A stretch of 64,000 nt of DNA, taken from positions 6,324,001 to 6,388,000 of the forward strand of contig NZ_CP059733.1 of NCBI RefSeq assembly GCF_000948985.2, written 5' to 3'. This stretch comes from Thalassomonas viridans (GTDB lineage: Bacteria > Pseudomonadota > Gammaproteobacteria > Enterobacterales > Alteromonadaceae). Below are positions 1 through 64,000 of this stretch, one piece after another. Every line of letters begins with the position of its first letter. Within the stretch, counting starts at the first letter, position 1. Made by a program: the position numbers and the translations under genes. The notes below the pieces were generated by a model. It had not been told where the DNA came from. It did not search any database and saw only the letters and a program-made list of their open reading frames with translations.

Positions 1-439
1 GTCAGTTTCTGTCGTAAATTAATCGGACAGGAAATAACCTGCATACCAAACGTAATAAAGAAGTGACCAAGATTCAATGAGGATAAACATTCAAGTTCAA
101 GGCGCGTGATTGAGCAATAGCCCGCTATTGGGATTGAGCGCAACGAAGAAATTGAAAGTTTAGACCATTGAAGATGGTTAATTCATTATTTCATTTGGTA
201 TTAGCTCAGACTTTGCCGTTTTCAAGTTTAAATCGCTTCTCTGTTGTCGAAAACTTTTCAGTACGCCTTAACAGCTGTAAACCCTGAATGGGTCCAGGCT
301 TGCCGTTCTCTGCTCTTATAAAGAGCCTTAGAGTATTGTCGTAAGCTGTAACGCAAACGTTTTCATTAGCAGAAAAGGCAGGATAAAAATCAACTAGGGC
401 CAAGGTATACCAATAACTTTTTCTATCAAGTGAGACATT
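1..439. other. Leading gap without a supported gene
   Basis: This stretch is visibly more AT-rich than the following genes. A small inverted repeat (CAATAG CCCG CTATTG) lies at about 116-131. An antisense reading frame at 206-457 has protein-like composition but starts only at a TTG inside purU, so it is not called as a gene. The stretch presumably contains the purU promoter, but no clear -35/-10 pair was identified. Confidence 0.5.
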
Positions 440-1300
440 ATGCAAATCAACAATCAATACGTTCTAACCTGGCAATGTCCTGACACATCAGGCGTCTTAG
501 CAAAAGTTACCCATAACCTGTTTGACCACGGTGCTTTTATTACCGAAACGTCACAGTACAGTGATCCCTATACAGATACCTTTTTTTCCCGTATCGCCTT
601 TGATGACCGCAACCTGAAAGTGCCGTTTGAAGAGTTTGTCAGCGCCATCGACGAGCTGGCGAAACCGCTGAACTTGATTTACCGCATCAGGAATGCCAAA
701 GATTTGCCCAACATAGTGATCGCCGTTTCCAAAGACGATCACTGCCTGGTGTCGTTATTAACCAAGTGGAAAGCCGGGGTACTGCCGGTCAATATTGTCG
801 CCGTGGTTTCCAACCATGCTGACTGCCAGCCTTTGGTAGAATGGCACGGTATTCCTTATTACCACCTGCCGGTGAACAAGGAAAACAAACCTCAGCAGGA
901 AGCGGCCATCCTGGATGTGATGAAAAGCGCCGATGCCGAACTCCTGGTGCTTGCCCGCTATATGCAGATTTTATCCGACGATATGTGCACTCAGCTCAAA
1001 GGCAACGCCATTAACATCCACCACTCGTTTTTACCCAGCTTCAAAGGGGCAAAACCTTATCACCAGGCCCATGCCCGCGGGGTAAAAGTGATCGGCGCCA
1101 CCGCCCACTATGTCACCGCAGATCTCGACGAAGGCCCGATTATCGTGCAGGAAGTCAAACCCATCAACCACACCTTTACCGTAGAGCAAATGGTACACAT
1201 GGGCCATGATCTGGAAGCCACGGCGCTGTGCCATGCGGTAAAAATGCATGCCCAGCAGCGCATCTGCCTCAACGGCGATAAAACCGTTATCCTTGCCTGA
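440..1300 (+). CDS. purU: Formyltetrahydrofolate deformylase
   Basis: PurU hydrolyses 10-formyl-tetrahydrofolate to formate and tetrahydrofolate in the cytoplasm, balancing one-carbon pools and feeding formate to PurT. The 286-residue protein has the family length. An N-terminal ACT-type regulatory domain covers about residues 1-85 and contains a CPDTSGVLAKVTH stretch. A formyltransferase domain follows, with the signature INIHHSFLPSFKGAKPY near residues 194-210 and the downstream LDEGPII motif that carries the catalytic Asp. The ATG at 440 places the ACT domain exactly at the start. It stands alone, with palindromic DNA immediately after the stop that probably acts as its terminator. Confidence 0.95.
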   Translation: MQINNQYVLTWQCPDTSGVLAKVTHNLFDHGAFITETSQYSDPYTDTFFSRIAFDDRNLKVPFEEFVSAIDELAKPLNLIYRIRNAKDLPNIVIAVSKDDHCLVSLLTKWKAGVLPVNIVAVVSNHADCQPLVEWHGIPYYHLPVNKENKPQQEAAILDVMKSADAELLVLARYMQILSDDMCTQLKGNAINIHHSFLPSFKGAKPYHQAHARGVKVIGATAHYVTADLDEGPIIVQEVKPINHTFTVEQMVHMGHDLEATALCHAVKMHAQQRICLNGDKTVILA

Positions 1301-1318
1301 TCCCGGCAGGAAAGAATA

Positions 1319-1342
1319 CAAGCCTATACCGGTATAGGCTTG
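1319..1342 (+). terminator. Perfect 24-bp palindrome after purU, probable terminator
   Basis: CAAGCCTATACC at 1319-1330 is followed directly by its exact reverse complement at 1331-1342, then GCTTTAT. It begins 18 bp past the purU stop. The arm can fold into a strong hairpin, but the following T tract is short, so termination is likely rather than certain. A second stem (TGCTTTATC 1341-1349 with GATAAAGCA 1372-1380) overlaps its end. Confidence 0.5.
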
Positions 1343-1385
1343 CTTTATCCTATACTGGTATCACTTATATTGATAAAGCAGGCCC

Positions 1386-1549
1386 TAGGGCCTGTTTATC
1401 TTTGCAGGGGATGAAGATTTTTGAGCGGTTTTTTCACCTGTCAAGGCAGAAAAATGGACGTGTAGTGATTCTACATGACATTTTTCTAACGCCGACAGGA
1501 GGAAAAACAGCCAAAAAGCTTATTCACGGCCAAAGATAAACAGGCCCTA
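1386..1549. repeat. MITE-like element with 19-bp perfect terminal inverted repeats
   Basis: TAGGGCCTGTTTATCTTTG at 1386-1404 is exactly repeated in inverted form at 1531-1549, defining a 164-bp non-coding element. Its inside is also nested: CCTGTC (1437-1442) pairs with GACAGG (1494-1499), and AGAAAAATG pairs with CATTTTTCT around a GTAG/CTAC core near 1460-1475, so the whole element can fold into one long hairpin. No transposase is encoded. The nonamer CAGGCCCTA also occurs just outside the left end (1379-1387) and at the right end. This is what a small non-autonomous element looks like; a large structured intergenic repeat is the alternative. Confidence 0.6.
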
Positions 1550-1635
1550 AGGAAGGTGCTGACACCGGGAGCGAACCAGCTTGCCCGCACCTCCTTAATT
1601 AAGCCGCATAAACAACTTCAACATTGGTTAACCCT

Positions 1636-3429
1636 ATGTCCCATAAAAATAAAATTTGTTACCAGATCACGCCGGAAAATATCAACAGCCACCTGTTCAG
1701 CATCAAGCTGACTTTTGCCAGCGAGCCGGGGCAAAGCTATACCCTGAGCCTGCCCGCTTGGTTGCCCGGCAGTTATATGATCAGGGACTTTGCCAAAAAT
1801 ATCATTGAATTAAGTGCAACTTCCGCCGACGGTACTCTCCTGGCGACAGAGAAAAGCGACAAGCAAACCTGGCATATTACCGCCACGGACGAACAGGTTT
1901 CGGTAAGCTACCAGGTATTCGCTTTTGATCTTTCGGTGCGCACCGCCTACCTGGACAGCGAGCGCGGTTTCTTTAACGGCAGCTCGACTTTCCTGGCGGT
2001 GGAAGAGCTGAGCGACCTCAGTTGCCAGCTAACCATAAACCCTCCCGGGCAGAAACCAGACTGGCAGGTTGCCACCGGCATGACCCGGGCCAGGGGCACG
2101 GAAAAATACGCCTTCGGCGACTATCTTGCCGCCGATTACCAGGAATTGATCGACTGTCCTGTGGCCATAGGGGTGCTGGATACCTTTGAGTTTACCGTCG
2201 AAGGCGTGATACACCACCTGGTCTTTACCAGCGGCCATTACGGCGACCGCCAGCGCCTGGCGGATGATGTCGCCAAATTATGCCAGCACCATATCAATCT
2301 GTTCGGCGAAGTGCCCTTTAGCGAATACTGGTTTATCACCCATTTGCTCGCCAGCGGTTTCGGCGGCCTGGAGCATAAAAACTCCACCGTATTGCAGGCG
2401 AGCCGCTTTGACTTGCCCAACCCGAACAAACCGCAGGAGTTGAGCGATAACTACAAAACTTTCCTCAGCTTATGCTCCCACGAATATTTCCATGCCTGGA
2501 ATGTCTGCCGCATCAAGCCGAAAGAGTTTGTGCCCTATGATCTGCAAAAAGAGTCCCATACCAAACAGCTGTGGGCCTATGAAGGCATCACCTCCTATTA
2601 CGACGACTTTTCCCTGTTCCGCGCCGGTATTATTCCCTTTGAACAATACCTGGAACTGCTCAGTAAAACCGCCACCCGGGTTTACCGCGGCGGCGGCGAG
2701 CTGAAACAAAGCGTCACCGAGTCAAGCTTCGACGCCTGGACCAAGTTCTATAAACAGGGGCCGGATGCCGTCAACAATATCGTCAGCTATTACACTAAAG
2801 GTTCGTTAATCGCCTTATGGCTGGATCTGACCATCCGGGACAAGTCCAACGGACAATACAGCTTAGATACCCTGATGCGGGAGCTGTGGATACATTTCGG
2901 CCGCCCGGGTATCGGCACCCAGGAAGATGATTTTATCAACATCGCCAACATCCTATGCGGCGAAGATATCACGGAAAACTTTAAGGCCCTGCTGTATACC
3001 CCGGACCGGGTAGCCCTTGCCCCCTTGCTGGAAAAAGTCGGCGTCAGCTTTGAAGCGCACAAATTCAAAAGCCTGAACAGTTTGGAAACCATCAATAGCG
3101 ATGACTATATTCCTTACCTGGGAGCGCAGTTTAAAGAGCAGGCGGGCGGGCTGAAAATGTCGGTAGTGGTGGAAAACTCTCCTGCCGCCAAGGCGGGATT
3201 GGCGGTTAATGATGTTTTGATCGCCGTGGATAATCTCAAGGTCACGGAAAAATCCCTACAGCAACTGGCTGAACATTTAAGTCCGGACCAGGCGGTAAGC
3301 TGCTTCTACTTCCGCGATGACCAGCTGCTTGCTTCCGAACTGGCCTTTAGCGACTCACCGCTGTCGGCCGTCAAAATTAACGTCGCCGATGCCGAACTGG
3401 CGGCGAACTGGCAGAACATCATCGGCTGA
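1636..3429 (+). CDS. M61-family (glycyl aminopeptidase-like) metallopeptidase with PDZ domain
   Basis: This is a zinc peptidase of the M61 family. The order is an N-terminal beta-domain, a thermolysin-like catalytic domain with HEYFH (His282, Glu283, His286) in SLCSHEYFHAWNV, and a C-terminal PDZ-like domain around residues 495-570 that contains SPAAKAGLAVNDVLIAVD. The length, 597 residues from the ATG at 1636, fits the family. A TTG four codons upstream is possible but less likely. No signal peptide is visible, so it is probably cytoplasmic and would process small peptides. It stands alone between two gaps that contain inverted repeats. Confidence 0.9.
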   Translation: MSHKNKICYQITPENINSHLFSIKLTFASEPGQSYTLSLPAWLPGSYMIRDFAKNIIELSATSADGTLLATEKSDKQTWHITATDEQVSVSYQVFAFDLSVRTAYLDSERGFFNGSSTFLAVEELSDLSCQLTINPPGQKPDWQVATGMTRARGTEKYAFGDYLAADYQELIDCPVAIGVLDTFEFTVEGVIHHLVFTSGHYGDRQRLADDVAKLCQHHINLFGEVPFSEYWFITHLLASGFGGLEHKNSTVLQASRFDLPNPNKPQELSDNYKTFLSLCSHEYFHAWNVCRIKPKEFVPYDLQKESHTKQLWAYEGITSYYDDFSLFRAGIIPFEQYLELLSKTATRVYRGGGELKQSVTESSFDAWTKFYKQGPDAVNNIVSYYTKGSLIALWLDLTIRDKSNGQYSLDTLMRELWIHFGRPGIGTQEDDFINIANILCGEDITENFKALLYTPDRVALAPLLEKVGVSFEAHKFKSLNSLETINSDDYIPYLGAQFKEQAGGLKMSVVVENSPAAKAGLAVNDVLIAVDNLKVTEKSLQQLAEHLSPDQAVSCFYFRDDQLLASELAFSDSPLSAVKINVADAELAANWQNIIG

Positions 3430-3465
3430 GCTTGTCTGAAACAAGCCTGAACACCCTACTGCTTA

Positions 3466-3493
3466 ACGGGTGTACACATATGTGTACACCCGT
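3466..3493. repeat. 28-bp perfect palindrome with an overlapping alternative hairpin
   Basis: The sequence ACGGGTGTACACAT at 3466-3479 is followed directly by its exact reverse complement up to 3493. It lies 37 bp past the M61 peptidase stop. An upstream ACACCC near 3451 can instead pair with the GGGTGT inside the left arm, giving two mutually exclusive stems. It may be a terminator or a protein-binding palindrome. No T tract follows. Confidence 0.5.
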
Positions 3494-3604
3494 ATTAAAT
3501 AGCTGACGCCTGATCTGGCGGTTAACTCACGCTAAAATTTTGGGAAAAATCCTGCTTTATGGTACAAACTAACGCCATGAGGACAACTAACCCCCCGGAT
3601 AATT

Positions 3605-4135
3605 ATGATTAATTTAAAACGCTTTCATCATGTGGCCTACCGCTGCATGGACACCAAAGAAACGGTCGAATGGTATAAAGACAAGTTAAACATGGAACTT
3701 ACTGTTGCTATCGCGGAGAACGAAGTACCGTCAACGAAAGCACCGGATCCTTATATGCACATTTTCCTGGATGCCGGCATGGGCAATGTCCTGGCATTTT
3801 TTGAAATCCCCAATTCCCCGAAAATGGGCCGGGATGAGAATACCCCTACCTGGGTACAGCATATCGCGCTGGAAGTGGAAGATGTCGACGCCCTGGTAGC
3901 CGCCAAGGAAGAACTTGAAGGCAAAGGCGTGGAAGTACTGGGCCCGGTAAACCACGGGGTCTTTAAATCTATCTACTTCTTTGATCCTAACGGCCACCGC
4001 CTGGAACTTGCCGCCAATACCGGCACACCGGAACAATATGCCGAGCTTAAGCGTGTCGCGCCGTTAATGGTGGAAGAATGGTCGCAAACCAAGCGCGCTC
4101 CCAGACATGCCGCCTGGTTACACGAGCAGGACTAA
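3605..4135 (+). CDS. VOC-family (glyoxalase/bleomycin-resistance fold) protein
   Basis: The 176-residue protein has the vicinal-oxygen-chelate fold. It opens with KRFHHVAYRCMDTKETVEWYKDKLNM, the typical first module beta-strand plus helix. A second module starts at WVQHIALEVEDVDAL, and the family ends YFFDPNGHRLELAA, which contains the last metal-ligand Glu. His residues in HHVAY and VQHIAL are probable metal ligands. VOC proteins include dioxygenases, lyases and resistance proteins, and the substrate cannot be told from sequence. It is monocistronic, closed by a strong terminator. Confidence 0.85.
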   Translation: MINLKRFHHVAYRCMDTKETVEWYKDKLNMELTVAIAENEVPSTKAPDPYMHIFLDAGMGNVLAFFEIPNSPKMGRDENTPTWVQHIALEVEDVDALVAAKEELEGKGVEVLGPVNHGVFKSIYFFDPNGHRLELAANTGTPEQYAELKRVAPLMVEEWSQTKRAPRHAAWLHEQD

Positions 4136-4210
4136 GCGGAACTTTTCGCTACATTTGGGTTACATTTAAAAATAACTAAAAATTCGGCCGGCTTCCGGCA
4201 AGAATTATAG

Positions 4211-4240
4211 AAAAACCAGCAAACTATTTGCTGGTTTTTT
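4211..4240 (+). terminator. Rho-independent terminator of the VOC gene
   Basis: AAAAACCAGCAAA (4211-4223), loop CTA, then TTTGCTGGTTTTT (4227-4239) with further T residues. It has a 13-bp stem and a clear T tract. The A-run on the 5' side makes it potentially bidirectional. Confidence 0.9.
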
Positions 4241-4355
4241 TGATCCGCCGATCCGGGCGCAGGCGGCATAAATATTAAGTTGTAAAGAATCCGGACAATC
4301 TTAGGAAAAACAGTAATTAAACGAAGTTTTTCGTATAAAAAGCCAACAAATCAGC

Positions 4356-4373
4356 TGTAAGCGAATTACCACA
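4356..4373. promoter_or_regulatory. GacA/UvrY-type box upstream of the csr RNA
   Basis: TGTAAGCGAATTACCACA matches the left half (TGTAAG) and the outer right half (ACA) of the 18-bp GacA/UvrY/VarA recognition palindrome. It lies about 190 bp before the predicted transcription start, the distance known for csrB-type genes. A second TGTAAG half-site lies at about 4379. This suggests control by a BarA/UvrY-type system, which is inference from motif and distance. Confidence 0.55.
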
Positions 4374-4508
4374 AACCTTGTAAGACATTTGCCATTAATG
4401 TGTTTTTTTTCTGATTAACGAAAGATTTATTTACATTTCTTTTACTAATAAAAACAGGCAAGTAAGATTTTAGCGATAAAAAAACGTTAAAAAAGTTTCA
4501 TTTATAAC

Positions 4509-4536
4509 TTGCTGCCGCGCTCATCTCGGGTAAAGT
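4509..4536 (+). promoter_or_regulatory. Predicted sigma-70 promoter of the csr RNA
   Basis: TTGCTG (4509-4514), 16-bp spacer, TAAAGT (4531-4536). The predicted start is about 4543, just before a GCTGC TGA GCAGC hairpin that would form the 5' end of the RNA. Confidence 0.45.
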
Positions 4537-4542
4537 ATTTAT

Positions 4543-4890
4543 CAGCTGCTGAGCAGCAAACAATAAAAACATGGAGCTGATACGCAAGGAAAGCTTATCG
4601 TTTATTCGCATTTTGAATAAACATTATTGAATAAGGATGGTTTATTCAATATCAGGATGATGTACTTTTAGGTCCAAGAGGACTTTACGGACAGCCAATA
4701 AGGCGTCAGGAAGACCAAGAATAAAAAAATATCGTACGGAAGCATTAAAAACAAACAGGAAGCGTTCAGAGATTACAGGGACTGTGCTAATAGGTTGGGA
4801 AACCGGTTAAGTCGGAAACTATAAATTGTAGGCGAAGCCTGCAATGATAATCTCCAGAAGCGGTGGCCAGAAGCCATCGCTTTTTTTCTT
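4543..4890 (+). ncRNA. csrC: CsrB/CsrC-family CsrA-sequestering regulatory RNA
   Basis: A stretch of about 350 nt without coding potential contains twelve GGA motifs in CsrA-like contexts: TGGAG, AAGGAAA, AAGGATG, CAGGATG, GAGGACT, ACGGACA, CAGGAAG, ACGGAAG, CAGGAAG, AGGGACT, TGGGAAA and CGGAAAC, spaced about 15-40 nt apart between 4572 and 4817. It ends in a terminator hairpin (AAGCGGTGGC 4858-4867 with GCCATCGCTT 4873-4882, then a T run). This is the hallmark of CsrB-type RNAs that titrate the translational regulator CsrA. Its place directly before yihI matches E. coli csrC. The exact 5' end is inferred from the promoter. The name csrC rests on synteny. Confidence 0.82.
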
Positions 4891-4966
4891 TATACGCTTT
4901 TATTTTTCTATTGCACGCTAATGTCGTAAAATACCCGCCTTATACAGTAGCAAGATTATTTTCCCT

Positions 4967-5536
4967 ATGACCCGTAAGAAAAAGTCCAGAAAGCCGGGAG
5001 CCGGCTCCATCGGTATCGTCAAAGACGATAAGAAAAAAGTCGCATTACCCAGCGATAAAAAACCCAAAAAACAAATCGGTAACAAACCGGGTACCCGCCA
5101 GGCGGAAGGCAAAAAGAAAAGCCAAAAAACACAGGGCACAGGCGTTAAAAAAGATCCGCGTATCGGCAGCAAAACCCCGATCGTTTTAGGCGCACCGGCC
5201 CAGCCGATGACCAAACAGCCGAAAAAAAGCAAGGTTAAAGCTTCCCCTATTGCCGCAATACGCGATGTAGAGCCGGATACTTCATTAGAGCAGGAATTGT
5301 ATGCCATTGAAGAAGACGCGCGTTTACAGGATATTCTGGCAAAGCAGGAAGAGGATATCGCCCTGACCGAAGCCGAAGTGGATTACTTCAATGAAAAAAT
5401 GACCCGCCATCAGCAGTTGCGTGAGTTACTGGGCTGGGATGACGAAGAAGAAGAGAGTGATGCCGAACAGGCCCCTTCATCGGAAGAGGAACTTTGGGAT
5501 AAGTTCGATAACAGTGATCTGTCAGAATTCGAATAA
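4967..5536 (+). CDS. yihI: YihI, activator of the ribosome-assembly GTPase Der
   Basis: YihI stimulates GTP hydrolysis by Der (EngA) and so tunes late 50S subunit assembly. The 189-residue protein has the family layout: a very basic Lys-rich N-terminal half starting MTRKKKSRKPGAGS, and a conserved acidic C-terminal domain (SLEQELYAIEEDARLQDIL and DYFNEKMTRHQQLRELLGW), ending in an acidic tail. The ATG at 4967 gives the family start. It follows the csr RNA and precedes DUF2489 by 10 bp, probably as one transcript. The csr-yihI-hemN order is conserved with E. coli. Confidence 0.92.
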   Translation: MTRKKKSRKPGAGSIGIVKDDKKKVALPSDKKPKKQIGNKPGTRQAEGKKKSQKTQGTGVKKDPRIGSKTPIVLGAPAQPMTKQPKKSKVKASPIAAIRDVEPDTSLEQELYAIEEDARLQDILAKQEEDIALTEAEVDYFNEKMTRHQQLRELLGWDDEEEESDAEQAPSSEEELWDKFDNSDLSEFE

Positions 5537-5546
5537 GGGCTAATAC

Positions 5547-6035
5547 ATGTCTACCCCCTGGTTAATAGCCATCATCTGTGCGGTTATCATCATAGCCGCA
5601 CTGGCATTTTATGCCGGTAAATTATTGCACCAGCTAAAGCAGCAGACGCTCAGGCAGCAGGAGGCCGAGGAGAAACATCAGGCGGCCCTGAACGAACATG
5701 ACGCAAAAGTGCTTAACAGCGCCATTATCATTGTCCGCGCCATGAAGGAAGAGCAATGCGACTACAGCGAAGGTTGCTGGCGTTTGAGCGTATTATTGGA
5801 TTCTTTAAAGCAGAGCAGTGCACTGGATCAGCAATTTCCTGCTATATTTGAATTATATAATCGCATTAAGCATTTGACGATTCTAGATGAGCGTAAACAA
5901 CTGCCTAAGCAGCAGCGTATGAAGCAGGATCTGGAGCGTATGAAGGCGGAAGCCGAATTACGGGAGAAAGTCAGCCAGGATCTTGAACTCTTACACCAGT
6001 ATGCCACCGAGCGCTACCAGCTGCTGAAAAAATAA
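5547..6035 (+). CDS. DUF2489 membrane-anchored protein
   Basis: This 162-residue protein has an N-terminal membrane anchor (about residues 5-25, WLIAIICAVIIIAALAFYAG) followed by a long charged, Gln/Glu-rich helical region with coiled-coil character. Family DUF2489 has this layout and commonly sits beside yihI in Alteromonadales and Vibrionales. Function is unknown. It starts 10 bp after the yihI stop, so the two are probably co-transcribed. Single-pass topology with a cytoplasmic helical domain is inferred. Confidence 0.8.
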   Translation: MSTPWLIAIICAVIIIAALAFYAGKLLHQLKQQTLRQQEAEEKHQAALNEHDAKVLNSAIIIVRAMKEEQCDYSEGCWRLSVLLDSLKQSSALDQQFPAIFELYNRIKHLTILDERKQLPKQQRMKQDLERMKAEAELREKVSQDLELLHQYATERYQLLKK

Positions 6036-6189
6036 CTTCGGCACTGCTCACCTTAATCGTCAGGCACTTTAATCAAGTCATTCTGGTGCAAAACTCAGGT
6101 TTTTAATGTTAGTCCCTTGGCTTAGCTTCACAGCCAATACAGCCTTAATAAGCCTGATTCAGTATCAGTTAAACTTAGAGGGAGACATT

Positions 6190-6501
6190 ATGAGTGAGCA
6201 GCTAAAAACACAATTTACCAAACGCATTATCGAACTCCAGCAAAGGATAGATTCAATTCATCAGGACTTTGCCGAAGGGCGTAATGCCGACTGGTCAGAA
6301 CAGGCAGGGGAAAGAGAAAATGACGAAGTGCTCAATGCCCTGGAATCTGAGGCCAAAATAGAAATCCAGCAATTGTCCAATGCCATTACCCGCATTGACA
6401 ACGGCAGCTATGGCATCTGCCTGGATTGCGGTGAAGAGATTGCCGCTAAAAGGCTGCATGTACAACCTGCAGCCATTAAGTGCATCCAATGTGCCGACTA
6501 A
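6190..6501 (+). CDS. DksA/TraR-type zinc-finger protein
   Basis: A small (103-residue) member of the DksA/TraR family. It has a predicted coiled-coil N-terminal half (LKTQFTKRIIELQQRIDSIH) and a C-terminal four-cysteine zinc finger, CLDCGEEI followed by CIQC. Short paralogues of DksA bind the RNA polymerase secondary channel, but this one is shorter than DksA itself (about 150 residues) and its effect is unknown. The ATG at 6190 is preceded by GAGGGAG six bases upstream, which decides against the longer frame beginning at 6106. A weak terminator follows before hemN. Confidence 0.85.
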   Translation: MSEQLKTQFTKRIIELQQRIDSIHQDFAEGRNADWSEQAGERENDEVLNALESEAKIEIQQLSNAITRIDNGSYGICLDCGEEIAAKRLHVQPAAIKCIQCAD

Positions 6502-6649
6502 TCCAAGGTTAATTCCCCGCTTTTCTTTACCCCGCAACCCAAAGTACAACAGAAGCACTCAACTCAAGCATCAAAGGACTGAGCTTGAGCAACAGCCCTG
6601 CTAAAAATCCAGTTAAAGAATCAGTTTAAAAATCAAACAAAAACCCTAC

Positions 6650-6666
6650 AGCCTATAGGCTTTTTT
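6650..6666 (+). terminator. Short hairpin with T tract before hemN
   Basis: AGCCTATAGGCT at 6650-6661 is fully self-complementary and runs into TTTTTT. The stem is short (4 bp plus loop), so it is likely a modest terminator for the dksA-like gene. Confidence 0.45.
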
Positions 6667-6674
6667 ACTTAAGC

Positions 6675-6688
6675 TTGCGCTTGATCAA
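6675..6688. promoter_or_regulatory. Candidate FNR-type box upstream of hemN
   Basis: TTGCG CTTG ATCAA matches the FNR/EtrA consensus TTGAT-N4-ATCAA perfectly in the right half and at three of five positions in the left. It lies 71 bp before the hemN start. FNR control would be expected because HemN works without oxygen, but the motif is common by chance. Confidence 0.35.
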
Positions 6689-6758
6689 GGTGTCATTCTC
6701 ACCAGGGGCTATACTGTGTGCCTGAATTTTGCACCCTGCGTTTTCTATGGTGAATACA

Positions 6759-8129
6759 ATGCAAGTGAGCCAGTTTTTCGATAACAAACTGCTGAAGAAA
6801 TACAACACCAGCGGCCCGAGATATACCTCATATCCAACGGCACTGGAATTTAACGATCAATTTGGCCAGACAGACCTGATCCACGCCATAGAAGAATCGG
6901 AAAACCGTGAACTCTCCATCTATGTGCATATTCCTTTTTGCCACAGCCTTTGCTATTACTGCGGCTGCAACAAAATAGTAACCCGCCACCGGGATAAAGC
7001 CGACACTTACCTGGAATACCTGGCAGCGGAAATTTCCTCCCGCGCGGCACTTTTCACCGGTTATACCGTAAAACAGCTGCACTGGGGCGGCGGTACGCCA
7101 AGCTTTTTAACCCATGAACAGATCACCCTGCTGGTAACCCTGCTCAGGAAAAAGTTCAACTTTTCCGACGAACTGGAAATGAGCATAGAAATCGATCCCA
7201 GGGAAATCGAGATCGACCTGGCGCAGCACCTGTTTGATCTAGGCTTTAATCGCCTGAGCATAGGAGTTCAGGACATAGATCTTAAGGTGCAGCAAGCCAT
7301 TAACCGGGTACAGGATACCGACTTTATTCACCAGTTTATCCGCGAAGCCAAAACGGTCGGCTTTAAGTCCATCAATATCGATTTGATCTACGGCCTGCCG
7401 CACCAGAATATAGACACTTTTACCCGCACCCTGCACAAGGCCCACGAAATGGATGTCGACCGCATTTCCCTGTTCAGCTACGCCCACCTGCCCAGCCGTT
7501 TCGCTGCCCAGCGCAAACTGCGGGACGAGTGGCTGCCCAGTGTCGATGAGAAATTTGCCCTGATGAAACTGGCAATAGAAACCCTGTGCGGCTTCGGTTA
7601 CGAATTTATCGGTATGGACCATTTTGCCAAACCCGACGACGAACTGGCCATTGCCCAGAGAAACGGCACCCTGCACAGAAACTTCCAGGGTTATACCACT
7701 AAAGGCAACTGCGACTTGCTCGGCCTGGGGGTTTCCGCCATCAGCGCCATAGGTAACAGCTACAGCCAGAATGTCAAAGAACTCAACAGCTATTACAAAC
7801 AGGTGGAAGACAAGCAGCATGCCCTGGAAAAAGGCCTGGCATTAGCCGAAGACGACCTTATCCGCGGCGAAGTGATCCGCGAGCTGATGTGCAACCATTA
7901 TGTCAGCAAGCAGGCCATCAATGACAAGTTCGGACTCGACTTCGACGACTACTTCAGCGATGACCTGCCGTCGCTGGAAACCTTTATCAATGACGGCTTG
8001 CTCACCAATACCCCGGAAGCCATCACCGTCAGCCAGAAAGCCCGGTTATTGATCCGCAATATTTGCATGACCTTTGACGCCTATATGAAAGAACAACGCA
8101 ACCATCAGCGTTTTTCCCGGGTAATTTAA
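6759..8129 (+). CDS. hemN: Oxygen-independent coproporphyrinogen III oxidase
   Basis: HemN is a radical-SAM enzyme that decarboxylates coproporphyrinogen III to protoporphyrinogen IX in anaerobic haem synthesis. The CxxxCxxCxC cluster motif CHSLCYYCGC is at residues 61-70, followed by GGGTPS and the family-specific TSGPRYTSYPTALEF near the N terminus. The 456-residue length is normal. The ATG at 6759 was chosen because it gives the same N-terminal length before KYN.SGPRYTSYP as the E. coli enzyme; starts at 6729 or 6747 would add a non-homologous extension. It is followed by its own terminator. Confidence 0.95.
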   Translation: MQVSQFFDNKLLKKYNTSGPRYTSYPTALEFNDQFGQTDLIHAIEESENRELSIYVHIPFCHSLCYYCGCNKIVTRHRDKADTYLEYLAAEISSRAALFTGYTVKQLHWGGGTPSFLTHEQITLLVTLLRKKFNFSDELEMSIEIDPREIEIDLAQHLFDLGFNRLSIGVQDIDLKVQQAINRVQDTDFIHQFIREAKTVGFKSINIDLIYGLPHQNIDTFTRTLHKAHEMDVDRISLFSYAHLPSRFAAQRKLRDEWLPSVDEKFALMKLAIETLCGFGYEFIGMDHFAKPDDELAIAQRNGTLHRNFQGYTTKGNCDLLGLGVSAISAIGNSYSQNVKELNSYYKQVEDKQHALEKGLALAEDDLIRGEVIRELMCNHYVSKQAINDKFGLDFDDYFSDDLPSLETFINDGLLTNTPEAITVSQKARLLIRNICMTFDAYMKEQRNHQRFSRVI

Positions 8130-8151
8130 CCCTAAAGAACCGAAGTGAGCC

Positions 8152-8187
8152 AAAAGGCGCTGGAAGTTTACTTTCAGTGCCTTTTTT
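8152..8187 (+). terminator. Rho-independent terminator of hemN
   Basis: AAAAGGC (8152-8158) pairs with GCCTTTT in the 3' arm, continued by CTG/CAG and AAG/CTT with two G-T pairs around a TTTA loop. A T run to about 8187 follows. Confidence 0.85.
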
Positions 8188-8365
8188 ATTTTCCAGGCCA
8201 TCCGGGCTGTTAAAGCATGTAAACCAGCCGGATAAGACAAGTATTTATCTAAGGCGAACACGGCTGTCTATTTGAGAAAAATCACAGCAACAGCCGAGAA
8301 AAAGCGCAGAAAGCACAAATAAAGAGCAAACAAACGAAAAAAGTAAAAAAACTTTAAAAAGCCCC

Positions 8366-8394
8366 TTGTCAAAGGCCGAATACCGATATAGAAT
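8366..8394 (+). promoter_or_regulatory. Promoter of tRNA-His
   Basis: TTGTCA (8366-8371), exactly 17 bp, TAGAAT (8389-8394), then a GC-rich discriminator CCGCGC. A GC-rich discriminator next to the -10 box is typical of stable-RNA promoters under stringent control. The start would be near 8401. Confidence 0.6.
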
Positions 8395-8431
8395 CCGCGC
8401 ACTGTTTGAAAACAGCAGTACAAACCTCAGC

Positions 8432-8508
8432 GGTGGCTATAGCTCAGTTGGTAGAGCCCCGGATTGTGATTCCGGTTGTCGTGGGTTCAAGTCCCATTAG
8501 CCACCCCA
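8432..8508 (+). tRNA. tRNA-His (GTG anticodon)
   Basis: The full cloverleaf is visible: acceptor GTGGCTA/TAGCCAC, D-arm GCTC/GAGC, anticodon arm CCGGA TTGTGAT TCCGG with anticodon GTG, T-arm GTGGG TTCAAGT CCCAT. The extra G at position -1 (8432) opposite C73 identifies histidine tRNA, and CCA is encoded (8506-8508). Confidence 0.97.
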
Positions 8509-9038
8509 TCTTTTCTTCTTCAAGAATCTATTTTTCCAAGCTGACTTATCGTTAATCGTTTTTCTATAACGACAAAAATCTCACTGAAAATTTAAGCAAA
8601 AAACCAAGAACTCTCGTCGTTTGCAATGCGTAAAATTTGCCAATAGAACATCTGCCATTCCCTTATTTCGTACCATAAACAATTCTCGATTTTGATTGCC
8701 CGCTAATATAAATGCGAAAGCGATACTTTATAACACAAAAACAAAACACCTCCTACCTTTACGGAATCAACTCCACATAAGTACGAACATAGCCAAAGCA
8801 ACTAAGTCAACATTAGCTCATGATATGGTTGCAGTTCCTCACTCATCCAAATTAAATCATTGTAACTGGCAAAGATAACCCCCTTTACTTTTGCTACGTT
8901 ATAACATTACAATAAATTTAGGCATTCATCAGAAATGCATGCTGGAATTCACAAAGGGCAAGGTATTCAGCCGAAAAAGTTAGCGGATAACTCTGTGAAC
9001 TATGCAGTTCAAAAGCAAGATCAGAACAGGTAAAACCT
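8509..9038. other. Gap upstream of the zinc island
   Basis: This 530-bp stretch is AT-rich and holds no convincing gene. A 60-codon frame at 8696-8878 lacks a ribosome binding site and family features. It contains one Zur-box-like site at 8893-8905 and must carry the promoter of the DUF1826 gene. Confidence 0.5.
8893..8905. promoter_or_regulatory. Zur-box-like site upstream of the DUF1826 gene
   Basis: GCTACGTTATAAC has a perfect right half (TATAAC, followed by ATTAC) and a degraded left half compared with the GTTATA-N-TATAAC core of gammaproteobacterial Zur boxes. It lies about 135 bp before the gene. Confidence 0.45.
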
Positions 9039-9716
9039 ATGACAAACTCAGCAGCGGCTATAGCAACAAATTCACCAGCCATCAACACCCGGCGTACATC
9101 AATATCAGAGCAGCCTTCAGTGTTGACAGATATTTATCAGGATGATGTCAACCTGGCCGTCTGGCAGCATACCTCTTCAGACACCCTGATTAACAGCGTA
9201 AAGGCTCTGATTAATAAAATGCCTCACTTAAAAACGGTAATAACGGTTACGCCGGAAGATGCCTATACGCAAATATCCGAGCATTTAACTGATTTAGAAG
9301 CAAAAGATGAGCTATGTCAGCATATCAGTACCTTAGTCGACATGTTTTGTACGCTGTTTGACTTAAAACGCGCCGGTCTCAGGCTTACCCTGTTAGATCG
9401 CCCCATGTGTCCCAAATTCCATGTCGATAAGGTACCTTGCCGCCTGGTAACGACTTTCTATGGCACGGCCACCGAATGGTTGCCCCATGAAACGCTGGAT
9501 CGCTCAAAACTAGGGGCCGGCTGCCAAGGTTTGCCCGATGAAAGCTCGGGGCTTATGCGCGCTCAATCCGACATTCAGAAATTAACCCCCGGCGACGTTG
9601 CCCTGTTAAAAGGTGAAGGATGGTTTGGCAACGAAAATGCGGGTTTAGTGCACCGCTCACCGGCCCTGTCGCCAAATGAGCACCGCCTGTTACTCACCCT
9701 GGACTTTGTTGACTAA
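9039..9716 (+). CDS. DUF1826 protein, probable zinc-starvation gene
   Basis: This 225-residue cytoplasmic protein belongs to DUF1826, a family that recurs in Zur regulons next to zinc transporters. The most conserved part is CPKFHVDKVPCRLVTTFYG (about residues 128-146), followed by ENAGLVHRSPALSPNEHRLLLTLDF. The HxD then distal H then R pattern resembles the Fe(II)/2-oxoglutarate oxygenase facial triad, but no activity is established. It is the first gene of a tight run with zrgA and zur (6-bp gaps), under a Zur-box-like site. Function is inferred from context. Confidence 0.8.
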   Translation: MTNSAAAIATNSPAINTRRTSISEQPSVLTDIYQDDVNLAVWQHTSSDTLINSVKALINKMPHLKTVITVTPEDAYTQISEHLTDLEAKDELCQHISTLVDMFCTLFDLKRAGLRLTLLDRPMCPKFHVDKVPCRLVTTFYGTATEWLPHETLDRSKLGAGCQGLPDESSGLMRAQSDIQKLTPGDVALLKGEGWFGNENAGLVHRSPALSPNEHRLLLTLDFVD

Positions 9717-9722
9717 GCCGCC

Positions 9723-10289
9723 ATGCACAGGATTCTCTCCGATAAAAAGCGGCTGGTTTGCGCCATGTTATTGCCGCTGCTGGGCTCTTCATGCCTGAGT
9801 TTTGCCGGCGATCACGCTGCACATGTTCACGGTTATGCTGACCTAACCTTGGCCATGGAAAATAACGCCTTACATTTACAGCTTACCGCCCCCGCTGAAA
9901 GCCTCGCCGGTTTTGAGCACCGGGCCGCTACCGAGGCAGAAATAGCGCATCTTGCCCATATTAAACAGCGGCTCTCGTCACCCGGAAATATTATCCGCTT
10001 CCATGGCACCAGCTGCCTGCTCAATGATACCGAGATCAATACCGGCGCCCTTGAGCCAAGTGAAAAGGAAACCTCACCCCGTCAGCCTCAACAGACGCCG
10101 GCTGAACATGCGGAAATCACCGTCAGCTACCGGTTTCACTGCCAATCTCCCGAAGAGCTGACAGCGGTTTCACTCGAATTATTCAGGCAGTTCGCTGCGC
10201 TTGAAAAAATACACGCAGTCTGGATCAGCTCATCGCGGCAAGGTTCCGGCCTGCTTACCCCGTCAAAGAGAACCATTAACCTAAGGTAG
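9723..10289 (+). CDS. zrgA: ZrgA-like periplasmic zinc-binding protein (DUF2796)
   Basis: This is a 188-residue secreted protein: a signal peptide (about residues 1-29, ending SFAG) and then the family hallmark DHAAHVHGYADLTLA, a His-rich N terminus that can bind zinc. Further His residues occur through the protein. In Vibrio cholerae ZrgA is a zinc-regulated periplasmic component acting with the ZrgBC ABC transporter in zinc uptake. The ABC pair at 12.1-14.0 kb in this island is the likely partner. It lies between DUF1826 and zur with gaps of 6 and 5 bp. Confidence 0.78.
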   Translation: MHRILSDKKRLVCAMLLPLLGSSCLSFAGDHAAHVHGYADLTLAMENNALHLQLTAPAESLAGFEHRAATEAEIAHLAHIKQRLSSPGNIIRFHGTSCLLNDTEINTGALEPSEKETSPRQPQQTPAEHAEITVSYRFHCQSPEELTAVSLELFRQFAALEKIHAVWISSSRQGSGLLTPSKRTINLR

Positions 10290-10294
10290 ATACA

Positions 10295-10786
10295 GTGGAG
10301 CAAGTACAAACATACCTCTTACAGGCAGAAAAGCAATGCCAGCAACACGGAAGCCGGCTCACGGCGCAGCGTAAACGGGTGCTCTCCCTGCTGCTGCAAG
10401 CCGAAAAAGCCCTGTCCGCCTATGAATTGCTGGATTTATTTGAAATCCACTTCAAACAGCCACTGGCGCCTATGTCTATTTACCGTACCCTGGAATTTCT
10501 GGAAAGTGTCCACTTAGCCCACAAGCTGAATATTGCCAACAAATACGTCGCCTGCGCCCATATCGGCTGCGGACATTCGCATACCTTGTCCCAATTTTTG
10601 TTTTGTCAGCAGTGCCAGCGCGTGGATGAAACCAGCCTTGATTCCTCAATGCGGGCTGAATTGGCCGGAACCATGAAGCAAACCGGCTATCGGCTGTTAT
10701 CTCCGCAAATAGAACTGAGTTGCATATGCAATGCCTGCCAGCTCCAAGATGATGCCGATAACAGCACCGCCCATATCCAAAATTAA
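10295..10786 (+). CDS. zur: Zur, zinc-responsive Fur-family repressor
   Basis: A Fur-family repressor of 163 residues. The N-terminal winged helix (about 18-85) contains RLTAQRKRVLSLLLQ and APMSIYRTLEFLE. The C-terminal half has the structural zinc site formed by CQQC (in FLFCQQC) and CNAC (in CICNAC), and an HIGCGHSHT stretch with regulatory ligands. It is Zur rather than Fur by its Zur-type length and placement within zinc genes and beside Zur-box-like sites. It starts with GTG at 10295. Being in the operon it probably controls suggests autoregulation. Confidence 0.85.
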   Translation: MEQVQTYLLQAEKQCQQHGSRLTAQRKRVLSLLLQAEKALSAYELLDLFEIHFKQPLAPMSIYRTLEFLESVHLAHKLNIANKYVACAHIGCGHSHTLSQFLFCQQCQRVDETSLDSSMRAELAGTMKQTGYRLLSPQIELSCICNACQLQDDADNSTAHIQN

Positions 10787-10800
10787 TAAAGGTTAACTAA

Positions 10801-11223
10801 ATGAAGCTATTACAAATTTCTACCGATAAATTAGCCATTAGCTTATCTATGCTATGCGTTCTCCACTGCCTGGCCTTTCCGCTGATACTTGTTTTAGTAC
10901 CAAGCATAGCGGCATTACCGCTGGAACAGGAAACCTTTCATCTCTGGATGGTGGTGGCCGTAATTCCCACCAGTATTTATGCATTAACCTTAGGGTGTAA
11001 AAAGCACAAAAAATTATCCGTGCTTTCCGGCGGACTTATCGGCCTGGCAGGGTTAATCGCGGCGGTATTGTTCGGCGAAAGCCAGTTAGGAGAAGCAGGT
11101 GAAAAGCTGTTGACCGTTGCAGGTGCAACCCTGATCGCCCTGGCACATTATAAAAACTTCCAACTTTGCCATCACCTGAGCCAATGCCCTTGTCCTGACA
11201 GCAAGGGCGATTCACGGCTTTAG
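10801..11223 (+). CDS. MerC-domain inner-membrane protein
   Basis: This 140-residue membrane protein has four predicted helices. CVLHCLAFPL in the first helix contains the paired cysteines typical of MerC, and a cysteine/histidine-rich tail, CHHLSQCPCP, follows the last helix. MerC proteins carry mercuric ions, but chromosomal members next to Zur are thought to handle zinc or other thiophilic metals. It starts 14 bp after zur, so it is likely co-transcribed. The gene faces the DUF3299 gene tail to tail. Confidence 0.8.
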   Translation: MKLLQISTDKLAISLSMLCVLHCLAFPLILVLVPSIAALPLEQETFHLWMVVAVIPTSIYALTLGCKKHKKLSVLSGGLIGLAGLIAAVLFGESQLGEAGEKLLTVAGATLIALAHYKNFQLCHHLSQCPCPDSKGDSRL

Positions 11224-11231
11224 TTTACCGG

Positions 11232-11930
11232 TTACTCCTCTTCATCATAATTTTCGATATGCTGCATTTCCATGCTGTATGCAGCAATCGCCATGTCATT
11301 TTCAACAAGCGTTGTCGACAGGGTGCCTAAAACCCATACCGGGTCGTACAGGGAATGATGGACAATACCCGCTGCGGACTCCACATAAATAATCTGGTTG
11401 GGAGGCGGCGGTGGCGCATGTATGCAGGCGCCGAAAAACGGCACTAAGAAAAAACTGGTGATAAGCTGGTTTTCATCATATTCCAGCGGCACCACGAAAC
11501 CGGGAATACGAATATTTTTACCGTCCATGGCTTCAATGATATCGGTTGAAACCAGGGCTTGCTGGTAGCTGTCTTTCCCGGTTTGCTCCTGACTCATTGC
11601 ATTTTGTATTTGACTGGCGATCTGATCTTCCATAGAGCCGTCAGTGATCTGAACCAGGTAGTCGGGAGGATTCAACAGGGCCTGCAAATCATCTTCAGGC
11701 ATAAGAGAAACCCATTCTACGGTTTCATAGTGACTGATGTCTGTCGCCGATTCACCAGTTATGCCCTGCGCCTCTTGCCGGCTCTGATCTGGTTCATGGT
11801 TTTCATCTCTTGTTTTTACCGCCTGTGTACCAGCCCCGTTTTCCGCCTTATCAGCCTTGGACTGCTCACACCCCATCACCATAAATAATAAAACAAAAAT
11901 CCCCGTAAGCCGTATTAACAAACTATTCAT
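11232..11930 (-). CDS. DUF3299 lipoprotein, probable zinc-regulated
   Basis: The 232-residue product has a lipoprotein signal peptide with lipobox VMGC (Cys21), a charged linker (about 22-70) and a C-terminal DUF3299 domain with IRIPGFVVPLEY and FFGACIHAPPPPPNQIIYVE. DUF3299 proteins are often near zinc or metal ABC transporters of the ZrgABC/MacB-like type. The conserved Cys-His pair in GACIHAPP may bind metal. It is transcribed divergently from the ABC pair, with Zur-box-like sites in the shared 160-bp region. Function is unknown. Confidence 0.78.
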   Translation of the reverse strand: MNSLLIRLTGIFVLLFMVMGCEQSKADKAENGAGTQAVKTRDENHEPDQSRQEAQGITGESATDISHYETVEWVSLMPEDDLQALLNPPDYLVQITDGSMEDQIASQIQNAMSQEQTGKDSYQQALVSTDIIEAMDGKNIRIPGFVVPLEYDENQLITSFFLVPFFGACIHAPPPPPNQIIYVESAAGIVHHSLYDPVWVLGTLSTTLVENDMAIAAYSMEMQHIENYDEEE

Positions 11931-11949
11931 ACCTTCTACAAGCCAAACC

Positions 11950-11962
11950 GCTATAACATAAC
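11950..11962. promoter_or_regulatory. Zur-box-like site before the DUF3299 gene
   Basis: Read on the minus strand this is GTTATGTTATAG plus C, which matches GTTATA-N-TATAAC at all but two positions. It lies about 20-30 bp upstream of the DUF3299 start, where a bound repressor would block transcription. Confidence 0.55.
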
Positions 11963-12047
11963 AAACTTAAATTCACGAAATATCAACAACAAGCCTATAA
12001 ACCAAGAAATACTTATTATTAATAGAATTTACACCAAGATTCATTTT

Positions 12048-12060
12048 GTTATATTATAAC
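12048..12060. promoter_or_regulatory. Perfect Zur-box palindrome before the ABC transporter genes
   Basis: GTTATATTATAAC is a perfect two-fold palindrome around a central T and equals the core of the gammaproteobacterial Zur box. It ends 29 bp before the ABC ATPase ATG. With the site at 11950 it can serve both divergent genes. Confidence 0.75.
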
Positions 12061-12089
12061 ATTAAATTTATTTAAGTAATCACAAATTG

Positions 12090-12770
12090 ATGTCTGTCGA
12101 CCTGCACGGTGTTGAATTTTCCTATCCCGGATCAGCAAACAAGCCTGTACTTCACATTAACAACTGGACACTGCCTTTAGCAGAAAAGCGCTTTATTCAC
12201 GGCCCCTCAGGTTGTGGCAAATCGACCTTGCTCAACCTGATCAGCGGCATGTTGGCCCCCTTATCGGGTAAAGTGCATGTACTTGGCGAACAGCTGGAAA
12301 AAATGAACCGCCGCCAGCGGGACAGATTCAGGGCAAACCACATAGGTTATGTATTCCAGCAGTTCAACCTGATTCATTATCTGGACGCCGTCGATAACAT
12401 ACGGCTGGCGGGTCATTTCGGCAGAACCGGGCGCGGCGCTTGCTTAACCCGGCAAAGCCATTTGTTGCTGGAAACTCTCGGTATCAAAGATAACGAATGG
12501 CATAAGCCGGTCAGCCGGCTCAGTATAGGTCAGCAGCAGCGTATCGCCATAGCACGCGCCTTAGTCAACCGGCCTGAGTTGCTGATAGCCGATGAACCCA
12601 CCTCTTCGCTGGATCCCAGGTCCAGGGAAAACTTTATGTCATTATTGATGTCCCTGACGGCCGAGCACCGCATGACAGTGCTGTTTGTCAGCCACGACAC
12701 CGGTCTGCAGCATTACTTTGACAGCACACAGGCACTGCCCGACATTAACACGGCGGCCGGCAAACACTGA
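12090..12770 (+). CDS. ABC transporter ATP-binding protein, probable zinc-uptake ZrgC type
   Basis: This is a 226-residue MacB/LolD-type ATPase. It shows Walker A GPSGCGKST, Q-loop VFQQFNL, a signature variant LSIGQQQR, Walker B LLIADEPTSSLD and an H-loop SHD. It would power the adjacent permease at the inner membrane. The ATG at 12090 is preferred over the TTG one codon earlier. Its stop overlaps the permease start (TGATG). The perfect Zur box directly upstream and the zrgA gene nearby suggest the ZrgABC-type zinc import role; MacB-type ATPases otherwise serve efflux or lipoprotein release, so the direction is inferred. Confidence 0.82.
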   Translation: MSVDLHGVEFSYPGSANKPVLHINNWTLPLAEKRFIHGPSGCGKSTLLNLISGMLAPLSGKVHVLGEQLEKMNRRQRDRFRANHIGYVFQQFNLIHYLDAVDNIRLAGHFGRTGRGACLTRQSHLLLETLGIKDNEWHKPVSRLSIGQQQRIAIARALVNRPELLIADEPTSSLDPRSRENFMSLLMSLTAEHRMTVLFVSHDTGLQHYFDSTQALPDINTAAGKH

Positions 12771-13981
12771 TGTTTTTGCGCTTAGCCACTAAGAGCCTGC
12801 TCAACCGCAAAGGCTCGGTATTGTTGACCCTGCTGGCGATGACGGTAAGTATTTTCGTCATGCTGGGGGTTGAGCATATCAGGGAGCAGGCGAAAACCAG
12901 TTTTACCAGTACGGTTTCCGGGACAGACCTTATTGTCGGCACCCGCACAGGCAGCCTGAACTTATTACTTTATTCCATCTTCAGAATGGGGACGCCGACC
13001 AACAATATCAGCTGGCAGGCCTTTGAACGGCTCTCTGCCGACAGTGCGGTAAAATGGTCGATTCCGCTGTCGTTGGGAGACTCACACAAAGGCTACCGGG
13101 TGCTGGGAACGGACAGCGCCTATTTCAGCCATTTTAGTTACGGCAAACAGCAAACACTCACCTTCAACCAGGGCAAAGCCTTTGCCGGGATTTTCGACGT
13201 CGTATTAGGGGCGGAGGTCGCCCGCGCTTTAGGTTATAAACCCGGAGACAAGCTTGCCCTGTCCCACGGCATAGGCTCCACCAGTTTCAGCCGCCATGCC
13301 GACAAGCCTTTTACCGTAACCGGCATCTTAAATGCAACCGGCACCCCGGTTGACCAGACCTTACATGTCAGTCTGCAGGGGCTGGAAGCGGTGCATACAA
13401 GCGGATCGGTCAGCAGCGAAGATTTTGATAAGCTCACTCCCAAAAGCATTACCGCGGTCTTGCTTGGCCTCAAATCAAAAATGACGGTGTTTCATTTACA
13501 GAGAAAAATCAACACAGACAACCGGGAGCCCCTGCTGGCTATTTTACCCGGCGTGGCCCTGTCTGAACTATGGCAGGCCATGGCGATTTTAGAAGGCACG
13601 CTGCGCTTAATCTCGGTATTGGTCTTTGTTTCCGCCTTGCTGGGGCTAAGCGCCATGCTGCTTGCCTCCATCCGGGAGCGGGCTCAGGAAATACGGCTGT
13701 TGCGTACTATGGGGGCCTCTCCCGTTTTTTTATATTGGTTTGTCGAACTGGAAGCTATGCTGATCACTCTGGTCAGTGTGGTAAGCGGCGCAGGTTTGTT
13801 ATATCTTTGCCTGTCTGCCGCCAAAGGGTATTTACTCGCCGGTTATGGTTTATCCATAGATGCCAATGTGCTTTCCTTAGCCAATATACGATGGCTAAGC
13901 CTGGTGTTTCTGTTTGCTTTTATTGCGGCCTTTCCTCCTTCACTGATGGCATACCGGGGAGCAAAACAATCATGTTATTAA
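12770..13981 (+). CDS. FtsX/MacB-type ABC permease, probable zinc-uptake ZrgB type
   Basis: A 403-residue permease with one N-terminal membrane helix (about 15-38), a large periplasmic domain (about 40-265) and three C-terminal helices carrying the FtsX domain (about 270-395; ASIRERAQEIRLLRTMGAS is the characteristic cytoplasmic loop). It is translationally coupled to the ATPase by TGATG overlap. FtsX-type permeases usually act on lipoproteins or periplasmic partners rather than on ions. The zinc assignment follows Vibrio ZrgB and the Zur box. Confidence 0.8.
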   Translation: MFLRLATKSLLNRKGSVLLTLLAMTVSIFVMLGVEHIREQAKTSFTSTVSGTDLIVGTRTGSLNLLLYSIFRMGTPTNNISWQAFERLSADSAVKWSIPLSLGDSHKGYRVLGTDSAYFSHFSYGKQQTLTFNQGKAFAGIFDVVLGAEVARALGYKPGDKLALSHGIGSTSFSRHADKPFTVTGILNATGTPVDQTLHVSLQGLEAVHTSGSVSSEDFDKLTPKSITAVLLGLKSKMTVFHLQRKINTDNREPLLAILPGVALSELWQAMAILEGTLRLISVLVFVSALLGLSAMLLASIRERAQEIRLLRTMGASPVFLYWFVELEAMLITLVSVVSGAGLLYLCLSAAKGYLLAGYGLSIDANVLSLANIRWLSLVFLFAFIAAFPPSLMAYRGAKQSCY

Positions 13982-14048
13982 CAAGCCACAGCATAAACCA
14001 CAACGCAATCAGGCCGCCTTAACATCCGGCCCTGAAGACCTGTTCCTG

Positions 14049-14087
14049 CCATCAGCCATATATAAAACCAGCCTGATGGTTTCCTTT
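14049..14087 (+). terminator. Possible terminator of the zinc ABC operon
   Basis: CCATCAG (14049-14055) and CTGATGG (14073-14079) form a 7-bp stem with a 17-nt loop, followed by TTTCCTTT. The long loop makes it a weak call. Confidence 0.35.
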
Positions 14088-14110
14088 ACATAATAAATTA
14101 AGTGCAAAAA

Positions 14111-16570
14111 ATGAAAGTTAACAAATCCATTGCCTTGGCATTGCTAGTGCCGCTTACGCTGGCGGGTACTGTCTACGCCTCAGCGATAAAGCAAACCAAA
14201 GGCGATTTTGAAGACAAATTCCGCCAGCTGGAAGAAGTGCTGCCGACGCCGAACGTATACCGCAATGCCGCCGGCGAGCCGGGGGAAAACTACTGGCAAC
14301 AGAAGGTTGATTACCATATCAAGGTATCCCTGGACGAAGACAAGCGCCGTATCAGCGGCAGCGAAAAAATCACCTACCAGAATAACTCCCCCTACAGGTT
14401 AAAGTACTTGTGGGTACAGCTAGATCAGAATATCTTCAAAGAAGACTCCATTGCCAATACCGCCAACAATTTCGGCGGTATTGGCCGCCGCGGGCCATAC
14501 ACCAAAGCCGGCGACCAAAAGACCCCGGCAAAAATCAGCCTGGACGAACTGCGCCGCCAGCAATTTCTGGCCGACAACGAACCCGGCTATGAAATCAGCG
14601 CGGTAAAAGACAGCAAGGGCAAGCAATTGGACTTTACCCTGGTGGGCACGCAAATGCGTATTGACTTGCCTGAGCCGCTAAAATCGGGCCGGTCGGTTAA
14701 ATTCTCCATCGACTTTGCCTTTAATATCGTCGAAGAAAATGCGGTTTCGGCACGTTCCGGTTACGAGCATTTTGACGAAGACCCGCGTGAAGGCGGCAAT
14801 GACATTTTCCTGCTGGCGCAATGGTTCCCCCGCCTTCATGCCTACACAGACTATGAAGCCTGGACCAACAAAGAGTTTTTGGGACGCGGGGAATTTACCC
14901 TTGAATTTGGCGATTACCAGGTAGAAATCGACGTACCTGCCGATCACATCGTCAGCGCCACCGGGGTATTGAGCAACCCGAAAGAAGTGCTCACCAAAAC
15001 CCAACGTAAACGTTTGGAACAGGCAAAAACCGCCAAACGCCCGGTGTTTGTCGTCACCGAAGAAGAAGCGGCGGCAAACGAAAAAGCGGGCACGGATAAA
15101 CGTAAAACCTGGAAATTCAAAGCCGACAACGTGCGTGACTTTGCCTGGGCTTCGTCACGTAAATTTATGTGGGATGCCAAAGGCTACCGCCAGGCCGATA
15201 AAAACATGCCGCTGGTAATGGCGATGTCTTTTTACCCGAAAGAAGGCGGCGACCTGTGGAAAAAATATTCCACCGAGTCTGTTATCCATACCATGGATGT
15301 ATACTCCCGCTTCTCCTTCAACTATCCCTATCCGACGGCACAATCGGTTAACGGCCCGGTAGGCGGCATGGAATATCCTATGATCACCTTCAACGGTCCG
15401 CGCACCGAGTTACAGGATGACGGCTCCCGTACCTACTCGCAGGCGGAAAAACGTTACCTGATAGGTGTGGTTATCCATGAAATCGGCCATATCTATTTCC
15501 CTATGGTGGTTAACTCAGACGAACGCCAGTGGACCTGGATGGACGAAGGCCTGAACAGCTTCCTGGACGGCGTTGCCGGCCGCGAATGGGATCCGGACAT
15601 TCCCTGGGGCGTAGAGCCGCGCGATATCGTCGGCTACATGCAGTCGGAAAACCAGGTTCCCATTATGACGCAATCCGACAGCATCCTGCGTTTAGGCCCC
15701 AACGCCTATACCAAGCCCGCGGTGGCATTAAACATTTTACGTGAAGTGATTTTAGGGCGGGAGCTGTTTGACTTCGCCTTTAAAGAATATTCAGAGCGTT
15801 GGCAGTTTAAACGCCCAACCCCTTCAGATTTTTTCCGCACCATGGAAGAAGCCTCCGGGGTGGATCTCGACTGGTTCTGGCGCGGTTGGTTCTACTCGAC
15901 GGATCACGTTGATATTTCAATCGACAGGGTGTACCAGATGCGCCTGGACACGCATGATCCCGACATAGACTACGCCCGTTTGCGCGACCTTGAACAGGAC
16001 AAACCCTCGTCGCTATTTGTTGAGCGCAACAAGGCCGAAGGCAAAGAATTATGGATTGACCGCAACCCGGACATCCGTGACTTCTATGACGAAAACGACC
16101 GCTTCACCGTCACCAACAAGGAGCGCAACGCCTACAAGAAGTTCCTGAAAAAGCTGAAACCTTGGGAGCGCAGCACGTTGGCACGCGCGGTAGAGGAAGA
16201 CAAAAACTACTATGTGCTGGAATTTTCCAATCTCGGCGGCCTGGTCATGCCTATCCTGCTTGAACTGACATATGCCGACGGCAGCAAAGAAAACCAGTAT
16301 ATCCCGGCGGAAATCTGGCGCCGTACCCCGAAACAGGTGCGTAAGCTGATCGTCACCGATAAGGACAAAGAGCTGGTACAGGTAGCCGTTGACCCGGGCT
16401 GGGAAACCGCCGACGTGGATGTAGAAAACAACCACTACCCGCGCCGCATTATTCCTTCACGTGTTGAAGCTTATAAAGCTAAGAAGAGCAAGGACAAGGT
16501 CAAACGCGATATCATGAAAGATATCAAAACCAGACTGAAAACCGATGCTGAAATAACCAAGGACGACTGA
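14111..16570 (+). CDS. Secreted M1-type zinc metallopeptidase
   Basis: This is a gluzincin-type peptidase of about 819 residues with a signal peptide (to about residue 24, ending VYASA). It contains GGMEYPMITFNGP as an M1-like substrate-binding motif and the HEIGH zinc motif (His456, Glu457, His460), with the third ligand Glu in WMDEGLNSFLDG. The C-terminal half is long, charged and of unknown fold. A GTG start at 14102 is an alternative. It overlaps the DUF6702 gene by one base (TGATG), so the two are translationally coupled and probably act together in the periplasm or outside the cell. Confidence 0.88.
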   Translation: MKVNKSIALALLVPLTLAGTVYASAIKQTKGDFEDKFRQLEEVLPTPNVYRNAAGEPGENYWQQKVDYHIKVSLDEDKRRISGSEKITYQNNSPYRLKYLWVQLDQNIFKEDSIANTANNFGGIGRRGPYTKAGDQKTPAKISLDELRRQQFLADNEPGYEISAVKDSKGKQLDFTLVGTQMRIDLPEPLKSGRSVKFSIDFAFNIVEENAVSARSGYEHFDEDPREGGNDIFLLAQWFPRLHAYTDYEAWTNKEFLGRGEFTLEFGDYQVEIDVPADHIVSATGVLSNPKEVLTKTQRKRLEQAKTAKRPVFVVTEEEAAANEKAGTDKRKTWKFKADNVRDFAWASSRKFMWDAKGYRQADKNMPLVMAMSFYPKEGGDLWKKYSTESVIHTMDVYSRFSFNYPYPTAQSVNGPVGGMEYPMITFNGPRTELQDDGSRTYSQAEKRYLIGVVIHEIGHIYFPMVVNSDERQWTWMDEGLNSFLDGVAGREWDPDIPWGVEPRDIVGYMQSENQVPIMTQSDSILRLGPNAYTKPAVALNILREVILGRELFDFAFKEYSERWQFKRPTPSDFFRTMEEASGVDLDWFWRGWFYSTDHVDISIDRVYQMRLDTHDPDIDYARLRDLEQDKPSSLFVERNKAEGKELWIDRNPDIRDFYDENDRFTVTNKERNAYKKFLKKLKPWERSTLARAVEEDKNYYVLEFSNLGGLVMPILLELTYADGSKENQYIPAEIWRRTPKQVRKLIVTDKDKELVQVAVDPGWETADVDVENNHYPRRIIPSRVEAYKAKKSKDKVKRDIMKDIKTRLKTDAEITKDD

Positions 16571-17070
16571 TGCTGAAACGATTTTTATACTTAGTGCCGC
16601 TGCTCCTGATAACGATGGCGAATACCGCCCTTGCCCACCAGCAAAAGGCGGCGGAAACCACGGTACTGTTCAACAAGCGCTCCGGCCAGCTTGAAGTGGC
16701 GCACCGTTTTTACCTGCACGATACCGAGCATGCCGTACAGTCATTGTTTGACAAAAAGGCGGATATCCTCAACTCGGCAGATACCCAACAAAAATTTGCA
16801 GACTATGTGGCTCAGCAGTTCTATTTACGTACCCTGGCAGATGAAAAGCTGCCGTTAACTAAGGTCGGCCATGAAGTCGAGGGCAAGTTCTTCTGGGTAT
16901 ACCAGGACACCAAGCTGCCGGCAGAAACCAAGGGCCTGAAGCTATATAACGGTTCGTTGCGCGAACTCTGGCCGACGCAAATTAATATGGTGAATATTCA
17001 AGGACAAGGTAAAGTCCGCACCCTGTACTTCAGCGACGATAAAGAATGGTTGATCGCTAGCTTTAACTAA
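16570..17070 (+). CDS. DUF6702 periplasmic protein
   Basis: A 166-residue protein with a signal peptide (about residues 1-22, ending ALAH). It fits the DUF6702 family, which has a short beta-rich domain with AETTVLFNKRSGQLEVAHRFYLHDTEHAV and LYNGSLRELWPTQINMVNI. Function is unknown. In marine Gammaproteobacteria it follows a large M1-type peptidase gene, as here, and it shares a TGATG junction with it. It may be a chaperone, inhibitor or partner of the peptidase. A strong terminator follows. Confidence 0.75.
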   Translation: MLKRFLYLVPLLLITMANTALAHQQKAAETTVLFNKRSGQLEVAHRFYLHDTEHAVQSLFDKKADILNSADTQQKFADYVAQQFYLRTLADEKLPLTKVGHEVEGKFFWVYQDTKLPAETKGLKLYNGSLRELWPTQINMVNIQGQGKVRTLYFSDDKEWLIASFN

Positions 17071-17095
17071 TCCCGGTTAATGCTTACCAATAAAA

Positions 17096-17127
17096 ATGCC
17101 GAAGCAAGTTCGCTTCGGCATTTTTTT
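17096..17127 (+). terminator. Rho-independent terminator of the peptidase/DUF6702 operon
   Basis: ATGCCGAAGC (17096-17105), loop AAGTTC, GCTTCGGCAT (17112-17121) and seven T residues. The stem is a perfect 10 bp. Confidence 0.92.
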
Positions 17128-17273
17128 GTCGGCTAGTCGGTTAAAAGTTAGCAGCACTAAAAAGCCGGGATAACGGTGAGGTGTTTTAACTTCTCCTGCC
17201 AGCCGGCAAGCACAGTTAATATTTGCCCGTATTCGGGATAGAGGTAATAAATGCCGCCGCCAACAATAAAAAG

Positions 17274-17849
17274 CTATCCCAGGGTCGCCAGCGGATAGCG
17301 CATATCAATCAGTTTCATGGCGGTACCGAAAGAGGATTTTATCCGGTTATTGGTCAGGTCCACGCTGTAACATTCATCCAAAAGTAAATGGGTCAGCGCC
17401 CCGAGAATGACAAAAAGCGCCACCAGCAAGGCCATATTTAAAGACGCGCTTAATTGCAGGCTGATCACTATGCCGAACAGGGCAAACATCACCACCGCCA
17501 GAATGGAATGCAAACTGCCCCTGTGTACGGTGATTCGCTCAAACAGGGGTTTGATGATGTACCAGGTGAAGGCATAGATACCGGCGGCGGCCAGCCAAAT
17601 GGCAAGCAGGGAGTTTAGCGGGTACACCAGTACAAAGCTCGCCGCCAGGCTAAACCCCAGGATGGAAAAGAGCCAGCCGATAGCTGTCGAATCGTCGGCA
17701 TCCAGGTCCGGCAACAGCCCCGACAGGGCGCCGATAACGATTAAAAGTAAACTTTGCGGCACAGGGGCAATTTTTGTGGCTAAGACCACAGTGCCTAATA
17801 CCGAGCTGGAAACAATACTTGCGCTGATATGGGTAGAGAAGTTAGCCAA
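17274..17849 (-). CDS. YdjM-like membrane-bound metal-dependent hydrolase
   Basis: A 191-residue inner-membrane protein with four to five helices. The family motifs are seen: an N-terminal His (STHISAS), LLPDLDADDS with clustered acidic residues, VHRGSLHS and LTHLLLDECYSVD. Together they form the presumed metal site of the YdjM/LexA-regulated membrane hydrolase family. The substrate is unknown; some relatives act on phospholipids. E. coli ydjM belongs to the SOS regulon, but no LexA box was recognised here. It lies alone, tail to tail with DUF6702 and followed on the same strand by hdfR further right. Confidence 0.8.
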   Translation of the reverse strand: MANFSTHISASIVSSSVLGTVVLATKIAPVPQSLLLIVIGALSGLLPDLDADDSTAIGWLFSILGFSLAASFVLVYPLNSLLAIWLAAAGIYAFTWYIIKPLFERITVHRGSLHSILAVVMFALFGIVISLQLSASLNMALLVALFVILGALTHLLLDECYSVDLTNNRIKSSFGTAMKLIDMRYPLATLG

Positions 17850-17964
17850 TGAACATCCTAATCAATGGAAAAATAATCGCAGAACCGCCAATTCTGGAGT
17901 AAATCATATGCTTTGACAATATGTTATCGCGCAAACACAGTCAGAAACAACTTATCTGCCGCCT

Positions 17965-18840
17965 TTAAGGACCGATGATCGCCGGGGCTTCAGGCTGCTC
18001 TTTCCTGAGCAATTGCCGGATCTCAATCAGCTTTTCTTCATTGTCATTCTCTTTGTGAAATGCGCTGAAAATATCCCGTTTAAAAGACGGCATGCCACCG
18101 ATACGGTACAGGCCCCCCTGGTCGATAAACGGCTCGGCGATCACATCAGGTAAATAAGCGCTGCCGCCGCATTGCAACATCAAATCCAGGGCGATCCTTG
18201 CGGTGCTTGTTCTCACCGCCGGTGTCGACATTTCTTTCAGCTCCCTGGCATGCCAGTGACTGAAACCCGTTCCCCAATCCACCATGATATAGCGTTTTAC
18301 TTCGCTCGGACTCTGGAATGCCTGATTAAAAGTGGATACCGGAATAAGCTCAAAGGTATGCAGATGTTCAATTTTAAGCTCTTCGACTTTAGGCGGATCA
18401 AACAAAATGGCAATATCCAGTGACCGCTCAAGCAACTGCCGGGTGATTTGCTCGCGGGCCAGTATTTCCGCCACTAAACTAATATCCGGCTGGCTGGCAT
18501 AAATTTTTGAAATGGCGTCATGGATATAGGTATCCCAGGTATTGGGAGTACCGGCAATCGAAATTTGCGTTACCTGTCCCGAGGTTAAGGCCACGTCCTG
18601 TTTTGCCATCCGCAAAGTGCGCAACAGGGTTTCCGCATAGGAAACCAGCCGCTCCCCCGCCGGGGTCAATTGGATATTATTCCGGGTACGGCTAAACAGG
18701 GCAACACCGAAATGCTGTTCTAACTGCCTTATCCTGGAACTTACCGCAGCCTGGGTTAAATACAGATTCTCGGCCGCTTTACCAAAGTGCCGGCAATTCT
18801 TAACTTCAATAAAGGTTTTTATTAACTCAATATCCATCAT
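17965..18840 (-). CDS. hdfR: HdfR-type LysR transcriptional regulator
   Basis: The 291-residue protein begins MMDIELIKTFIEVKNCRHFGKAAENLYLTQAAVS, close to E. coli HdfR, which represses flhDC. A LysR winged helix occupies about residues 1-65 and a periplasmic-binding-protein-like effector domain the rest. The ATG at 18840 has GAGAAAG just upstream; the longer frame to 18927 would run into the divergent promoter. It lies head to head with maoP, the arrangement found in E. coli, which supports the assignment beyond general LysR membership. Confidence 0.82.
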   Translation of the reverse strand: MMDIELIKTFIEVKNCRHFGKAAENLYLTQAAVSSRIRQLEQHFGVALFSRTRNNIQLTPAGERLVSYAETLLRTLRMAKQDVALTSGQVTQISIAGTPNTWDTYIHDAISKIYASQPDISLVAEILAREQITRQLLERSLDIAILFDPPKVEELKIEHLHTFELIPVSTFNQAFQSPSEVKRYIMVDWGTGFSHWHARELKEMSTPAVRTSTARIALDLMLQCGGSAYLPDVIAEPFIDQGGLYRIGGMPSFKRDIFSAFHKENDNEEKLIEIRQLLRKEQPEAPAIIGP

Positions 18841-18941
18841 CTTTCTCTTATCGACACGATAAATTTTTATTGTTGTACACTGACCTGAATTGCCAGCATA
18901 CTCCGCGAAAACCCTATCCAGTGTCAATAGAGTATAGAAAG

Positions 18942-19295
18942 ATGATCTTAGTACATGGCTTTGTTAAAGCAGGAAAATTTTATGACGATGTCAATTTTCC
19001 CTATGGTTTTCGCAAAAGCGGTAATTTTTCCATCACTGAAGCAGATCTATTAACCGATGTGGGAAAACGCCTGTTTATGCTGGAACAGGGCTTAGCGGCT
19101 GCACAAAACCAGGTTGAAGAGAAATTTGTTGAAATGTGCCGCACACAGCGGGAAGGCGAATCGAAAATAGAAAGGCTGTGGCAAAAATACCAGCGGCTGA
19201 CAAAAAAGCGGAGTTTTCATACCTTATCGAGCCGCGTTACAAGCAATACAGATATTAACACCAATGACAATATAGCGATAGACGAGGAATACTGA
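18942..19295 (+). CDS. maoP: MaoP, Ori-macrodomain organiser (DUF413)
   Basis: MaoP (formerly YifE) acts with the DNA site maoS to confine the Ori macrodomain of the chromosome and is restricted to Dam-containing Gammaproteobacteria. The 117-residue protein matches in FYDDVNFPYGFRKSG, FSITEADLL, EEKFVEMCRTQREGES, IERLWQKYQRL and RFHTL-like SFHTLSSR. The ATG at 18942 gives the family length; a longer frame from 18870 would overlap the promoter region. It is divergent from hdfR (101-bp gap, where maoS would be expected) and overlaps the RimK-type gene by one base (TGATG). Confidence 0.88.
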   Translation: MILVHGFVKAGKFYDDVNFPYGFRKSGNFSITEADLLTDVGKRLFMLEQGLAAAQNQVEEKFVEMCRTQREGESKIERLWQKYQRLTKKRSFHTLSSRVTSNTDINTNDNIAIDEEY

Positions 19296-20293
19296 TGCGC
19301 GGTTGGATCATATATAAAGATAATGCGAGCTTGCTGCGTCAGGAAGCTTATGAAGTTCATCGCCTGGTTGAAGTTGCCAAAGAAGAAAATATAGAGCTGC
19401 AGGTGTTCTCACCCGACCAGTTTGACCTGACCGTTACCCGGGACGACGAAAAGAGCATACTGATCGACGGTAAAAAACAGGACTTGCCTGATTTTGTTAT
19501 GCCGCGCATGGGGGCAGGCACCACATATTTTGCCCTGGCCATCATACGTCACCTGGAACGGCTAGGCGTTTATTGCATCAATAGCTCCAATTCCATCGAA
19601 ACGGTCAAAGACAAGCTTTTTGCCCAACAAATCCTGGCGGAGAAGAACCTGCCTACGCCGGATACCATGCTGGTGAAATTTCCCGTCGATGTCGACCTGG
19701 TGGAAAAACAGATCGGCTTCCCTGTGGTAGTCAAAACCTTATCCGGCTCCCAAGGCAGCGGGGTATTCCTGTCCAAGTCCAAAGGTGAATTTGATGATTT
19801 AATGCAACTGATAGAGGCAACCAACCCGAAAGCCAACATTATCTTGCAGCAGTTTGTCAAAGCCAGTCACGGCAGGGATCTGCGGGTTTTCACCATAGGC
19901 GGCAGGGCCGTTGCCTGCATGGAGCGCAACTCTAACGGAGGTAACTTTAAAGCCAATGTCAGCGCCGGCGGTTCGGGGAAACCCCACCCGATCACCCCGG
20001 AAATCGAATGGCTGGCAACGCAGACGGCAAGCGTGCTGGGACTGGATGTCGCCGGTATCGACCTGCTGTTTGACCAGGAGCATTTTAAAATATGCGAAGC
20101 CAATTCTTCTCCCGGATTCGAGGGGCTCGAAGGCGCATTAGGGCTTAATGTTCCCAAAGAAATTTTTCACTTTATCCGCATCCGGCTGGGAATCTTTGAT
20201 AAAAGTAATAATATCAAAGCCAAACCAGCCAAAAAGACAGCGAAAACAGCAAAAGCTGTTGTTGAAGAAGCCAAAGACCACGCGACTCCCTGA
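19295..20293 (+). CDS. RimK-family ATP-grasp alpha-L-glutamate ligase
   Basis: This 332-residue ATP-grasp ligase is of the RimK type. RimK adds glutamates to ribosomal protein S6 C-terminally; other relatives make peptide bonds to different targets. It has the ATP-binding segment FPVVVKTLSGSQGSGV, HGRDLRVFTIGG and the Mg-binding end KICEANSSPGFEGLE. Residues after about 305 form a Lys/Ala-rich tail (KAKPAKKTAKTAKAVVEEAK) resembling histone H1-like tails and absent from ordinary RimK. It is translationally coupled to maoP. Confidence 0.85.
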   Translation: MRGWIIYKDNASLLRQEAYEVHRLVEVAKEENIELQVFSPDQFDLTVTRDDEKSILIDGKKQDLPDFVMPRMGAGTTYFALAIIRHLERLGVYCINSSNSIETVKDKLFAQQILAEKNLPTPDTMLVKFPVDVDLVEKQIGFPVVVKTLSGSQGSGVFLSKSKGEFDDLMQLIEATNPKANIILQQFVKASHGRDLRVFTIGGRAVACMERNSNGGNFKANVSAGGSGKPHPITPEIEWLATQTASVLGLDVAGIDLLFDQEHFKICEANSSPGFEGLEGALGLNVPKEIFHFIRIRLGIFDKSNNIKAKPAKKTAKTAKAVVEEAKDHATP

Positions 20294-20303
20294 AAACCAT
20301 CCC

Positions 20304-20338
20304 TTTTGTGCTTAATACCAGCAACTTTAAGCACAAAA
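20304..20338. repeat. 12-bp inverted repeat between convergent genes
   Basis: TTTTGTGCTTAA (20304-20315) and TTAAGCACAAAA (20327-20338) are exact inverse repeats around an 11-nt loop, lying between the convergent rimK-like and LysR genes. On neither strand does a T tract follow the stem, so it is recorded as a hairpin and not as a confident terminator. Confidence 0.4.
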
Positions 20339-20400
20339 AACACTCTACAACAGGCAGCTTGCCCCGAAAAACACCTTGTTAGCTGCCAAATATTAACCCG

Positions 20401-21312
20401 TCAGTTCTTCCAGGGTGCGCCTGCCAGGCGAGCTTTCAGCAGCTGCAAAAATTTGCTGGTTCTGGCAGAGCGCGCCCGTAAATCGGTTCCCAACAAAGCC
20501 ACTATATCGGCTGAGGGAAGTTGATAATCGGGCAAAAGCCGGATCAATTCACCGCTTTTTAACTGTGCGGCCACGTCCCATTCCGAACGCTGGATAATGC
20601 CGGCCCCGGCTAATGCCCATTGCTTGATGACCCGGCCGTCGTTGCTGGCGAGTTTGGGATTAATCCGTATCGCCTGCTGCTCATCGCTGTCGGTTGCGCT
20701 AAAGCGCCACATGGTGACGTCTTCGGCATTTTCCCTTAAGGCGATACAGGTATGCCGGCGTAAATCCGCCGGCGTTTCCGGCATGCCGTACCGGGCAATA
20801 TAAGCGGGAGACGCGCATAAAAACCGCCGGTTCGAGGCCAGCACAGACAATTTTAACGACGAGTCCCTTAGCTCGCCTATGTAGATCATGATGTCCCAGG
20901 CATGTCCGCTGGACCAGTCGGGATTGTCGGACAGCTCCAGCTCCACCGAAAGCTGGTTATACTCCCTCTGGAATTCGGTTACCAAAGGGGCAATATATTC
21001 CTGGCCGAACCCCAGGGGCGCCAAAATTTTCAAACGGCCGGCAATTTCCTGCTGCTGGCTGTTAAGCAGTTCATACAAGTCATCCATTTCCGCCAGGATC
21101 AGCCGGGCGCGCTCCGCCAGCAACAAGCCTTCGTCGGTCAGGGAGATTTTCCTTGCGTGCCGGTCAACCAGCTTAAGCTTAAGTTTTTGCTCAATAGTTT
21201 GCAGCCTCTGCGTGACCGTTGGCGGCGTGACATTCAGTGCCCTTGCCGTCGCCGCCAGCGAACTATGGTTGGCTATCAAGTGGAAAAACCTCAGGTCGTC
21301 GCTGTTTATCAT
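20401..21312 (-). CDS. LysR-family transcriptional regulator
   Basis: A 303-residue LysR regulator. The N-terminal winged helix includes NSDDLRFFHLIANHSSLAATARALNVTPPTVTQRLQTIEQ, with a typical effector-binding domain from about residue 90. The ATG at 21312 gives the standard start; a TTG at 21321 is less likely. It is divergent from the S41 peptidase with 132 bp between them, so it may control that gene. The effector is unknown. Similar proteins are annotated near amino-acid or efflux genes, which does not help here. Confidence 0.85.
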   Translation of the reverse strand: MINSDDLRFFHLIANHSSLAATARALNVTPPTVTQRLQTIEQKLKLKLVDRHARKISLTDEGLLLAERARLILAEMDDLYELLNSQQQEIAGRLKILAPLGFGQEYIAPLVTEFQREYNQLSVELELSDNPDWSSGHAWDIMIYIGELRDSSLKLSVLASNRRFLCASPAYIARYGMPETPADLRRHTCIALRENAEDVTMWRFSATDSDEQQAIRINPKLASNDGRVIKQWALAGAGIIQRSEWDVAAQLKSGELIRLLPDYQLPSADIVALLGTDLRARSARTSKFLQLLKARLAGAPWKN

Positions 21313-21444
21313 TAAGAGCAAACCTAATCTTAAAGTTAGTTTTAATTAATTCTAAACCACATATTTCCGGGATACAATTTTTTCACTGGCAGCACAGGCC
21401 GTGAAAAATTATGCCTATACAACAGGCAGATAAAGGAAAAGCAA

Positions 21445-22794
21445 ATGCTTAAAAAACTACTGATAACAATAATGCTGGGGCTGGCAACACTACCGGCCGC
21501 AGCAAACACACTTGCCCGCCTGGGCGCTCAACTGCAACCGGAACAGATACGGCAAGACCTGGCAAGCTGGCTGGAGTGGCTCGACAAGACCCACCCAGAT
21601 TTGGCCTACACCACAAAAGACATCGAAAAGTTTTACCTGGATGTCGCCGCTTTAAAAAACGGTGACAAACCGCTAACCGTCCTGGAGTTCTGGCGCCGGG
21701 TTACGGCATTAAACAGCCAGCTCTCCGACGGCCATACCGGGATCACTTTCGACAGCACCAAGGCGCTGACCCGGGAATTTGTGGAAGAAGGCGGCGCTGT
21801 TTTTCCCTTTTCCCTGGTTTTCAACGATGACAAGTTAGTGATCACCGGCAAACTCGATGGCCAGCCGTCGAACCTTAAGGGTTATGCCATCGAAAAGATC
21901 AACGGCGTGGCGATTGAAAATGTGCTGCATCCGCTGCTAAAACGTTTACATGGAGACAGCCAGCGTCAGCGCAAAGCCTTACTGGCCAAACGTTTCGCCA
22001 GCTATTATTGGCTGTATTTCGGTGAAGCGGAAAACTTTGTCATTGATGTGACAGATGAAAGTGAAAAAGTCACCATCAGGGATATCAGCATTGCCGCCAG
22101 CCGCGCTCCTTTTGGCAGCAAGAAAAGCTTTGAACAGACCTATCAGTTCGAGGTTTTAGATCCGCAAACCGCCAAATTAACCTTAAAAATCTTTAACTGG
22201 CCGGATAAGGAACGTTACTTCGCCTTTATGGAAAAAGCCTTTAAAGAAATGAAAACCCTTAACATCAAAAAGCTGATCATAGATATCCGGGAAAACGGCG
22301 GCGGCGATGACGATATGTGGAAACAGGGCATAGTCTCTTATATCGCCGATAAACCCTGGCGTCACGGCTCCACCTATAAAGTGAAAATTATCGAAGGCAG
22401 AGAAAGTGAAACCCAGCGACTGGGAGAGGTAATAGACGGCGAACTCAAGGCCAACAACCAGGTAGACCATGAGAACCCCTACCGGTTTACAGGCGAAGTG
22501 TATGTATTGATTGGCGCTTATACCTACTCCTCATCCATTTTATTTGCCAATACGGTACAGGATCACGGCTTTGCTACTTTAGTCGGCGAGCCCACCGGCG
22601 GCAAAAGCGACCAGACCGGAGGTTTGCAAAACTACCTGCTGCCACATTCCCAGTTAGCGGTTTTTGCTCCCCGCTTTTTACTGGCGCGCCCTAAGGGAGG
22701 GCACCATATGGAGCCGGTAATACCAGATATCGCCATTGCTTACGATAAAATCCGGCCACAGCAGCTGGTCGACAAGTTAATGCAAACCTGGTGA
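21445..22794 (+). CDS. Secreted S41-family (tail-specific protease-like) peptidase
   Basis: A 449-residue protein with a signal peptide (about residues 1-20, ending AAANT). It has an N-terminal helical cap, a central domain, and the S41 core: LIIDIRENGGGDDDMW, the nucleophile region YTYSSSILFANTVQDHG and EPTGGKSDQTGG. The PDZ domain typical of CtpA-type proteases is not obvious, so it resembles the PDZ-less tricorn/S41 subgroup. It probably acts in the periplasm or outside the cell. It has a good Shine-Dalgarno (AAAGGAAAAGCAA before the ATG). A divergent LysR gene may regulate it. Confidence 0.85.
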   Translation: MLKKLLITIMLGLATLPAAANTLARLGAQLQPEQIRQDLASWLEWLDKTHPDLAYTTKDIEKFYLDVAALKNGDKPLTVLEFWRRVTALNSQLSDGHTGITFDSTKALTREFVEEGGAVFPFSLVFNDDKLVITGKLDGQPSNLKGYAIEKINGVAIENVLHPLLKRLHGDSQRQRKALLAKRFASYYWLYFGEAENFVIDVTDESEKVTIRDISIAASRAPFGSKKSFEQTYQFEVLDPQTAKLTLKIFNWPDKERYFAFMEKAFKEMKTLNIKKLIIDIRENGGGDDDMWKQGIVSYIADKPWRHGSTYKVKIIEGRESETQRLGEVIDGELKANNQVDHENPYRFTGEVYVLIGAYTYSSSILFANTVQDHGFATLVGEPTGGKSDQTGGLQNYLLPHSQLAVFAPRFLLARPKGGHHMEPVIPDIAIAYDKIRPQQLVDKLMQTW

Positions 22795-22811
22795 GCGTTT
22801 AAGCCGGAACC

Positions 22812-22837
22812 TGCCTTAACAAAGCCTTGTTAAGGCA
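22812..22837. terminator. 11-bp hairpin between the S41 peptidase and yfcA
   Basis: TGCCTTAACAA (22812-22822), loop AGCC, TTGTTAAGGCA (22827-22837) form a perfect stem 18 bp past the peptidase stop and 31 bp before the yfcA start codon. No T tract follows. It could be a processing or attenuation site between the genes. Confidence 0.4.
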
Positions 22838-22868
22838 CAAGAGTAACCATTACTTTAAGGAGCCTGTT

Positions 22869-23630
22869 TTGGAATTTGCCCAGTTCTCCACCGAACTATT
22901 AGCCTTTTTATTTTTCGTCGCCATGCTCGCCGGGTTTCTCGATACCCTGGCCGGCGGTGGCGGTTTGCTGACCGTACCGGCGTTGATGATGAGCGGCATA
23001 CCGCCGGTCGCCGCCCTGGCAACCAACAAGTTGCAGGCCAGTACCGGTACGGCAACGGCCAGCTACCTGATGATAAAGAATAAAAAGGTCAGCTGGCTGG
23101 AAATTAAACCCCTGATGTTGTTTGCCTTCCTGGGGGCAGCCGCCGGTACTGTGCTCATCCAGTTTATCGACACCCAGATCCTGAGTTTTGTTATTCCGCT
23201 GGTTATTCTTCTGATCGGCCTTTATTTTCTGCTGGCCCCGACCCCGAACGAAAATAGCCGGCAGGCAAAAATCTCCCCTAAAAACTACCAAAGACTGGTT
23301 GTCCCCTCCATCGGCTGCTACGACGGCCTTTTTGGTCCGGGGACAGGTTCCTTTTTTGTCCTTGCCGGGGTTTCCTTAAACGGGCGGGGCTTTATCGATG
23401 CCACCGCCATCGCCAAACCCCTGAACTTTGCCACCAATATGGCATCCCTGCTGGTGTTCCTGGTTGCCGGGCAGGTGATCTGGGTTTTGGGCATCATTAT
23501 GCTGCTGGGACAAATCATAGGCGCCAGGCTCGGCTCCCGTTGCCTGTTTAGCATTAAAGTGGCATACCTGAGAGGCCTGGTGGTGCTTATGTGCTTTGCC
23601 ATGCTGGTAAAATATGTTTTAACCCTGTAA
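22869..23630 (+). CDS. yfcA: YfcA-like TSUP-family membrane permease
   Basis: A 253-residue sulfite/organosulfur-type exporter family (TSUP) protein with eight predicted helices. The N terminus FFVAMLAGFLDTLAGGGGLLTVPALMMSG and ATNKLQASTGTATA match E. coli YfcA closely. The second repeat has GCYDGLFGPGTGSFF. The substrate is unknown. The TTG at 22869 is chosen: it sits 6 bp behind AAGGAG and starts the homologous region, while an upstream TTG at 22827 lies in a hairpin. It is probably alone or weakly linked to the S41 gene. Confidence 0.88.
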   Translation: MEFAQFSTELLAFLFFVAMLAGFLDTLAGGGGLLTVPALMMSGIPPVAALATNKLQASTGTATASYLMIKNKKVSWLEIKPLMLFAFLGAAAGTVLIQFIDTQILSFVIPLVILLIGLYFLLAPTPNENSRQAKISPKNYQRLVVPSIGCYDGLFGPGTGSFFVLAGVSLNGRGFIDATAIAKPLNFATNMASLLVFLVAGQVIWVLGIIMLLGQIIGARLGSRCLFSIKVAYLRGLVVLMCFAMLVKYVLTL

Positions 23631-23653
23631 CCGGCATTTAAGAACCTTATGCC

Positions 23654-23692
23654 GCCTGCTTAAAGAATTGCCTGGCAATAAAATAAGCAGGC
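23654..23692. repeat. Nested inverted repeat after yfcA
   Basis: GCCTGCTTA (23654-23662) pairs with TAAGCAGGC (23684-23692), and within the loop ATTGCC pairs with GGCAAT around a single T. It probably forms the transcript end of yfcA, though a T tract is lacking. Confidence 0.35.
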
Positions 23693-23779
23693 AGTTCCCG
23701 GCCGGGCCGGCAAAACTTGTCAAACTGGATTATGCCTGTAACATGTTGGCAAAAATATAAAAACAAAGAGAATCATTCA

Positions 23780-24865
23780 ATGAAGTGGCCAACGCTAGGC
23801 TTAGCCTTACTAGCATTTACCGGATGCGCGACCGTGAATACCATAGAGCGTATCGAGCAGCCGGATTCGGTGATCAGGTATATAGAAAATACCGCAGATC
23901 CCCTGCGCTTTAGCAATTTATACCCGGGAAAGAAAACCTATCCCGAAACCTGCACGGAAAACTGTTATCCCTCTTCCCCTTTGCTTGCCTGCGAGACACC
24001 CGCGGAGAATTGCCGTTTCACCGGACAACAGACCCCGCCGGCTGTAAGCACGGGATTTAATATCCGCTGGCTCGGACACGCCAGTTTTTACATCGAAAGT
24101 CCCGACGGCAGCAGCCTGCTGTTCGATCCCGTCAGCGACCAGTTCGACTGGCCGGTAAACTGGGCATTCCGCCTCGCAGAAGGCTTCAACCGCAAGCCGG
24201 GGGACTGGCCAAGCACAACCGAAGTCGCCGACACGGATGCCGTCTTGTATTCCCATATCCATTACGATCATTTCAATAAAGACGATATCGCCCGCATTGG
24301 CAGCGACAGCAAATATTTCGTGCCCCTGGGGTTTGCCGAACACTTCCCCGAAGACGGCTACCATATCAATGAAATGGCCTGGTACTCGTCCAAGTCTCTG
24401 GGAGAGCTGAAGATTCATTTCGTACCGGCACACCATTTCAGCAACCGCGTCTGGGTGCCTTTCCTGTACGAAGACAACAACACCGCGCTTTGGGGCGGCT
24501 GGGTACTGGAGCACCAGGGCAAGCGCCTGTTTTTTGCTGGCGACACCGGCTATTCCCAGCACTTTAGCGATATCCGGCAAAAGTACGGCGACATGGACGT
24601 ATGTTTACTGCCTATCGCCTCTTACTTCCATGAGGAAGATAGCGAGTGGTACCGTTACGTGCATACGACCCCGGAAGATGCCCTCACCGCCGCCAAAGAC
24701 CTTAACTGTAAAGTGATGATCCCCTGGGGATACGGCAATTCCAGCTGGAAGATGGGGGATCACAGCTCCCACTCGGCGCTGCTGAGGCTCTTGAATATGC
24801 ATAAAAAGATGACATCAGACATCCCCCTGCATATCCTTAACGAAGGCGAAGGGGTTACGCTTTAG
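23780..24865 (+). CDS. Metallo-beta-lactamase-fold lipoprotein (NAPE-PLD/UlaG-like)
   Basis: A 361-residue predicted lipoprotein: signal peptide with lipobox FTGC, then a metallo-beta-lactamase fold. The zinc motifs are visible: WLGHASFYIESPDG, SHIHYDHFN (HxHxDH), VPAHHFS, FAGDTGYS, and the late His of IPWGYGNSS. This pattern matches COG2220, which contains N-acyl-phosphatidylethanolamine phospholipase D. A role on membrane phospholipid is plausible but unproven. The ATG at 23780 has AAAGAG in front and exposes the lipobox, unlike the longer frame from 23717. Confidence 0.82.
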   Translation: MKWPTLGLALLAFTGCATVNTIERIEQPDSVIRYIENTADPLRFSNLYPGKKTYPETCTENCYPSSPLLACETPAENCRFTGQQTPPAVSTGFNIRWLGHASFYIESPDGSSLLFDPVSDQFDWPVNWAFRLAEGFNRKPGDWPSTTEVADTDAVLYSHIHYDHFNKDDIARIGSDSKYFVPLGFAEHFPEDGYHINEMAWYSSKSLGELKIHFVPAHHFSNRVWVPFLYEDNNTALWGGWVLEHQGKRLFFAGDTGYSQHFSDIRQKYGDMDVCLLPIASYFHEEDSEWYRYVHTTPEDALTAAKDLNCKVMIPWGYGNSSWKMGDHSSHSALLRLLNMHKKMTSDIPLHILNEGEGVTL

Positions 24866-24965
24866 CCCCAAACCTATATCAGGGCGCCCCTTTCCCGGCC
24901 CGCGCCCTGATATTAGCAAGCGGCGACAGGGAGGCGATACCATCAACAAGGAACAGCAAAGATAA

Positions 24966-25658
24966 GTGGCAAATAAACACATACTTATAGTCGAAGACGA
25001 AGCCAGCATTGCCGACAACATCAGCTATGCCCTCAAGGCCGAAGGTTTTGCCTCCACCTGGGTCAGCCTGGGACAGGAGGCATTGGACTTTCTCGCGGAC
25101 AAGCCAGCCGATCTGGTGATCCTGGATGTCGGCCTGCCGGATATCAGCGGCTTTGAAGTATGTAAAAACATACGCCAACACTCAGATGTGCCCATTATCT
25201 TTTTGACCGCCCGCGGTGAAGAAATCGACCGCGTGGTCGGCCTGGAAATCGGCGGCGACGACTACGTGGTCAAACCCTTCAGCCCCCGCGAACTGGTTGC
25301 CCGGGTAAAGGTTATTTTAAAACGCCACTACGCCCGTCCCGGACAGGAAGCGTCTGCGCCGGGCTTCACGGTGGATGAGGAAAAGCGGCAAATCACCTAT
25401 TGCAGCAGCAAACTTGAACTCACCGCTTACGAATACGGCATCCTGAAACTGCTGCTGAGCCAGCCGGAGCGGGTATTCACCCGGGAGCAACTGATGAATG
25501 CCGTCTGGTCGACACCGGAAGAGAGCTTTGACCGCGCAGTGGATACCCATATAAAAACCATACGGGCCAAACTGCGCGCCATAGAGCCCGATGACAATTC
25601 CTTAGTCACCCACAGGGGCGTGGGTTACAGTATCCAGCCAGGCCAGGTACGCTACTAG
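24966..25658 (+). CDS. creB: CreB, OmpR/PhoB-type response regulator
   Basis: CreB is the response regulator of the CreBC two-component system, which responds to carbon source and envelope state and activates creD among others. The 230-residue protein has a receiver domain (ILIVEDEASIADN; the phosphoacceptor Asp in VILDVGLPD; the switch Lys in VVKPFSPREL) and a PhoB-type winged helix (about 130-228). It starts at GTG 24966. It abuts creC directly, with the stop TAG followed by ATG. Confidence 0.87.
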   Translation: MANKHILIVEDEASIADNISYALKAEGFASTWVSLGQEALDFLADKPADLVILDVGLPDISGFEVCKNIRQHSDVPIIFLTARGEEIDRVVGLEIGGDDYVVKPFSPRELVARVKVILKRHYARPGQEASAPGFTVDEEKRQITYCSSKLELTAYEYGILKLLLSQPERVFTREQLMNAVWSTPEESFDRAVDTHIKTIRAKLRAIEPDDNSLVTHRGVGYSIQPGQVRY

Positions 25659-27077
25659 ATGAGCCTTAACTTACGGATATTCCTGGCTTACTTCCTGATC
25701 CTCGGCGTTGCCGTCTACCTGTTGCTGGATGTGTTTATGTCGGAATTAAAACCCGGCATGCGCCAGTCGACGGAAGACACCCTGGTGGATATGTCGAATC
25801 TACTGGCGGAAGTGGTGACGCAGGAGTACCTGAACACGCCGGGGGATTTGCAAAATTTTTCTGCGGATATGGACAGGTTCCTGCAACGCTCCTATAAGGC
25901 GAAAATCTCCTCCATAGATAAGCAAACCAGCGATATCCGCATTTATATTACCGACGCCGGCGGCATAGTGAAATACGACTCCACCGGGCTGGATGTCGGC
26001 AAAGACTACTCCCGCTGGAACGATGTTTACCTGACCTTGCGCGGACAATACGGCGCCAGGAGCACCAAGTCGGATCCCGATAATGAATTCAGCACGGTTA
26101 TGCATGTGGCCGCCCCCCTGATGCTGGATAAAGAAATCATAGGAGTATTGACGGTCGCCAAACCCAATGTCACGGTACAGCCCTTTATTGATATGGCGCG
26201 CACGAATATCCAGCAGCGGGGACTTTCCCTGGTACTACTGTCGCTGATCGCCGCATTGACCCTATCTTTCTGGCTTACCCGCTCCATCCGCAAACTGGTG
26301 AATTACGCCGCCACCATCAGCCGAGGGCAACAAACTAAGGTGCCGGACTTAAGGGAAACGGAATTGGCCAAGCTAGCCGCCGCCATAGATAATATGCGCC
26401 GCGAACTCGAAGGCAAAGATTATGTGGAAAAGTACGTGCATGCCCTCACCCATGAGCTAAAAAGCCCGGTTTCCGCCATCAAAGGCGCCAGCGAGATCTT
26501 AACCCCACAAATGCCGGCGGATGACCAGGCCAGGTTCGTCGGCAATATCCGGTATGAAGCACAGCGCATAGATGAAATGATCAACCGCCTGCTGGCCCTG
26601 GTGACGGTAGAAAAGCAGGATGCTTTAGAAAATGTCGAGCGTTTTGATTTGATCCCGGTGATCAAACAGGTCATCGCCGGCAAACAAGTGGCTAAACCTG
26701 AAATGACAATAAGCACACAAATGCCGTCTGAGCTCTTTATTTCGGGAGACAGCTTCCTGTTGATGCAGGCCATAGACAACCTGCTGCAAAATGCCCTTGA
26801 TTTTAGCCCAAAAGGCAGCACTGTCTCTATATCTGTCCTGCCGGGAGCACCCGTCAGCATAGTTATCCGCGACCAGGGCTGCGGCATTCCCGCTTATGCT
26901 TTGGATAAGGTTTTTGAACGTTTTTATTCCCTGCCCCGCCCGGGATCCCAAAAAAAGAGCTCGGGACTCGGGCTTTGTTTTGTCAAACAGATAGCCGATT
27001 TACATTGGGGGAATATTAAGCTCAGCAATAATGAAGCAGGCGGTGTCAGCGCCAGCTTAACCCTTAATCTGAAATAG
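25659..27077 (+). CDS. creC: CreC, sensor histidine kinase
   Basis: A 472-residue inner-membrane kinase: helix 1 (about 6-26), a periplasmic domain (about 27-180), helix 2 (about 188-207), HAMP, then HisKA with HALTHELKSPVSAIKG and an HATPase with a N-box QNALDFSPKG and GLGLCFVKQ. The layout and N terminus (LRIFLAYFLILGVAVYLLLDVF) match CreC. It begins directly after creB and is followed by creD 116 bp later. The periplasmic stimulus is unknown. Confidence 0.87.
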   Translation: MSLNLRIFLAYFLILGVAVYLLLDVFMSELKPGMRQSTEDTLVDMSNLLAEVVTQEYLNTPGDLQNFSADMDRFLQRSYKAKISSIDKQTSDIRIYITDAGGIVKYDSTGLDVGKDYSRWNDVYLTLRGQYGARSTKSDPDNEFSTVMHVAAPLMLDKEIIGVLTVAKPNVTVQPFIDMARTNIQQRGLSLVLLSLIAALTLSFWLTRSIRKLVNYAATISRGQQTKVPDLRETELAKLAAAIDNMRRELEGKDYVEKYVHALTHELKSPVSAIKGASEILTPQMPADDQARFVGNIRYEAQRIDEMINRLLALVTVEKQDALENVERFDLIPVIKQVIAGKQVAKPEMTISTQMPSELFISGDSFLLMQAIDNLLQNALDFSPKGSTVSISVLPGAPVSIVIRDQGCGIPAYALDKVFERFYSLPRPGSQKKSSGLGLCFVKQIADLHWGNIKLSNNEAGGVSASLTLNLK

Positions 27078-27162
27078 CCGACAACAGGCCCTAAGATAAT
27101 AAAAACGGATATTTTGGCAAAGCACACACAAAACACATAATCCCCCCACATAAGCGACCTAT

Positions 27163-27185
27163 CCTGAAGCAAAATGACCTTCAGG
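27163..27185. promoter_or_regulatory. Hairpin overlapping the creD ribosome binding site
   Basis: CCTGAAG (27163-27169) and CTTCAGG (27179-27185) form a 7-bp stem whose right arm covers part of the CAGGAG Shine-Dalgarno of creD. If formed in the mRNA it could limit creD translation. No TTCAC-type cre tag was recognised nearby. Confidence 0.3.
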
Positions 27186-27193
27186 AGTGCCTT

Positions 27194-28591
27194 ATGCAGA
27201 AAAACTTATCGATAAAACTTGCCGTCATCGGCTTTGTCAGCCTGCTGTTATTGATCCCGCTGACGATGATTTCCGGGAAAATTACCGAAAGATCGGAGTT
27301 TTTATTCCAGGCCAAACAGGATGTCAGCCAGAGCTGGACCGGCAAACAGACGGTCATGACTGCCCTGGTGGTTTTTCCCTATGAAGTTGACCAGGAAGTC
27401 ACCCTGGTGGATAAGATCACCCGGAAGAAAACCTTACATATCAGCAGGGTTGCCAGGCATAAATTGCTTATCCCCGACAGTATCAATATCCAGGCCGGTA
27501 TCTCAAACGATATACGCCAAAAAGGCATCTATAAGATCCCCGTTTACACCGGCAAGCTGAACATATCCGGGATCATCAACCCCGCCAGCTGGCAGAACAT
27601 GATCAGGGAGATAGAAAAAGAAGCGGCCGGCGGCAGCATAGGCCGGCCTTACCTGACCACCACGGTTTCCGATCCCAGGGGCATCAACAGTATTCCCTCC
27701 CTGAGCTGGCAAGGCAAGACGCTCCCCTTTCTACCGGGCAGCAAACTGGCGGAAAACAACCAAGGGTTGCATGCCTACCTGCCGGATACTGGGCACAAGC
27801 TTGGCCCGATCAACTTTGACTTTCAGTTGGAACTAAGGGGCATGCAGACCCTCTCCTTTATTCCCGCCGGCCGGGAGGCCGAAGTAAACGCCAGTTCATC
27901 ATGGCCCCATCCGCAGTTCACCGGGGCATTTTTGCCGGTTGTCCGGGAAATCAGCCAAAACGGCTACCGGGCAAGCTGGAAAATCACTTCTTTTGCCAGC
28001 AATATCGGCGACAAGGTCAGCCAGTGTGAAAGCGGTGCTTGTGAAGCCTTGTTTACCAGTGATTTCGGCGTCAAACATATCGAAGCGGTGGATATTTATC
28101 TGCAATCGGAACGTTCGGTAAAATACGGCATGCTGTTTATCGGCTTAAGTTTTATCAGCTTCTTTATCTTTGAAATCATGATGAAACTACCGATACATCC
28201 GATCCAATACAGCCTGGTGGGCTTTGCCATCGCCATCTTTTATTTGTTGCTGATCTCCCTGTCCGAACATATCCCGTTTGTACTGGCCTACCTGACGGCG
28301 TCCCTTGCCTGCACGGCTTTGCTATTATGCTACCTGCGCTATGTGCTGGCGGGCTTTAAGCAGGCACTGGTATTTTCCGCCTTACTGCTGCTCCTGTACG
28401 GCATCTTGTATATCATCATCAGCGCCGAAGACCTGGCCCTGGTTATGGGCGCCCTGTTAACCTTTATTGCCCTGGCATTGATTATGTTCACCACCCGCCA
28501 CATCAACTGGTACCAGGTAGGGGAACAAGTCAACAGCAGGCACAATAACCGGTTAAGTACCGGGGAAGAAAGCGGCGGGGAAGCGCAATAA
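27194..28591 (+). CDS. creD: CreD inner-membrane protein
   Basis: CreD is the best known output of CreBC; loss or overexpression alters colicin and beta-lactam responses. The 465-residue protein begins with one helix (MQKNLSIKLAVIGFVSLLLLIP), has a large periplasmic domain (about 30-310) and then six or so helices in the C-terminal third, with family motifs TERSEFLFQAKQDVSQSW and EPFVLAY-like EHIPFVLAYLTAS. Its Shine-Dalgarno overlaps a hairpin. It is followed by vanZ with a gap of one base. Confidence 0.88.
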   Translation: MQKNLSIKLAVIGFVSLLLLIPLTMISGKITERSEFLFQAKQDVSQSWTGKQTVMTALVVFPYEVDQEVTLVDKITRKKTLHISRVARHKLLIPDSINIQAGISNDIRQKGIYKIPVYTGKLNISGIINPASWQNMIREIEKEAAGGSIGRPYLTTTVSDPRGINSIPSLSWQGKTLPFLPGSKLAENNQGLHAYLPDTGHKLGPINFDFQLELRGMQTLSFIPAGREAEVNASSSWPHPQFTGAFLPVVREISQNGYRASWKITSFASNIGDKVSQCESGACEALFTSDFGVKHIEAVDIYLQSERSVKYGMLFIGLSFISFFIFEIMMKLPIHPIQYSLVGFAIAIFYLLLISLSEHIPFVLAYLTASLACTALLLCYLRYVLAGFKQALVFSALLLLLYGILYIIISAEDLALVMGALLTFIALALIMFTTRHINWYQVGEQVNSRHNNRLSTGEESGGEAQ

Positions 28592-28592
28592 C

Positions 28593-28964
28593 ATGTTACG
28601 TATCGTACCGGCTTTGCTCTGCTTTGTTTTTATCTGCTGGAATATCCTGGAAGCCAACAGCGCCGGCAACAATATCTTTTTCGAGCTGGTGCGTTCGCTC
28701 CCCTATGGAGATAAATTAGGGCACCTGGTGTTATACGGCACCTTAAGCCTGCTGACCATAATCGCCTTTAACCACAGATGTGTTCAGGTTAAGGGCTACC
28801 CGCTGCCGCTTGGCGCCCTGGTGGTGTTAGCCCTGGCGCTTGCCGAAGAACTGAGCCAGCTGTTTTTAAGCAACAGAACCTTTGATATGGCGGATATCAG
28901 CGCAGATATTGCAGGGATAGTCATCTTCACTCTGCTTTTGAATAAGTGCAGGGCAAAACAATAA
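28593..28964 (+). CDS. VanZ-family membrane protein
   Basis: A 123-residue protein with four predicted helices and VanZ motifs: DKLGHLVLYGTLSL near the first loop and ALAEELSQLFLSNRTFDMADISADIAGI in the third helix. VanZ proteins give low-level teicoplanin resistance in Gram-positives; in Gram-negatives the role is unknown. It begins one base after the creD stop, so it is in the cre operon and would be induced with creD, suggesting an envelope-stress function. Confidence 0.82.
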   Translation: MLRIVPALLCFVFICWNILEANSAGNNIFFELVRSLPYGDKLGHLVLYGTLSLLTIIAFNHRCVQVKGYPLPLGALVVLALALAEELSQLFLSNRTFDMADISADIAGIVIFTLLLNKCRAKQ

Positions 28965-29226
28965 CCTCAAGCGCCCTAGCCGGGAGCGGCCTGACACGGC
29001 CGCTAACTGGCAAATCCCCAACCTTGTCCTAAGCTAGTTTAAGTTGTAAAAACCGCTACCGCTATTTATTCATCCCCGGGAGTCCCCCAGGAATGATAAG
29101 GCTAGTTAACGGGATATTGAAAGCAGGGAGCCGTCACTGTTTTTCTCCCTGGCTCTGCGCTTTATCCCTTGTTCTTTTCCCGGCACGGCAGAGCCCGGTT
29201 ATTTAATATGCCTATGAATTTCTGAC

Positions 29227-29757
29227 ATGAAACCTTTATTGACCCTTACCGGTCTGCTTTTGTGTTGCTTATGCCTTAAGCCCTTTTTGTCCGTCGCGGC
29301 AACGACCGTAACGGCAGAGAATGAAGAGTCGGTCAAGGCCGCCATGCTGTTAAAATTTCCGTTATTCGTTTACTGGCCGAAACAAGTGCAAACAAAACGA
29401 CAGCGCCTGGGACTTTGCGTATTAGGTTCAAAAAACCTTAAAAACGCTTTATACCGGATATCCCTGTCAAGCGATCAGGCATACCATTTTTACCTGCTCG
29501 ACAAGATTTCCGAACTCAGCGACAGCTGCCATATTTTATTTATCGATAAATCAAAACGCGCCTTGTTAAGCTATATTTTAGGGCAGGTTCAAAACAAACC
29601 GGTATTGACGGTGAGCGATATCGACGATTTTGCCGAATCCGGGGGCATTATCCAGATTTCCAACATAGGCTCGCGCCTGACAATCGAAATCAACATAGAC
29701 GCCGCCGTCAGCGCTGACTTAAAAATAAGCTCGGTTTTACTCAACCTCAGTCAATGA
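29227..29757 (+). CDS. YfiR-family periplasmic regulator
   Basis: A 176-residue periplasmic protein with a signal peptide (about 1-24). The DUF4154/YfiR fold is indicated by KAAMLLKFPLFVYWPKQ, LGLCVLGSKNLKNAL and the end GGIIQISNIGSRLTIEINIDAAVSADLKISSVLLNL. In Pseudomonas YfiR binds the periplasmic domain of the diguanylate cyclase YfiN and holds it inactive, released by redox or envelope stress. Here the neighbour 74 bp downstream is a CHASE8 hybrid kinase, the same type of sensor domain, so YfiR probably regulates the kinase. Confidence 0.82.
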   Translation: MKPLLTLTGLLLCCLCLKPFLSVAATTVTAENEESVKAAMLLKFPLFVYWPKQVQTKRQRLGLCVLGSKNLKNALYRISLSSDQAYHFYLLDKISELSDSCHILFIDKSKRALLSYILGQVQNKPVLTVSDIDDFAESGGIIQISNIGSRLTIEINIDAAVSADLKISSVLLNLSQ

Positions 29758-29830
29758 AAGTATTTTTATGCCATGCAGGCAAGCCGGCTGAAACAGGTAT
29801 CTACAACACCAGATCCCGGGATATGAGTAA

Positions 29831-32692
29831 ATGAAATTTATTGCTCCCCTCAGGCTAAACAGTATCCGCAGTAAAATATTAGTTTTTACTCTGTTAGTGG
29901 TATTTGCCGCCACCATTTCGGTAGAACTGGTCATGCTGCATTTTCACGGCGATACCCTGTCAAGTTCGACCATGAACCTGGCGGTCTCCAAAACCGAGTT
30001 TATCGCCTCCAACAGCGCCGCCATGCTGATTTTTAATGATCAGGCCGCCGTAAAAAACCTGTGGCAAAATATCCGCCAGGATCCCCAGATCCTGCAAACC
30101 GACATCTACAAATACAATAACAACACGGACAAGCTCAGCTTATTTTCCCGTTATACCAAAGCACAAATAGCGGCCTTTGACGGACAAAGCGCACTGGACA
30201 ACCGCCAGCAACAAAGTGAAAACTTCATCAGCGTATCCCGCCTGGTGCAGGTCCCGGGTAAAACCGTCGGCCTGGTACGGCTCTACTACGACACCCAGGC
30301 ACTAAAAGAACACCAGCAGCAAACCTATGGTATTTTACTGCTCGGCCTGGTGATCGCCTCCGGAGTGACCTTTTTGCTTTCCGGATTATTGCTTAAACCT
30401 TTCACCCGCCCCATAGACTCCCTGGTGGCCGGCACCAAGAATATCGCCTCTTCCCGGGATTATTCGGTGCGGGTCAGTAAAACCAGCCGGGACGAGATGG
30501 GGGAGCTGGCAGATAACTTCAACAAAATGATGGACGTCATAGAATTAAAACACCAGCAGCAAAATGCCAAGGAACTGGAGATCCAGCAACTCAATAAAAC
30601 CCTGGAAACCCGGGTATACGAGCGCACCCTGGCACTGGAAGACGCCAAACAAAAAGCCGAAGCCGCCAACCAGGCAAAAAGTAACTTTCTCGCCAATATG
30701 AGCCATGAGATCCGCACCCCCATGAACGGCGTCCTGGGTATGCTGGGCCTGTTGCTTAATTCCGAGCTGCCGAAGGAATATAAACATAAGTTGTCCATAG
30801 CCAAAATCAGCGCCGACTCCTTGCTGAGCCTGATTAACGATATTCTCGACTTCTCCAAGATCGAAGCAGGTAAACTGACCCTGGAAACCCTGGATTTCGA
30901 TCTGGTGGCCACCCTGGAAGCTGTGGTTCAATCCGTGGCTTTTCGGGCAGACGAAAAATATCTCGAACTTATACTGGATATCACAGAAGTCATCCACCCC
31001 TGGGTGAGAGGCGATCCGCTGAGAATCAAACAGATTTTGCTTAACCTGATCGGCAACGCGATAAAGTTTACCGATCAGGGCAAGATCACCATCAAGGCCA
31101 GGTTAAGCGCCCGGGATCAGGATAGCTGGCTGTTCGAGTGCAGCGTCACCGACACCGGCATAGGCATAGATCCCGAACAGCTTAAACAACTGTTTGCCTC
31201 TTTTACCCAGGTTGATGCCTCCATCACCAGGCAATATGGCGGTACCGGGCTGGGACTGGCCATCAGCAAAAAACTGTGTGAACTGATGTCGGGGGAAATA
31301 ACCGTCAACAGCAACAAAGGCCAGGGCAGTTGTTTCGAGTTTTACCTGCTCCTGGAACAAAGCAGGCAGAAAAAAGATATGCCGGCCAGAGATATCAGTG
31401 CTTTAAAAATACTCCTGGTTGACGGCAACAGCGCCAATTTGGCGGTAGTGCAGGCTCAGTTACAGCAATGGCGGGCTAAAGTAACCAGCGCGGATAGTGC
31501 CGGTGAGGCCATAGCTTTATGTGGCGGACCTGAGCAGCAAGGACGGTTTGATATTGCCATTCTCGACCGGCCGGTGGCCAAAATACCGGATAACGAGTTT
31601 TGCCGCTTCGTTCGGGATAACCGCAGTTATGACGATATGATCCTGATACTGCTCACCTCCGCCTCGGATAAAACCCAGAGCCGTGACCTGACACCCTGGC
31701 GGATCAATGAAGTGCTCACTAAGCCCGTACTGCCCTCTGAGCTGTTTAATATGCTCGCCATACAGGCGGTTAATAAACTTCAGCTTACGGGGGCCGCATG
31801 CCCGGTAACGTCAATCCCTGCACAAGAAAAAATACCGGTCTCTCCATTCTCCTGGCCCAAAGGGACAAGAATACTCCTGGTTGACGATAATGAAATCAAT
31901 CAACTGGTATTGCAGGGGTTACTCAATGAAATTGAACTCGATTGCGAATTTGCCGATCACGGCGCCGAAGCGCTGGCCATATTAAACAGCCAAACCCCGG
32001 ACAGCTATTATTCGCTGATTTTTATGGACTGCCAGATGCCGGTGATGGACGGTTATGAAGCCTCCAGGAAAATACGCCTTGGCATGGCCGGTACGGCGGC
32101 CGCCACCACGCCTATTATTGCCATGACCGCCAACGCCCTGGTGGGAGATAAAAAGAAATGCCTGGATGCCGGCATGGACGACTATATCAGCAAGCCGGTT
32201 TCCACCGGCGAATTGCTGCGGGTACTGAAATTATGGCTGCTGCACATATTGCCGGACGATGAAACCGAACCTGTGGATGTCACACAAACAAGCGGGCAAA
32301 CGACATCGACAGCTCCCGCCGACATCCCGGCGGGGTTATTGATCCCTGCCGGCATAAAGACCAAGATTTTTGCCGGCCATAACAACCCGGCTTTTCAAAA
32401 CACAGGTTTCTGCCTGGAATTATTAGGCCTGTATATTGAAGATTACCGCCATGTGGTGACCCAGCTGCAAAACTATTTAACCTCGAACGAACATGACAGG
32501 CTGCAAAAGCTGGTGCACAAGCTTAAGGGCACCAGCGGCAGCCTGGGCCTGAGCCAGGTGCATGAAAAAGCGGTGGAAATAGATCTGCTGTTAAAAAACA
32601 ACCAGGCACCGGACGAAAAACAGTTTCAAACCTTCCTGGCGCTGATCAGCCAGTCGATAGCGGACTGCGAAGCCATTATCGCGGCAAACTGA
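29831..32692 (+). CDS. CHASE8-HAMP hybrid histidine kinase with two receivers and Hpt
   Basis: A 953-residue sensor kinase. The order is helix 1 (about 17-37), CHASE8-type periplasmic domain (38-160), helix 2 (about 168-188), HAMP (190-245), coiled coil, HisKA with His292 in [13 protein letters not shown], HATPase (about 390-505), receiver 1 (about 518-640), receiver 2 (about 675-800, Asp733 in [12 protein letters not shown]) and Hpt (His896 in [11 protein letters not shown]). Receiver 1 has LVDGNSAN, lacking the second acidic pocket residue, and its Asp579 is followed by RPV, so it may be degenerate. It follows a YfiR gene. Confidence 0.88.
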
Positions 32693-32716
32693 CATCCAGT
32701 TTTCCCCAGCCTGAAC

Positions 32717-34816
32717 TCACTGTAATACTTGGTATAAACGTATATTACCTTCGATATGCTCTTTTACCGCAACGGATAACTCATGTCCGGCATTCACATC
32801 GTAATTCCAGATAAACCGGCCTTGCATAATCAGCTCGGGAGCCGTTTCACCGGGCCGGTAGCGCCAGATAAAATCCCTGTGCCCTGAGCGGCTTTTCCAG
32901 TACAGGGTCTCACCGACCATACGGATATCGGAGATATTAGTGCTTTGCTGTCCGGTTAATGCCGCCTGCTCAAGCAGCTGCGCCGCATTTAATAGCTCGC
33001 CGCCGACCGAGTAGAGGCGCTTGTTTTTAAACAGCCACCACATGTGTTTATCCGCCTGGTAAAATACATTATCCGCCTCTAACTGAAACTCGGCAATTTT
33101 ATCCCCGGATAGCTGATAATACCTGAGATAGCTGCCGTCAAAGCTGAAGATCTTCTCCCTGCTGAGCCAGCCGAAGCCGACGGGTAAGTTAGCTGTCGCC
33201 AGCTCAAAGCTTTGCACCAGGCCGTTGCGGTTATAGATATAGGCGCCGTTATCCCGGTTGGTTAAAATCAGGCTTAAATCCGGGCTCCAGCGGACAAATT
33301 TCACCTTATCGTAATTATCAAACTGCGATAGCTGTTTGACCCGGCCGTCTTCATGCAGGTAGATCTGGCAGAAACCACCGCGACGCGACATAAAGGCGGT
33401 TTCCCCCAGGGCGTTGCTCACCGGCAGATAATCCAGGCTGGTGCTGGAAAACACCGGCAGATTGTCCTTATCCCGGATATTAACCTGCCAGTTCTCCACC
33501 GTAGCATACAGGTTTCCCTTATGGTCGGCGGCAATGGCTGAAAAAATGCCCCCGGCGGTCTGAGCGATACTTTGCTGATTGCCGTCCTGATCGACACTCA
33601 CCAGCCCCTGGTGCTTGGATTGATCGTTTATCAGCAAATGCTGGTTTTTCCTGTCAAAAGCAGCAAATTTCACCGGATAGTCCCAGCTTAAATACGAAAT
33701 GCCGGATTTATCGATTAAACGGCTGCGGTAGTCTGCATCTACCGTGATATAAAAAATCCTGTCCTGCCAGGCTTTTACCCCAGCCCTAAGCCGCTCCCCC
33801 GGATTGAGCGCCAAAGAGATTTCGGTAAAAGTCCCCGCAGACACCTGATATTGAAATACCCGGTAGATCCCGGCATTGCGGTAGATAGCAACCAGCCGAT
33901 CGTCATTAAGCCAGATCAGGGAGCCGACATAATCACATGCCACCTGCGGCGATTTAGTGATCTCCTCCCCCCACACATCCCTGATGCTGAGTAAGCAGCC
34001 ATTATCTTTTAACTGCCATAAGGCCAGGCTGTCCCCTTTGCCGGACCAGGCCGGATAAAACAAGCGGTCCGGACTTTCAAGCACAGGGACCGGCTCGCTA
34101 TTTTTTTCTTTACGCCATAGCTGATGGGCATCTTTGATATAAACAATACTGTCATCGAAGGGATGCGGCGCAGGCCAGCTTTCCAGCCCGAGATCTGTGG
34201 TCAGGTCAACCGAGGCATAACTTAAAGCCTGTTCCGGCTGGCCGGAAAAATAGGCGATAGTACTAAAACCAAGCAAGAGCAGGACCAGGGTAGTCAGCAT
34301 CAGCGGCAAGCGTTTTTCCCGCCAGCTAGCTTTTACCCCTTTATCAGCCGGAATATCCGACAACGCTTGTTCTTGTACTTGCCAGGTTGTTTCGGATTCG
34401 CCACTTTTTGCCCCTGTGCCTTCGGCATCACAACTTTTTACCTCACACTTCTCTACCTCACACCTTTCCACCTCACACTTCTCTACCTCACAAACAAAGC
34501 GATAACCCTTTTTCGGGAAGGTTTTAATGATCTGCGCCTGCCTGGGGGGATCCCTGAGCACTTTACGTAACTTGGTCAGCAACTGGTAAATGCTGTTTTC
34601 TTCCACCACGGTATCCGGCCATAACGCCGCGCTTAAGGCTTCTTTGGCAAGAACCCGATCCCGGCTTTCGATCAGCAACAGTAATAATGCCGCTACCTGG
34701 GGTTCGAGTTTTTGTGTCGCCTGCTCGTCAACATGCCTGAGGGTGTCCTGCCGGCAATCAAATACCCAGTGTAAAAAGTGATATTTTTCGGCGGAAGCAG
34801 ACATAGAACCATGCAA
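32717..34816 (-). CDS. ToxR/CadC-like membrane-anchored transcriptional regulator
   Basis: A 699-residue protein with an N-terminal PhoB-type winged helix (about 13-107; EENSIYQLLTKLRKVLRD and IIKTFPKKGYRFVCEVE), one membrane helix (about 172-192, LMLTTLVLLLLGFSTIAYFSG) and a large periplasmic TolB/beta-propeller-like domain. This is the CadC/ToxR layout: a DNA-binding regulator that senses the periplasm directly. Between DNA-binding domain and membrane it has four 5-residue repeats of the CEVEK type (residues 109-128). It is convergent with the hybrid kinase and divergent from the NTF2-like gene. The start may also be Met4. Confidence 0.82.
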   Translation of the reverse strand: MHGSMSASAEKYHFLHWVFDCRQDTLRHVDEQATQKLEPQVAALLLLLIESRDRVLAKEALSAALWPDTVVEENSIYQLLTKLRKVLRDPPRQAQIIKTFPKKGYRFVCEVEKCEVERCEVEKCEVKSCDAEGTGAKSGESETTWQVQEQALSDIPADKGVKASWREKRLPLMLTTLVLLLLGFSTIAYFSGQPEQALSYASVDLTTDLGLESWPAPHPFDDSIVYIKDAHQLWRKEKNSEPVPVLESPDRLFYPAWSGKGDSLALWQLKDNGCLLSIRDVWGEEITKSPQVACDYVGSLIWLNDDRLVAIYRNAGIYRVFQYQVSAGTFTEISLALNPGERLRAGVKAWQDRIFYITVDADYRSRLIDKSGISYLSWDYPVKFAAFDRKNQHLLINDQSKHQGLVSVDQDGNQQSIAQTAGGIFSAIAADHKGNLYATVENWQVNIRDKDNLPVFSSTSLDYLPVSNALGETAFMSRRGGFCQIYLHEDGRVKQLSQFDNYDKVKFVRWSPDLSLILTNRDNGAYIYNRNGLVQSFELATANLPVGFGWLSREKIFSFDGSYLRYYQLSGDKIAEFQLEADNVFYQADKHMWWLFKNKRLYSVGGELLNAAQLLEQAALTGQQSTNISDIRMVGETLYWKSRSGHRDFIWRYRPGETAPELIMQGRFIWNYDVNAGHELSVAVKEHIEGNIRLYQVLQ
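34433..34492 (-). repeat. Four 15-bp tandem repeats in the ToxR-like gene
   Basis: Four units of 15 bp encode CEVEK, CEVER, CEVEK and CEVKS, followed by another Cys. They lie in the linker between winged helix and membrane helix. Such in-frame repeats may vary in number between strains and add clustered cysteines that could form disulfides or bind metal. Confidence 0.75.
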
Positions 34817-34968
34817 ATAAGGATAAAGGCTGAAAATAACCTTTTTCAGCCTTAAGTCAATGAAAATAAGCTTTCGAAAGCTTTTTTCAGAAAACCTTCA
34901 GAAAAATATTCCTGTAAAAAGGTTTAAATAACGGCATATTTTACTTTCCGGCACATCAAGGAAAACCT

Positions 34969-35439
34969 ATGAAACCTATTTACGCCATCACTTTTTTAAT
35001 CTCTGTCTCATTACCCCTAAAAGCAGTAGCCTCAGACCAAATAAACCAGGAAGATAAACGGGCGATAACCGAGGCGACCAGAAGCTATATTGTCTCACAG
35101 CACATAAGTTCAAAAGAGCTGATGGCGGGCTCCCTACACCCCGAGCTTGCCAAAAGAACCTATTGGCGCCAAAAGAACGGAAAAGAATTCATCATGGAAA
35201 CCAGCCGGGACACTATGCTGAAGGTTGCCGAAAGCTATAACCGGCAGGGAGATAAGTTTCCGAAAAATCCCAGGGTTGAAATAGAAGTACTCGATATAGA
35301 CCAAAGGGCCGCTTCGGTAAAGCTCACCGCAGATGACTGGATTGATTATATGCACCTGATAAAAACCGCCGAAGGGCAATGGCAAATCCTCAACGTCCTG
35401 TGGCAATACCATGACACAGGCAAACACTCAAGCAAGTGA
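34969..35439 (+). CDS. Secreted NTF2-like (lumazine-binding-type) protein
   Basis: A 156-residue protein with a signal peptide (about 1-21, ending VAS). Its pattern is that of the NTF2-like/DUF4440-type fold: helical N terminus (AITEATRSYIVSQHISSKELMAGSLHPELAKR), then strands ending ADDWIDYMHLIKTAEGQWQILNVLWQYH. Enzymatic residues are not evident. It is divergent from the ToxR-like regulator with 152 bp between, and could be its target. A terminator follows. Confidence 0.7.
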   Translation: MKPIYAITFLISVSLPLKAVASDQINQEDKRAITEATRSYIVSQHISSKELMAGSLHPELAKRTYWRQKNGKEFIMETSRDTMLKVAESYNRQGDKFPKNPRVEIEVLDIDQRAASVKLTADDWIDYMHLIKTAEGQWQILNVLWQYHDTGKHSSK

Positions 35440-35536
35440 CCGGGAAGCCATAAGGTACTTTCCCTGAAAGGCTCATTCCTGCCCGCAGCAACACGGTATT
35501 AAGACCGAGGGATCTTTCGTGACACCAGGGCCTGTT

Positions 35537-35567
35537 AAAGCTATGAATACCTATTCATAGCTTTTTT
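35537..35567 (+). terminator. Rho-independent terminator after the NTF2-like gene
   Basis: AAAGCTATGAATA (35537-35549), then CC, then TATTCATAGCTTT (35552-35564) and further T residues. The stem is 13 bp with a tiny central loop. Confidence 0.85.
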
Positions 35568-35622
35568 CTCTTTTTATGGTGTTATAGTAAGCGGTCAAAA
35601 AATAACAACATGGAGTAGCTTA

Positions 35623-37062
35623 ATGACAACACAAGTCTCTTCAGACAATGCAACCAGCGCCTTGCCGGCAACTGAAGAAAGCCAGGGCTCGATATTATAT
35701 GTTTTATTTATTTCCTCGGTCGCGGCAATAGGCGGCTTTCTTTTTGGCTTCGACTCGGGGGTGATTAACGGCACGGTCACCGCCTTAGGCAACGCCTTTA
35801 ATGCCGGCGACGTGGCCACAGGTTTCAATGTTGCCTCGGTACTCTTAGGTTGCGCCCTGGGGGCCCTGATGGCTGGCCCGCTGTCGGATCGTTTCGGCCG
35901 CAAAGCCATTATGATAGTCACGGCGATGATTTTTGCCGTCAGCGCCTTCGGCTCGGGTGTCGCCGGCTCTTCCGCCGAATTTATTTTTTACCGCCTGCTC
36001 GGCGGCCTGGGCATAGGAGCCGCTTCCGTGCTGGCGCCTGCCTATATTGCCGAAGTCGCCCCGCCGGCATTGCGCGGCCGGCTGGCAACCCTGCAGCAGC
36101 TGGCCATAGTATTAGGTTTGTTTGCCGCCTTTTTAAGCAACTACCTGATCGCCGTCACTTCAGGCGGCGCCGAAGCCGTTTTTCTGCTGGACCTGCCCGC
36201 CTGGCGCTGGATGTTCTGGGTCGAACTTATCCCGTCTCTGTTGTTTTTAACCGGGGTTCTTTTCATCCCCGAATCCCCCCGCTATCTGGTGGCGCAGGGA
36301 CAAACCGAAAAAGCCCTGGCTATCTTTAAACGCATCAGCCGGGAGGCGGCAGACAGGCAAGTTGCCCGGGTACAGGAATCCCTGCACGGCGATCACAAAC
36401 CCGGCCTGAAAGACCTCTTCCTTGAAGGACAGAAAAAGATCCACCCCATTATCTGGGTGGGCATAGCCTTATCCGTCTTCCAACAGTTTGTCGGCATCAA
36501 CGTGGTATTTTATTACGGCGCCGAACTCTGGCAGGCGGCGGGCTTTGACGAATCCCAGTCGCTGTTTATCAATGTCCTGACCGGCACCACCAACATCCTC
36601 TCCACCTTTATTGCCATCGCCCTGATCGACAAGATCGGCCGCAAACCTTTGTTGCTGATCGGTAGTCTGGGCATGTTTATCTGCCTGGGGGCGCTGACCT
36701 ATATCTTTGGCGCCAGCGGTTTCGATCAGGCGGGTAAACTCGCCTTAAGCGAAAACATGGGCACCCTGGCCTTGATCATGGCCAATTTATTTGTGGTGTT
36801 TTTCGGTTTGAGCTGGGGACCTGTGGTTTGGGTGTTGTTGGGGGAAATCTTTAATAACCGCATCCGGGGCGCGGCGCTGGCGGTAGCTGCGGGAGCCCAA
36901 TGGCTGGCTAACTTTGCCATCACTATGACCTTCCCGGTTTTACTGGCCAGTATCGGTTTATCCGGGGCCTACGGTTTATATGCCCTTTCCGCCTTTATCA
37001 GCATCTTCTTTGTGGTGAAGTATATCCGGGAAACCCGGGGGAAATCCCTGGAAGCCATGTAA
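35623..37062 (+). CDS. Sugar porter of the major facilitator superfamily
   Basis: A 479-residue proton-coupled sugar transporter with twelve predicted helices. Signatures of the sugar porter family are GFLFGFDSGVINGT in helix 1, DRFGRKA after helix 2, PESPRYL at the end of helix 6, QQFVGINVVFYYG in helix 7, DKIGRKPLL and the C-terminal ETRGKSLE. It is most like XylE/GalP-type carriers; the sugar cannot be told. The ATG at 35623 has GGAG eight bases upstream. It is monocistronic, with no sugar kinase or regulator beside it. Confidence 0.9.
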   Translation: MTTQVSSDNATSALPATEESQGSILYVLFISSVAAIGGFLFGFDSGVINGTVTALGNAFNAGDVATGFNVASVLLGCALGALMAGPLSDRFGRKAIMIVTAMIFAVSAFGSGVAGSSAEFIFYRLLGGLGIGAASVLAPAYIAEVAPPALRGRLATLQQLAIVLGLFAAFLSNYLIAVTSGGAEAVFLLDLPAWRWMFWVELIPSLLFLTGVLFIPESPRYLVAQGQTEKALAIFKRISREAADRQVARVQESLHGDHKPGLKDLFLEGQKKIHPIIWVGIALSVFQQFVGINVVFYYGAELWQAAGFDESQSLFINVLTGTTNILSTFIAIALIDKIGRKPLLLIGSLGMFICLGALTYIFGASGFDQAGKLALSENMGTLALIMANLFVVFFGLSWGPVVWVLLGEIFNNRIRGAALAVAAGAQWLANFAITMTFPVLLASIGLSGAYGLYALSAFISIFFVVKYIRETRGKSLEAM

Positions 37063-37114
37063 GCTTTTCAAGGCATATAAAGATCAGCCAGGTACAGCCT
37101 CCGCTAATGCCTGG

Positions 37115-38158
37115 CTAACCCTTTGCGTCTGCTGTTTTGATCACGTAAAACAAGCAATCATTGACGGCAATATCTTTGATGCCGGTCGCCATAAAAATCC
37201 GCATATCCGTTGCGCACAGCAATTGATTTGCCGATGAAGTAAAATATTCGCCGATAATATCCTGTCCCTGCTCGTCCGTCAGCACCAGGTTATCCAGCCC
37301 GTCGGCATCCAGCCAGCCCAGCACTTCTCCCCGGCGGGCGCCGCTGAAATTATATTGCTCGATATCTGTTTTAAGCCTGACCCCGGCCTCCCCGGAGTCA
37401 TGCCCGCCGTAAGACAGGTTAATGCCCGGCTTTAATCGTAACCTGTGGGGCTGATAAACAACTTCCACCTCCCTTTCCTGATGGAAATACCGGGTGGTTT
37501 CACAGGCCAGGAGATGACAAATGCCTTCATAGGCAAGCTCATGGGCAAGCTCGTCATGGCAACCGCCACACTCCACCGTGATAACGGGGCAGGAAAAGTC
37601 CTGCTCTAACAGCGCACCGAGGCGAATGGCGGATAAAATAACGGTTTCACAAAAAAAAGACGACAGCGACAGCACATTCGCCGTGATGCCGTGGCAAACG
37701 GCAAACGCAGGTCCGGAGCCCGAGGTATTATGCAGATCCACCACGATTTCGGGGGACACCTGGCTGACGGCATCGGCAATCAGGTTAGCCCTGAGGTAAT
37801 AACCGCTATTTTTACCGCTGCCAAAACAACGGTTCAGATCTTTGCCCTCCGGAAGGTACCTGTGGCTCAACAGGGGAGGCAGGCTGGCGGCTTCGGTGGA
37901 GGCGATAATAAAACGTATATTGGTGGTGGGTTTGGGCATGGTCACGCCGGCTGTCAGCCAGCGGTGGATGGCAATAAGCCCGGATGGCTCATTGCCGTGC
38001 AACAGGCTGGTGATCACCCGGCAACGGCCGGGATCTTGCCCTGTGATATCTATGACCGTAGGGCCCGCCAGTGACAATAAAAATGCCTGATGATCCGGCG
38101 GCAATGAAGCGGGAGAGGGATCCTTAAAATAGCTGATTTCACTGAAAACTATTGCCAT
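37115..38158 (-). CDS. AstE/AspA-family zinc amidohydrolase
   Basis: A 347-residue member of the succinylglutamate desuccinylase/aspartoacylase family (M14-like zinc hydrolases that cleave N-acyl amino acids). The zinc site is visible as SLLHGNEPSG (His, Glu) and the late His of VVDLHNTSG; ITVECGGCHDE carries the catalytic Glu. It is not AstE of the arginine pathway, since no ast genes are near. It overlaps the GCS2 ligase by 10 bases, so the two are coupled and probably act on the same compound. Confidence 0.85.
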   Translation of the reverse strand: MAIVFSEISYFKDPSPASLPPDHQAFLLSLAGPTVIDITGQDPGRCRVITSLLHGNEPSGLIAIHRWLTAGVTMPKPTTNIRFIIASTEAASLPPLLSHRYLPEGKDLNRCFGSGKNSGYYLRANLIADAVSQVSPEIVVDLHNTSGSGPAFAVCHGITANVLSLSSFFCETVILSAIRLGALLEQDFSCPVITVECGGCHDELAHELAYEGICHLLACETTRYFHQEREVEVVYQPHRLRLKPGINLSYGGHDSGEAGVRLKTDIEQYNFSGARRGEVLGWLDADGLDNLVLTDEQGQDIIGEYFTSSANQLLCATDMRIFMATGIKDIAVNDCLFYVIKTADAKG

Positions 38159-39630
38159 ATGCGCTCCCAGGTCGCCACCGGACGGCAGCTGCGGCTATGC
38201 TCAATATAAAGTTGCACTAGCTTGCGGCAGGCCTGGTCTTTATCGAAATCCCGCTCCAGCACCCGCAGGCTGTTCTTTTGCCACACGGCGCCGGTGACTT
38301 TTTCCTGCAGTCTCTGGCGGATGATATTGATAAAAAAGCTGATTTCATCCGCCTCTATCCCCAGCGCCGACAAGCCTTTTTCCGCCAGCGGCAACATATG
38401 CCGGATCACTTCGACTATGGCGACTTCTTCCGGATGATACTTATTGTCCAGCGGCCATAAAATCCTGGCATCCAGCCCGTGCTGCGCCGCCCGGTAAAAA
38501 TTGTACTCCGCAAAACGGAACGGGATAAAAGCGATCAAATCGTCTATTTCGCCGTTTAATCCCAGGCCGCAAGCCAGACCTATGGCAAAGGCGGCATTAG
38601 CCAGCATATCTAAACTGGTGGGCCCGGCGGGGATCGCCCGAAACTCAATACGGACATGGCCATTGCCATGGTTAGAAAACACCGGCCTATGCCAGGGCCA
38701 GATAGTGCCCATATGCATAGACAGCTCCGCCAGCTCAGGCACCTTGCCCTCCCTTACCTCTTCCCCTATATAAGGCAAAACCACGGGGTAAAGGGAAACG
38801 GCTTCGGCAAACAGCTCCCAGGGACTGGAGCGCACCCAGCCGTGACCGAAATTTACCCGGGAAGGCTGCTGCCACTGGAAGGCATCCGTCAACCGGATAT
38901 CGATGGACTGCTTAAACAGCGCGATCCGGGTTTCATCCCATAAACGTTTGCCTAAAAAGATCCCGGAATTGCCGGCAATGGCAGTAACTAAAGGCGAAGT
39001 CAGCTGGGCGGCATTAAAAACCCGGACGAAACTGTCCTTGGGCGTCATCAGATGCACCTGGAACGAAGTGTTGGCCCCTTCCGAGCAAATATCGGCAAAG
39101 TTGACGGATACCGGCTCTTCGCCATTGATATTCACCCTGAAATTTTCCCCCCGCTGCTGGTACAGATGCCTGGACAGGCAATGGTAGCGGGGCACATCCG
39201 TCATATAGGCGGTATTGAGGTGTTCCGCCCTCAGGGTGGGCAAGATGCCCACAGGCACGATATTTATCCCATGGCCGCGGGCCACCTGCTCCAGATGGCC
39301 GGTTTTACTGAGGATTTCCCGGCGCAATGCGCTAAAAGGTTTACCCTGCCGGGGCACAGAGCTAAGGTTAAGTTCAAGGTTATACTGGTTTAATTCATGC
39401 TGGAATTGCGCATCGTCCAGTTCTTTTAGCAGCAGCTGGTTGGTTAAACTGACCTGGGCATCATCATCCACCAGGTACATTTCCAGCTCGGCGCCTAAAC
39501 TGAGCTGCCCGTCGCCAAATGACGGCTGTAGCAATATTTCCTTAAGCTCCGCCAGCTGGCGGTAAAGCGCCTGCTGAAAAATGTCATAATCCAGTTGTGA
39601 GTATTCCTTCTGATCTATATTGCGTCCCAT
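38149..39630 (-). CDS. GCS2-family glutamate-cysteine ligase-like enzyme
   Basis: A 493-residue ATP-dependent carboxylate-amine ligase of the GCS2 (plant/YbdK-like) class. Motifs include LGAELEMYLVDDD, TSFQVHLM, EFRAIPAGPTS and the long C-terminal helical part. GCS2 enzymes make gamma-glutamylcysteine or related gamma-glutamyl amides. The ATG at 39630 lies behind AGGA with 5-6 bp spacing, deciding against the frame from 39651. Downstream and overlapping is an aspartoacylase-like hydrolase. Pairing of ligase and hydrolase suggests a small pathway distinct from standard glutathione synthesis, which is inference. Confidence 0.85.
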   Translation of the reverse strand: MGRNIDQKEYSQLDYDIFQQALYRQLAELKEILLQPSFGDGQLSLGAELEMYLVDDDAQVSLTNQLLLKELDDAQFQHELNQYNLELNLSSVPRQGKPFSALRREILSKTGHLEQVARGHGINIVPVGILPTLRAEHLNTAYMTDVPRYHCLSRHLYQQRGENFRVNINGEEPVSVNFADICSEGANTSFQVHLMTPKDSFVRVFNAAQLTSPLVTAIAGNSGIFLGKRLWDETRIALFKQSIDIRLTDAFQWQQPSRVNFGHGWVRSSPWELFAEAVSLYPVVLPYIGEEVREGKVPELAELSMHMGTIWPWHRPVFSNHGNGHVRIEFRAIPAGPTSLDMLANAAFAIGLACGLGLNGEIDDLIAFIPFRFAEYNFYRAAQHGLDARILWPLDNKYHPEEVAIVEVIRHMLPLAEKGLSALGIEADEISFFINIIRQRLQEKVTGAVWQKNSLRVLERDFDKDQACRKLVQLYIEHSRSCRPVATWERIWQ

Positions 39631-39758
39631 AACATCCTGTTCTCTTGGCAAGCCTTATCATGATTATAGGATGCCACAAGTACGGGTCAGGACGACTTGA
39701 CCCTGCTCAAAAAACAAGCAACAAAATAAAATTAACACGCTGATGTTTTATCTGAATA

Positions 39759-40202
39759 TTATTGCCACTTGCCGTCGGCAAAATATTCGGGATAAGCATG
39801 CAACGCCTTCATGATCTTGATGGCGCCCTGGCGCTGCTCTTCCCGCCCTTTCATCTGTTCGACCCCCTGGAGCATATCCGCCAGCAGAATATGCAGCTGG
39901 GCATCGGCAGCGGGCGGCAACTTACAGTTTTTAAAGATAAACTCCAGCTGCCCTTGCAGCTCCCCCGCCAGGTTCAGGTATTTTTCAGCGGTGAACGTAT
40001 TATGATGGATTTCCCCGATAGCAGCCGACATCAGTATTTTGATCCCCGACATTCCGGTATGCAGGCCGTCATCAACCGGCCATTTTTCGCCCTGATTTAG
40101 GCTCAGGCTCATGGCCGACTCTCCGTGATGGTGCACATGCTCTTCTGCCATAACAGGTGTTACCAGCAGCAACAAAACAGACAGTAAAGTAAGTTTTATC
40201 AT
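39759..40202 (-). CDS. Periplasmic DnrO-like protein
   Basis: A 147-residue secreted protein with a signal peptide (about 1-19, ending VMA) followed by EEHVHHHGE. The next part, LSLNQGEKWPVDDGLHTGMSGIKILM, resembles proteins annotated DnrO in denitrification/NO-related clusters. The rest is helical. The His cluster may bind metal. Function is unknown. It lies downstream of norF/norE-like genes on the same strand (76-bp gap), which agrees with an NO- or oxidase-related role. Family assignment is from memory and tentative. Confidence 0.5.
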   Translation of the reverse strand: MIKLTLLSVLLLLVTPVMAEEHVHHHGESAMSLSLNQGEKWPVDDGLHTGMSGIKILMSAAIGEIHHNTFTAEKYLNLAGELQGQLEFIFKNCKLPPAADAQLHILLADMLQGVEQMKGREEQRQGAIKIMKALHAYPEYFADGKWQ

Positions 40203-40278
40203 CCTCTTTTCCCTCAGGTTCGGTATCTAGCCAACATACAACAAAATAAGCTAATACCAAGTAAAATAAAGTAAATTT

Positions 40279-40545
40279 TTATAGATATAAAATAACCCCC
40301 AGCAGTACCGGGATAATCACCACATAGGCAAGCAGGAACAGGCGCCAGTTCGCCGGGGCGTGCCTCAACTCCATAAAAACATCCGTGATCTGCTGCCCCT
40401 TGATTATGGTTAGCAGTACCAGGACGCAACTCAGGTACCAAGAAGCCGGGTAATAGCGGCTCAGGCCGAGGCTCAGCAGGGTAAATGCCAGCAGCAAGAC
40501 CAGCGCTATATGTATTCCCCTGGATTGCCTGAACTTTGACAACAT
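40279..40545 (-). CDS. norF: NorF-like cytochrome oxidase subunit IV protein
   Basis: An 88-residue protein with three predicted helices that fits the prokaryotic cytochrome-c-oxidase subunit IV (COX4_pro/NorF) family: RLGIHIALVL-type first helix, then KGQQITDVFMELRHAPANWRLFLLAYV with the conserved FMELRHAP. NorF is an accessory factor for nitric oxide reductase. A strong Shine-Dalgarno (AAGGAGGGG) precedes the ATG. It lies 9 bp after the norE-like gene and is clearly its partner. No norCB is in this window. Confidence 0.78.
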   Translation of the reverse strand: MLSKFRQSRGIHIALVLLLAFTLLSLGLSRYYPASWYLSCVLVLLTIIKGQQITDVFMELRHAPANWRLFLLAYVVIIPVLLGVILYL

Positions 40546-40554
40546 AACCCCTCC

Positions 40555-41172
40555 TTAATGCACGACATAAACCAGGAAAAATAACAGCACCCACACCAGA
40601 TCCACCATATGCCAGTAGGCGGCGCCGGCTTCAAAGCCCTGATAGTTCTCCCGTGAGTAGGCATTTTTACCGGCTTTAACCGCCATATAAGCTAAAATAA
40701 TCATGCCCAGCAACACATGCATAAAATGAAAGGCCGTGGTAAAAAAATACAGGGTATAAAAAGTGTCGGTGGATAAGTCATATCCCAGCGCAATTAACTG
40801 CCGGTACTCCCACAGTTTAACCCCGAGATATACGGCGGCAAACATTAACGCCGTCATAAGAAGTGTTTTCGCCGCCGGGTTGTCCTCCTGCCGCACCTTG
40901 ACCACGGCAAGGGCAACAAAATAGCTGCTGATCACTAAAACCAAGGTACATACAAGACCGACCCACAGATGCAGGCTTTGCCTGCCGCTGCTGAAAAGCG
41001 CCGGATTAAGGCGCTCAGCCACGGAAAACCCGATAAAGAAGATGGCAAAAACCGTCAGCTCCATCAGGATAAAAAACCACATCGCCAGATCTCCCGGCAA
41101 GCGGCGTTTTTCCGCCGGTTTAACCGGCGCAGATACGGCTATTTCATTTGTGTGCAGACAGCTTGTCATCAC
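40555..41172 (-). CDS. norE: NorE-like haem-copper oxidase subunit III protein
   Basis: A 205-residue protein with five predicted helices of the cytochrome oxidase subunit III family; the NorE subtype lacks the first two helices of true CoIII. Motifs are LPGDLAMWFFILMELTVFAIFF, FYTLYFFTTAFHFMHVLLGM and AAYWHMVDLVWVLLFFLVYVV. NorE supports nitric oxide reductase activity. A second Met at 41169 is an equal start. It is coupled to norF. The catalytic subunits must be elsewhere, or it may serve another oxidase. Confidence 0.8.
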   Translation of the reverse strand: MMTSCLHTNEIAVSAPVKPAEKRRLPGDLAMWFFILMELTVFAIFFIGFSVAERLNPALFSSGRQSLHLWVGLVCTLVLVISSYFVALAVVKVRQEDNPAAKTLLMTALMFAAVYLGVKLWEYRQLIALGYDLSTDTFYTLYFFTTAFHFMHVLLGMIILAYMAVKAGKNAYSRENYQGFEAGAAYWHMVDLVWVLLFFLVYVVH

Positions 41173-41243
41173 TCCGGCCTTCTGTGAACCTCAATCAACG
41201 CCCGGCAAACGTCTCCCCGGACGGCTCAAAAATGAAATCACTA

Positions 41244-41621
41244 TTATTCTGGACTTGCCTTTGCCATACTTTGATTTTCATCAGCAATTATGCGAATACC
41301 GGTAATTTTTACCTGATCACCGACAGTAAAAGCCTGGTTGGGAGAACGTATATATTGCCTGCTGCCGTTTTCTGCCTGTACCAGATAGCCGTTTTCACTA
41401 TTATCTGTAGCCTGCTGAATGTGGCCGCCGCTCCAGGCGCCGGCAATACCGCCGATAACCGCCCCCACCGGACCGCCAACGGCGCCGCCGATCAAGAAGG
41501 CGCTCCAGCCGCCAACCGCCTGGCCCAGGGTATTGTCGGGTACGGCTTTAACCACTTCATCCGCCTGCACGCTTGTTGCTAGCGCAAACATACCGGCCAG
41601 TAATAATATTTTGCTTTTCAT
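41244..41621 (-). CDS. Glycine-zipper outer-membrane-type protein
   Basis: A 125-residue protein with a signal peptide (about 1-20, ending VQA) and a glycine zipper (WSAFLIGGAVGGPVGAVIGGIAGAWSGG) of the SlyB/OmpA-2TM class that inserts in the outer membrane. The C-terminal part YLVQAENGSRQYIRSPNQAFTVGDQVKITGIRII is a small beta domain common in such proteins. No lipobox Cys is present. Role is probably envelope integrity. It lies alone on the minus strand. Confidence 0.75.
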   Translation of the reverse strand: MKSKILLLAGMFALATSVQADEVVKAVPDNTLGQAVGGWSAFLIGGAVGGPVGAVIGGIAGAWSGGHIQQATDNSENGYLVQAENGSRQYIRSPNQAFTVGDQVKITGIRIIADENQSMAKASPE

Positions 41622-41940
41622 TCGGGTTACCTCAATTGCTGAAATATCTTTATGTTCCGCCTGCTGTAAGGCAAAAAGCGCACCAACATAAGAAATTCAA
41701 TTAAAAGCAAACAGTTAAGATAAAGAAGCGAAATAACCGGCAAGCTAAAGACACGCTATTCAAGTGTCACAAATACACTTTAGTTGTCACCTGAGCAATT
41801 CAGTGTATTTATGACACCGGGCGGAGAGCTGCCCTTTAAGATTTACTTTATATTAGCGAGCAAGGAGGCCAAGCCTGGCTCCAGCCTTTTGAATATCAGA
41901 ACCCGGCTCACACCAGGTTCCGGTAAATTAAGCAGAACAG
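41622..41940. other. Gap with a long inverted repeat
   Basis: No gene is supported here. The stretch contains the 16-bp inverted repeat at 41764-41817 and the promoter side of the glycine-zipper gene. A plus-strand frame at 41784 is short and has no family features. Confidence 0.5.
41764..41817. promoter_or_regulatory. 16-bp inverted repeat, possible operator
   Basis: GTGTCACAAATACACT (41764-41779) and AGTGTATTTATGACAC (41802-41817) are inverse repeats with one mismatch, 22 bp apart. A further TTGTCAC half lies between them. The spacing equals about two helical turns between repeats, so a dimeric or tetrameric regulator could bind. Target is probably the glycine-zipper gene at 41621. Confidence 0.4.
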
Positions 41941-44900
41941 TTACAGGCGGTAAATATTATCGGCACTGTCCCTGTCTACCAGTTTAACGAAAGGATCGAC
42001 ACCGGCATATTCGGGTTTACCCTTCACCCGGATAGTGATTTCATTGGTGCCGGTTTTAATGGCATGCTTGGCCAGGTAAAGTACATAATCCTGCGCGCTT
42101 AAATCTTCGGGATCGGCATTAAACAAGCCGATATCCACCAGGTCGCTGAATTCGACATCGGTTTCTTTACCCTGGCCGTCCGCCTGCTTCAACGCCGCCT
42201 CTATGGTCAGGGTAACATCAAATAAGGCTTCTTTGCTGTCGCTACCCTCATCCACGGCAACCACCTTAACATCTGTGGTTTTCAGATCATAAAGGCTGAT
42301 ATGCTCGAACAGGTTGCTGACAAAAGCCCGCTCCTGCTCGTCGGCTTCACGCTTAATATAAGCCATCAAATCCAGGGTGGTGGGATAAGGGTTGCTCTGG
42401 TACTTAAACTCCGCCAAAAATCCCTGTAGTGCCCGGTTCAGCTTTAACTCTCCCAGGCGATCTTTCAGGGACATCATTACCACAGAACCCTTACGGTAAT
42501 GGATATATTGCTGGTTTTCGCTGCGCAACAGCGGCATTTCTTCAAGGAACTCCTCACTGCGGCCACGTAAATACCGGTCCAGTTCATACTTTAAGAACTT
42601 GCGGATTTTTTCCTGGCCGTATTTCTTCTCCATCACCATCAGCGCGCCGTATTGCGACAGGGTTTCAGAAATGATGGCACTGCCCTGGACATTGGCGGCT
42701 CCTACCTGATGGGCCCACCACTGATGGGCCACTTCATGGGCGGTCACATAATAGGCGGGATCTATATTTTCCGCATCACGCAAGTCACTGATAAAGCCTA
42801 TGCGCTCGGAATAAGGCACGGTATTGGCAAAACTCTGGGCAAAAGTACGGTAACCCGGATATTCGATAATACGCATCTGCCTGTGCTGATACGGCCCGAA
42901 ATGCTCGCTGAAATAATCGATGGAATCCTGCACCGAGGCTATCATAGTATCGACATTCATACCGTGATCCGGGTGGTAATAGACCTCGATATCAATGCCT
43001 TTATACTGTTGTTTTTTTGCCGTTAACCGGGCAGACATGATGGAGTAGAAGTTCACCATAGGCGCATCCATCTTGTAATGGTAAATGCGGCGCTCGCCTT
43101 CAAGCTTTTCACTTTGCAGATAACCCGGCGCAATCGCAAACTGATCCGCCGAGGTGGAAATCCTGGCTTCAAAATCGATAAAACCGACCCCCTTGCCAAA
43201 GAAGCTCTCGTTATAGAAGTTGCTGTCTTCGAGTTTATTGGCGCGCTGCAATGGTTCCAGGCCGTATTTACGGCGCTTATGGCGGTCGCTTAACTGCTGT
43301 CCCTGCCGATAGCCGAAACTTGGGAAAAGCTCGTAGTTATTGATAAAACTGCCGTTTTCCACCAGGGTAAAATCATTATCGCCGTCGGTAAAGCCCCTAT
43401 GGACCCTGTGGGCAAAAAGCTTGCCTTCCCTGCTTTCTCCCGGCATCAGCGGCTGTTCGAATTCAAACCAGGCGACATCAAAAGTCTCATCCAGCGAACC
43501 TAACTGCCCCCCGGCAATCTCCACGCCCCATTCCCCGGTAAACTCCGGCTTGGAGACCAGGAAGCGGCTGATGGGCTTATCGGCGGTATTGGTGACGCTG
43601 ATCTCGGCTTCTGCCTTTATCCTGCGCTGCGCAGGATACATATCCACCTTGGCAAAAGTTTTGGTGATGGTAGGAATATCGGCATCTTTATACTGCACAT
43701 AGCTTTGTTCATATTCTGCCTGCAGCCGCTCCTTGTCGTCCTGGATCACATAGTCGTTTAATACCCGGGTATTGTAATGGATATAACCGCCGGCGCCGAT
43801 AAAGCACAACAAGCCCATGGCGATTGCCGATTTGCCCGACGTCCCCAGGTAATAACCGATATTTTTCATCCGCACCTTAAGCGGCTGTACCGGTCCCCTG
43901 TGCCATAAGGCATGGGTCAGGGCCGCCAACACCAGGCTGAACCCGCCCCAATACAGCATGTACCAGGAGTGGCTGTTGAGGAAACCACCGTAACCATTGA
44001 TATCCGAGTACAGCAGCCGCGGCGATTCCGCAAACTGGAACATGTTGTGGCTGAAACCAAAGTTGCCCATCACCATAGAAGTGATAATAAAGAGCACAAA
44101 TAACAACATGCCGACGTACTTGTTCGGGCTGAGCACCTGCAGGAAAAACGCCAGTATTGCCGTCAGCATCAGGGGCAAGACATTGATGTAGCCCAAGCGG
44201 ATCAAGTACTGGGAAACCTCCAGGTTGTTATAGCCCTGTATCAGCTGGTTGGCCATAGTCACAACCGTGGCAAACACAAACAAAAGCATCACCACCAGGG
44301 TAATGGCGATCATTTTCGACAACCAGAAGGTGATATTATTTACCGGCAGCGAATCGACTATATCCCCCATACCGGAATTGCGTTCACGCCAGACAATTTC
44401 GGCGCTGTAATAGGCCAGCACAATAAACATAAACAAACGGGTCGAGTTGACGATCAAATCCACCATGATCTGGGTCAGCGGCCAATTCGGCGTACCGAAC
44501 ATGCCGCTGGGATCCACCAAAGGAGTGATCAGGAAAAATACTGTCAGCAGCGTCAGCACCATAAAAGGAGCGCTCAGGATCACCTGCTTTATTTCAAATT
44601 TCGTACGCAGGACCAGGTGCGCCCAGGTATGGATACCGCCGCTTTTGTAAGCAATATTATTGCTAAGTAAAGCACTGAAGTCCCCGACGGCTTGTCCGGC
44701 AGATTTTTTTGCCGCTTTCACTTGCGGCAAACGCACCGCCGAACGGAAACCGCCAAACAACACCATGATCCCCACGGCCACGGTCAGCCATAACAGGCGG
44801 TTTTGCAACAAGATACCGCTTAGCTCTATCGCGGTATTATTTTTATCAAACATGGTCCAGTAACGGGTCACTTCCCCGAAGGTATTAGCGGCAAAAGGAT

Positions 44901-45534
44901 CCAGCAGGGCCGCTAAACCCCGATACTCAGGCTCGGCAGCAAACTGTCCGGCGACAACATAAAGAATAAACAGCGCTACCGCGGTCAGGTATACCGCCAT
45001 CATAGAGCGGAAACGGATTGCCACCGCATAAAAAAAGCAGGACAACACCAGCAGAGTCGGCAGGGACAGGTAGAAGAAAGCACTAAAATAATGACTTAGC
45101 TCCCCCGGTCCCAGCCTTTCCGGATCAACCCAGCCGGTAAGGCTGCCGATAAAACACCCCAGCAAGATCCCCAGGGGCACAAAGGCGAAAACCGTCAGCA
45201 CCACGGCAAACGAGCCAAGGAAGCGCCCCAGCTGATAACTCGCCGGATTAATGGGTTTACTGTAAAGCAGCTCGGACATCTGGCTGGTTTCGTTCCGGGT
45301 TGCGGTACTGGCGACAAAATTCACCACCAAAAACATGGCAAAAAAGCCCATCACCACCAGGGTCTGGGCAATGGAAAACGGGCCGTTGTAAACCACGTTA
45401 CCGCCACCGCCAATCTGCACGTTTTCACTGACGGTGGCAAAAAAGGTCAGCAGGAAAAAGATTAACCCAGTGACATAAAACGACGGCTGACGGGTAAAAT
45501 ACCGCCACTCAAAAGCAAACATTTTCAATAACAT
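41941..45534 (-). CDS. ABC permease fused to M1-family aminopeptidase
   Basis: A 1197-residue fusion. The N-terminal half (about 1-590) has twelve predicted membrane helices in two ABC-2-type permease blocks; the C-terminal half (about 650-1150) is an M1 aminopeptidase domain with HEVAHQWW (His933, Glu934, His937) and the third ligand Glu in ISETLSQYGALM. The aminopeptidase would face the periplasm. The ATPase gene ends 10 bp upstream, so they form one transporter. Such permease/peptidase fusions occur in Alteromonadales and Bacteroidetes; the substrate is probably a peptide but is not known. Confidence 0.88.
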   Translation of the reverse strand: MLLKMFAFEWRYFTRQPSFYVTGLIFFLLTFFATVSENVQIGGGGNVVYNGPFSIAQTLVVMGFFAMFLVVNFVASTATRNETSQMSELLYSKPINPASYQLGRFLGSFAVVLTVFAFVPLGILLGCFIGSLTGWVDPERLGPGELSHYFSAFFYLSLPTLLVLSCFFYAVAIRFRSMMAVYLTAVALFILYVVAGQFAAEPEYRGLAALLDPFAANTFGEVTRYWTMFDKNNTAIELSGILLQNRLLWLTVAVGIMVLFGGFRSAVRLPQVKAAKKSAGQAVGDFSALLSNNIAYKSGGIHTWAHLVLRTKFEIKQVILSAPFMVLTLLTVFFLITPLVDPSGMFGTPNWPLTQIMVDLIVNSTRLFMFIVLAYYSAEIVWRERNSGMGDIVDSLPVNNITFWLSKMIAITLVVMLLFVFATVVTMANQLIQGYNNLEVSQYLIRLGYINVLPLMLTAILAFFLQVLSPNKYVGMLLFVLFIITSMVMGNFGFSHNMFQFAESPRLLYSDINGYGGFLNSHSWYMLYWGGFSLVLAALTHALWHRGPVQPLKVRMKNIGYYLGTSGKSAIAMGLLCFIGAGGYIHYNTRVLNDYVIQDDKERLQAEYEQSYVQYKDADIPTITKTFAKVDMYPAQRRIKAEAEISVTNTADKPISRFLVSKPEFTGEWGVEIAGGQLGSLDETFDVAWFEFEQPLMPGESREGKLFAHRVHRGFTDGDNDFTLVENGSFINNYELFPSFGYRQGQQLSDRHKRRKYGLEPLQRANKLEDSNFYNESFFGKGVGFIDFEARISTSADQFAIAPGYLQSEKLEGERRIYHYKMDAPMVNFYSIMSARLTAKKQQYKGIDIEVYYHPDHGMNVDTMIASVQDSIDYFSEHFGPYQHRQMRIIEYPGYRTFAQSFANTVPYSERIGFISDLRDAENIDPAYYVTAHEVAHQWWAHQVGAANVQGSAIISETLSQYGALMVMEKKYGQEKIRKFLKYELDRYLRGRSEEFLEEMPLLRSENQQYIHYRKGSVVMMSLKDRLGELKLNRALQGFLAEFKYQSNPYPTTLDLMAYIKREADEQERAFVSNLFEHISLYDLKTTDVKVVAVDEGSDSKEALFDVTLTIEAALKQADGQGKETDVEFSDLVDIGLFNADPEDLSAQDYVLYLAKHAIKTGTNEITIRVKGKPEYAGVDPFVKLVDRDSADNIYRL

Positions 45535-45544
45535 AATTTGCTCC

Positions 45545-46420
45545 TTAAGCGACGCGGCGGTGCTGGTTCAAGGTAGAGAAATACACGTCTTCCAGGTTGG
45601 CGGGGGCCACTTCAAAACCTTCCGGCGCCTGCTCCGCCATCACATGGATAATGGTTTGCCCGGCAAACAGGCGTTTGGAGATCACCGTCAGTTCCTGCTC
45701 TATCGCCAGAGCCTCCTGCTGCGATACCGCTTTGCGCCAAATTTGTCCCTTAAGTTTTTCCGTCAGCAGCACCGGGTTGCCTTCCAGGATGATTTTCCCC
45801 GAAGCCAGCACCGCCATATTGGGACAAAGCTCGGAAACGTCTTCCACTATATGGGTGGACAGGATAATCACTTTTTCTTCCCCCAGGCTTACCAGCAGGT
45901 TATGGAAGCGGTTGCGCTCCTCCGGATCTAAACCGGCGGTTGGTTCATCAACAATCAGGAGATCGGGATCTCCCAGCAGCGCCTGGGCGATACCGAAGCG
46001 CTGGCGCATGCCGCCGGAAAAGCCGCTGACGGCTTTTTTCTTGTGCTGGTATAAATTGGTTTGCGCCAGCAAGCCTTCCACCGCTTCTTTGCGCTCTCCC
46101 TTGTTCTTGATGCCCTTTAAAATGGCAAGGTGAGCCAGCAGATCATAAGCGCTGATACGGGGATAAACGCCAAAATCCTGGGGCAGGTAACCTAAACGCT
46201 GCCTTAAGGCCTGGGGATCGTTAAACACGTTCACGTCATCAAAAATAACGGAACCGGCATCGGCGTTTTGCAGGGTAGCTATGGTGCGCATCAGGGAAGA
46301 CTTTCCCGCACCGTTGGGGCCGAGCAGGCCAAACATGCCTTTGGGAATATCCAGAACTACGTCATCAAGGGCTTTCACGCCATTATCATATGTTTTCGAT
46401 AAACCTTTTATGGATAACAT
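45545..46420 (-). CDS. ABC transporter ATP-binding protein of the permease/peptidase system
   Basis: A 291-residue ATPase of the DRA/ABC-2 type. Walker A is GPNGAGKSS, Q-loop LPQDFGVYP, signature FSGGMRQR, Walker B LLIVDEPTAGLD, H-loop STHIVEDV. The C-terminal extension (about 215-291) is typical of ABC-2 ATPases. It lies 10 bp before the permease/peptidase gene and would energise it. The ATG at 46420 gives the family N terminus MLSIKGLSKTYDNG. Confidence 0.9.
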   Translation of the reverse strand: MLSIKGLSKTYDNGVKALDDVVLDIPKGMFGLLGPNGAGKSSLMRTIATLQNADAGSVIFDDVNVFNDPQALRQRLGYLPQDFGVYPRISAYDLLAHLAILKGIKNKGERKEAVEGLLAQTNLYQHKKKAVSGFSGGMRQRFGIAQALLGDPDLLIVDEPTAGLDPEERNRFHNLLVSLGEEKVIILSTHIVEDVSELCPNMAVLASGKIILEGNPVLLTEKLKGQIWRKAVSQQEALAIEQELTVISKRLFAGQTIIHVMAEQAPEGFEVAPANLEDVYFSTLNQHRRVA

Positions 46421-46553
46421 CTTTATTCCTCTTCTTATTGATTTTATTTATTGTTTTTCGAATAAATGCAGGTAAGGCTATCATTTATCTGATATTAACC
46501 CTAATCCATTGTTAATTTTCTGTAAAATTCATTAACGGACAATAATGTAAACA

Positions 46554-46592
46554 AATGTGGCAGGCAGCCCGGGATGGACTGCCTGCCACATT
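46554..46592 (-). terminator. 14-bp hairpin terminator after the YiaA-like gene
   Basis: AATGTGGCAGGCAG (46554-46567) and its exact inverse at 46579-46592 flank an 11-nt loop. On the minus strand the stem starts 38 bp past the YiaA-like stop and is followed by TGTTTAC, a weak T-rich tract. Confidence 0.6.
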
Positions 46593-46629
46593 AAAGAAGC
46601 ATTAACAGATGTTGATTGACGCTGGCACT

Positions 46630-47094
46630 CTACTGCACGGCCTCCGGTGACGGCATAACCTCGTCACAGCTGCCGGCAGTATCGCCAGCTGCTTTGCTGT
46701 CGCGGGTATTTTTTTGCACCACCACGGCGGCAAACAAGCTTAAGGTATAGGCCATGGCGTAAAAGCCTTTTTCACTCAGCATCAACTCGGCGTTATACAA
46801 GCCAATCGCCAGCAGGGCGATGGCAACGGCGGACGAAAACCAGCATAAATTCACATAAGTGGCCGAAGTGGTTATGCCCTCTTGCTGATCCCGCACCGAT
46901 TTTTGCAAAGACACCATAGAAAACAGGCCGTAAAGCAGGATGATCAGGTAATAGCCTTTTTCGTTTAACGGCATCTGCGCATTAAACAGCCCCAGTGCAT
47001 AAGCCCCGGCGCCGATAGCCAGTGCGGCGATGGATGCCAGTACGAACGAGCGGGTCGGTTTGGCTGCAGGTAAGTTGATATTGGTTGATTCCAT
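46630..47094 (-). CDS. YiaA/YiaB-family inner-membrane protein
   Basis: A 154-residue protein with four predicted helices in two similar YiaA/B repeats: ALGLFNAQMPLNEKGYYLIILLYGLFSMVSLQKSVRD and AIGLYNAELMLSEKGFYAMAYTLSLFAAVVVQKNTRD. Function is unknown. The ATG at 47094 is preceded by AGGAT and begins the homologous protein; the frame from 47142 is less likely. It lies alone between two minus-strand genes, and a hairpin terminator follows. Confidence 0.85.
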   Translation of the reverse strand: MESTNINLPAAKPTRSFVLASIAALAIGAGAYALGLFNAQMPLNEKGYYLIILLYGLFSMVSLQKSVRDQQEGITTSATYVNLCWFSSAVAIALLAIGLYNAELMLSEKGFYAMAYTLSLFAAVVVQKNTRDSKAAGDTAGSCDEVMPSPEAVQ

Positions 47095-47192
47095 GATTGT
47101 TATCCTCGTTTCATTGGTTGGCGACACTATGAAACAAAGCACACTTAGGGTAAACCTTTATGATAAAAGTTGAAATATAGTCACCTCAGGTA

Positions 47193-48617
47193 TCATTTTC
47201 CTATACCTGAGGCGGTATCCGCCATAAATTGCCGCATCAGATCCAGCATTTGCCGGTAATAGGGATTAAAGGTCAACCGCTGCAAGGGCAGCTCCCCGTT
47301 CAGGTTTTCTTCGGTTTTTTCGCCCAGGATCACCTGCCCGGAAGTTTTACATAACCGGTATCTTTGAGGATCCGACAGATAATGGGTGCAATTGCGGTAC
47401 AAAGCCGTTAACCCGTAATGGGGATTATCCGGGGCATTGACGGGAGCGGTATGGGCAATATCGGCAATATGGCTGCATGCCTGGTTTTTCCGGCATTCAG
47501 GTACCACAAGCGTTACCGAAGGCGGCAGCTTATCCGCCGCCGTTTGTTTATCGCCGAAATACATCAGCGTTGCCGGTTCAGCCTTATCCCCCTGCTGCCA
47601 CCAGCCGATAATGTCCAAGGTCGCCCGGGTATCTATGGTGCGGTCATGTTCACTGGCAACCACAAACAGCGGAATATTCTTTAGCTTGCTTTTATTCGCC
47701 GGGGTTGTCTTTGCCAGATGCTGCATCAACCGGTTCACCTGGGCGGCGGCGTTATAAGGGAAAGACTCGTATTTGGCAAAATCTATATCGGCATCCAAAT
47801 CCAGCCAGTCCAGCATAGGCAGGTAATCCAGGTATTGCGCCAGCCAGGCCAGCCCGCTATATGCTTTAGAGGCGGGCGACCACATAAATACCCCCTTGAT
47901 CCTGTCATCGGCGGCATTTTGCCGCAGCAGATAATCTAAAATCAGCGCCCCACCGGTGGAAAAGCCCCCCAGATAAACCTGGTCGAAGTCCGTTAACATA
48001 CGGCTTATGCCATAGTCCGCCGCCTGCTGCCATTGCCCCAACTCCACGTCCAGCAGGTCTGAAGCCGCCGTGCCGTGCCCCGGCAGCAATAAGGTTCTGA
48101 CGGTAAACCCCTGCTGATAATAAAAGTGCGCCAGGTCATGAAACATAAACGGGGAATCCGTTAAGCCGTGGATCAACAAAATAGCTTTACCGGGTTTATC
48201 CTGCCTTAATTCAAAAGGCGCCACCAGGCGGCTCACCTCAGGTGTTCCCGGCCAGTTGTTTTGCGCCGCCAGCAAACTATAAGTTTCCGTAAATACCGGA
48301 CATGGCCGCTTGGCCCGGGGGTTGCCGGCTTCGATAAGCTTAGCGGCATACTTTAAATACAGGTCAAACCCCGCCTCATCCTGATAGGAAAATTCCGGCA
48401 ATTGCCCTTCAGGCACGGGCCGGGCATAGCGGTAACGGCCGTCGGCGATCCTTTGCTCAATACCGGTGTAATCCTGATTAATGGCAAGACAATTACCTTC
48501 TTTATCGGCACCGTCCTCATTGGCCGCAACCTGTGCTGCCGCAAAAGCATGATTTGTCAGCAACAGCACCAGACAGAATAAAACCCGGTTGAATATTCCA
48601 TGAAAAATAGCAAACAT
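47193..48617 (-). CDS. Secreted alpha/beta hydrolase
   Basis: A 474-residue protein with a signal peptide (about 1-27, ending AFAA) and an alpha/beta hydrolase fold. ILLIHGLTDSPFMFHDLA is the oxyanion-loop HG motif, GGFSTGGALILD holds the nucleophile Ser in GxSxG, with the Asp/His completing the triad later (SEHDRTID and a His near HIADIAHT or HYGLTALY). It resembles serine aminopeptidase S33/lysophospholipase-like enzymes. The substrate is unknown. The gene before it on the same strand is the XRE regulator, 41 bp upstream, so both may be co-transcribed. Confidence 0.82.
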   Translation of the reverse strand: MFAIFHGIFNRVLFCLVLLLTNHAFAAAQVAANEDGADKEGNCLAINQDYTGIEQRIADGRYRYARPVPEGQLPEFSYQDEAGFDLYLKYAAKLIEAGNPRAKRPCPVFTETYSLLAAQNNWPGTPEVSRLVAPFELRQDKPGKAILLIHGLTDSPFMFHDLAHFYYQQGFTVRTLLLPGHGTAASDLLDVELGQWQQAADYGISRMLTDFDQVYLGGFSTGGALILDYLLRQNAADDRIKGVFMWSPASKAYSGLAWLAQYLDYLPMLDWLDLDADIDFAKYESFPYNAAAQVNRLMQHLAKTTPANKSKLKNIPLFVVASEHDRTIDTRATLDIIGWWQQGDKAEPATLMYFGDKQTAADKLPPSVTLVVPECRKNQACSHIADIAHTAPVNAPDNPHYGLTALYRNCTHYLSDPQRYRLCKTSGQVILGEKTEENLNGELPLQRLTFNPYYRQMLDLMRQFMADTASGIGK

Positions 48618-48658
48618 CTTACTTCTCTATCTTAGTTGTTATTAAGGGGGAAACCGGC

Positions 48659-49390
48659 TTATTTACGTAACCGGGCAAAACGGGAAAGCTCCCAGGGCTT
48701 CATGGCCACTAACAAGCCGATATGCTGCCGGTTGTCCAGGGACAACTTGGCGTCCTCCTGGTTCAACAGCGCCGCTTCCTTGGTCAGCTGGTTGAGCTTC
48801 CTCTGAATGATTTCAATGGAAGACGGGGAATAGGTGCCACGCAAATAAAAGCGGAAGCTGTGCTCGCCACTAAAACCGGACGCCATAAACTGGGAAATCA
48901 CTTCGCTGGTCATATATTGCTCCAACGGCCCGTCGGGTATCCAGCGGAAATCCTGTGCAATTAACAGCTTATATTCATTATTCGGCAATAACTGGATCAT
49001 TTTCAGCTTATCCAGCCGGGCCATCAGCCGGATACATTCCAGCTCGGTTATCTGGTAATGGCGGATGATCTCCTCAAACGGCCAGGCGTCACGCACGCAT
49101 ACCGCCACCAGAAACAGTTTGGTATCCGAAACCAGCTCCTTTTCCTGCTCTATCGTCAGCTGGGTTAGCTGATCTTTCTGCTTTTCAGCGATTAAAAACA
49201 AATCCGACAAACTGATATTGATGATACCGCAGATCTCCTCCAGCCTTTCCAATGAAAAGCTATGGGTGGAAAAAATACGTTTGATATTGGCTTCGCTCAT
49301 CGCCAGATGCCGGGCGATATCCTTATAGGTGACATTTTGCTGGCGTAATAACTTTTTTAGGGTGCTGCTGATCTGCTTAATCTGGCTCAT
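48659..49390 (-). CDS. XRE-family helix-turn-helix regulator
   Basis: A 243-residue regulator with an N-terminal XRE/HipB-type helix-turn-helix (TYKDIARHLAMSEANIKRIFSTHSFSLERLEEICGIINISL, about residues 20-62). The remaining 180 residues are helical, rich in Leu and without a recognised domain; a second wing-like region is WPFEEIIRHYQITELECIRLMARLDKLKMIQLLPNNEYKLL. It lies just upstream of the hydrolase gene on the same strand. A GTCCATGGAC palindrome 24 bp before its start may be its own operator. Confidence 0.8.
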   Translation of the reverse strand: MSQIKQISSTLKKLLRQQNVTYKDIARHLAMSEANIKRIFSTHSFSLERLEEICGIINISLSDLFLIAEKQKDQLTQLTIEQEKELVSDTKLFLVAVCVRDAWPFEEIIRHYQITELECIRLMARLDKLKMIQLLPNNEYKLLIAQDFRWIPDGPLEQYMTSEVISQFMASGFSGEHSFRFYLRGTYSPSSIEIIQRKLNQLTKEAALLNQEDAKLSLDNRQHIGLLVAMKPWELSRFARLRK

Positions 49391-49413
49391 GGTTTATTAT
49401 TTCTATACTTTTG

Positions 49414-49423
49414 GTCCATGGAC
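49414..49423. promoter_or_regulatory. Palindrome upstream of the XRE gene, candidate operator
   Basis: GTCCATGGAC is a perfect 10-bp palindrome flanked by TATACT and AGTATA sequences, placed between the XRE gene and the divergent hypothetical gene at 49517. The short length means chance cannot be excluded. Confidence 0.3.
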
Positions 49424-49516
49424 AGTATACATGAATCAAGTTGGTTTACATTAATTATCCTCGCCTTTATCTTAACTCCCAGTTAACAAGTTCTAAAAAC
49501 AACAAAGGATAAGACA

Positions 49517-49879
49517 ATGAAATTACTGACCAGCCTGTTTACCCCGGCAATCACCCTGGCCCTGACACTGGGCGGTGCACAAGCATATGCTCAGGATTCC
49601 GCACAGCACACCAGTAAAGCCGGTAAGCATTCCGCCCTGGCGGTTTCCCATGGCGCGGCGTCTACCGCCAAGGTCGCCAGCGCAGCGGTAGCCGTGCCCT
49701 TGATTGTCGCCGGCAGTGCCGGGGTTGCCAGCGCCGCCAGCGGCAGCGCCCTGATCGACAGCGCCACTAAACCTGAACCCCTGACGGTTACCGAAATAAC
49801 CATTACCGCAGACCCCGCCCCCGGCCAGGCGATGCAAAACAAAATACAAACTAAGGTCGAAATCAAACAGGAGCCTTAA
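49517..49879 (+). CDS. Small secreted Ala/Ser-rich hypothetical protein
   Basis: A 120-residue protein, not recognised as a known family. It has a signal peptide (about 1-25, ending AYAQ), an Ala/Ser/Val-rich central region (residues 44-78) with a possible membrane helix (AVAVPLIVAGSAGVASAAS) and a polar C terminus LTVTEITITADPAPGQAM. An AAAGGATAAGACA ribosome site precedes the ATG. It ends 2 bp before the DUF2145 gene, so the two are probably coupled. It may be an accessory protein of the DUF2145 product. Confidence 0.65.
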   Translation: MKLLTSLFTPAITLALTLGGAQAYAQDSAQHTSKAGKHSALAVSHGAASTAKVASAAVAVPLIVAGSAGVASAASGSALIDSATKPEPLTVTEITITADPAPGQAMQNKIQTKVEIKQEP

Positions 49880-49881
49880 TC

Positions 49882-50685
49882 ATGAAGTTTTTGTTCCCTA
49901 TATTTGCTTTATGTGCCCTGTTATCCAGCTGCCAGGCCCTGGCCGGCAGCCAGGCGGGTACCGAAGCTAAATTTGCCCCCGAAACAATCACGGCATTTGC
50001 CAAAAACGTGGAAAAATACGCTGCGGCGCAGGGAGCCGGGGCCTTTATTATTGGCCGTATCGGCCGTCCGCAACAGGAGCTGCCCAAGGGCATTAGGTTT
50101 ACCCATACCGCCATTGCCGTGTATTCGGCCATCACCCTCAAGGACGGCAGTACGGTGAACGGCTATGCCATCCACAACCTGTATCAGGAGACGGGAAAAC
50201 CCGATGTCAGTGCCTTAGTGGTGGATTATCCGGTGGACTTTTTCTGGGGCGTGCATGAATTAAGCGCAGGCATTATTATTCCGACACCTGAGTTGCAGCA
50301 AAGGATTATCGCCGCCATCAGCAGCGGTAAAAACAAAGCCGTGCATAACCCGGCTTATTCCGTGATTGCCAGCCCCTACAATAACGAGCTGCAGAATTGC
50401 ACCGAGCATACCCTGAATATCATCAATGCTTCCATCTACCAGACAACGGATATGCGGCAGTTAAAAGCCAACGCCAGGGCGCATTTTAAGGGACAGAGGG
50501 TGCGCAGCAGCCGGTTTAAGCTAATGCTGGGCAGTCTCTTTATGGATGACGTCACTACCCGGGATCATGACGGCAAAGTCGTCACCACTACCTTCAGCAC
50601 TATCGGCCGCTACCTGCAGCAAAATGGCCTGGTGAAACATATGGCGGTCTTTAACCGCGACGGCAGCAGCGGGGAGTTGTTGTAA
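49882..50685 (+). CDS. DUF2145 periplasmic protein
   Basis: A 267-residue secreted protein with a signal peptide or lipoprotein-like N terminus (LSSCQALAG). It matches DUF2145: IIGRIGRPQQELPKGIRFTHTAIAVYS, then NLYQETGKPDVSALVVDYPVDFF and PYNNELQNCTEHTLN. The conserved His (FTHTAIAVYS) and Cys (QNCTEHT) resemble an NlpC/P60/YiiX-like Cys-His pair, which would suggest a thiol hydrolase, but this is inference. It is coupled to the small secreted protein before it. It is tail to tail with the beta-ketoacyl synthase. Confidence 0.75.
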   Translation: MKFLFPIFALCALLSSCQALAGSQAGTEAKFAPETITAFAKNVEKYAAAQGAGAFIIGRIGRPQQELPKGIRFTHTAIAVYSAITLKDGSTVNGYAIHNLYQETGKPDVSALVVDYPVDFFWGVHELSAGIIIPTPELQQRIIAAISSGKNKAVHNPAYSVIASPYNNELQNCTEHTLNIINASIYQTTDMRQLKANARAHFKGQRVRSSRFKLMLGSLFMDDVTTRDHDGKVVTTTFSTIGRYLQQNGLVKHMAVFNRDGSSGELL

Positions 50686-50746
50686 ACCAAAAGCCGGATA
50701 CAGGAGCCCGGAGAGAACAGACGTAAGCCCGGGCTGCCTGACTGGC

Positions 50747-51967
50747 TTAAAAGAAGCGCTTGAAGATCAAAGAAGTATTTAAACCGCCAAAAGCAAAGGA
50801 GTTGCTCATCGCCTGTTCGACTTCCGCCCGGCAGCCGACATTGGGCACATAATCGAGATCGCATTCACTGTCTGCTCCCAGATAGTTTCTGGTCGCCGGT
50901 ATCCTTTGTTGCTTCAGGGCCAGGATGGCGGCAATGCCTTCCAGCGCCCCGCCGGCCCCCAGGACATGGCCGTGCACCGATTTGGTGGATGAAACCTTTA
51001 ATAACGGCGCATGCCGGCCAAAAACCTTATTTATAGCCCGGGTTTCTACCCTGTCGTTCTGCACTGTGCCTGAGCCGTGGGCGTTAATATACTGGATATC
51101 CGCCGGGGATATTCCGCCGTCCTTTAACGCCGCCGACATGGCCATTTCCGCCCCTTCCGCCAGCGGCTGCACTATATTGTGGGCATCCGAACTCATGCCT
51201 ATGCCTGTGAGTTCGGCATATACAGGCGCTTTCCTGGCAAGGGCATGTTCCAGCCTTTCCAGCACCAGGGTGGCGCCGCCTTCCCCTATCACCAGGCCGC
51301 TGCGCCTGGCGGAAAACGGCCGGCAGCTGTCCGGCGACAAAACCCGCAAGCCTTCCCAGGCATGAAAATTTCCTTTGGTGATACAGGCTTCCGCCCCGCC
51401 GGCGATTGCCACATCCGCCATATCAGAGCGCAGCATCAAAGCCGCCATGGCGATGGCATGCCCGGAAGAGGCGCAGGCGGACGCGGTAGCAAATGCCGGC
51501 CCTTTAATGCCGTACTTCATGGAAATAAAACTGCCGGCGGCGCTGGGCAGTAATTTGGGCACAGTATAGGGGTGGGGCCTTTTCCCACCTTCCCGGTAAA
51601 ATTGCCGGTAAGCATTTTCTGTTGTTTCCTGCCCGCCTATGCTGGTGCCGTGGACAACGCAAGTGCGTTTGCTTAAGGCATCATCAAATACCAGTCCGGC
51701 ATCGGTTATGGCTTCATCCGCCGATAACAGCGCGAACTGGCTGAACCTGTCATATTGTTTCAGTTCGGCGGCGGAAAAAAAATCTGCCGGAAGGTAATTT
51801 TTCACCTCGGCGGCAATTTGCGTCATATGCTCGTCCGGGGTAAACAAAGAGATCGGTGCTATGGTATCGGCGTGCCCGTCGCTGAAAATGCTCTTGCCAA
51901 ATTCACCGACATTTTTACCGGCCCCGGAAATGCAGCCCAGGCCGGTAACCACTATCCTGGCAGACAT
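50747..51967 (-). CDS. Beta-ketoacyl-ACP synthase of the exosortase operon
   Basis: A 406-residue FabF-type condensing enzyme that would elongate acyl chains on ACP. The catalytic Cys165 is in TASACASSGHA, His297 in NAHGSGTVQND, and Lys329/His334 in KSVHGHVLGAGG, so it looks active. The ATG at 51967 overlaps the ACP stop (TGATG), which decides the start over the earlier frame at 51994. It is not the housekeeping fabF: it sits last in an operon of exosortase, peptide, Lnt-like acyltransferase and ACP, and probably makes a special acyl chain for that system. Confidence 0.9.
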   Translation of the reverse strand: MSARIVVTGLGCISGAGKNVGEFGKSIFSDGHADTIAPISLFTPDEHMTQIAAEVKNYLPADFFSAAELKQYDRFSQFALLSADEAITDAGLVFDDALSKRTCVVHGTSIGGQETTENAYRQFYREGGKRPHPYTVPKLLPSAAGSFISMKYGIKGPAFATASACASSGHAIAMAALMLRSDMADVAIAGGAEACITKGNFHAWEGLRVLSPDSCRPFSARRSGLVIGEGGATLVLERLEHALARKAPVYAELTGIGMSSDAHNIVQPLAEGAEMAMSAALKDGGISPADIQYINAHGSGTVQNDRVETRAINKVFGRHAPLLKVSSTKSVHGHVLGAGGALEGIAAILALKQQRIPATRNYLGADSECDLDYVPNVGCRAEVEQAMSNSFAFGGLNTSLIFKRFF

Positions 51968-52227
51968 CAGGCTTGCCGCTCCTGATATAAACAAGTAACC
52001 AGGTGCAGCAGATCCGCCAGCGAATCCAGGAAAAATCCCCGTTGTGCCAGCTCGGCTTCGTGGGGGATCTTGATCTCAAACAGCTCCTCGATATCAAAAA
52101 TAATCTCCACCAGTGACAGGGAATCAATCCCTATGTCCGCCAGGTTCTCATCCCCGGACAGGGTCTTGAGATCTGTACTTGTGTATTCGCCTAAGATGGT
52201 TTCCAGCTCTTGTTTGATGTCACGCAT
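51967..52227 (-). CDS. Acyl carrier protein of the exosortase operon
   Basis: An 86-residue acyl carrier protein. The phosphopantetheine site is Ser36 in GIDSLSLVEIIFDIEELFEI, with the usual acidic helix II. It differs from housekeeping AcpP by a longer C terminus. Its start overlaps the Lnt-like gene by 8 bases and its stop overlaps the ketosynthase start, so it is made in step with both. It probably carries the acyl chain to be elongated and then given to the acyltransferase. Confidence 0.9.
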   Translation of the reverse strand: MRDIKQELETILGEYTSTDLKTLSGDENLADIGIDSLSLVEIIFDIEELFEIKIPHEAELAQRGFFLDSLADLLHLVTCLYQERQA

Positions 52228-53806
52228 TTTCTTTTCTCATTCCCGTTATCAGGGCATAGCCCAGAAACAACATGCAGATATATTTAAAAACATTCGGGTA
52301 GTCCCGGTAGAAACTGCCGATTTCAACCGTTTTGACCTCAGTCACCGAAAAACCCGCCTGATAGGGCGCTATTTGTGACTCAGGTATGATGCTGCCGCCG
52401 GGATCAACAATAGCCGTGATGCCGGTATTGGTGGCACGCACCAGCGGCAACCGGTATTCCACCGCCCGAAACAGCGACAGCGCCAAATGCACTTTGCCTC
52501 CCGGACTTTGGCCAAACCAGGCATCATTGACGGTATTCACCAGCAGATTGCCGCCGAGCTCCACCCCGGCGCCGACAAAGTCGCTAAACACCGCCTCGTA
52601 ACAGATCAGGGGCAGGATATTCAAATTCCCCTCACCCCTTTCCAGGGCCAGCGGTAGCAGCTGAAACTCCCGCCCGGATTGATAGTTGGCGGCGCCGGGA
52701 AACCAGTCGCGCAAAAACGGCAGCTGTTGCTCGAAAGGCAGATATTCCCCTAAAGGTAATAATTTTTGCTTAAAATACTGGTGACTGACCCTATCCCCGC
52801 TAATCAGTTCCATGGTATTAAAATATCCGGCACCGCTATCTGGTTTATGCTCAAGCGGCTGGATCGCCGTCAGCAACAAATCCGCCTCCCCTTTAACATC
52901 ATGGAAAAAGCTTTGGTCTTCAGGATAATTTTTATAGGAAACCGGTACCGGCACTTCCGGGATCACCATTAAATCCAACGGTTGTTGTTTTTCCGCTTCA
53001 ATTATCAAGTCCTGCATCCCTTGCCGGTGTTGCAGCCAGGCTTCCCGGGTACGCAGGGAAATATCGAGATTGGGTTGTATCATGGCCACAGTCAAAGCGG
53101 TATCCGCCCGGGAAGTTTGCTCCGCCACCGTCTCAGATTTCACGGTGCCGTATGCCAGGTTCCCCAGAAAAATAACCGCGGCCAGGGCAAAGCAACGCAG
53201 GCTTTTCACTTTCTGGCTGCGCCACAGCAGCAGCCCCGCCGCCAGTAAAAAATTAACGCAGTGCACAACAAAAAACACCAGGGGTACACCACCGATATCC
53301 GCCAGTTGAATCTGCAACGGCCTCAAATATAAGGCATGGGCAAGATTACCCGGCAACAGCTGAGGTATGTAATTGATCAATACCGTCAAGGCAGCCGCAG
53401 ATTTGATCGCCCCGGAAAGAGAGCGCCCCCAGTGGAAACGGCTATGAAGCCAGGTCACCAGGGCGTAGGGCAGCGCCGACCACAGGCAATAGATAAAAAT
53501 AACCGGGATCACCAGGTTTACCGGAATTGCACTGATTTGCGCGATGCCCGTTACCGCCCACCAGATACTGCTCATCCAGCCCAGGGTAGCGGCAAGCAAG
53601 CCAAGCATAAAGGCATATCGCCCCCGGCTTTTATCCAGGGCAATAAGCACAGGGACAATGGCAAACCAGGCAAGGGCCGGAATACCGCTCCCGGGAAAGG
53701 CCAGATAAAATAAAGCTACGGTAAGCAGAACCAGCAAGAAATCCGTTATCTGCCGTTGCTTTGCCGGAATTGCATTAGCGGGAATGCTCTTGGCGAGGCT
53801 GGTCAT
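52220..53806 (-). CDS. Lnt-like apolipoprotein N-acyltransferase of the exosortase operon
   Basis: A 528-residue membrane protein with an N-terminal membrane domain of about six to eight helices (20-220) and a periplasmic nitrilase domain (235-500). The Glu-Lys-Cys triad is present: Glu284 in VIPEVPVP, Lys346 in YFKQKLLPLGEYLPFE, Cys402 in LICYEAVF. Lnt normally moves an acyl chain from phospholipid to the N terminus of lipoproteins. Here it starts by ATGA overlap with the 61-residue peptide and precedes an ACP, so it may acylate that peptide. A housekeeping lnt would be expected elsewhere. Confidence 0.9.
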   Translation of the reverse strand: MTSLAKSIPANAIPAKQRQITDFLLVLLTVALFYLAFPGSGIPALAWFAIVPVLIALDKSRGRYAFMLGLLAATLGWMSSIWWAVTGIAQISAIPVNLVIPVIFIYCLWSALPYALVTWLHSRFHWGRSLSGAIKSAAALTVLINYIPQLLPGNLAHALYLRPLQIQLADIGGVPLVFFVVHCVNFLLAAGLLLWRSQKVKSLRCFALAAVIFLGNLAYGTVKSETVAEQTSRADTALTVAMIQPNLDISLRTREAWLQHRQGMQDLIIEAEKQQPLDLMVIPEVPVPVSYKNYPEDQSFFHDVKGEADLLLTAIQPLEHKPDSGAGYFNTMELISGDRVSHQYFKQKLLPLGEYLPFEQQLPFLRDWFPGAANYQSGREFQLLPLALERGEGNLNILPLICYEAVFSDFVGAGVELGGNLLVNTVNDAWFGQSPGGKVHLALSLFRAVEYRLPLVRATNTGITAIVDPGGSIIPESQIAPYQAGFSVTEVKTVEIGSFYRDYPNVFKYICMLFLGYALITGMRKENA

Positions 53807-53988
53807 TTGTTCTTTTTTTTCATCAGCAAACCAATGCCAAACACCAGCAACAGATGAAACACCGGATGCAGGGCCGGCACGCTGGCGCCGGGGGGCACTG
53901 CGCCACCGCCTCCGCCCCCTCCGGCATAGGCACCGACGGACAACAATAACAGAGGCAATAAAACAAAAACGAGTTTACGGCAAACCAA
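53803..53988 (-). CDS. 61-residue secreted peptide, predicted exosortase substrate
   Basis: The protein has a signal peptide (1-22, ending GAYA), a GGGGGGGAVPPGAS body, and the tail VPALHPVFHLLLVFGIGLLMKKKNK: short motif, membrane helix and Lys-rich end. This is the three-part layout of exosortase targets, and VPAL stands where IPTL stands in XrtH-type IPTL-CTERM domains. It starts at TTG (53988) with AGGA eight bases upstream; no ATG is available. It overlaps the exosortase gene by 14 bases and the Lnt-like gene by ATGA. After both cuts only about 17 residues would remain. It resembles small 'midcut' XrtH substrates; the identity is from memory. Confidence 0.78.
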   Translation of the reverse strand: MVCRKLVFVLLPLLLLSVGAYAGGGGGGGAVPPGASVPALHPVFHLLLVFGIGLLMKKKNK

Positions 53989-54514
53989 GATTAAATTCCT
54001 TTTTTTGAAAAGCCTTATCTAAAAAAAAGAAAACACAGACGGCGGTAATAAAATTAATCAGTTGCCATACATACAAATGATAAAATTCAAACCGGTTGAT
54101 CACTTTTCCTATTTCATAATACAAATGCATAATTCTAAAAGCATTTTCCAGCTGAATAACAGCTATGGCGATGATCGCCATCATTATTTTTTTCTTCAGC
54201 GAATGGGACAGGGAAAAAATTCCCGCCCAGACCGTTGCCACTAAAGCCAGTGCCGTGCATTCCTGATCAACCACCACATAAGCGCCGCTGCCTTCATGGA
54301 TCAATTGATTGGCAGAAATTAAAATATCGCCAAAGAACAAACGGTAAAATTCACCGGCAAAACCGGCAATAGCCAGCTCAACAGGGGCGGCAACGGCGGG
54401 CTCCCGGCTAGCCAGCCAAACCAGTAGCTGCAATACCAGGGTCCAGCCTAAAAACCGGGGAAAGAAATGATTTAATATTATTGTTTTATTCGCCGGCACA
54501 GCCTTCCCCAGCAC
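53975..54514 (-). CDS. Exosortase (XrtH-like) cysteine transpeptidase/protease
   Basis: A 179-residue inner-membrane protein with about five helices. The exosortase triad is present: Cys86 in VVDQECTALAL, Arg127 in QLENAFRIMHLYY and His146 in FYHLYVWQ. It is short, as in XrtH, and lacks extra domains of EpsI/XrtA. Exosortases cut targets at a short motif before a C-terminal membrane helix. It starts at GTG 54514 (a second GTG at about 54499 is possible). It is the first gene of a five-gene overlapping operon and is followed directly by its likely only local substrate. Confidence 0.85.
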   Translation of the reverse strand: MLGKAVPANKTIILNHFFPRFLGWTLVLQLLVWLASREPAVAAPVELAIAGFAGEFYRLFFGDILISANQLIHEGSGAYVVVDQECTALALVATVWAGIFSLSHSLKKKIMMAIIAIAVIQLENAFRIMHLYYEIGKVINRFEFYHLYVWQLINFITAVCVFFFLDKAFQKKEFNLGLP

Positions 54515-54634
54515 TTATACATCGGACAACATTCGCCATAGATGGCCCAAACAGATCGTACCACCAATATCAAAGCACAGATTCTACGCTTATTATTTAA
54601 ACATTGGAAGTTTCATATCCCGGCAAATCAACTA

Positions 54635-54664
54635 CCTATACCAGAAATAATATGGCTTTACCAA
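54635..54664 (-). promoter_or_regulatory. Possible promoter of the exosortase operon
   Basis: On the minus strand TTGGTA (54664-54659), 18-bp spacer, TATAGG (54640-54635). It would give a leader of about 110 nt before the exosortase GTG. This is weak but the best match in the region shared with oxyR. Confidence 0.3.
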
Positions 54665-54764
54665 GTTTCCCCGGCTAAGGGGCGTTATCACTTGATCTTG
54701 ATGCCCTAAGCCACTTAAATATAGAAATTAACCTTAAAATATAAAGTCTTAATAGCTGTTGCCT

Positions 54765-55673
54765 ATGATCAAGCTCAGAGACCTGCAATACCTGGACGCT
54801 ATTGATAATTTCCGCCACTTTGGCCGGGCGGCGCAATCCTGTTTTGTCAGCCAGCCTACCCTGAGCGGACAGATCATCAAACTGGAGCAACAGCTGGGAT
54901 TGCAGCTGGTGGAACGGCAAACCCGCCAGGTAATGCTGACGCCGGCGGGGGAACAGCTGGTACTGGAGGCGCGTAAAGTGCTCAGGGCCGCCAGCGCCTT
55001 TGAAGAATCGGCCCAGGCCCTGCTGGATCCCTTGTCCGGTGATTTGCATCTGGGACTGATCCCGACCCTGGCGCCTTATGTTTTGCCCCATATCATGGCG
55101 GATCTGAATACCCGCTTGCCGAAAATCAATTTTTTCCTGCATGAAGACAAAACCCGGCATTTGCTCCGGGCGCTGGATGAAGGAAAACTGGATGTGCTGG
55201 TATTACCCTGGCTCGACGACATGGACAAATTTGAACGTTATGACCTGTTTGAAGAGCCGCTGCTATTGGCCTGCTCTCCCCAGCATGCCCTGGCCGGAAA
55301 AAAACACCTGACCCTGAACGATCTCAAGGACCAGCAGATCCTGACCCTGGAAGACGGTCACTGCCTGAGGGACCAGGCGCTGGGTTACTGCTTTACCGCC
55401 GGCGCCAATGAAGACCACAGGTTTAAAGCCACCAGCCTGGAAACCCTGCGTCATATGGTGGCCGGCAATATGGGCATTACCCTGTTGCCGCAACTGGCCA
55501 CCCAGGGCCTGATACCGGGTAACGCCATACGTTATATTCCCTTTGCCGCCCCGCCGCCGGTCAGGCTGATTTCTTTGCTGGTGCGGCCCGGCTATTCGCG
55601 TTTAGCCTGTATCCGGGAAGTCGTCAGCTCCATCCGCACCTCGGTAGACGGGCTCTTTAACTACCAGGGTTAA
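54765..55673 (+). CDS. oxyR: OxyR, peroxide-sensing LysR regulator
   Basis: OxyR senses hydrogen peroxide by a disulfide and activates catalase and peroxidase genes. The 302-residue protein has the LysR helix-turn-helix (LRDLQYLDAIDNFRHFGRAAQSCFVSQPTLSGQ) and the OxyR-specific redox loop LEDGHCLRDQALGYCF with Cys200 and Cys209, at the places of E. coli Cys199 and Cys208. Downstream SLETLRHMVAGNMGITLLP matches too. The ATG at 54765 gives the family start; a TTG at 54759 is less likely. It is divergent from the exosortase operon (250-bp gap). Confidence 0.93.
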   Translation: MIKLRDLQYLDAIDNFRHFGRAAQSCFVSQPTLSGQIIKLEQQLGLQLVERQTRQVMLTPAGEQLVLEARKVLRAASAFEESAQALLDPLSGDLHLGLIPTLAPYVLPHIMADLNTRLPKINFFLHEDKTRHLLRALDEGKLDVLVLPWLDDMDKFERYDLFEEPLLLACSPQHALAGKKHLTLNDLKDQQILTLEDGHCLRDQALGYCFTAGANEDHRFKATSLETLRHMVAGNMGITLLPQLATQGLIPGNAIRYIPFAAPPPVRLISLLVRPGYSRLACIREVVSSIRTSVDGLFNYQG

Positions 55674-56026
55674 GGTGCCGCTTAAACAGCATAGGTAATA
55701 TCTATGAAATCGCCGTTTTTAAAAGCCGTAGCCTTAAAATGAGGCAGTTTAATCTTGATGATGATGTCATATTATCTCTCCGCTAAGCTGATGAATTGTC
55801 TTAAGCTGTTGCCCGCCGTTTTCAAACCCGGGCTCATCGCAAGAGAGCCAAACCAATCAAGATAGCCGATAGCATTTATAGATTTAATAGCCAAGAGCTA
55901 TCAAACTCTTCTCAATCCGGGTTCACCACCCGGCTCATCAGCAATCATCAACTATAATTAACCTTAAGCTTTTGCTTAGGACGAGTGTCAGCGCCAATAA
56001 TTATTCATTAACAGCTGGACAACAAA
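55674..56026. other. Gap between oxyR and the subtilisin gene
   Basis: This 353-bp stretch holds no supported gene, riboswitch or strong terminator. Some short inverted repeats (GATAGC...GCTATC near 55866-55910) occur. It must carry the protease promoter. No clear -35/-10 pair was found. Confidence 0.45.
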
Positions 56027-59000
56027 ATGCGTAACTTACTCAGGTTATGGCCATTTTCACTTTTTCCCTTGTGCTTACCGCTTGGCCTGTGCCTGCTGCT
56101 TTTCTCTGCCGGGCTCCAGGGACAGGGACAAACAGTTCACGATCTTGCCCGGCCAGACAGCCAACAGGCTATGATATCCCTGCAGGAAGAGCGCAGGCTC
56201 AGGCAAAAACTCAACGATACCAGGCGCATCAGGGTAATCGCCCGGTTAAAACAGCAAAGCACGGATACCAGGGCTAAACAGCACGCCAGCCTGGAGGCAA
56301 GGCAACAAACCTTCGCCCGCTCCCTTAAAAGTCCGAACAACCGTTACCTCGCGAAAACCCGGTTGCTGCCGCTGGTGGTTATGGAAGTCGACGAGGCGGG
56401 ATTTCAAGAGCTGTTATCCCATCCCCAACTGCTCTCGGTGGAAGAAGATCGCCTGCTCAGCCCTATGCTGAGTTCCTCCATACCTTTGATCGGCGCCAAC
56501 CTGGTGCACGATGCCGGGATCACGGGCCAGAACCAGACCCTGGCCATTCTCGATAGCGGCGTAGATTCAGATCATGACTTCTTATCCGGCAAGGTGGTGG
56601 CGGAAGCCTGCTTTTCCTCCACCTATGCCCCCCATCTTGCCACTTCCCTCTGCCCCTTCAGCAACATCTACGCCCCGGGCTCTGCCGCCCCCTGCTCCCT
56701 GAGCAGCTGCGACCACGGCACCCATGTGGCAGGAATAGCCGCCGGCAACAGCGAAGGCAACGGCGCCCCCAGTGACGGGGTGGCAAAAGACGCCAGTTTG
56801 ATCGCGGTCCAGGTTTTTTCCCGGTTCGACGATCCCGGCATGTGCGGCTCAGCCAGCACCACCCCCTGCATCCTCGCCTACACCAGCGACATTATCGCCG
56901 GGCTGGAATATGTCTATTCCCAGAGGAACAACTTTACCATAGCCGCCGCCAACCTGAGCCTGGGCGGCGGCAGCTATAACCGTATGTTTACCTGCGACGC
57001 CGTCAACGGCGCCACCAAAAGCATTATCGATTTATTGCGCGGCGCCGGCATCGCCACAGTGATCAGTGCCGGTAACGACGGCAACACCACATCCCTTAAC
57101 AGCCCGGGATGTATTTCCAGTGCCGTCAGCACAGGCTCAAGCACCGACAGCGACAATTTATCCGGCTTCAGCAATGCCGCTTCCTGGCTGCCGCTGCTGG
57201 CCCCGGGCTCCGGCATCATCTCTTCCGTCCCCGGCGGCTACCAGAACAAGAGCGGCACCTCGATGGCGGCGCCCCATGTCGCCGGCGCCTTTGCCCTGCT
57301 GGCCCAGGCCAAACCAACATCCGGTATGGCTGAACGCCTGGCCGCCTTAACCTTAACCGGCAAAAATATCACTTTACCCGGCACCGGCTTTATCAAACCC
57401 AGGATTGAGCTGAACGACGCCGTTAATGCCTTACAGACGGCCAGCTTGCCCCCGGTGGATTTAATCCTGGATGATGATTATCACGGCAGCGCCATAGCCG
57501 GCACCTTTGCCGGCGAAATAGCTTCCCTGGCCTATGGCGGCTCCCAGCGCTATTCGACCGCTACAGGCAGCACATACCGCTTTACCCCGGAATTTCCCGT
57601 CTCCGGGCTCTACCGGCTTTCCGCCTGGTGGCAGGCAAAACCGGGAGCCGGCCAGGCCAGTTTGCATATCAACCATAACCTGGGGCTGTCCACCGTCGCA
57701 CTGGATCAGAGCGGCAGCGGTGGCAACTGGCATACCGTCGGCAACTTCTCCTTTACCGCCGGCAGCAGCCACAACATAGATTTGACTGCGACCTTATCTG
57801 CAGTTGTTGTCGATGCCCTGCGCCTGGAGCTGGTAGATCCGCCGGCGCTGGCCATCAGCACCCAGACATTGCCGGACGCGATACAGGGAGAAAGCTACCA
57901 GCAAAGCCTGACAGCCACCGGAGGCCTGCCCCCCTACAGCTGGAGCGCCCCCAATCCTTTACCCGCCGGACTCAGCCTGAGCCAGCAGGGAGTGCTTTCG
58001 GGTATACCGGAGGCAAGCGGCAGTTTCAGCATCCAGGTCCAGGTCAGCGACCAGCTCACCAGCACAAGTAAAACCTTAGATCTGCTGGTCAACCCAGCCA
58101 GCCAAAGCGTAGAAATCATTATCGATAACAGCGACAGCAACACCCAGAGCACGGGCAGCTGGCTGGTATCCGGCGGGCAAAATCCCTGGGGCAGCAATTC
58201 CCTGTACAACAACAGCAGCGGCAGCTTTTCCTGGCTGGCGGATATCGCCACCGGCGGCAGTTACCAGGTCTACGCCTGGTGGACCTACCATAGCAATCGC
58301 TCCACCGCCGTCCCCTATACCATCACGCATCAGGGCGGCAGCACCGGCATAACAGTCAACCAAAGGGATCCCGGCCTGGCTTCCCAATGGGTGCTGTTAG
58401 GGACTTTTGATTTCAGCGCCGGCAGTACTTACCCCATTACCGTAGACAGCAGCAACGGCCAGGCCAATGCCGACGCCATCAGGCTGGTCACCAATGCGGC
58501 CCCGCAGCCTTTGGCCATCACAAGCTTTACCCTGCCGGCAGGCCAGGTTGGCAGCCATTACCAGGCGGCTTTCTCTGCCACCGGCGGCAATGCTCCCTAC
58601 AGCTGGAGCAGCACCAGCACTTTGCCTTCCGGTCTGACCCTGGACGACTCCGGGGTATTAGCGGGAACCCCGTTAGAATCCGGAAGCTGGCCCCTGGATA
58701 TCCAGGTTTCAGATCAGCAAAACAATACCAGCCAGGCGACATTTAACCTGACAATAGCAGCATCCCCGCCACTGGAAATCACCACAAGCCAACTGCCCCA
58801 TGCCCTGGCGGGCCAGGCATACTCGGCTGCCTTATCCGGCACGGGAGGCGTTCCCCCCTACAGCTGGAACCATAGCGGCAACCTGCCTCCGGGCCTGCTG
58901 TTAAGCGATAACGGCCAGATTTCCGGCGTGCCTTTAACCGCCGGCATATGGAATTTTGACCTTATACTCAGCGACGATATCGGGCAGCAAAGCCAGCTGG

Positions 59001-60349
59001 CCCTGAGCCTGACGGTAAATGAACCCCAGGGAGCCAGTGAGATCATTATCGACAACGGCGACAGCAACACCGGCTTTACCGGCAGCTGGTTTAATTCCAG
59101 CGGCGCCAATCCCTGGGGCACAAGCTCCCTGTACAGCAACTCAGGCGCCACCTACCGCTGGTCGCCGGAGATAACACAGGCTGAGCGTTATCAGGTCTAT
59201 GCCTGGTGGACCTATCACGGCAACCGCTCCGCCGCCGTGCCTTACAGCATCAGCCATGACAACGGCCTGACGGTAATCACCACAGAGCAAAACAACAGCG
59301 CCCTGGGAGGGCAATGGAACCTGCTGGGTGAATTTGATTTCAGCCCCGGCGGCGATCACTATATCCAGGTTGCCAGCGAAAATGGCCAGGCCTGTGCCGA
59401 TGCCGTCAAACTGGTGCCGGTCAATAATCCCGAACTGGCCATTACCAGCCTGGCTTTCCCCGACGGCGCCCCGGGGCAGGAATACCAGGCCATATTAACG
59501 GCTGCCGGGGGCCAGCCTCCCTATGTCTGGAGCATCACCGGAGTGCTGCCCAACGGTCTCAGTTTCGACGAGAGCGGGACCATTTCCGGGCTGCCGCAAC
59601 TGGCAGGCACCTTTAACTTCACCCTGACGGTAACCGACCAGCAGGAAGAGCAGGTTTCGGCGGCATTGAGCATCACCATTGCCGAGCCCGCCCCCCTGGC
59701 CATCACTCCCCAGCCTCTGCCCGATGCCAGGGTTGACGTAAGCTACCAGGTGCAATTAACGGCCACCGGCGGTTATCCCCCTTATAGCTGGGGATTAGCC
59801 GGCACCTTGCCCGACGGTTTAAGCCTGGACGCCGGCGGTATGATCTCAGGCACCCCTTCCCTGGCGGGTAGCTGGGATTTCGACATCTATGCCGGCGACC
59901 AGCAAAGCGGCACAGACCAGCTGCCTTTCACTTTAACCGTGCTGGAGCAGACCCCGGCGGAGATCATTATCGACAACCTCGACAGCAACACCGGCCAGAC
60001 CGGCAGCTGGACCACCTCCAGCGGCCCCCTGCCCTGGCAGGGTAATTCTGTTTACAGCAACAGCGGCGGAACCTTCAGCTGGTACCCACAAATCGTCTCA
60101 AGCGGCAATTACCGGGTTTATGCCTGGTGGACCTATCACAGCAACCGCTCGGAGAACGTGCCCTATACCGTCACCTACCAGGGAGGCAGTTCGACACTTT
60201 TCCTCAACCAGAATAACAGCCTGCTGGGAGGGCAATGGAATTTGCTGGGAGAATTTCCCTTTGCTGTTGGCCAGTACGCCATAGAAGTATCCAGCAGCAA
60301 CGGCCAGGCGAGTGCGGACGCGGTACGCCTGGTAAAAGTCAGCGATTAA
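56027..60349 (+). CDS. Secreted subtilisin-family (S8) serine protease with golvesin-like and Ig-like repeats
   Basis: A 1440-residue exported protease. Signal peptide about 1-35, a propeptide-like region to 140, then the S8 domain with Asp176 (LAILDSGVDSD), His230 (DHGTHVAG), Asn350 (SAGNDGN) and Ser412 (GTSMAAPHVAG). After residue 475 come four golvesin-type C-terminal-like modules (about 475-602, 694-826, 1004-1136, 1311-1438) and five putative-Ig (He_PIG) modules (about 606, 828, 915, 1137, 1224), in the order G-P-G-P-P-G-P-P-G. These repeats probably bind surfaces or polysaccharide. No sorting signal is seen, so type II secretion is likely. The start is Met at 56027. Confidence 0.9.
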   Translation: MRNLLRLWPFSLFPLCLPLGLCLLLFSAGLQGQGQTVHDLARPDSQQAMISLQEERRLRQKLNDTRRIRVIARLKQQSTDTRAKQHASLEARQQTFARSLKSPNNRYLAKTRLLPLVVMEVDEAGFQELLSHPQLLSVEEDRLLSPMLSSSIPLIGANLVHDAGITGQNQTLAILDSGVDSDHDFLSGKVVAEACFSSTYAPHLATSLCPFSNIYAPGSAAPCSLSSCDHGTHVAGIAAGNSEGNGAPSDGVAKDASLIAVQVFSRFDDPGMCGSASTTPCILAYTSDIIAGLEYVYSQRNNFTIAAANLSLGGGSYNRMFTCDAVNGATKSIIDLLRGAGIATVISAGNDGNTTSLNSPGCISSAVSTGSSTDSDNLSGFSNAASWLPLLAPGSGIISSVPGGYQNKSGTSMAAPHVAGAFALLAQAKPTSGMAERLAALTLTGKNITLPGTGFIKPRIELNDAVNALQTASLPPVDLILDDDYHGSAIAGTFAGEIASLAYGGSQRYSTATGSTYRFTPEFPVSGLYRLSAWWQAKPGAGQASLHINHNLGLSTVALDQSGSGGNWHTVGNFSFTAGSSHNIDLTATLSAVVVDALRLELVDPPALAISTQTLPDAIQGESYQQSLTATGGLPPYSWSAPNPLPAGLSLSQQGVLSGIPEASGSFSIQVQVSDQLTSTSKTLDLLVNPASQSVEIIIDNSDSNTQSTGSWLVSGGQNPWGSNSLYNNSSGSFSWLADIATGGSYQVYAWWTYHSNRSTAVPYTITHQGGSTGITVNQRDPGLASQWVLLGTFDFSAGSTYPITVDSSNGQANADAIRLVTNAAPQPLAITSFTLPAGQVGSHYQAAFSATGGNAPYSWSSTSTLPSGLTLDDSGVLAGTPLESGSWPLDIQVSDQQNNTSQATFNLTIAASPPLEITTSQLPHALAGQAYSAALSGTGGVPPYSWNHSGNLPPGLLLSDNGQISGVPLTAGIWNFDLILSDDIGQQSQLALSLTVNEPQGASEIIIDNGDSNTGFTGSWFNSSGANPWGTSSLYSNSGATYRWSPEITQAERYQVYAWWTYHGNRSAAVPYSISHDNGLTVITTEQNNSALGGQWNLLGEFDFSPGGDHYIQVASENGQACADAVKLVPVNNPELAITSLAFPDGAPGQEYQAILTAAGGQPPYVWSITGVLPNGLSFDESGTISGLPQLAGTFNFTLTVTDQQEEQVSAALSITIAEPAPLAITPQPLPDARVDVSYQVQLTATGGYPPYSWGLAGTLPDGLSLDAGGMISGTPSLAGSWDFDIYAGDQQSGTDQLPFTLTVLEQTPAEIIIDNLDSNTGQTGSWTTSSGPLPWQGNSVYSNSGGTFSWYPQIVSSGNYRVYAWWTYHSNRSENVPYTVTYQGGSSTLFLNQNNSLLGGQWNLLGEFPFAVGQYAIEVSSSNGQASADAVRLVKVSD
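58111..60346 (+). repeat. Repeated golvesin/putative-Ig module array
   Basis: Within the S8 gene, three closely similar golvesin blocks begin with EIIIDNxDSNT and contain YQVYAWWTYHxNRS; their DNA is also similar. Two intervening pairs of putative-Ig modules show TGGxPPYxW and LPxGLSL. This suggests duplication of a G-P-P unit. Confidence 0.75.
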
Positions 60350-60380
60350 CGGCAAAGATAAAACTCAGCCGAGTTCAGGT

Positions 60381-61007
60381 TCAGTATTCCTGCGGCGGCT
60401 GTCCTTGCCATAACGCCAGCTGCTCTTTGCCTTGCTGCTGCATAAAGCCGGCTATGGTAGTGTGATAATCCGGCGATTTTCTTTGTCCCAGTTTAAAACG
60501 CCCCGCCCCCGCAAGAATATCCAGCCGGAAAACGCAAATGGCATTGAGCATCTGCTGCAAGCACCCGGCAAACTGCGGCGCCAGAATCTCTTCCAGCGGC
60601 CAGGTTGGATCAAAAAACCGGCTCATATCATTGACTAAAGCCAGCTTTTCCTCTGCCGCCTCTATTATCACAGGCGTGCAGGTCAGCTGCACACAGGCAT
60701 AATTCCAGGTAGGCACCTTCTGCTCCGGGTGCCAGCGGGGAGAGACATATTGATGGCCGCCGTCGAAAAGGGCCAGCACCCGGCTTCCCGGCGACATCAA
60801 AGGCAGCACAGGGTTATTTCTTGCCAAGTGGCCATAAAGGCATTGCCGCTCTTCGTCCAGCAGCAGGGGCAATAAAGTGGTTTCCGGCAGCGCTCCCTGT
60901 GTCGACGGCGCCACCAGGCGGGCAAAGGGGTTGTTTTTCACCAGAGTCAACTGGTGCACTTTTAACAGCTTAGCGGGCATTTGTTTATTTAACTTTTTAT
61001 TTAACAT
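60381..61007 (-). CDS. PaiB-like FMN-binding negative transcriptional regulator family protein
   Basis: A 208-residue protein of the PaiB/FMN-binding split-barrel family: LYGHLARNNPVLPLM, YVSPRWHPEQKVPTWNYACVQ and FKLGQRKSPDY are conserved. Bacillus PaiB was described as a regulator with PaiA, an N-acetyltransferase; the fold rather suggests a flavin- or haem-binding oxidoreductase. Notably, here it overlaps a GNAT gene by 11 bases, the same pairing as paiA-paiB. The start may be Met1 or Met10. The divergent MocR gene probably controls both. Confidence 0.82.
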   Translation of the reverse strand: MLNKKLNKQMPAKLLKVHQLTLVKNNPFARLVAPSTQGALPETTLLPLLLDEERQCLYGHLARNNPVLPLMSPGSRVLALFDGGHQYVSPRWHPEQKVPTWNYACVQLTCTPVIIEAAEEKLALVNDMSRFFDPTWPLEEILAPQFAGCLQQMLNAICVFRLDILAGAGRFKLGQRKSPDYHTTIAGFMQQQGKEQLALWQGQPPQEY

Positions 61008-61635
61008 AAGTAGTTGCCGCCATCTTTTGTTCCAGCGCCGCTTTGCAGGCGGGCCATTCTTCCTCGATCACACTGAACATGGCGCTGTTGCGGTACGAAC
61101 CGTCGGCAAGAATCCGGTTGTTGCGCAATATGCCTTCAAAGCTGGCGCCTATCCTAGCAATGGCGGTACGGGACTGGTGGTTTTTTTCATGGGTCCTCAG
61201 CTCCACCCGGATCGCCCCCAGCTGTTCAAAGGCATGGCGCAGCAATAAATACTTCGCCTGGGTATTGACATAAGAGCGCTGAAACTCAGGTTTGATAAAA
61301 GTAAAACCGATTTCAACGTTGCGGTCTTCCCGCCGGATAGAACAGTAACGGGTGGAGCCGACTATATGCCCGCTACGGTTATCGACAATCACAAAAGGCA
61401 CATGGTTGCCCAGGGTTTGCTGCTCCAGGGAATGTTCTATCCAGGCCCGGGCCGTGGCTAACGACTGACACTGGTTCGGCAGCACCCACTGCCACAACAC
61501 GGGATCTTTGCCTGCCTGATAAAAGCCTTCGACATCGGTTATCGCCAAGGGTCTCAAAGTGATATCCGGCCCCTGCAGGCATACCGGCATAGGTTCAAAG
61601 GGTAACGGGGAAATCTTTACTTGTGCTGTGGTCAT
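60997..61635 (-). CDS. GNAT-family N-acetyltransferase
   Basis: A 212-residue acetyltransferase of the RimJ/RimL-like GNAT type (ITLRPLAITDVEGFYQA; IVGSTRYCSIRREDRNVEIGFTFIKPEFQRSYVNTQAKYLLLRHAFEQLGAIRVELRTHEKNHQSRTAIARIGA). It would transfer acetyl from acetyl-CoA to an amine. The ATG at 61635 has AGGAAG six bases upstream; the longer frame to 61767 crosses the divergent promoter. It overlaps the PaiB-like gene, and lies 95 bp from the divergent MocR regulator. The substrate is unknown, perhaps a polyamine or amino acid. Confidence 0.85.
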   Translation of the reverse strand: MTTAQVKISPLPFEPMPVCLQGPDITLRPLAITDVEGFYQAGKDPVLWQWVLPNQCQSLATARAWIEHSLEQQTLGNHVPFVIVDNRSGHIVGSTRYCSIRREDRNVEIGFTFIKPEFQRSYVNTQAKYLLLRHAFEQLGAIRVELRTHEKNHQSRTAIARIGASFEGILRNNRILADGSYRNSAMFSVIEEEWPACKAALEQKMAATTYVK

Positions 61636-61729
61636 GATTACTTCCTGTTGGTGTGAAAAGAACCTTATCTTGCCCCGGCAACTGGTATAAGATAAACAAC
61701 CAGTTTGTTGATACTTGCTATACCAGAAA

Positions 61730-63181
61730 ATGAAAGACCTGCTGCTCAACCTGAATCCTGACATCAAACCCTATTTTTTACGTATTGCCGCCGCCATCCG
61801 CACGGCGATCACCTCTGGCCAGATCCGCCCCAACGAAAACCTGCCCTCGGCCCGGAAACTGGCGGAACAGCTTAACAGCAACCGCCATACGGTAATGGCC
61901 GCCTACCAGGAGCTGATCGCACAGGGCTGGGTCAGCTCCAGGCAGAGGCAAGGTTACCGGGTAGCGGCAGATTTGCCGGTGCAGGGCAGCCGTAAGATCT
62001 CAGGCGCCGGGCATGTGGCAGACAAAACATTCCGCTGGCATATCAACCCTACGCCGCAGGTGCCCCAGGGAAGCATGCGGGCGCTGGACTTTAGCTATAA
62101 TTTCGCCGGCGGCTTACCCGACATCGAAAGCTTCCCCTTCCGGGAATTTAAATCTTATATGAGCGACAGCCTGACCCGCCCAGATCTTTTCGGCCTCAGC
62201 TACGGCAATAATAACGGCGACCGCCAGTTTATCGAGCAGGTCACCACCTACCTGAGAAGGGTGCGCGGTATCACGGACAAAGAAATCATTGCCGTCAACG
62301 GCTCACAGGAAGCCTTGTACCTGATCTCCCGGTTACTGCTTAAACCCGGCGACAAGGTCGCGGTAGAATCCCTGGGCTACCGTCCGGCCTGGAATGCCTT
62401 TAAAACCGCCGGGGCTGAACTGCTGGCCATCAGGCAGCACAGCTCTGGCATAGATATAGACCAGCTGGAATCCCTGTTTAAACAACACAAGGTACGCCTG
62501 ATCTACCTGACCCCGCTGCACCAGTATCCCACCACGATCACTTTGCCCATCACCGAGCGCCTGGTCATTTACCGCCTAGCAGCGCAATACAATGTCGCTA
62601 TCATAGAAGACGATTATGATCATGAATACCACTACCAGAGCCAGCCGCTGACCCCAATGGCGGCAGATGATCCTTCGGGTCTGGTGATCTACCTGTCGAC
62701 CTTTTCCAAAATCATGTTTCCCGGCGCCCGTATAGGTTTTATCGCCGTCGACAAATCCCTGGCGACGGACTTTTTAAATTACCGCAGCATAGTCAACCAC
62801 AAACCTAGTGTGCTGATGCAATCGGCCATCGGCCGCTGGATGAAAGACGGCGCCTTTGAACGCCACCTCAGGCGCACCAGCAAAAAATACCAGCAAAGAC
62901 GGGACAACCTGGTAGCCCAGTTAAACCGCTACCGGCAGCAGGGCCTGGCCCTGGACTTTCACCAACCGGCGGGGGGCATGGCCCTGTGGCTGGATATCAA
63001 GCAAAGAGCCGCTGAAATCGAAGCCTATGCCAGGGCCCGTGACGTCTTTCTGCTCGGTGAAAGGCACTTTCATTTATTGCCGGAAAATGATGAAAACCGC
63101 TATATCCGCCTCGGCTTTGCCGCCATGGACGAGCAAAGGCTCAACCTGGGACTGGAAAAGGTATTCGGTTACTTTAGCTGA
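61730..63181 (+). CDS. MocR/PdxR-type PLP-dependent transcriptional regulator
   Basis: A 483-residue regulator with an N-terminal GntR winged helix (ITSGQIRPNENLPSARKLAEQLNSNRHTVMAAYQELIAQGW) and a C-terminal class-I aminotransferase-like domain. The PLP Lys is Lys327 in STFSKIMFPGARIGFI, and the aspartate of IIEDDYDHEYHY would hold the PLP ring nitrogen. Such proteins use PLP as an effector. It is divergent from the GNAT/PaiB-like pair, which is its probable target. The ATG at 61730 is preferred over TTG at 61715. Confidence 0.88.
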   Translation: MKDLLLNLNPDIKPYFLRIAAAIRTAITSGQIRPNENLPSARKLAEQLNSNRHTVMAAYQELIAQGWVSSRQRQGYRVAADLPVQGSRKISGAGHVADKTFRWHINPTPQVPQGSMRALDFSYNFAGGLPDIESFPFREFKSYMSDSLTRPDLFGLSYGNNNGDRQFIEQVTTYLRRVRGITDKEIIAVNGSQEALYLISRLLLKPGDKVAVESLGYRPAWNAFKTAGAELLAIRQHSSGIDIDQLESLFKQHKVRLIYLTPLHQYPTTITLPITERLVIYRLAAQYNVAIIEDDYDHEYHYQSQPLTPMAADDPSGLVIYLSTFSKIMFPGARIGFIAVDKSLATDFLNYRSIVNHKPSVLMQSAIGRWMKDGAFERHLRRTSKKYQQRRDNLVAQLNRYRQQGLALDFHQPAGGMALWLDIKQRAAEIEAYARARDVFLLGERHFHLLPENDENRYIRLGFAAMDEQRLNLGLEKVFGYFS

Positions 63182-63264
63182 CAGCTCCTGAAGCCTTTGC
63201 CGGGAAGTTAGCCGACAGCCCTTTTTGCCTTATTTAGTCTATAATTAGACACTGAGGTAACTAT

Positions 63265-63579
63265 ATGTCGATAGCAAACCCTTTAACCGCCGGCAGTGAA
63301 ATTCAGCGTGTCGCACCTACCGGCGCCAGAGAGACAACAGCAACCGAGACACCGGAGAAAAGCTTTGGTGTCTTTGCCGAAGATGTGCTGGAAATTTCCA
63401 GTTTAGGCCGGGAAAAGCTGCAAAAAGAAAACCAGCTCGATGCCGCCAACCGGCAAATTGAGCAGATCGCCAGAGAGTTCATCCGGGTCAGTTCCAGCAT
63501 AGGCAAAAGCGAAATAGCCAATAACCTCACCCACAAACAGGCCACAACCCTGTACAAAGCCATTGCTTCCTTATTATGA
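63265..63579 (+). CDS. Small conserved-looking hypothetical protein
   Basis: A 104-residue soluble protein not recognised. The first 45 residues are Thr/Ala-rich and probably disordered; the rest is amphipathic helix with charged repeats (LGREKLQKENQLDAANRQIEQIAREFIRVSSSIGKSEIANNLTHKQATTLYKAIASLL). The start ATG at 63265 has GAGG seven to ten bases upstream. It precedes a partial gene on the same strand by 82 bp. The helical end is like anti-sigma or adaptor proteins, but nothing specific can be said. Confidence 0.6.
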   Translation: MSIANPLTAGSEIQRVAPTGARETTATETPEKSFGVFAEDVLEISSLGREKLQKENQLDAANRQIEQIAREFIRVSSSIGKSEIANNLTHKQATTLYKAIASLL

Positions 63580-63661
63580 TATCAATCAATAAAGCTGATC
63601 CCTTTTCACGATAGACTAGTGTCAGCTCCATCCAAGCCAGATAATATAACAGGTTGTAGTT

Positions 63662-64000
63662 GTGAAATTTGTCCCCCATGGCAAGCTAAGCGCCACCATA
63701 GAAGATAATATTTTTATCATTGACGGCACAGGCCCCTGGAATAAAGAAGCCCTGGAGCTGGCCACCCGGGAATTTTCCGCTCTTCACCGGCAGTTATACG
63801 GTAAAAAATGGGCGGTGTTAGTACTGACCCACGGCGATCCTATCCACACCCCGGACGCCAGCCACTTCCTGATCGACGCCATCAAAGCCGATAAAAAGCA
63901 TGGCCGGATCACCACGGCCTTAGTGGTCAAAGATTGCGAAGATATTAAATTTGCCAAGATACATATCCGGGATATTTATCGCAAGGCGGGAGAAAACCTG
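63662..64000 (+). CDS. Hypothetical protein, 3' end cut by the window
   Basis: An open frame from GTG at 63662 runs to the window end (113 codons) without a stop. The product begins MKFVPHGKLSATIEDNIFI and continues with alternating strands and helices (WAVLVLTHGDPIHTP, ITTALVVKDCEDIKFAKIHI), compatible with a STAS-like alpha/beta fold. The family is not recognised. It probably follows the 104-residue hypothetical gene in one transcript, though 82 bp separate them. Confidence 0.6.
   Translation, partial: MKFVPHGKLSATIEDNIFIIDGTGPWNKEALELATREFSALHRQLYGKKWAVLVLTHGDPIHTPDASHFLIDAIKADKKHGRITTALVVKDCEDIKFAKIHIRDIYRKAGENL

What the first reader, a model, noticed from the sequence alone, without database searches (positions are those of the whole stretch)
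50747..54514. Five-gene operon coupling an exosortase, one tiny substrate, an Lnt-like acyltransferase, an ACP and a ketosynthase
All five genes overlap (14, 4, 8 and 1 bases), so they are one translation-coupled unit. Catalytic residues are present in every enzyme: Cys/Arg/His in the exosortase, Glu/Lys/Cys in the acyltransferase, Cys/His/His in the ketosynthase, and the ACP serine. Exosortases usually serve many PEP-CTERM-like proteins; here the substrate is in the operon and minute. The set implies that a special acyl chain is built on a private ACP and attached to a processed glycine-rich peptide, giving a lipopeptide or lipid-anchored peptide at the membrane surface. The exosortase part resembles XrtH/IPTL-CTERM; the acyl module is the novel part. 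That an acyl group is attached is inference.
Basis: partly seen in the sequence, partly recalled or inferred. Interest (0 to 1): 0.92.

Follow-up and report, generated by a model that had tools for sequence, protein, structure and literature searches.

The report
Exosortase operon for a lipidated glycine peptide
A conserved set of five overlapping genes in marine Colwellia-group bacteria appears to make, cut and fatty-acylate one tiny glycine-rich peptide, pairing a private protein-sorting enzyme with a private lipid-attaching enzyme in a way we did not find described before.

Summary
Five overlapping minus-strand genes encode an exosortase, a 61-residue signal-peptide/poly-Gly/VP-tail peptide, a second Lnt-type N-acyltransferase, an ACP and a FabF-like ketosynthase. 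Among 14 distinct Colwelliaceae-type loci, exosortase plus peptide occur in 14, Lnt in 13, ACP+ketosynthase in 11. The tail gives one strong hit per genome (9 of 9), beside its exosortase, while the window's genome separately has an XrtA-like exosortase and 52 PEP-CTERM tails. In 31 XrtH-type neighbourhoods from elsewhere in the class none of these partners was detected. The exosortase is XrtH-like but far below the XrtH cut-off.

Most likely mechanism: signal peptidase I exposes a glycine-run N-terminus; the private Lnt acylates it, as the Lnt homologue AatD does for CexE; the exosortase cuts before the VP tail, leaving a lipidated core of 12-18 residues. The one locus without Lnt has instead a lipobox Cys just before its glycine run, which points to N-terminal lipidation as the shared outcome. 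ACP and ketosynthase are accessory; they are unlikely to load the peptide directly, because Lnt works in the periplasm. Acylation, cleavage site and function are inferred, not shown.

The parts
53975..54514 (-). Exosortase-family protein, 179 aa from GTG 54514 (or 174 aa from GTG 54499); Cys/Arg/His = C81, R122, H141 in the 174-aa numbering
   Evidence: TIGR04178 exo_archaeo 35.8 bits over cut-off 23; TIGR04177 XrtH 41.8 bits below cut-off 86; residues invariant in 61/61; AlphaFold2 model pLDDT 92.8
53803..53988 (-). Substrate peptide, 61 aa, TTG start with AAGGAA upstream
   Evidence: found next to the exosortase in 14 of 14 loci; one strong tail hit per genome in 9 of 9
53923..53988 (-). Peptide residues 1-22: signal-peptide-like start ending AYA, signal peptidase I-type site
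   Evidence: sequence only, no signal-peptide predictor was run; an A-X-A-type site with Ala at -1 abuts the glycine run in 8 of 13 Lnt-bearing loci, 9 if Ser at -1 is allowed
53881..53922 (-). Peptide residues 23-36: glycine-rich core (14 aa), the predicted mature product
   Evidence: core 12-18 residues and 71% Gly, 18% Ser over 14 loci
53806..53880 (-). Peptide residues 37-61: VP motif, transmembrane-like stretch, basic end = putative exosortase sorting signal
   Evidence: A2/A3 alignments: S36-V37 invariant, P38 in 13 of 14
52220..53806 (-). Lnt-type N-acyltransferase (second Lnt of the genome), 528 aa, triad E284/K346/C402
51967..52227 (-). Acyl carrier protein, 86 aa, phosphopantetheine Ser36 (DSL)
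   Evidence: PF00550 35.5 bits over cut-off 20.8; DSL kept in 11 of 11 copies
50747..51967 (-). FabF-like beta-ketoacyl-ACP synthase
   Evidence: PF00109/PF02801 and NF005589 over cut-off; Cys-His-His in 11 of 11; best other ketosynthase in the genome 39% identical

Best explanation
A dedicated lipopeptide maturation operon. (1) The 61-aa precursor enters the Sec pathway and signal peptidase I cuts before the glycine run (sequence inference). (2) The private Lnt homologue takes an acyl chain, most simply from a phospholipid, and transfers it to the new N-terminal amine, normally glycine, giving an N-acyl-glycine peptide in the manner of AatD on CexE (inference from homology, intact triad and precedent). 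(3) The exosortase cuts at the SVP motif before the transmembrane tail, leaving a 12-18 residue Gly/Ser-rich core that is held in the membrane by its acyl chain, released, or joined at its C-terminus to an unknown nucleophile (inference). (4) ACP and ketosynthase tailor an acyl chain that reaches the Lnt through lipid synthesis; this step is accessory. Shown: genes, order, conservation, catalytic residues, Lnt fold of the model, one strong tail hit per genome. Inferred: all chemistry and the function at the cell surface.
For: Same gene order in 11 of 14 loci, with Lnt in 13 of 14. Lnt2 tracks the exosortase: present in 8 of 9 exosortase-bearing family genomes; at E <= 1e-30 an order-wide draw of 394 genomes gave the window's own and one other at 28% identity, and a class-wide draw of 369 gave the window's own and two others at 29-30%, which is about as distant as canonical Lnts (26-29%). 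Equal longest-contig lengths, an indirect sign of shared contigs, link exosortase and Lnt2 protein clusters in 23 of 39 exosortase clusters with contigs over 2.5 kb. Lnt-essential residues kept, full Lnt fold. Precedent: AatD, an Lnt homologue with the same triad, acylates the N-terminal glycine of CexE, whose mature end starts with three glycines, has no lipobox and is made by signal peptidase I (PMC7943197). The one locus lacking Lnt2 (L035/L042) is also the only one of 14 whose peptide has a lipobox (LFSAC), its Cys being the residue just before the glycine run. One metagenome ORF (P0009) fuses exosortase and Gly-rich peptide, unless that is a sequencing frameshift. One strong tail hit per genome, 9 of 9.
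Against: No chemistry is observed. In 5 of 13 Lnt-bearing loci one residue (V, S, T or A) sits between the AxA-like motif and the glycine run, so an N-terminal Gly is not certain there. The lipobox case rests on one metagenome-assembled genome. ACP/ketosynthase are missing in 3 of 14 loci, and no operon-like ketosynthase was found elsewhere in those three genomes, so the special acyl chain is not essential. A second study reports that ordinary Lnt complements an aatD mutant (PMC7478709 abstract), so a private Lnt would not be strictly needed for N-acylation. Distant Lnt2-like proteins (for example P0129, labelled uncultured Paraglaciecola) could not be placed in context. Exosortase cleavage sites are not established here. 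The system is patchy: 9 of 147 family genomes.
Confidence: 0.55

Rival explanations
1. Ribosomal lipopeptide directly built from the private ACP: ketosynthase and ACP make an unusual chain that is handed to the peptide as acyl donor, and the released lipopeptide is a secreted signal or antibiotic.
For: ACP and ketosynthase overlap the Lnt gene and are kept in 11 of 14 loci; short core of 12-18 residues.
Against: Lnt's donor site is on the periplasmic side and uses phospholipid (PMC10313180 passages); ACP is cytoplasmic (recalled); no exporter gene among the five; ACP and ketosynthase are absent in two isolates that keep Lnt.
Confidence: 0.15
2. C-terminal lipid anchoring: as in archaeosortase ArtA systems the exosortase joins the cut C-terminus to a lipid amine, and Lnt/ACP/ketosynthase remodel the acyl chains of that lipid instead of acylating the peptide.
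For: ArtA substrates are lipid-anchored and need the phospholipid enzymes PssA/PssD, whose genes lie next to artA in Methanosarcina species (PMC7157517 abstract and section on synteny).
Against: Lnt's known reaction is N-acylation of a protein N-terminus; glycine at the expected mature N-terminus and the lipobox in the Lnt-less locus point to the other end.
Confidence: 0.15
3. The Lnt paralogue adds a special third acyl chain to ordinary Cys lipoproteins, and the neighbouring exosortase/peptide pair is an unrelated dedicated system that merely shares the operon.
For: Enzyme keeps the full Lnt fold and residues; bacteria of this kind have many lipoproteins (recalled as general).
Against: A canonical Lnt is present in all 9 genomes searched; Lnt2 is 26-29% identical to it; a close Lnt2 was seen in no other genome of the order draw, which also showed no other exosortase of this clade; gene overlap with the peptide.
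Confidence: 0.1
4. A decayed or neutral gene cluster without a joint function.
For: Patchy distribution: 9 of 147 family genomes.
Against: Active-site residues invariant across deep divergence; full order kept between loci whose exosortases are only about 38-43% identical.
Confidence: 0.03

Closest known systems
AatD / CexE-Aap (Aat secretion system, N-terminal glycine acylation; PMC7943197)
   Same: Lnt homologue with the Glu/Lys/Cys triad, encoded with a secretion system for a secreted substrate that has a signal peptidase I site followed by glycines and no lipobox
   Different: Aat has TolC-like and Lol-like exporter parts; the passages read name no exosortase, ACP or ketosynthase; the substrate here has an exosortase tail and a core of only 12-18 residues; AatD sequences were not compared here
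XrtH / IPTL-CTERM exosortase (TIGR04177)
   Same: Best-scoring named exosortase type, similar small size and a VPxL motif that resembles IPTL (recalled)
   Different: 41.8 bits against a cut-off of 86; no IPTL tail over cut-off in the genome; no Lnt, ACP or ketosynthase detected in 31 XrtH-type neighbourhoods
Dedicated single-target sorting systems (rhombosortase/GlyGly-CTERM pairs, PMC3237569, passages)
   Same: One enzyme beside its only target
   Different: Different protease family; no acylation genes mentioned in the passages read
Archaeosortase ArtA with PssA/PssD (PMC7157517, abstract and one section)
   Same: Sorting enzyme genetically tied to lipid enzymes and a lipid-anchored product
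   Different: Archaeal phospholipid enzymes in place of Lnt, ACP and ketosynthase; anchoring at the other end of the protein (recalled)
[quoted passage not shown]
   Same: N-acylation chemistry tied genetically to an exosortase
   Different: Different enzyme family making N-acyl amino acids, according to the citing passage

Membership tests
Exosortase/archaeosortase superfamily (TIGR04178) | Signature model over its curated cut-off | tested here: met
   35.8 bits, cut-off 23; all 14 members of A1 match at E <= 0.001
Exosortase/archaeosortase superfamily (TIGR04178) | Conserved Cys, Arg and His (recalled as the catalytic set) | tested here: met
   C81, R122, H141 invariant in 61 of 61
XrtH exosortase (TIGR04177) | Model score over cut-off 86 | tested here: not met
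   41.8 bits
XrtH exosortase (TIGR04177) | IPTL-CTERM targets in the genome | tested here: not met
   No PF18203 match over cut-off 20.8, best 12.9 bits
Apolipoprotein N-acyltransferase Lnt (TIGR00546) | Model over cut-off and full membrane plus CN-hydrolase fold | tested here: met
Apolipoprotein N-acyltransferase Lnt (TIGR00546) | Acts on diacylglyceryl-Cys lipoproteins | not testable with these tools
   The operon peptide has no lipobox in any of the 13 Lnt-bearing loci
AatD-type glycine N-acyltransferase | Catalytic Glu/Lys/Cys and the supporting Glu | tested here: met
   E284, K346, C402, E354 invariant in 68 of 68; shared with Lnt, so not specific
AatD-type glycine N-acyltransferase | Substrate with mature N-terminal glycine after signal peptidase I | tested here: inconclusive
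   AxA-type site with Ala at -1 abuts the Gly run in 8 of 13; one extra residue in 5 of 13; no predictor run
AatD-type glycine N-acyltransferase | Descent from the AatD clade and Aat exporter genes | not tested
   AatD sequences were not fetched; none of the five genes is an exporter
FabF-type ketosynthase | Cys-His-His and model score | tested here: met
   Residues in 11 of 11; NF005589 400.6 bits over 387, though below the strict TIGR03150 cut-off (423.4 vs 493.75)

The most novel reading that the evidence does not exclude
A new class of ribosomally made lipopeptide: an almost pure poly-glycine oligopeptide of 12-18 residues, acylated at its N-terminal glycine by a private periplasmic Lnt with a chain tailored by a private ACP/ketosynthase pair, and freed at its C-terminus by a private exosortase.
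Probability: 0.3. Interest if true: 0.87.

Novelty: new variant of a known kind. Interest (0 to 1): 0.74.

Why it matters
What exosortases do to the ends of their substrates is an open question (recalled), hard to study in genomes with dozens of PEP-CTERM proteins. Here one small enzyme has one 61-residue substrate in the same operon, with a probable lipid-attaching enzyme beside it, so the product could be weighed by mass spectrometry. If the glycine acylation is real it extends Cys-free lipidation from the Aat system to environmental bacteria and couples it to C-terminal sorting.

Full report
What is there. Five overlapping minus-strand genes lie at 50747-54514. In transcription order: a 174-179 aa exosortase-family protein; a 61-aa peptide; a 528-aa Lnt-type acyltransferase; an 86-aa ACP; a FabF-like ketosynthase.

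Distribution and order. Of 147 family genomes searched, 10 gave a match and 9 were kept; the tenth (E 0.006, nine stop codons) was dropped. Exosortase and peptide are adjacent in 14 of 14, Lnt follows in 13 of 14, and ACP plus ketosynthase follow in 11 of 14. The Lnt tree nests the two Lnt-bearing loci without ACP/ketosynthase among loci that have them, which suggests two losses. In their genomes, and in that of the third such locus, the best ketosynthase is at most 38% identical to the operon's. By contrast 31 neighbourhoods of XrtH-model matches (13 genomes over the cut-off) from 27 other genomes of the class show no tblastn hit at E <= 1e-3 to the operon's Lnt, peptide, ACP or ketosynthase; several of these stretches are cut short by contig ends, down to 3 kb. 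The search could see an ordinary Lnt or ketosynthase: canonical Lnts score 83-115 bits against the operon Lnt by blastp and the best other ketosynthases are 37-39% identical; its power for the ACP and the peptide was not checked.

The peptide. By eye all 14 have a signal-peptide-like start (no predictor was run), a glycine-rich core and a tail of SVP (SVS in one), a hydrophobic stretch and basic residues. From the start of the glycine run to the conserved Ser the core is 12-18 residues, 71% Gly and 18% Ser. A tail profile finds one strong hit per genome, beside the exosortase, in 9 of 9 genomes; the next hits have E of 0.28 or worse. The window's genome has 52 PEP-CTERM tails over cut-off and a second, XrtA-like exosortase some 140 kb away. 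So the operon enzyme looks like a dedicated system in a cell that also runs a many-substrate one. One metagenome ORF, P0009, joins exosortase and Gly-rich peptide in one frame.

Mechanism. The Icke et al. paper (PMC7943197; abstract, passages and the section on the N-terminal glycine read) shows that AatD, an Lnt homologue with the same catalytic residues, acylates the N-terminal glycine of CexE after signal peptidase I cleavage; CexE has no lipobox and begins with three glycines. The peptides here fit that pattern: an A-X-A-type site with Ala at -1 abuts the glycine run in 8 of 13 Lnt-bearing loci, and in 5 of 13 one residue intervenes. The single locus without Lnt2 (L035/L042, Colwellia sp. 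DT_19, a metagenome-assembled genome) has a PROSITE-type lipobox (pattern recalled) ending LFSAC, with its Cys immediately before the glycine run; none of the other 13 has one. Its exosortase branches beside Thalassomonas (support 0.786), so loss of Lnt with gain of a Cys is the simpler reading, but it is one case. Taken together, N-terminal lipidation looks like the constant outcome. I rate this at 0.55.

ACP and ketosynthase. Lnt takes its acyl chain from phospholipids, the headgroup lying in the periplasm (PMC10313180, passages). That the pair is missing from two lineages that keep Lnt fits an accessory role. A second paper on AatD reports complementation by ordinary Lnt and acylation at a putative lipobox (PMC7478709, abstract), which weakens the argument that a private Lnt is strictly required.

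Known or new. Nothing found in the held literature joins an exosortase with Lnt, ACP and ketosynthase genes (and listings; subscription journals mostly absent). Each part is a known kind; the combination, the dedicated pairing and the minute poly-glycine product appear new. I file it as a new variant of a known kind.

Noticed in passing
L032 5523-6962; L034 11040-12473; L033 6417-6974: In three Thalassomonas relatives an ORF (185 aa open in L033, 477-479 aa in the other two) overlaps the exosortase start by 4 bases and may be a sixth operon gene; no NCBIfam or Pfam match for the L032 copy. No comparable minus-strand ORF lies directly upstream in the window, where a LysR/OxyR-like gene stands.
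   Followed up: partly
P0004, P0005 (T. actiniarum, T. haliotis): Public annotation starts these exosortases internally (135 aa); the open frames run 178 aa (L032 6959-7495, L033 6971-7507).
   Followed up: partly
P0009: A JGI ORF of 237 aa fuses the exosortase with the Gly-rich, VPAL-tailed peptide; its contig length equals that of an Lnt2 protein (P0111).
   Followed up: partly
window 49517-50685: Two consecutive plus-strand genes, an Ala/Ser/Val-rich 120-aa protein without a family match and a DUF2145 protein; they stay beside the operon with an HTH gene (48659-49390) and the ORF 47193-48617 in two Thalassomonas relatives (L032, L034), and were not seen in the other stretches searched.
   Followed up: partly
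window 56027-60349: 1440-aa subtilase with four Golvesin_C and five putative Ig matches (Pfam).
   Followed up: no
L047 7163-7783: In Colwellia chukchiensis a protein with a PEP-CTERM-like VPEPATL tail is encoded just upstream of the operon exosortase.
   Followed up: no
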